From Parachlorella kessleri (Eukaryota > Chlorophyta > Trebouxiophyceae > Chlorellales > Chlorellaceae), in NCBI GenBank assembly GCA_001598975.1, contig BBXU01001199.1, positions 1 to 15,973 of the forward strand: 15,973 bases of DNA, given 5' to 3'. The notes under the pieces are model-generated. The model did not search any database. It was not told where the DNA came from and saw only the letters and a list, made by a program, of their open reading frames with translations. Of this stretch, positions 1 through 15,973 are shown piece after piece (positions within the stretch are counted from its first letter, which is position 1; each line of letters starts with the position of its first letter). The translations under genes were made by a program, and so were the position numbers.

Positions 1-132
1 CGCACCCCCAACCCCCCACGGGCCCGCTTCGCACCCTACCCACCACCACACCCGCGCCACTCCCCGGGCTGTTGACTCTGCTGGCTGGCTGACTGAAACT
101 GGCCAAGTTCTTGCCTGCTGCGCGCGCTGCAG

Positions 133-1900
133 ACCGCCTGGAACGAGATTATAATGGGGTACCTGGTGACGATGGGCACCGACATCCCCGGGATGAGGTA
201 CCGCCTGCTGCCGCATGCCCAGTACTCTAACATAGGTAAACAGGCCCACACCACACCCAATGGTTGTGTTGTTGGGACCCCAGCTGGGTTTATGCGCCAG
301 CCGTGAAATGGCTGGAGGTTTGGGCGCCTTGGAAGGTCTCGCTCTGGCAGGTGTTCAGCTGGGTTTGGTGCTTGATGGAGCGTCCCCTTCCTTAAGTGGA
401 CGAACCAGGGGCCTGTGGTGGTAGCTGACTCACCCTTATGACGCATAGCATGGCTTGGGTGCAGATGTGGCCAAGGAGCGGAAGAACCAGGGCTTGGGAT
501 GGTAGCTGACTCATCCTTATGACGCATAGCATGGCTTGGGTGCAGATGTGGCCAAGGAGCGGAAGAACCAGGGCTTGGGATGGTAGCTGACTCGTCCTCA
601 TGACTCATAGCTTGGCTTGGGTGCAGATGTGGCCAAGAAGCGGAAGAACCAGGGCTTGGGATGGTAGCTGACTCGTCCTTATGACTCATAGCATGGCTTG
701 GGTGCAGATGTGGCCAAGAAGCGGAAGAACCAGGGGCTGCCGGTGGACCAGGTCATCCTGCATGCGGGCTACTACCACGGCAAGGACAAGGTGGGTAAAG
801 GAGAATATTCCCTGGCCTGGTGGTCATGACCTCACCTCATCGTGCATGCGGGCTACTACCACGGCAAGTGCAAGGTGGGTAAAGGAGAGTGTTCTCCTGG
901 CCTGCTGGTCAGTACTCCATATAGCCTCTGAAGGCTGTTTCGTACTGCCTTCATGGCTTTGTTACCATGGCAAAAAGATGGCAGGTGGTGGGGAGCCCTC
1001 CCCTGGTCTGTGGGTCTTTTCCGCAGCTCAGCCCTTTTTCATGGGGCGGTTAGCATGGCCGGGGGGGGGTGCATGCTGGAGATACCCTTATTCTGATCTG
1101 TGGGTCACTTACATACTGACCTGTTGGAAAGGCCCTGAAAAGCAGCAGCATCCATGCAGCGCTGCCCCAAACGTACAAGGCAGTGGTGGGCTACTTCGTG
1201 AAGGGTCTGTTGGGCGGAAAGCTGTTGTTTGCTTTGGCCAGCCGTGTCTTAAGTGGCCTTGTCAGACTGTCTAGGGGATGCCTGTTCCTGTGGTATGTGC
1301 ATGCGCCGACAGGTGGAAAGAAAGTGGATGTTTTTTACCTCGGCCCTGGCAGGGCTGGAACAGTGACGTGTAGCAGTGCGCTGCCAACCATGTTGCCAAA
1401 TATAGGGCTCAGCGGGGGTGCTGTGCCACCTGGCCCTGCGTCCAAGAGGCCCCCACTTGGTGGTTCGCGCTGGCTATGAGCGACTCAGCGGCCGCCGCTG
1501 CCCGCTGCTGCAGGCCGACAACTACCGGGAGCAGGGGCTGTATCACGCCGACTACATCGGCCACATCGCGAAATCCCAGGCAGCCCCCCAAGCTGTGGCG
1601 CGGCAGCTGTCAACACCTGTGGCCACCACGTCAGCAGGGGGCCCCAGCGCAGGCGCCGGCGGGAAGGTCCCCGCCGCGGGCGCAAGCGCCGCCGCGGCCG
1701 CAAGCGTCGCCGCTGCCAGCGGCTGCTCCCCCTGGTTCAGCGGCTCCCTGTCGAGCATGGTCGCGTGCGTGCTGATCGGCTGCACCGGGGGGCTGCTGCT
1801 GTGGCCGTTTGTGACTCGGAGGCGGGGCCTGCATTTGAAGCAGCCTCGGAACTGGGCAGGTGCTCCCCTGGCCAACGGCTTAGCCAATGGCAAGGCGTGA
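133..1900 (+). CDS. Unrecognised protein with C-terminal membrane segment (5' partial, 4 exons)
   Basis: Predicted exons are 133-235, 708-794, 1160-1204 and 1413-1900 (TGA). Phases agree throughout and give 240 residues in this window; the gene begins before position 1. The first three exons and the start of the fourth read as an ordinary globular protein, with segments such as PGMRYRLLPHAQYSNIG, VDQVILHAGYYHGKDK and ADNYREQGLYHADYIGHI. About 60 Ala/Ser/Gly-rich residues follow. Then comes one hydrophobic helix (SSMVACVLIGCTGGLLLWPF, about 1750-1811) with a basic TRRRG stop-transfer sequence and a short tail, so the protein is probably anchored in a membrane by its C terminus. I do not recognise the family. 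Exons 1, 2 and the coding part of 4 are fairly secure. The 45-base exon 3 and the acceptor at 1412 are less so; an alternative donor after 790 would change the phase. Confidence 0.6.
404..735 (+). repeat. 81-bp tandem repeat carrying copies of an exon's acceptor
   Basis: Units of 81 bp start at 421, 502, 583 and 664, with a partial unit before the first. Each holds a stretch from GTAGCTGACTC to a splice acceptor (GGGTGCAG ending at 464, 545, 626 and 707) and the first ~30 bases of exon 2 of the surrounding gene. Only the last unit runs on into the real exon. In the three upstream copies the coding frame meets TAG about 40 bases after the acceptor. Unit 3 differs from the others by several substitutions. 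The repeat lies in the intron between 236 and 707. Confidence 0.9.
753..911 (+). repeat. 84-bp duplication of the exon 2 tail and its donor
   Basis: Positions 753-826 are repeated at 837-911. Both copies hold GCATGCGGGCTACTACCACG followed by GGCAAG, a variable triplet (GAC or TGC) and AAGGTGGGTAAAGGAGA, that is, the end of exon 2 with its donor. The second copy has no acceptor before it and looks like an intronic relic. Reading through the first donor reaches TGA at about 825. The remaining intron up to 1159 shows no other structure. Confidence 0.85.
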
Positions 1901-3078
1901 GCGCTCGCCGAGGTGCTTGGGGCGGCAGCATACCCCACAAGCGTAGCGCAGCGCAGCACAGCATCAACAGAGGGCGGTGCAGGTATCTTGCCAAGCAATT
2001 CCTGGATTGGGTGCGGCTGGACACGGCCTTGTGGATACTCAATCTCCCTTTCCAATGGCAGGCCCAGCCGAGGTTTACATCAGTCTCAGTCCATCCCACC
2101 TATGTGGGTCATTCCTAGTCGTGGGCTTGCCGTGATCCTCCTTTGACTGCTACAGTATGTCTCACTTGATGGTTGGTAGGTTATTGTTCTGTGTGCCCTT
2201 GGCGTGGGGCTCTGTTGGCATCTCATGCCGTGCTGTGGGCTGTGGCAGACCACCACAGCAGCTTGCCTCTGTGCCCTCAGTTGCAGGGGGGTCCAGTAGG
2301 CATGGTTAAGTCCCACGGTTCTGACTACCTCAGCTCTGCTTCTTGTTGCCACTTGCGCAAGACTTGTGACAGTGACACATGACATTTTTTTTACTGCAGT
2401 GCGCAGCGCAGGTCGTGCTTTCTATTGGCGGTGCGCTCTGTGCCACACTTGATTGGTGTTAGGTGCCTGCGAGGCTATTACCTCCCCTTCCGCCCCATTT
2501 GGGTTGAGCTTGGTGTTCTTAGCAATTTCATTCACTGGGTACTGTTGCCTTTGTGGTTGCCCTGCGCTTGGCAACCCGACTTAGCCCCAACTTACAGCAT
2601 TTGAAGCACAGTTGGGGTGCGCCTGACTGTTTATGTCAAAGTGGAAAACAGGAAGCCCTCAGAATGTGTACCCCAACTCGTAGGCAAGTCCACTGAGCCG
2701 GCCTTGCATTTTGCACCGTCAGGTGACAGCCTTGAGGCCTTTGGCCTCACGCAAGCCTAGCTGCTGCTTCTTAGGCCACTGCTGCAGCCCGGAAGTGTTC
2801 TACTTTCTATCGCCTGGCCGCTTTGCGTGCTGCTTTGCTGCTCTAGCAGAGCCGGACATGGGTGCCAAGGCAGACTCGAGTTTTCGTAGGAGTTCCCCTA
2901 CGTCCCAAGATGGTACCTTGGGTACAGCTGGCACTCCCTGCATCGGATATCACAAGAGGCAATCAAAGCAAACCTATGACAAGGAGGGGAGCAACCTACT
3001 GGATCAAAACTCAGGCACAACCCAGGATGTACTTGCATCCAGCCCTGGTAGTACTTTTCAACGCAGTACCCCTTCTTC

Positions 3079-3100
3079 GCACTACCTGCCACCCTTACTA
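3079..3100 (+). repeat. 22-bp dispersed repeat, copy 1
   Basis: The sequence from GCACTACCTGCC to CACCCTTACTA occurs here and again, identical and in the same orientation, at 9812-9833. The flanks do not align well by eye. It may be a short relic of a dispersed element. Confidence 0.7.
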
Positions 3101-3320
3101 TACCTGGCATACCTTGGCCTAGCCTGGCTCACCACTCCTGATTACACTGTTCGTCACACCATGCATCCAGCCCAGCCAATGCCAAGTAAGTCACACCTCA
3201 TTCTTGCACTGCACTGCCCATGCCCCCTCACCACCCACAAAAGTGTGACTACTGGTGGCACGTCTGAGCACTGCAGGCAGCGTTGGGAACGGGAATGCCC
3301 AGGACCCCCTGCTAGGTCAC

Positions 3321-3441
3321 CTGGGTTGGTGTGGGGCTCTGCAAGGCCGAGCACGGCGAGAAGGCAAAGGCGGGCCGGCCCGCCATCAAAACTGCCTGCC
3401 CGCCCGGCTGCTGCAGCACTACGGCCCTATACTGGGCCCAC
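3321..3441 (-). CDS. Possible isolated exon, unknown protein
   Basis: On the minus strand a TTGCAG acceptor precedes 3441 and a CAG|GTGACC donor follows 3321. They frame 121 bases open in one phase (entry phase 2, exit phase 0) that read WAQYRAVVLQQPGGQAVLM followed by AGRPAFAFSPCSALQ. The translation looks protein-like, but I found no neighbouring exon, start or stop that completes a gene. It could be a fragment of a mobile element or gene relic. The other strand is also open here, so the evidence is weak. Confidence 0.2.
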
Positions 3442-3683
3442 CTGCAACAAGGCCAGGCTCAGCCACTGAGGCAAGGACCTCTGGCAATGCATCCACCCAT
3501 TCCAACTGACACCAGTTCAGACCACATCAGTTGTCATCAGCAACAATCCAACCTTGCAGCTCAGGGTCTGGGCTGAACCAAAAGGGGCACGTCCGTGCCA
3601 GAGGTGGAAGGCACGGCAGCGCATATAAAAGCCACCAGACGTCATGTAGACTGGCATGCCTCTGTTGCAACAAGCACTGCTGC

Positions 3684-4901
3684 TTACTTCCCAACTACGG
3701 CAGGCAGGCGCTCGTAAGTCCTCTGCAAGCTTCTCCTCACCATTCGCTCAGCCAGGCTTCCGACCTGCATCATAAAAGCCCCACAGTGCGGAGGTGCAAT
3801 GCAAGTGGCTTGCCCGCATGCAGGGGTTCACATGTCTTGTTCTGGCATGTTGCAACGCGTTGATAGCACGTCTTGTTGCTGAGGACGTCGTTGCAAGCTT
3901 TTCTTGTTGAGCAGAGCCCTTAATGTGTGGCGTCAGGCGGAGCCCGTGCACGATGCAGTGCTGATAGGCAAGGTCCTGGCAACATCGCGTAACAAGTGAT
4001 CCCTTACCCCTGCCAGGTGAATGTTGATATGTCCCTCCAGCGTCTGCCGAGTCAAGTTGGGTGCAACATAATCAATGGTCAGGCTGCTGCTAACGTCAGC
4101 CTGCATTGGTGCATGCGCCCCACGCGTCAACTGACTAAGAGCTTGATATGATGGCAGCAGGAGCATGGACACTGCGAGAAGGGTAGGGGAGGCAACTTGC
4201 AGGCATGCTGCAGGCACACGCGGTGCGCTTGCCAGGTACTTGGGAGATCTCGCACGCAGAGGTGCCTGTGCTATGTGCTATGGCGGGATTCAGGGCCTAT
4301 CACAGCCTCACCTTAGATCCCAAGACGGGGAGCTCTGTGCGCACATGCAGGACGTATGGGGGCTTCCGGAGCTTTTCAGGGTCGTAACGTATGGTATCTA
4401 TGAAGGCCAGCTCCCTGCCTGGCAGCAAGCGCAGCGCAGGCCTTGGCACCTGCGGAGGAGCGGCGCCCATCATCAAGCACACTATCTAGCACACTGCGAC
4501 ATAGAATGGGTAGGGATGTCAATGCACACTGGGGACCCTGGTCCATAAGATGCCCCTTGAGCTGCTTGCTGCTGCTGCTGGCCTTGTTCTAACAGTTTGC
4601 CAGCAGGATTTTAAGCGGACTCTTACCCAGCTAGACACCCTGGGCCTAGTCAGCAGCCTGGCATAGTCCACCCCATCGCAGGTCCACAGCTGAACAAACT
4701 TGAGGTGCTGGAGGTTGAAGCTCTCCGCCACTAGCGACCTGCAGGAGGGTGCGTTTAGGTCTCACTTACACCCAGGTTTAGCCTGCGTACAGCACCGGGG
4801 CAGAGAACAAGCAGATAGCACCTGAAAGCCGAACCATCACGCTCCAGAATATACTCAGCAGCCTCGACTGGCAGCAGGGCTTCGCATCGGTAGCGCACCA
4901 T
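3684..4901 (-). CDS. Small protein, possibly START/SRPBCC-like fold (5 exons, complete)
   Basis: Exons, in gene order, are 4822-4901, 4672-4738, 4312-4449, 4008-4100 and 3684-3764 (TAA). All splice phases agree (459 coding bases, 152 residues). The protein begins MVRYRCEALLPVEAAEYILE, continues through RELAFIDTIRYDPEKL, VLHVRTELPVLGSK and TIDYVAPN, and ends with a probable long helix (SLAERMVRRSLQRTYERLPA). About 150 residues, an N-terminal strand, alternating strands and a long C-terminal amphipathic helix suggest the helix-grip fold of START/SRPBCC (including VASt-like) lipid-binding domains. That is inference from pattern and length; no signature residue proves it. No signal peptide or membrane segment is visible, so it is probably soluble. 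It lies downstream of the RING-AP2 gene on the same strand. The start is the first ATG of the coding exon, although the frame stays open upstream. Confidence 0.62.
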
Positions 4902-5339
4902 GATGACAAGCACGCACCCAACCTGCCCATGAACTTGTAGTAAGGTACTACCGTCTCGACAGAGGGAATAACTGTTGCAGGCTTGCTAAGACTAATGTGG
5001 AGACCAGATGGCGCTGGCAGTTCGGCGCCCTGGCCTTGATCACGTTCTGATCACATCCCCATCCATGACAGTAGGCAGTGATGAGCATTGCTGTAAGGAG
5101 TGTATTGTTGTATTGTACTTTACGAGAGCAAAAGAATATACAATACCAGCAGCAGGCAAAGAACATCTACTAAAGCACACATCACACTTAGCGGCAGGTG
5201 CATGCTGCTTCGCCTGGAGACTCTCAAGCCTGTAACAAAATGATTTCCTAAGAAAACGACAGGGAAAAGCAGCACTGCTGGTACAAGAGTCGGCTCATTT
5301 CTAGCAGCATGAAGCTTCCTGGCAGGGTGTTCGCATGTG
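4902..5339. other. Spacer between two minus-strand genes
   Basis: This holds the upstream region of the small START-like gene and the area just past the polyadenylation signal of the RING-AP2 gene. It is AT-richer than its surroundings. Open frames on both strands (for example 4948-5166 minus, 5008-5235 plus) show no recognisable domain. I see no clear TATA box or other promoter motif. Confidence 0.5.
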
Positions 5340-5344
5340 TTACA
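5340..5344 (-). terminator. TGTAA polyadenylation signal of the RING-AP2 gene
   Basis: TGTAA on the minus strand, about 180 bases after the stop codon at 5523-5525. TGTAA is the usual poly(A) signal of volvocalean green algae, so cleavage would be expected shortly after it, near 5325. The spacing gives a plausible short 3' UTR. Confidence 0.5.
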
Positions 5345-5522
5345 AGTCCATGTGTTTTCAGGGCCAGCACGCCCTTGCCCATATCTGACAGGCCAGAACA
5401 CAAGATGGCCGCTGCCAGCATCCCATTCCCTTTCAAGCCCCACAGCCTAGCTTTGGCTAGAAAAACTTCTCACAGGCTTCATGATGGGACATGCCGGTCA
5501 GCATTGGTCACAAATGCAGGCC

Positions 5523-8500
5523 TCAACAAGTATACTCCAGAACCAGCTCCTCAGTGCAGTCCTCCAGCAAGTCCACCAGCTCACTGCAAAGCATGCACAT
5601 GGGCATGTCAGCGAGCATCAAGTTGAGGCTCCCCCAGACAACAGGTAGGCGGCACTAAAACCGCATCTTACATGGTGATGGTGCAGACTATGCTATCCAA
5701 AATTGCTGGCTTGTCCAGTGCTACATCACTCTTGTGAGGTAAAAGGTTGTACAGGCCCTCGTGGCCGCGCCAAAATAGTACTTCTGTGACGGCAAAGTTA
5801 TCCTGTTGCAGACCCTGCAAGCCGACCTTTGCCGTACCACGCCACCCTCACCGTATCGTAACACGGTCACGCAAGAGCAGGGAGCCCTCGGCGTTGGTGG
5901 TGCAGATAGCGTCAAAGTTGGCGGAGGAGTCCAGGTCATTGGCAACTGCCAACCCCAAGGGCCGTGCAAAGGCGGCTGTGCCGTACTGCTGGCTGAGGCC
6001 AAAGGCCATCGTCTGCACGAGGAAGACCGCGACTGGAGTAAAATATGTGTTAACCATGGGCTAGGGTAGAACCTGCAGCTGTACAAGGAAGGGTTACAGG
6101 CTGCCATGTGAGTCAACAAACCAGAATGGGGCCGCTAAGACCAGGCCACAGAACGGTCACATCTTCAGCTGTTCTAAGACAACACTGCTACTGCTGCTGT
6201 GGCCTCACGACTAACAGCCCAATGCCCCCACCTGTCTAAGCTCTCCGATGCTCATTCCTGCTGGGCAGCACAGGTAACGCATCGCCCACTCCAGCCCCCC
6301 GGCTGGCTCTAGGCGAATCTGCGCCACAGGCGTCACCCCCGCAAACGCAGTCCGCATGGGCCGCTGCTGCGCCAACTGCTGCGCCCGGGCTTTAGCAACC
6401 TCATCGGCAGCTGCCTCTCCAGACCGCTGACGGCTTAGCTGCTGTACGTGCTGCCTGCTGCTCGGCGGCTGGGCTGCCTGTGTGGAGGGCTTGCTTCCAG
6501 GAACACTAACAGTGTCTCCGCCTTCTTGACCAAGCTGCTCTTTGTACTGCTGCCTGCTCGCAACGCGAACACAAACATGTCAGCAATTCATGTGAATAGT
6601 ACATCAATGGCAGCCCTACTGTCAGAGGTGAAGGCTTGATACCATCAGCTACCTTGCAAGGCAGCCAATCAAATGAAGCATCAGGAAGGGTCCCTGACGT
6701 GAAGACCGCTGCCTCTATCTCACCTGAGATGTGGTAGGTTGAGCTGCGCCTTGCTGCCAAGGCGCCGCAGCTGCTCGAGGTCATATGCCTTGGCCGCCTC
6801 CAAGGGCGTGTCAAAGTGCCCCAGGCCGGTCTCCTTGCCTCCGAACTTGACGCGAGCCTGATAGCGACCATTGTACAACCTTACTCCCCTGCAGCACTAT
6901 CAAACTTGTGACAGGGTGCTAGGGCAGAACAAAAGCTGCAGCCGTAGTCAGCAGTTGTTGCATGGCCCCTCCATGCATGAGACATGTTGCATTGCACGGC
7001 TTGGCTACGCAGCATACATGCCATAATAGGCCTTGTAATCACATTGAAGGCCTGGCACACTTGCCGCCCACCTATACTTAACCCCCGTCGGCGAGAGCAG
7101 CTCTGGAGTGGAGGTCCGCTGTCGCTTTGCTGCATCCTCGGCTTCGCTGGCGGATGCCTCACCCACACCCTGTTGCGAGAGGCTGCGTTTAAGGCTGGTG
7201 AGGGTGCCAGGGGAACCCGATGCTGCATGGCCCAGCTGGTGCGAGCTGCTCGCCTGCCCAGCCTCTGACAGCGGCACGTTGGCTGCCTGCTGTACTTTTG
7301 GCAGCTGAGATGCGCCTGTGGTCACAGTGATATGCACCATGGCATCAGATGCAAGGGCTGCTGAGTGCTGCTGCTGCGTGGGCTGCGTGTGCAACCCTGG
7401 CTGTGGCGGCACTGCCTTGGGCGGTGGCGGTGGCGGTGGCCGCTGCTTGCGCTCCTCCTGTGCCTGTGACGAGATAAGAAAGGTGTGGTAAGGAGCCAGC
7501 GGCGCTGAAGACCTGCATGGCCTTTAGGTTGGGTACGTAAGCTTTTAAGCATCTGGCCTGGACTTACAGGACAAAAAAACATAGAGCTTCAGGGACCATG
7601 CGTCTGCAAAAATGTATAGCACAGGCACAAGATCACACAGTCAGACTGGCGGCAGCACTGCACCTTCAGCAGCATCTTGCCAATGGCCTTTGCACGCTCC
7701 AGAGTATTGGAGGAGGGCGCAATGGCCTCCTCAAAGGCATCTAGGTCGCCGAAGAGAATCTTGAGCAAGTGGTCAAACTGGGGGTCCTGCGGGAGGGGAT
7801 GCAACACCATGAATGCGCAATCAAAGAATTGGCTGCCAGCAGATAACAACACCTATCAAGTTGATGTGGCTGCAGGCAGTGGGAGTTTAGAATTACAATC
7901 GTGTTAAAGCCCTTTGCAGGACGACTTACCGCTCGGCAATCCCTGCGGCTTGAGAACTCGACACGACACTGGGGGCAGTTGTTACCCCTGCACTGGAAGC
8001 AAGGTGTATGTTGACAGAGTCCAAGCTGTACTAGTATGCGAACGGTATTGTGCTCGCAGCACGGAGAGGATGTCCTTGCAATGGCCATCCCACATTCCGA
8101 CTCACCGCTGACTGCGAAGCCACTTCTCGATGCACGCCTTACAAAAGCGATGCATGCAAACAGAGACTGCATGAGTGTTACGCAGGATGCCTGCAAAACC
8201 AGAACCAAGCTCTTATTGGGACATGCTCTCAGTGCACTTGGAAGCCTTACCCTCACTGCGCAAGCTCAGGTTGCCTTGCTTTGCAGCCTTGGTAGCACAA
8301 CGTCGCACTACTGGCAGGATGGAGTGATTTTCAAGGTGGTGGACGCAACAGAAAGCGCAAACAGGCACCTTGACTCTTTTATGCCTGACAGCTAACTCAC
8401 CCATGCATATTGAGCAGCGTACGTTGTCCACCAGGGCATCCAGGTCCACTGGCAGCATACTGCAACCAGCATAACACGCCCAAGTCAGCACCGAGGTGGT

Positions 8501-8716
8501 CAACCCCCCTGAGCTGCAGCCTCAAGAAGAGATGCCAAAATGCAGGTTGCGGAGCCATAAGGCAAGCCTCCTGAAGCACCTGGGCTTGCCGTTCTCTCGC
8601 TGGGCCACAGGAGCCGCGGCGACAGCGTCCTGACAGGGGTGGGCCATACTGTGCTGCAGGGCCACCTGGCCGCTCTCCAGTGGACACAAACCGGCGATAT
8701 GGGTGTCTGCATGCAT
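5523..8716 (-). CDS. RING1-type RING / AP2 / RAWUL protein, PRC1-like E3 ubiquitin ligase
   Basis: Exons, in gene order, are 8580-8716, 8401-8459, 8106-8190, 7930-7987, 7664-7786, 7072-7463, 6724-6888, 6232-6553, 5672-5814 and 5523-5583 (TGA). Every junction is phase-consistent: 1545 bases, 514 residues. Residues 58-113 are a C3HC4 RING (C61, C64, C77, H79, C82, C85, C98, C101) with the RING1 hallmarks VRCSICMGILRNT, HRFCKACIEK, GNNCPQCR and the following SRRDCRADPQFDHLL, as in plant RING1A/B. Residues 155-280 are a linker with a PPPPPPP run and a basic KRQR. Residues 283-337 are an AP2 domain (KYRGV, YQARVKF, LGHFDTPLEAAKAYD, GSKAQLNLP). Residues 418-514 resemble a RAWUL domain (LEWAMRYLCCPAGMSIGELR, VTEVLFW, ELVDLLEDCTEELVLEY). 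Known role of the family: histone H2A ubiquitylation in the nucleus within PRC1. The start is the first ATG after an in-frame TAG. RING and AP2 are firm; the RAWUL assignment is good but less certain. Confidence 0.85.
5852..6012 (-). other. Optional (cassette) exon inside the RAWUL region
   Basis: A 161-base segment lies between a GTGCAG acceptor and a strong ACG|GTGAGG donor. It is open in the phase that follows the upstream exon and reads like real protein (TMAFGLSQQYGTAAFARPLG, then LAVANDLDSSANFDAICT and EGSLLLRDRVTI). Because 161 is not a multiple of three, including it shifts the next exon into a frame that stops at TAG (5721-5723). Skipping it joins GELRQ to GLQQDNFAVTEVLF in phase and restores a RAWUL-like sequence. 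I do not recognise the encoded segment. It may be a regulated cassette exon, or a coding exon made to look out of frame by a one- or two-base sequence error. Confidence 0.5.
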
Positions 8717-9331
8717 TATCAGCGCCAAGGTGGGCTGTAGCGGGCTCCAGGAGGCCGTGTCAACGTGAGTTGCTACGGCAGCTGGCAGCGGGAGCTAAAA
8801 CGCAGCTGCGCGGCTTACCGCCACGGCAGCAGCCCCTCTTCAGAGTTTTACACCGCAAATACTACGCGATAGACTGCAAGTCTCAAAGCCACCGCACCAC
8901 GATGACTATTTGAAAGGAGCTGCTGACGACAAGCCCACGGCGATGGAGCTTTGGCCTGCTAGAAAGAGCCTGTGAGGACTGTGCGGCATTTACTGGGTCC
9001 ACCGGGAGTCAAAGGGCGAGAGAGAAGACGAAATGTTGCCGGCGGGAGGGCCATGCGAGGCACACAGCATGGAAGATACCGACGTTGTCACGAAATGCTG
9101 AAATGCTGTGCCTGCCGACCAACGAAACCGGCTTTCCTGCCTCTGGCCACAGGCAACTGCTTGCCTAAATACTGGCGGTGGCCCGGCGGCTGGTTTGGGC
9201 ATGTCTGCCATTTTGGACTGATCACACTCTGGCACTGGCTGGCGAGTCTTTACTAACATACAAGAGGGCTCAAGTGTAGGGACACGACGGTGCAGTGCTA
9301 GGGAGCTAGGTATTGGCAACTCTTACTGCAG

Positions 9332-9473
9332 GACTGGCTTCAAGCAAGCCTGATCCAGCGGGGACCAAGAGGGCCAGGCGTTTTGTCTCCCACTTGGCCA
9401 GCAAGGGCATTGCGGCTCCTGTCCAGTATGCATCAAGTGAGGTGACTGATATTCCAGTCGGACGGCTCAAGCG
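9332..9473 (+). CDS. Possible orphan exon, basic unknown protein
   Basis: A TTACTGCAG acceptor precedes 9332 and an AAGCG|GTAAGAG donor follows 9473; alternatively the frame ends at TAA 9475-9477. The frame reads LASSKPDPAGTKRARRFVSH, then LASKGIAAPVQYASS and EVTDIPVGRLKR, which is protein-like and basic. Entry phase would be 1 and exit phase 2. No partner exons could be fixed with confidence. A short ATG exon at 8699-8730 with a phase-1 donor would fit, but it overlaps the first exon of the opposite gene. It may belong to a small plus-strand gene or be an upstream exon. Confidence 0.25.
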
Positions 9474-9811
9474 GTAAGAGCCAGGGGAATGGTTGCTTAG
9501 CCTCGCTAGGAAGAACTTGTAGAAGAGCATGCATTACGTTTGGCTGCCTCCTTGCCCTTGATTTAAAAGGCATTGTCCCTGCCAACATTACCTTACTTGT
9601 CTGCACATCCTGCTGCGACCTGCTCTACTCAACCTTGTGCGTGCATAGCTAGCCTCCGCTGCTCAACTGCAAGACAACTTTTTCTGCTCACTACCTGACT
9701 GACAGTGTGAAGCAGTCCATCTCAGCACCGCAGCCATGCCTGCATCCACGGTAAAGCACATTTGCACCAGCCCAGCCCTCCGTACAGCTATACCCTATCT
9801 CCACCATGTTT

Positions 9812-9833
9812 GCACTACCTGCCACCCTTACTA
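9812..9833 (+). repeat. 22-bp dispersed repeat, copy 2
   Basis: Identical to 3079-3100 and in the same orientation. It lies in the intergenic region upstream of the PP2C gene. Confidence 0.7.
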
Positions 9834-10105
9834 AGAACACTTGACAGCCGTCCAAGGGATCCCGCCATCCCATCCAGCGCCCGGAACTCTGCCAACAAGC
9901 GATCGGGTCTAGCATGAGCAATTGGAAGAGATAGAGATCTGGCTGTCCCAGAAACCAAAAGGCTATATCGGGGTTGACGGCAACAACGCATCCTACTACA
10001 TGCGTATTGTACACTTATCGAGTTGTTTTGCGTTCCTAGCAGTTCAGAACTAGTATTCTTAAGTCTTTCCAGAGGCTTTGAAGAGTCTGGGTTAGCTCTT
10101 GAGTC

Positions 10106-13100
10106 ATGGTTCAGGCTTTGCAGCAGTCTTCGGTGGGGAGTTCTACAGGTGCCCCTCACTTGCCCATCTCTCGGTGGAAGAGGGTGCCGCCCCGATTGTC
10201 ACGCCGCTCTAGTGGCCGAAAGGTTGTCGTCGCCTCTGCTGGCCAGGTGCGGCAGGTCAGGGGAGGCTCAGGTGGCGGGGTTCATCGGCATGTTCGTAGG
10301 AACACTAGCTTACTTCTAAGTGTTAGTCAAGAGAGTCAGTTATTGCCTTTGAGGACGGCCCCTAACTGGTGCCTGTTTCCATACAGGAGCCTCAGGACAG
10401 CCTTCCCCCCCGCCCACAAGTTCCTGCCTGGGTACTGCGCGTGGCGGCAGGGGTAAGTGGCTCTCTGACAAGCTGGTTGAGCACCCCCCAGTACCTCACT
10501 GTGAAGTAATTGTAGTACCCTGTATGCACTTGTTTTGTGGGTTGTCGTGCGATTTGATAGCTCATCATAGCCACCCTAGGAGGCCGGTGCTTTGTGTAGA
10601 CGCTGTCTGCAACCTGCCAAGCTTCACCACAAGGGCGCCCTCACTCTAGCACAAATCAGCAACTAATCATCCCTTGCAGGCCGCCCTGCTGCTACCTCTC
10701 GCTGGGTCACACCTGGCTTTGACCCCGGGGGCTGCCCAAGCTGCCAGGCGGCGTGCCGCTCCCCCTCCACCACCCCCTGTGGAGACAGTCAGTTCAGAGG
10801 CCGCCAGCACTCCGACGGCGGCTGTCCGCCAGTGGCTGCGCGATGCCGACCTCAGGAGAGGGGAGCTGTACTCCCGGTACCAGACCTACATGGCACCCGC
10901 CTCGGGGTCGAGGTGAGCAGAAACAAGTGCTATCAATGGCCAGAAAGTTAGACGTAGGACAAACAGCCGGGAAGATATCAGCACGCTGGAATCCTCGAAA
11001 GCCCTCCTCGCTTTGTAGGAAGGATTCTGCGACTCTCCAGCGTGCTGATATCCTCCAGGCTGTTTGTCTTGCATCTAAGTTTTTGGCTATAGAGGAGGGC
11101 TGCTGTTGGGTGTGCGTGGGCCGGTGTTTAGGGTGCCTGCAGGAAGTGCGGTGTTACAGGTTTGATGCTTCTGCTGTTTGTGGCTTGCCTGCAGGGCCGC
11201 AATCAACCCAGTGACAGCTTTGCCCCTCTCTCTCTGCTGCTACAGCTCTCTCATTGAAGGCTGTGCAGTGGCTGTGTCATGCAGATGCATCTCAAAGCAG
11301 TCACTGTTGTGCTTTCATTGGGTTGCAGGGCTGGCAACCACCGCGCTGGCATGCCTAGCCCTCTTTCGGACCCCACAACTGCCCGAGTGGCAACAGCAGT
11401 GGTTGTGGTGGCCGTTGCGCTGGCTGCCCTACGCATGTTGTCACGCCGGCAGCCCTCCGGAGAGGGCGCTGGCGCTAATGGAGCACAAGGCGCAGGCGCT
11501 GACGCTGGCGTCCAAGGGACCAGGGTCGCTCCAGCGGCCGCTTCCCCAAGTTTTGCGCCTGTCGGTGAGTGCAAGAAGCAGGCTGCTTAGCCAGGGACAA
11601 GCTCATGGTAGGGCTCTTTGAGAGGCTGCCTCAAGGTGGTGACGGGGAAGGCAACCGGTGACAGTGCTCCCCTTTGCAACCAGTACCCGTTACCGTTGGT
11701 GGGTACCATGCTAGTCATTGCCTAAGCCGTCCCCTTGGCAGGACACGACACGACGGACACAATTCCATCTTGAGATATCCATTTGATTCCTGGTTAACTA
11801 TGGATGTGAAATGCTAAATGGCTAAATGACTAAATGGCTGCAGATGTCCGGGCCCCCAGGGCTGCTTCGAGAGCGGCTGCTGCAGCTGTGCGTCCAGTCC
11901 CTGTAGCACCCGCTCCTGCTGCTTCGCCGGCCCCCACTGTTCCTCCAGTTGTTGCTGCTGAGAGTGTACTCGACCAGACCGTGCAGCAGCAGCAGCAGCA
12001 AGCGCAGCAAGAGCAGTGGCGCCAGCAGGAGCAGGAGTGGTGGCGGCAGCAGCAACGTGAGGAGGCAGCTGCTAGGGAGGAGGGTGACAGGGCGGCACTG
12101 GCTGCAGCCGCGCAGGAGAGGATTGACCGTGCTAAGGCGGCGATGGGGCGTGCACAGCAGGCTCAGCAGGTAGGGGGTGACTGCTGGGATGGGTAGGTGT
12201 CTACACGACAGTGTTTGGGATAGCAGCAGGGGTATTTGAGGACTGTGTGTGGAGGGTGAGGTTTGAGTTTACCATTAGCAAGTCAGGAGCAGCTGCACAT
12301 AAAGCGGTTGTGAGAGCTGTAGAGCAACCGCTACAGAGCTGGCCTACCGTCGAGGTGATGTGGCGGCTGTGACCACGCCCCTCAGCATGCATCAACTTGA
12401 GGGGGGCATGGCATATAGTAGGCTTACTTGGCTTTTTCTGCTGCTGCTCCTACAGGAGCTTGCGGCTGCCATGAGCGAGCAAGGCAAGGGTGCTGAGGTG
12501 GCTGACCTGGCGGACAGCGCACAGCGCGCCCTGCAAGAAGCGCAGCGCAGCATGGGGGAGGAGGCCGGCGACTCAGTTTCTACGTCGGCCGGGCCACCAC
12601 CCGCCTCACAGCAGCGCCCCTCCGGCGGAGCACTGCGCGGCGCGAGCGCCGACGACAGCAGCATCAGCAGCGGGGGCAGCAGGCCGGGTCCATGGCCTGC
12701 AGTACCTGTGCAGTACCCAGATGGAGTACCTGCACGCCCGTCTGGCGGTGCGCTGAGAGGCGCAGGTGCTGGCGCCGGCGGCAGCCTGCAGCCTTCCGCG
12801 GCCACTAGGGAAAGTTCCTCTACTGGTGCCACCACCCGGGGCGTTGGCACCGGCAGCGGCAGGGCCGCCCCCGCGCCAGCTGGACCTGCTGCGCCAGCAC
12901 AGCCTGCGCCGGCGGGCGAAGTCGGGCGCGGCGGCGGCAGCAGCCGCAGCGGGCCCTTGCCAGGCGGGGTACCTGCTGCTGCTCCTACACCAGCCACCCC
13001 AGCTAGCCAAAAGCCTGCCGTGGCCCCTGTATCTCCTGCCAGCAGCAGCCAGGCAAGCCAGAGCAAGGGCCCCGCGGATGCTAGTAGCAGCACCAAGGGG

Positions 13101-15667
13101 CCTGGGGAGAAGCAGGCGGGGGTGGCAGAGTACTTAGCTTCAGGGGGGGCAAGGGCGCCGGCAGTTGCAGTGCTGGGAGCGTTTGCCGCTGCCAAGGATG
13201 CCCTGGCACCCCTGCTGCAGGTGCGCTGCTGGCATAAGGTTGGACCACGTTGCCTTGCAGTGTGCTTGCTCTGGCATGGCTTGCGTATGTGTATGGATGG
13301 GGTAGTCTGTGTGACTATCATGGGGAGAGGCGGCTGAGTGGCCTGGACCACTCCCTGTGCCCTGCCTCCTTTCTGTCACTCTGGGACAATTTTGTGTCTG
13401 GTGCCCTCGCCGGACTAGTGTGCTTTTAGCTTTGTTGTGGTGGAAGGAGTAGCCCGCAAGCCCTTTACCAGCTGGTGTCCTGGGCGTGTCTGCAGCCGGG
13501 CAAGCCAGCGTCGGAAGCACCGAACAAGCCCGCGCCACAGCCAGAAGCAAAGCTGGCGCCGCCACCGCCACCAGCCACGCAACAAAGCCCGCCGCCACCG
13601 CCGCAGCAGGTGAGGCAAGCAGAATAGCAGACAGCCCTAGGTGTGCAGGAGCAGGGCTGAGGCCCCAATGTAAGGTCCAGGGCAGGAGAGCAGCCTACCT
13701 GACTTGGCCCCTAGCTGCGCAGAACTTGGCTTGGGCAGGGGCAAGGCATGAGTTTCGCGCCTCCCTGTTTGGTACTCTTTGGGTTTATTGAATTTATCTC
13801 CTTCAGTCCTTTTTCCTTGCAAGCTACCTGCACTTTCTCAGCAGAGCAGCCATTGGCAGCAAAGCATGCAGCAGCAAAGCGCACTAGTAGAGTGTTACCA
13901 GAGGGGCTCTGGCAGGGCGCCCATGTATGGCCTCCAACCTACCTCACACGCTGCTGTTTCAGCGGGTGTTTGTGATACTGGGTGCCTTGCACTCCAGACC
14001 TTTGGGGTGTGCAGTTTTCGGGCTGCAAAAGTTTACTTAGGTGCCTAGGGTTGTATGTCGACCAACCTGGGCGCACGGAGCCTGAGGGCCAAGGTGTAGG
14101 ACCCTCAGCAACTTCAGAGGCCTGGATGGGACTCCTTAGTCTTGCTGGCCTTACTCTGTAGGCTGGGGGTGGCTGGCGGCAGGAGGTGTCTCGTGGATCT
14201 GTGGTGGAGCCAGCAGAGAGGCTCTGGGAGCGGCAATATCAAGCACAGGTGAAGGAACATGTGTAGTCTTTATTTTGTATACTTCACATTGGTTTTGGTG
14301 TAAAAGTCGTTCAGCGTTCAGACGACTGACGGAAGAGTGATAGGTGGGCTTTGGGTCTTGGACAGCTGCTGGCTGCTTGGCAGGCGGTGGGTGGGAAGCA
14401 CAGGACTGGCCAGCTGCGAGAACAGCAAGCATGGCACATGGCTGCTTGTTAGCAGGCCATACCTTGGCAGTAGTTGGTGATGAAGCCTTTAGGCGCGGGC
14501 GCCATGGGGGCCCAACCCACTGTTCTTTTTTCGTGGTAGCGGAACTGCTTGCTTTCAACTGAAGCATTCCCTTTGGTAGGTACTGGTTGCTGTGGGAAGC
14601 GCAGCACTAGGAGGCAGGGGCTGGCTCTGGGGCACCTCTGCTTAGCACCAAACCCAGGTAACTTTCACATAACTGGCCCTTCTGACCGGTGAGTGCGCGT
14701 CGTGTCTGCAGAAGGCTGCTGCAGCAGGCAAGCCACAGCCGGCGGCGCCAGGCATAGCGTCAGAAGCACGACAGGCGGAGCAGGCACAACAGGTGGGAGC
14801 AGGGACAGCAGCAGAGCCCCAGGAGACGCTGCCCCCCAAGGAACAGTCACCACCCCAGCAGCCGGCGGCGGCAACGGAGGACGACAGCGGCAGCGCTGTT
14901 CTGTCCGAGCTGGAGTCCGCGGTGCAGGAGCACTGGCAGCAGCAGGAGGAGCAGCTACAGGCTGGGAGCTCTGCTGTGGCTGAGAGCAGCAGAGTGGAGC
15001 CTCCAGGAGGAGCAGCGGCAGCGTCTGGGGAGCCCGAGGCCTCCCAAGAGCAGCAGCAGCAGCAGGAAGTGGAGGAGAAGGAAGAGCAGCTAGGGCGCCC
15101 GGCTGACAGGAAACAGCGACAGCAAGAGGAGACGGTCATGGCGCAGTCGGAGGCTGCCGATGCGGCACAGCGGGCCCAGCAGGAGCCATCACAGCAGGCT
15201 CAGCAGGGGCAGGAGCCGCAACCGGGGCCGGAAGGCAGTACCCCTGGGACTACACCCACTGAAGGAGAGCCTAATGGAGCCTTTGGGGGCTTGCTGACTA
15301 AGCTGAGGGCCTCCGTGGACGAGCACTGGCAGCAGCAGGAGCAGCAGCTGCAGCCCGGGCTGCCAGCCAGCAGCTCCGACCCTGCCGTGGTCGCCAGAGC
15401 TTTGCAGCGCGCTGCCGAGCCTGAACAAGGCAGGGAAGCCGGCGCCGCGGTGCAGCCGCCGCAGCAGGGTGAGCCACAGCAGGCACAGCAGGCGCAGCAG
15501 CTGCTCCGGCTGGTGGCTGCGGGCACCTCCATCCCCCACCCGGCCAAGGCGGAGAGCGGGGGCGAGGACGCGTTCTTCGTGAGCGGCCAGGGGCTGGGGG
15601 CTGTGGGCGTGGCGGACGGCGTGGGCGGCTGGGCCCTGGAGGGGATCAACCCCGCGCTCTACCCCAG
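10106..15667 (+). CDS. Chloroplast PP2C-family phosphatase, BIPP2C1-like (3' partial)
   Basis: Exons: 10106-10246, 10387-10452, 10680-10912, 11329-11564, 11844-12169, 12456-13220, 13496-13609, 14162-14248 and 14712-15667; the rest lies past the window. Phases agree at every junction, giving about 974 residues. Residues 1-47 look like a chloroplast transit peptide (MVQALQQSSVGSSTG, then Arg/Ser-rich, ending VVVASAG). A hydrophobic stretch around 70-88 ends in AQA and could be a second targeting signal. Residues 167-181 (VATAVVVVAVALAAL) are a probable membrane helix. A long Gln/Ala/Glu coiled-coil-like and Pro/Ser-rich region follows. At about 925-974 the PP2C fold begins: SIPHPAKAESGGEDAFFV and VGVADGVGGWALEGIN carry the metal-binding Asp of the first PP2C motifs. 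This matches the plant BIPP2C1 (PP2C/SpoIIE-like) group, Ser/Thr phosphatases with long N termini. Substrate unknown. The middle exons are less certain than the ends. Confidence 0.8.
10938..11088 (+). repeat. Long imperfect intronic hairpin (52-bp arms)
   Basis: Left arm 10938-10989 pairs with right arm 11037-11088 around a 47-base loop. By my count, in RNA the 52 positions include about four G:U pairs and four mismatches with no bulges; the core GATATCAGCACGCTGG pairs perfectly. The loop has an inner AATCCT/AGGATT stem. It lies wholly inside the intron 10913-11328 of the PP2C gene. It could be a miniature inverted-repeat element or a microRNA-type precursor. Confidence 0.8.
11813..11836 (+). 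repeat. Three 8-bp tandem units next to a splice acceptor
   Basis: GCTAAATG, GCTAAATG and ACTAAATG are consecutive and end just before the GCTGCAG acceptor of the exon at 11844. The placement suggests they replace the usual pyrimidine tract. One unit contains CTAAATG and another ACTAAAT, which resemble branch-point sequences; whether they serve as such is unknown. Confidence 0.7.
13842..13892 (+). other. Possible extra PP2C exon with the HWQQ motif
   Basis: After a TTTCTCAGCAG acceptor the plus strand reads SSHWQQSMQQQSAL in phase 0, followed by GTAGAG, a possible phase-0 donor. The translation resembles the EHWQQQE motif found twice in the last exon of the same gene. Including or skipping it keeps the frame. 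It is short and the donor is ordinary, so it is only a candidate. Confidence 0.25.
14249..14711 (+). other. Intron of the PP2C gene, nothing further seen
   Basis: This 463-base intron separates the 29-residue exon at 14162-14248 from the large last exon. It starts GTGAAGG and ends TGTCTGCAG. The open frames on both strands inside it have no recognisable content. Confidence 0.55.
14907..14966 (+). repeat. 60-bp internal coding repeat, copy 1
   Basis: Encodes ELESAVQEHWQQQEEQLQAG. It is the counterpart of 15300-15359 in the same exon, with the core EHWQQQE-QLQ-G conserved in both DNA and protein. It is likely part of a coiled-coil or Gln-rich segment of the phosphatase's N-terminal extension. 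Confidence 0.85.
15300..15359 (+). repeat. 60-bp internal coding repeat, copy 2
   Basis: Encodes KLRASVDEHWQQQEQQLQPG, in the same frame and orientation as copy 1 at 14907-14966 and 393 bases downstream. It lies about 70 residues before the PP2C domain begins. Confidence 0.85.
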
Positions 15668-15973
15668 GTAAGATTCCCTGCCATAAGGTCAGGACGGTGG
15701 GAAAAAAATGAACTCACTGTGCCCTGGGGTCTGGAAGTGTTGAAGCCCACACCACCTATGTGCTCTCACTTTGCTTTGGAACTTCGTCGTGCAGCAGTCT
15801 GGCGGCATTGAGCGCATGTGATACAGACAGCAATTTACAGTGTAGCTGACAGATTCCCGTGGACGGTGACAGTATTGCACAGGCCACTTGTCCCCTGTTA
15901 CTCTCTTTTGGCCCCCCAAGCTTTCTCTCCTTCGCTTGGTTTCCCATACTCACCAGCATGAGGCTGCCCCCCC
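15668..15973 (+). other. Start of the next PP2C intron, to the window edge
   Basis: GTAAGATT follows the phase-2 exon end at 15667. No acceptor followed by a recognisable PP2C continuation (the helix after the GIN motif) is seen before the window ends, so the rest of the catalytic domain lies outside. Confidence 0.6.

What the first reader, a model, noticed from the sequence alone, without database searches (positions are those of the whole stretch)
5523..8716. AP2 DNA-binding domain inserted into a RING1/RAWUL Polycomb-type ligase
The sequence shows a RING1-type RING, an AP2 domain and a RAWUL-like C terminus linked by exons whose phases all agree. RING1 proteins of plants and animals have RING plus RAWUL and depend on partners for DNA targeting, while AP2 proteins are transcription factors without a RING1 module. 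A fusion would place H2A-ubiquitylating activity directly at AP2 target sites, a self-recruiting PRC1. I know of no described RING1-AP2-RAWUL protein, but I could not search for one.
Basis: partly seen in the sequence, partly recalled or inferred. Interest (0 to 1): 0.9.

Follow-up and report, generated by a model that had tools for sequence, protein, structure and literature searches.

The report
Polycomb RING1 ligase carrying AP2 domain
In a Chlorella-like green alga one predicted gene joins a RING1-type Polycomb RING finger, an AP2 domain (the DNA-reading module of many plant transcription factors) and a C-terminal domain with a predicted ubiquitin-like fold, and related algae keep the same order, so the protein is predicted to be a chromatin-marking enzyme that finds its DNA targets by itself rather than through separate recruiters.

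The parts
8580..8716 (-). probable first coding exon (45 codons and two bases; start at 8716 or the later in-frame ATG)
   Evidence: translation; splices in phase to give ...NGKPS before M, matching P0002 ...DNKPSMLPVDL; poorly conserved otherwise, so less certain
8401..8458 (-). exon with MLPVDLDALVDNVRCSICM: start of RING
   Evidence: aligned with P0002; PDB RING1B match
8106..8190 (-). RING core exon (GILRNTHAVSVCMHRFCKACIEKWLRSQ)
7930..7987 (-). RING end exon (RGNNCPQCRVEFSSRRDCRA)
7664..7786 (-). RING1-type extension after the RING (DPQFDHLLKILFGDLDAFEE...)
   Evidence: aligned to DPNFDALISKIYP of RING1B
7072..7463 (-). low-complexity linker exon ending in ...KYR, the first AP2 residues
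6724..6888 (-). AP2 exon, 165 bases, phase 2 at both ends (GVRLYNGRYQARVKFGGKETGLGHFDTPLEAAKAYDLEQLRRLGSKAQLNLPHL)
   Evidence: fold by the homologue P0002
6232..6553 (-). linker exon and first strands of the RAWUL-like domain
   Evidence: fold by the homologue P0002
5852..6012 (-). RAWUL-like domain, middle exon
5523..5583 (-). RAWUL-like domain, last exon and stop

Best explanation
By its spliced reading this gene encodes a RING1-type RING protein with an AP2 domain between its RING and its RAWUL-like C terminus, and it likely works as a RING1 ubiquitin ligase that is predicted to bind DNA through its own AP2 domain. Shown by sequence, predicted fold and relatives: the three modules, their order, and conservation in several Chlorella-like algae. 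Inferred: the RING pairs with a second RING protein (itself or a PCGF), takes ubiquitin from an E2 and puts it on the C-terminal lysines of H2A; the AP2 domain docks the ligase on DNA, either at chosen sequences or on nucleosome-flanking DNA; the RAWUL-like domain holds partners such as Alfin-like proteins. The AP2 was probably gained once, in the stem of Chlorellales, after the split from the Trebouxia and Coccomyxa lines.
Confidence: 0.72

Rival explanations
1. The fusion protein is real, but the AP2 domain no longer reads DNA sequence; it acts as a general nucleosome/DNA grip or as a protein-binding module. (This overlaps in part with the best explanation, so the odds do not add to one.)
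For: Five of seven ERF96 contact positions differ in the window (one of them R31 to K), with R39 to E and W41 lost in 6 of 6 members compared. P0028 (Nannochloris) has a very diverged AP2 (16.9 bits; PDB WRI1 E 0.037). P0027 has none.
Against: R16 and R19 are kept in 6 of 6; the domain is basic in all nine family members measured, net +4 to +8 (ordinary AP2 pieces -5 to +7); the fold match to DNA-bound WRI1 is close, and WRI1 itself differs from ERF96 at six of these seven positions.
Confidence: 0.2
2. Two or three neighbouring genes (RING1, AP2, C-terminal piece) are wrongly joined by hand splicing.
For: The public P. kessleri model P0001 lacks the RING exons; no transcript of the window was available.
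Against: P0002 and P0024 are full-length single frames with the same order, and the Micractinium and Chlorella vulgaris models agree. P0001 itself begins with the start of exon 1, goes on with exon 4 and joins AP2 to the RAWUL-like end. The AP2 motif spans an exon junction.
Confidence: 0.04
3. The protein is a ubiquitin ligase for non-histone targets at AP2 sites (or moonlights outside Polycomb), not an H2A-modifying PRC1.
For: Published surveys found algal RING1 often without other PRC1 parts and suggested moonlighting or mono-ubiquitylation unrelated to PRC1 (passages of PMC4397884, and PMC5405695). No PCGF was found here.
Against: The RING is closest to RING1B, including nucleosome-bound entries; the SRR/SKR stretch that aligns with SKR of RING1B stays basic in the family; H2A keeps the LLPKK end. 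Another survey finds RING1 and PCGF mostly kept together (passage of PMC10638273), so a PCGF may have been missed here.
Confidence: 0.2

Closest known systems
RING1 / RING1B (RNF2) and plant AtRING1a/b
   Same: N-terminal RING1-type RING with the following DPxFDxLL extension, and a C-terminal RAWUL-like ubiquitin fold.
   Different: An AP2 domain lies in the linker. The term AP2 has zero occurrences in the main text of three PRC1-evolution papers where I looked for it (PMC6599366, PMC10638273, PMC4397884).
Maize RING1a with a POU match, reported in PMC6599366 (passage)
   Same: A RING1 said to carry a DNA-binding domain; the nearest reported precedent that I saw.
   Different: A different domain (POU), in one maize protein in that passage; I did not test it. 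Here the domain is AP2, supported by fold and kept across several algal genera.
AP2 domains of WRI1 / ERF transcription factors
   Same: Three-strand-plus-helix AP2 fold and YRGVR...LG.F.T..EAA.AYD pattern.
   Different: Single AP2 inside a RING1-type protein; its own clade apart from the ERF and AP2-family domains compared; ERF contact residues partly lost.
AP2 domains of phage HNH homing endonucleases
   Same: Klebsiella phage Olmo endonuclease aligns at 47% over 53 residues, 1e-8, the best score outside the family in my set.
   Different: No HNH part seen here; the tree does not resolve whether the algal domain came from such an element or from a host AP2 gene; the Chlorella vulgaris domain found no phage match.
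VAL1/2-type recruitment of plant PRC1 (recalled; B3 DNA-binding partners)
   Same: A plant-type DNA-binding domain serves PRC1 targeting.
   Different: There the DNA-binding domain is on a separate protein; here it is part of RING1.

Membership tests
RING1 (Polycomb RING1/Sce) | C3HC4 RING most similar to RING1 rather than PCGF | tested here: met
RING1 (Polycomb RING1/Sce) | C-terminal RAWUL (ubiquitin-like) domain | tested here: met
RING1 (Polycomb RING1/Sce) | H2A ubiquitylation | not testable with these tools
   needs an assay; H2A target-like LLPKKT/S is present
AP2 domain | AP2 sequence and three-strand-plus-helix fold | tested here: met
AP2 domain | DNA binding | not testable with these tools
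   needs SELEX/EMSA
ERF subfamily (GCC-box binders) | conserved base-contact Arg/Trp residues | tested here: not met
   2 of 7 identical in the window; R39 to E and W41 lost in 6 of 6 members
canonical PRC1 | PCGF partner | tested here: inconclusive
   no clear PCGF in the own genome with two single-sequence queries (best E 0.017 and 7.6e-4, generic RING matches); exon-split genes can be missed
canonical PRC1 | chromobox/LHP1 reader | not tested
   none

The most novel reading that the evidence does not exclude
In Chlorella-like algae Polycomb repression is wired differently: RING1 carries its own sequence-reading AP2 domain, so one protein picks the genes and writes H2A ubiquitin on them, replacing the separate recruiters of plants and animals; the AP2 may have been captured from a mobile HNH homing endonuclease.
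Probability: 0.3. Interest if true: 0.9.

Novelty: new variant of a known kind. Interest (0 to 1): 0.76.

Why it matters
How PRC1 finds its genes is an open question, and in green algae RING1 has been found largely without the other PRC1 parts; two surveys read here in passages explain it as moonlighting or as activity unrelated to PRC1 (PMC4397884; PMC5405695). A RING1 with a built-in AP2 domain, kept across several genera, offers a direct and testable answer: identify the AP2 motif and see whether it predicts H2A ubiquitin in the genome. It would also be a natural example of the targeted ligase that is usually engineered by tethering (recalled).

Tried and rejected
Separate genes: rejected because of full-length single-frame homologues. 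Chance AP2 resemblance: rejected by PDB matches, shuffles and fold. ERF subfamily membership: rejected on contact residues. RAWUL by sequence: PDB phmmer gave two armadillo-repeat entries at E 0.18 and no RAWUL; Pfam RAWUL gave nothing in the protein or genome (the control rang nowhere, so it is uninformative). PCGF partner: not found, not excluded. Second RING1 gene: 15 matches in the genome; besides the window's I read 7 of the other 14 and saw no RING1-type extension, 7 were not read. Source of the AP2: a tree with four phage HNH domains leaves it open; a phage search with the Chlorella vulgaris domain gave no match; viral contigs gave no relative of the fusion. Nine full-text literature searches showed no RING1-AP2 protein in their listings, of which I saw titles and abstract starts; most subscription papers are not held. 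No RNA family in the window and no Pfam hit in eight other long frames. Rows dropped: the RING tree (21 rows) left out P0001, P0026 and P0030 (no RING in the model) and P0008 and P0012 (further Trebouxia rows); one search left out one own-genome piece under 41 residues, and there P0028 fell outside the other 8 family AP2 domains (93/93) on a long branch; one search left out P0025 (identical to P0017 there), P0028 and three own-genome pieces. The first fold model did not resolve the RING; the second did but was less sure of the AP2.

Full report
What is there. The window is contig C702 of a 50.9-Mb assembly; the protein database holds a Parachlorella kessleri protein (P0001) 100% identical over 86% of the product, so the source is most likely that trebouxiophyte alga (inference). 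On the minus strand nine exons with GT/AG introns and agreeing phases give 474 residues; a probable upstream exon, 8716-8580, raises this to 520 and reproduces the KPS-M junction seen in P0002. The AP2 exon (6888-6724) is 165 bases with phase 2 at both ends, as a shuffled exon could be (inference), and the first AP2 residues KYR come from the end of the preceding exon.

Relatives. Three protein searches, each scoring only the ~8,000 best word-sharing candidates, gave 30 distinct proteins; five are ordinary AP2 factors. Of the other 25, nine carry AP2 at E 9e-5 or better (P0001, P0002, P0003, P0004, P0017, P0024, P0025, P0026, P0030), one weakly (P0028, Nannochloris, 16.9 bits, E 0.046), and fifteen none. 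Not all nine show the whole order: P0002, P0003, P0004, P0017 and P0024 have RING, AP2 and RAWUL-like parts, and P0025 starts inside the RING; P0001 (the window's own gene) and P0026 (a second model from the P0017 Chlorella vulgaris contig) lack the RING in their models, and P0030 shows only AP2. Those without AP2 are Trebouxia, Apatococcus, Coccomyxa, Myrmecia, unnamed P0005, P0009, P0014 and P0018, and P0027. P0027 has the same RING and RAWUL type (1.8e-31 to the family RAWUL profile) but no AP2. On a RING tree of 21 rows the eight AP2 rows and P0027 are one side of a branch at 100/99 (drawn with a midpoint root; P0027 and P0028 are long branches), so one gain and one loss, or a gain with P0027 branching first, both fit. 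Seven family AP2 domains are one side of a branch at 97/92; with P0028 included it falls outside on a long branch. P0002, P0024 and P0025 carry the source label lgn, which I take from recall to mean assembled public reads; their unbroken frames on 1.8-4.6 kb contigs, where P. kessleri has at least eight introns, look like spliced mRNA (inference).

How it probably works. Shown: module order and conservation. Inferred: a RING1 ligase with its own DNA-docking domain. H2A ends in LLPKKT or LLPKKS in the 4 of 12 copies read; an Alfin-like match (the RAWUL-containing C terminus of AtRING1a binds the Alfin PAL domain, passage of PMC3900384) and an E(z)-type CXC are present. I saw no second RING1-like gene among the matches read (8 of 15, the window's included) and found no PCGF; AtRING1a can bind itself through its RING region, so a homodimer is possible, but a survey finds RING1 and PCGF mostly kept together. 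The AP2 keeps R16 and R19 of the ERF96 contact set in 6 of 6 members compared, but R39 is E and W41 is lost in 6 of 6 (contacts from passages of PMC7593309). GCC-box reading is therefore unlikely; WRI1 also departs from ERF96 at six of the seven positions and was crystallised on DNA.

Origin of the AP2. The window's AP2 also matches a phage homing endonuclease (Klebsiella phage Olmo, 47% over 53 residues, 1e-8; 113 phage records at E 0.01 or better), the best pairwise score outside the family in my set (133, against 108 for the best plant ERF). The tree does not decide between a mobile-element and a host-gene source, and the Chlorella vulgaris domain finds no phage match.

Literature. I saw the outline and passages of PMC6599366, and passages of PMC10638273, PMC5405695, PMC4397884, PMC3900384 and PMC7593309. 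The term AP2 does not occur in the main text of PMC6599366, PMC10638273 or PMC4397884; I did not look for it in PMC5405695. PMC6599366 does report a POU DNA-binding match in one maize RING1, which is the nearest precedent I saw. Nine searches listed no RING1-AP2 protein. Two of the papers treat chlorophyte RING1 as moonlighting or unrelated to PRC1, which is the open question this architecture makes testable.

Verdict. A real, conserved and, as far as these searches go, undescribed domain architecture of a known kind of protein; self-recruitment is the natural but untested reading.

Noticed in passing
window 5523-8458: The public P. kessleri model (P0001) ends exon 1 early and skips exons 2 and 3, so the deposited protein lacks its RING; an annotation error or a RING-less isoform.
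   Followed up: partly
window 394-735: 81-base tandem repeat, 4.2 copies, 94% matches.
   Followed up: no
window 14673-15671 (+): Long open frame ending in GEDAFFVSGQGLGAVGVADGVGGWALEGINPALYPR, which by recall resembles PP2C-type (PPTC7-like) phosphatases; Pfam gave no hit up to E 0.01.
   Followed up: partly
P0027 (protein, unnamed jgi contig): RING1 of the Chlorellales type with the same RAWUL but no AP2; its N terminus looks like intron read-through up to the position of the window's exon 1/2 junction (inference).
   Followed up: partly
L056 341-880: Phage HNH endonuclease with an AP2 domain 47% identical to the window's over 53 residues, a possible clue to the source of the AP2.
   Followed up: partly
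G000 contigs C904, C1244 and others: Many histone matches (55 to the Pfam histone family); 12 H2A matches, of which four were read and end in LLPKKT or LLPKKS.
   Followed up: no
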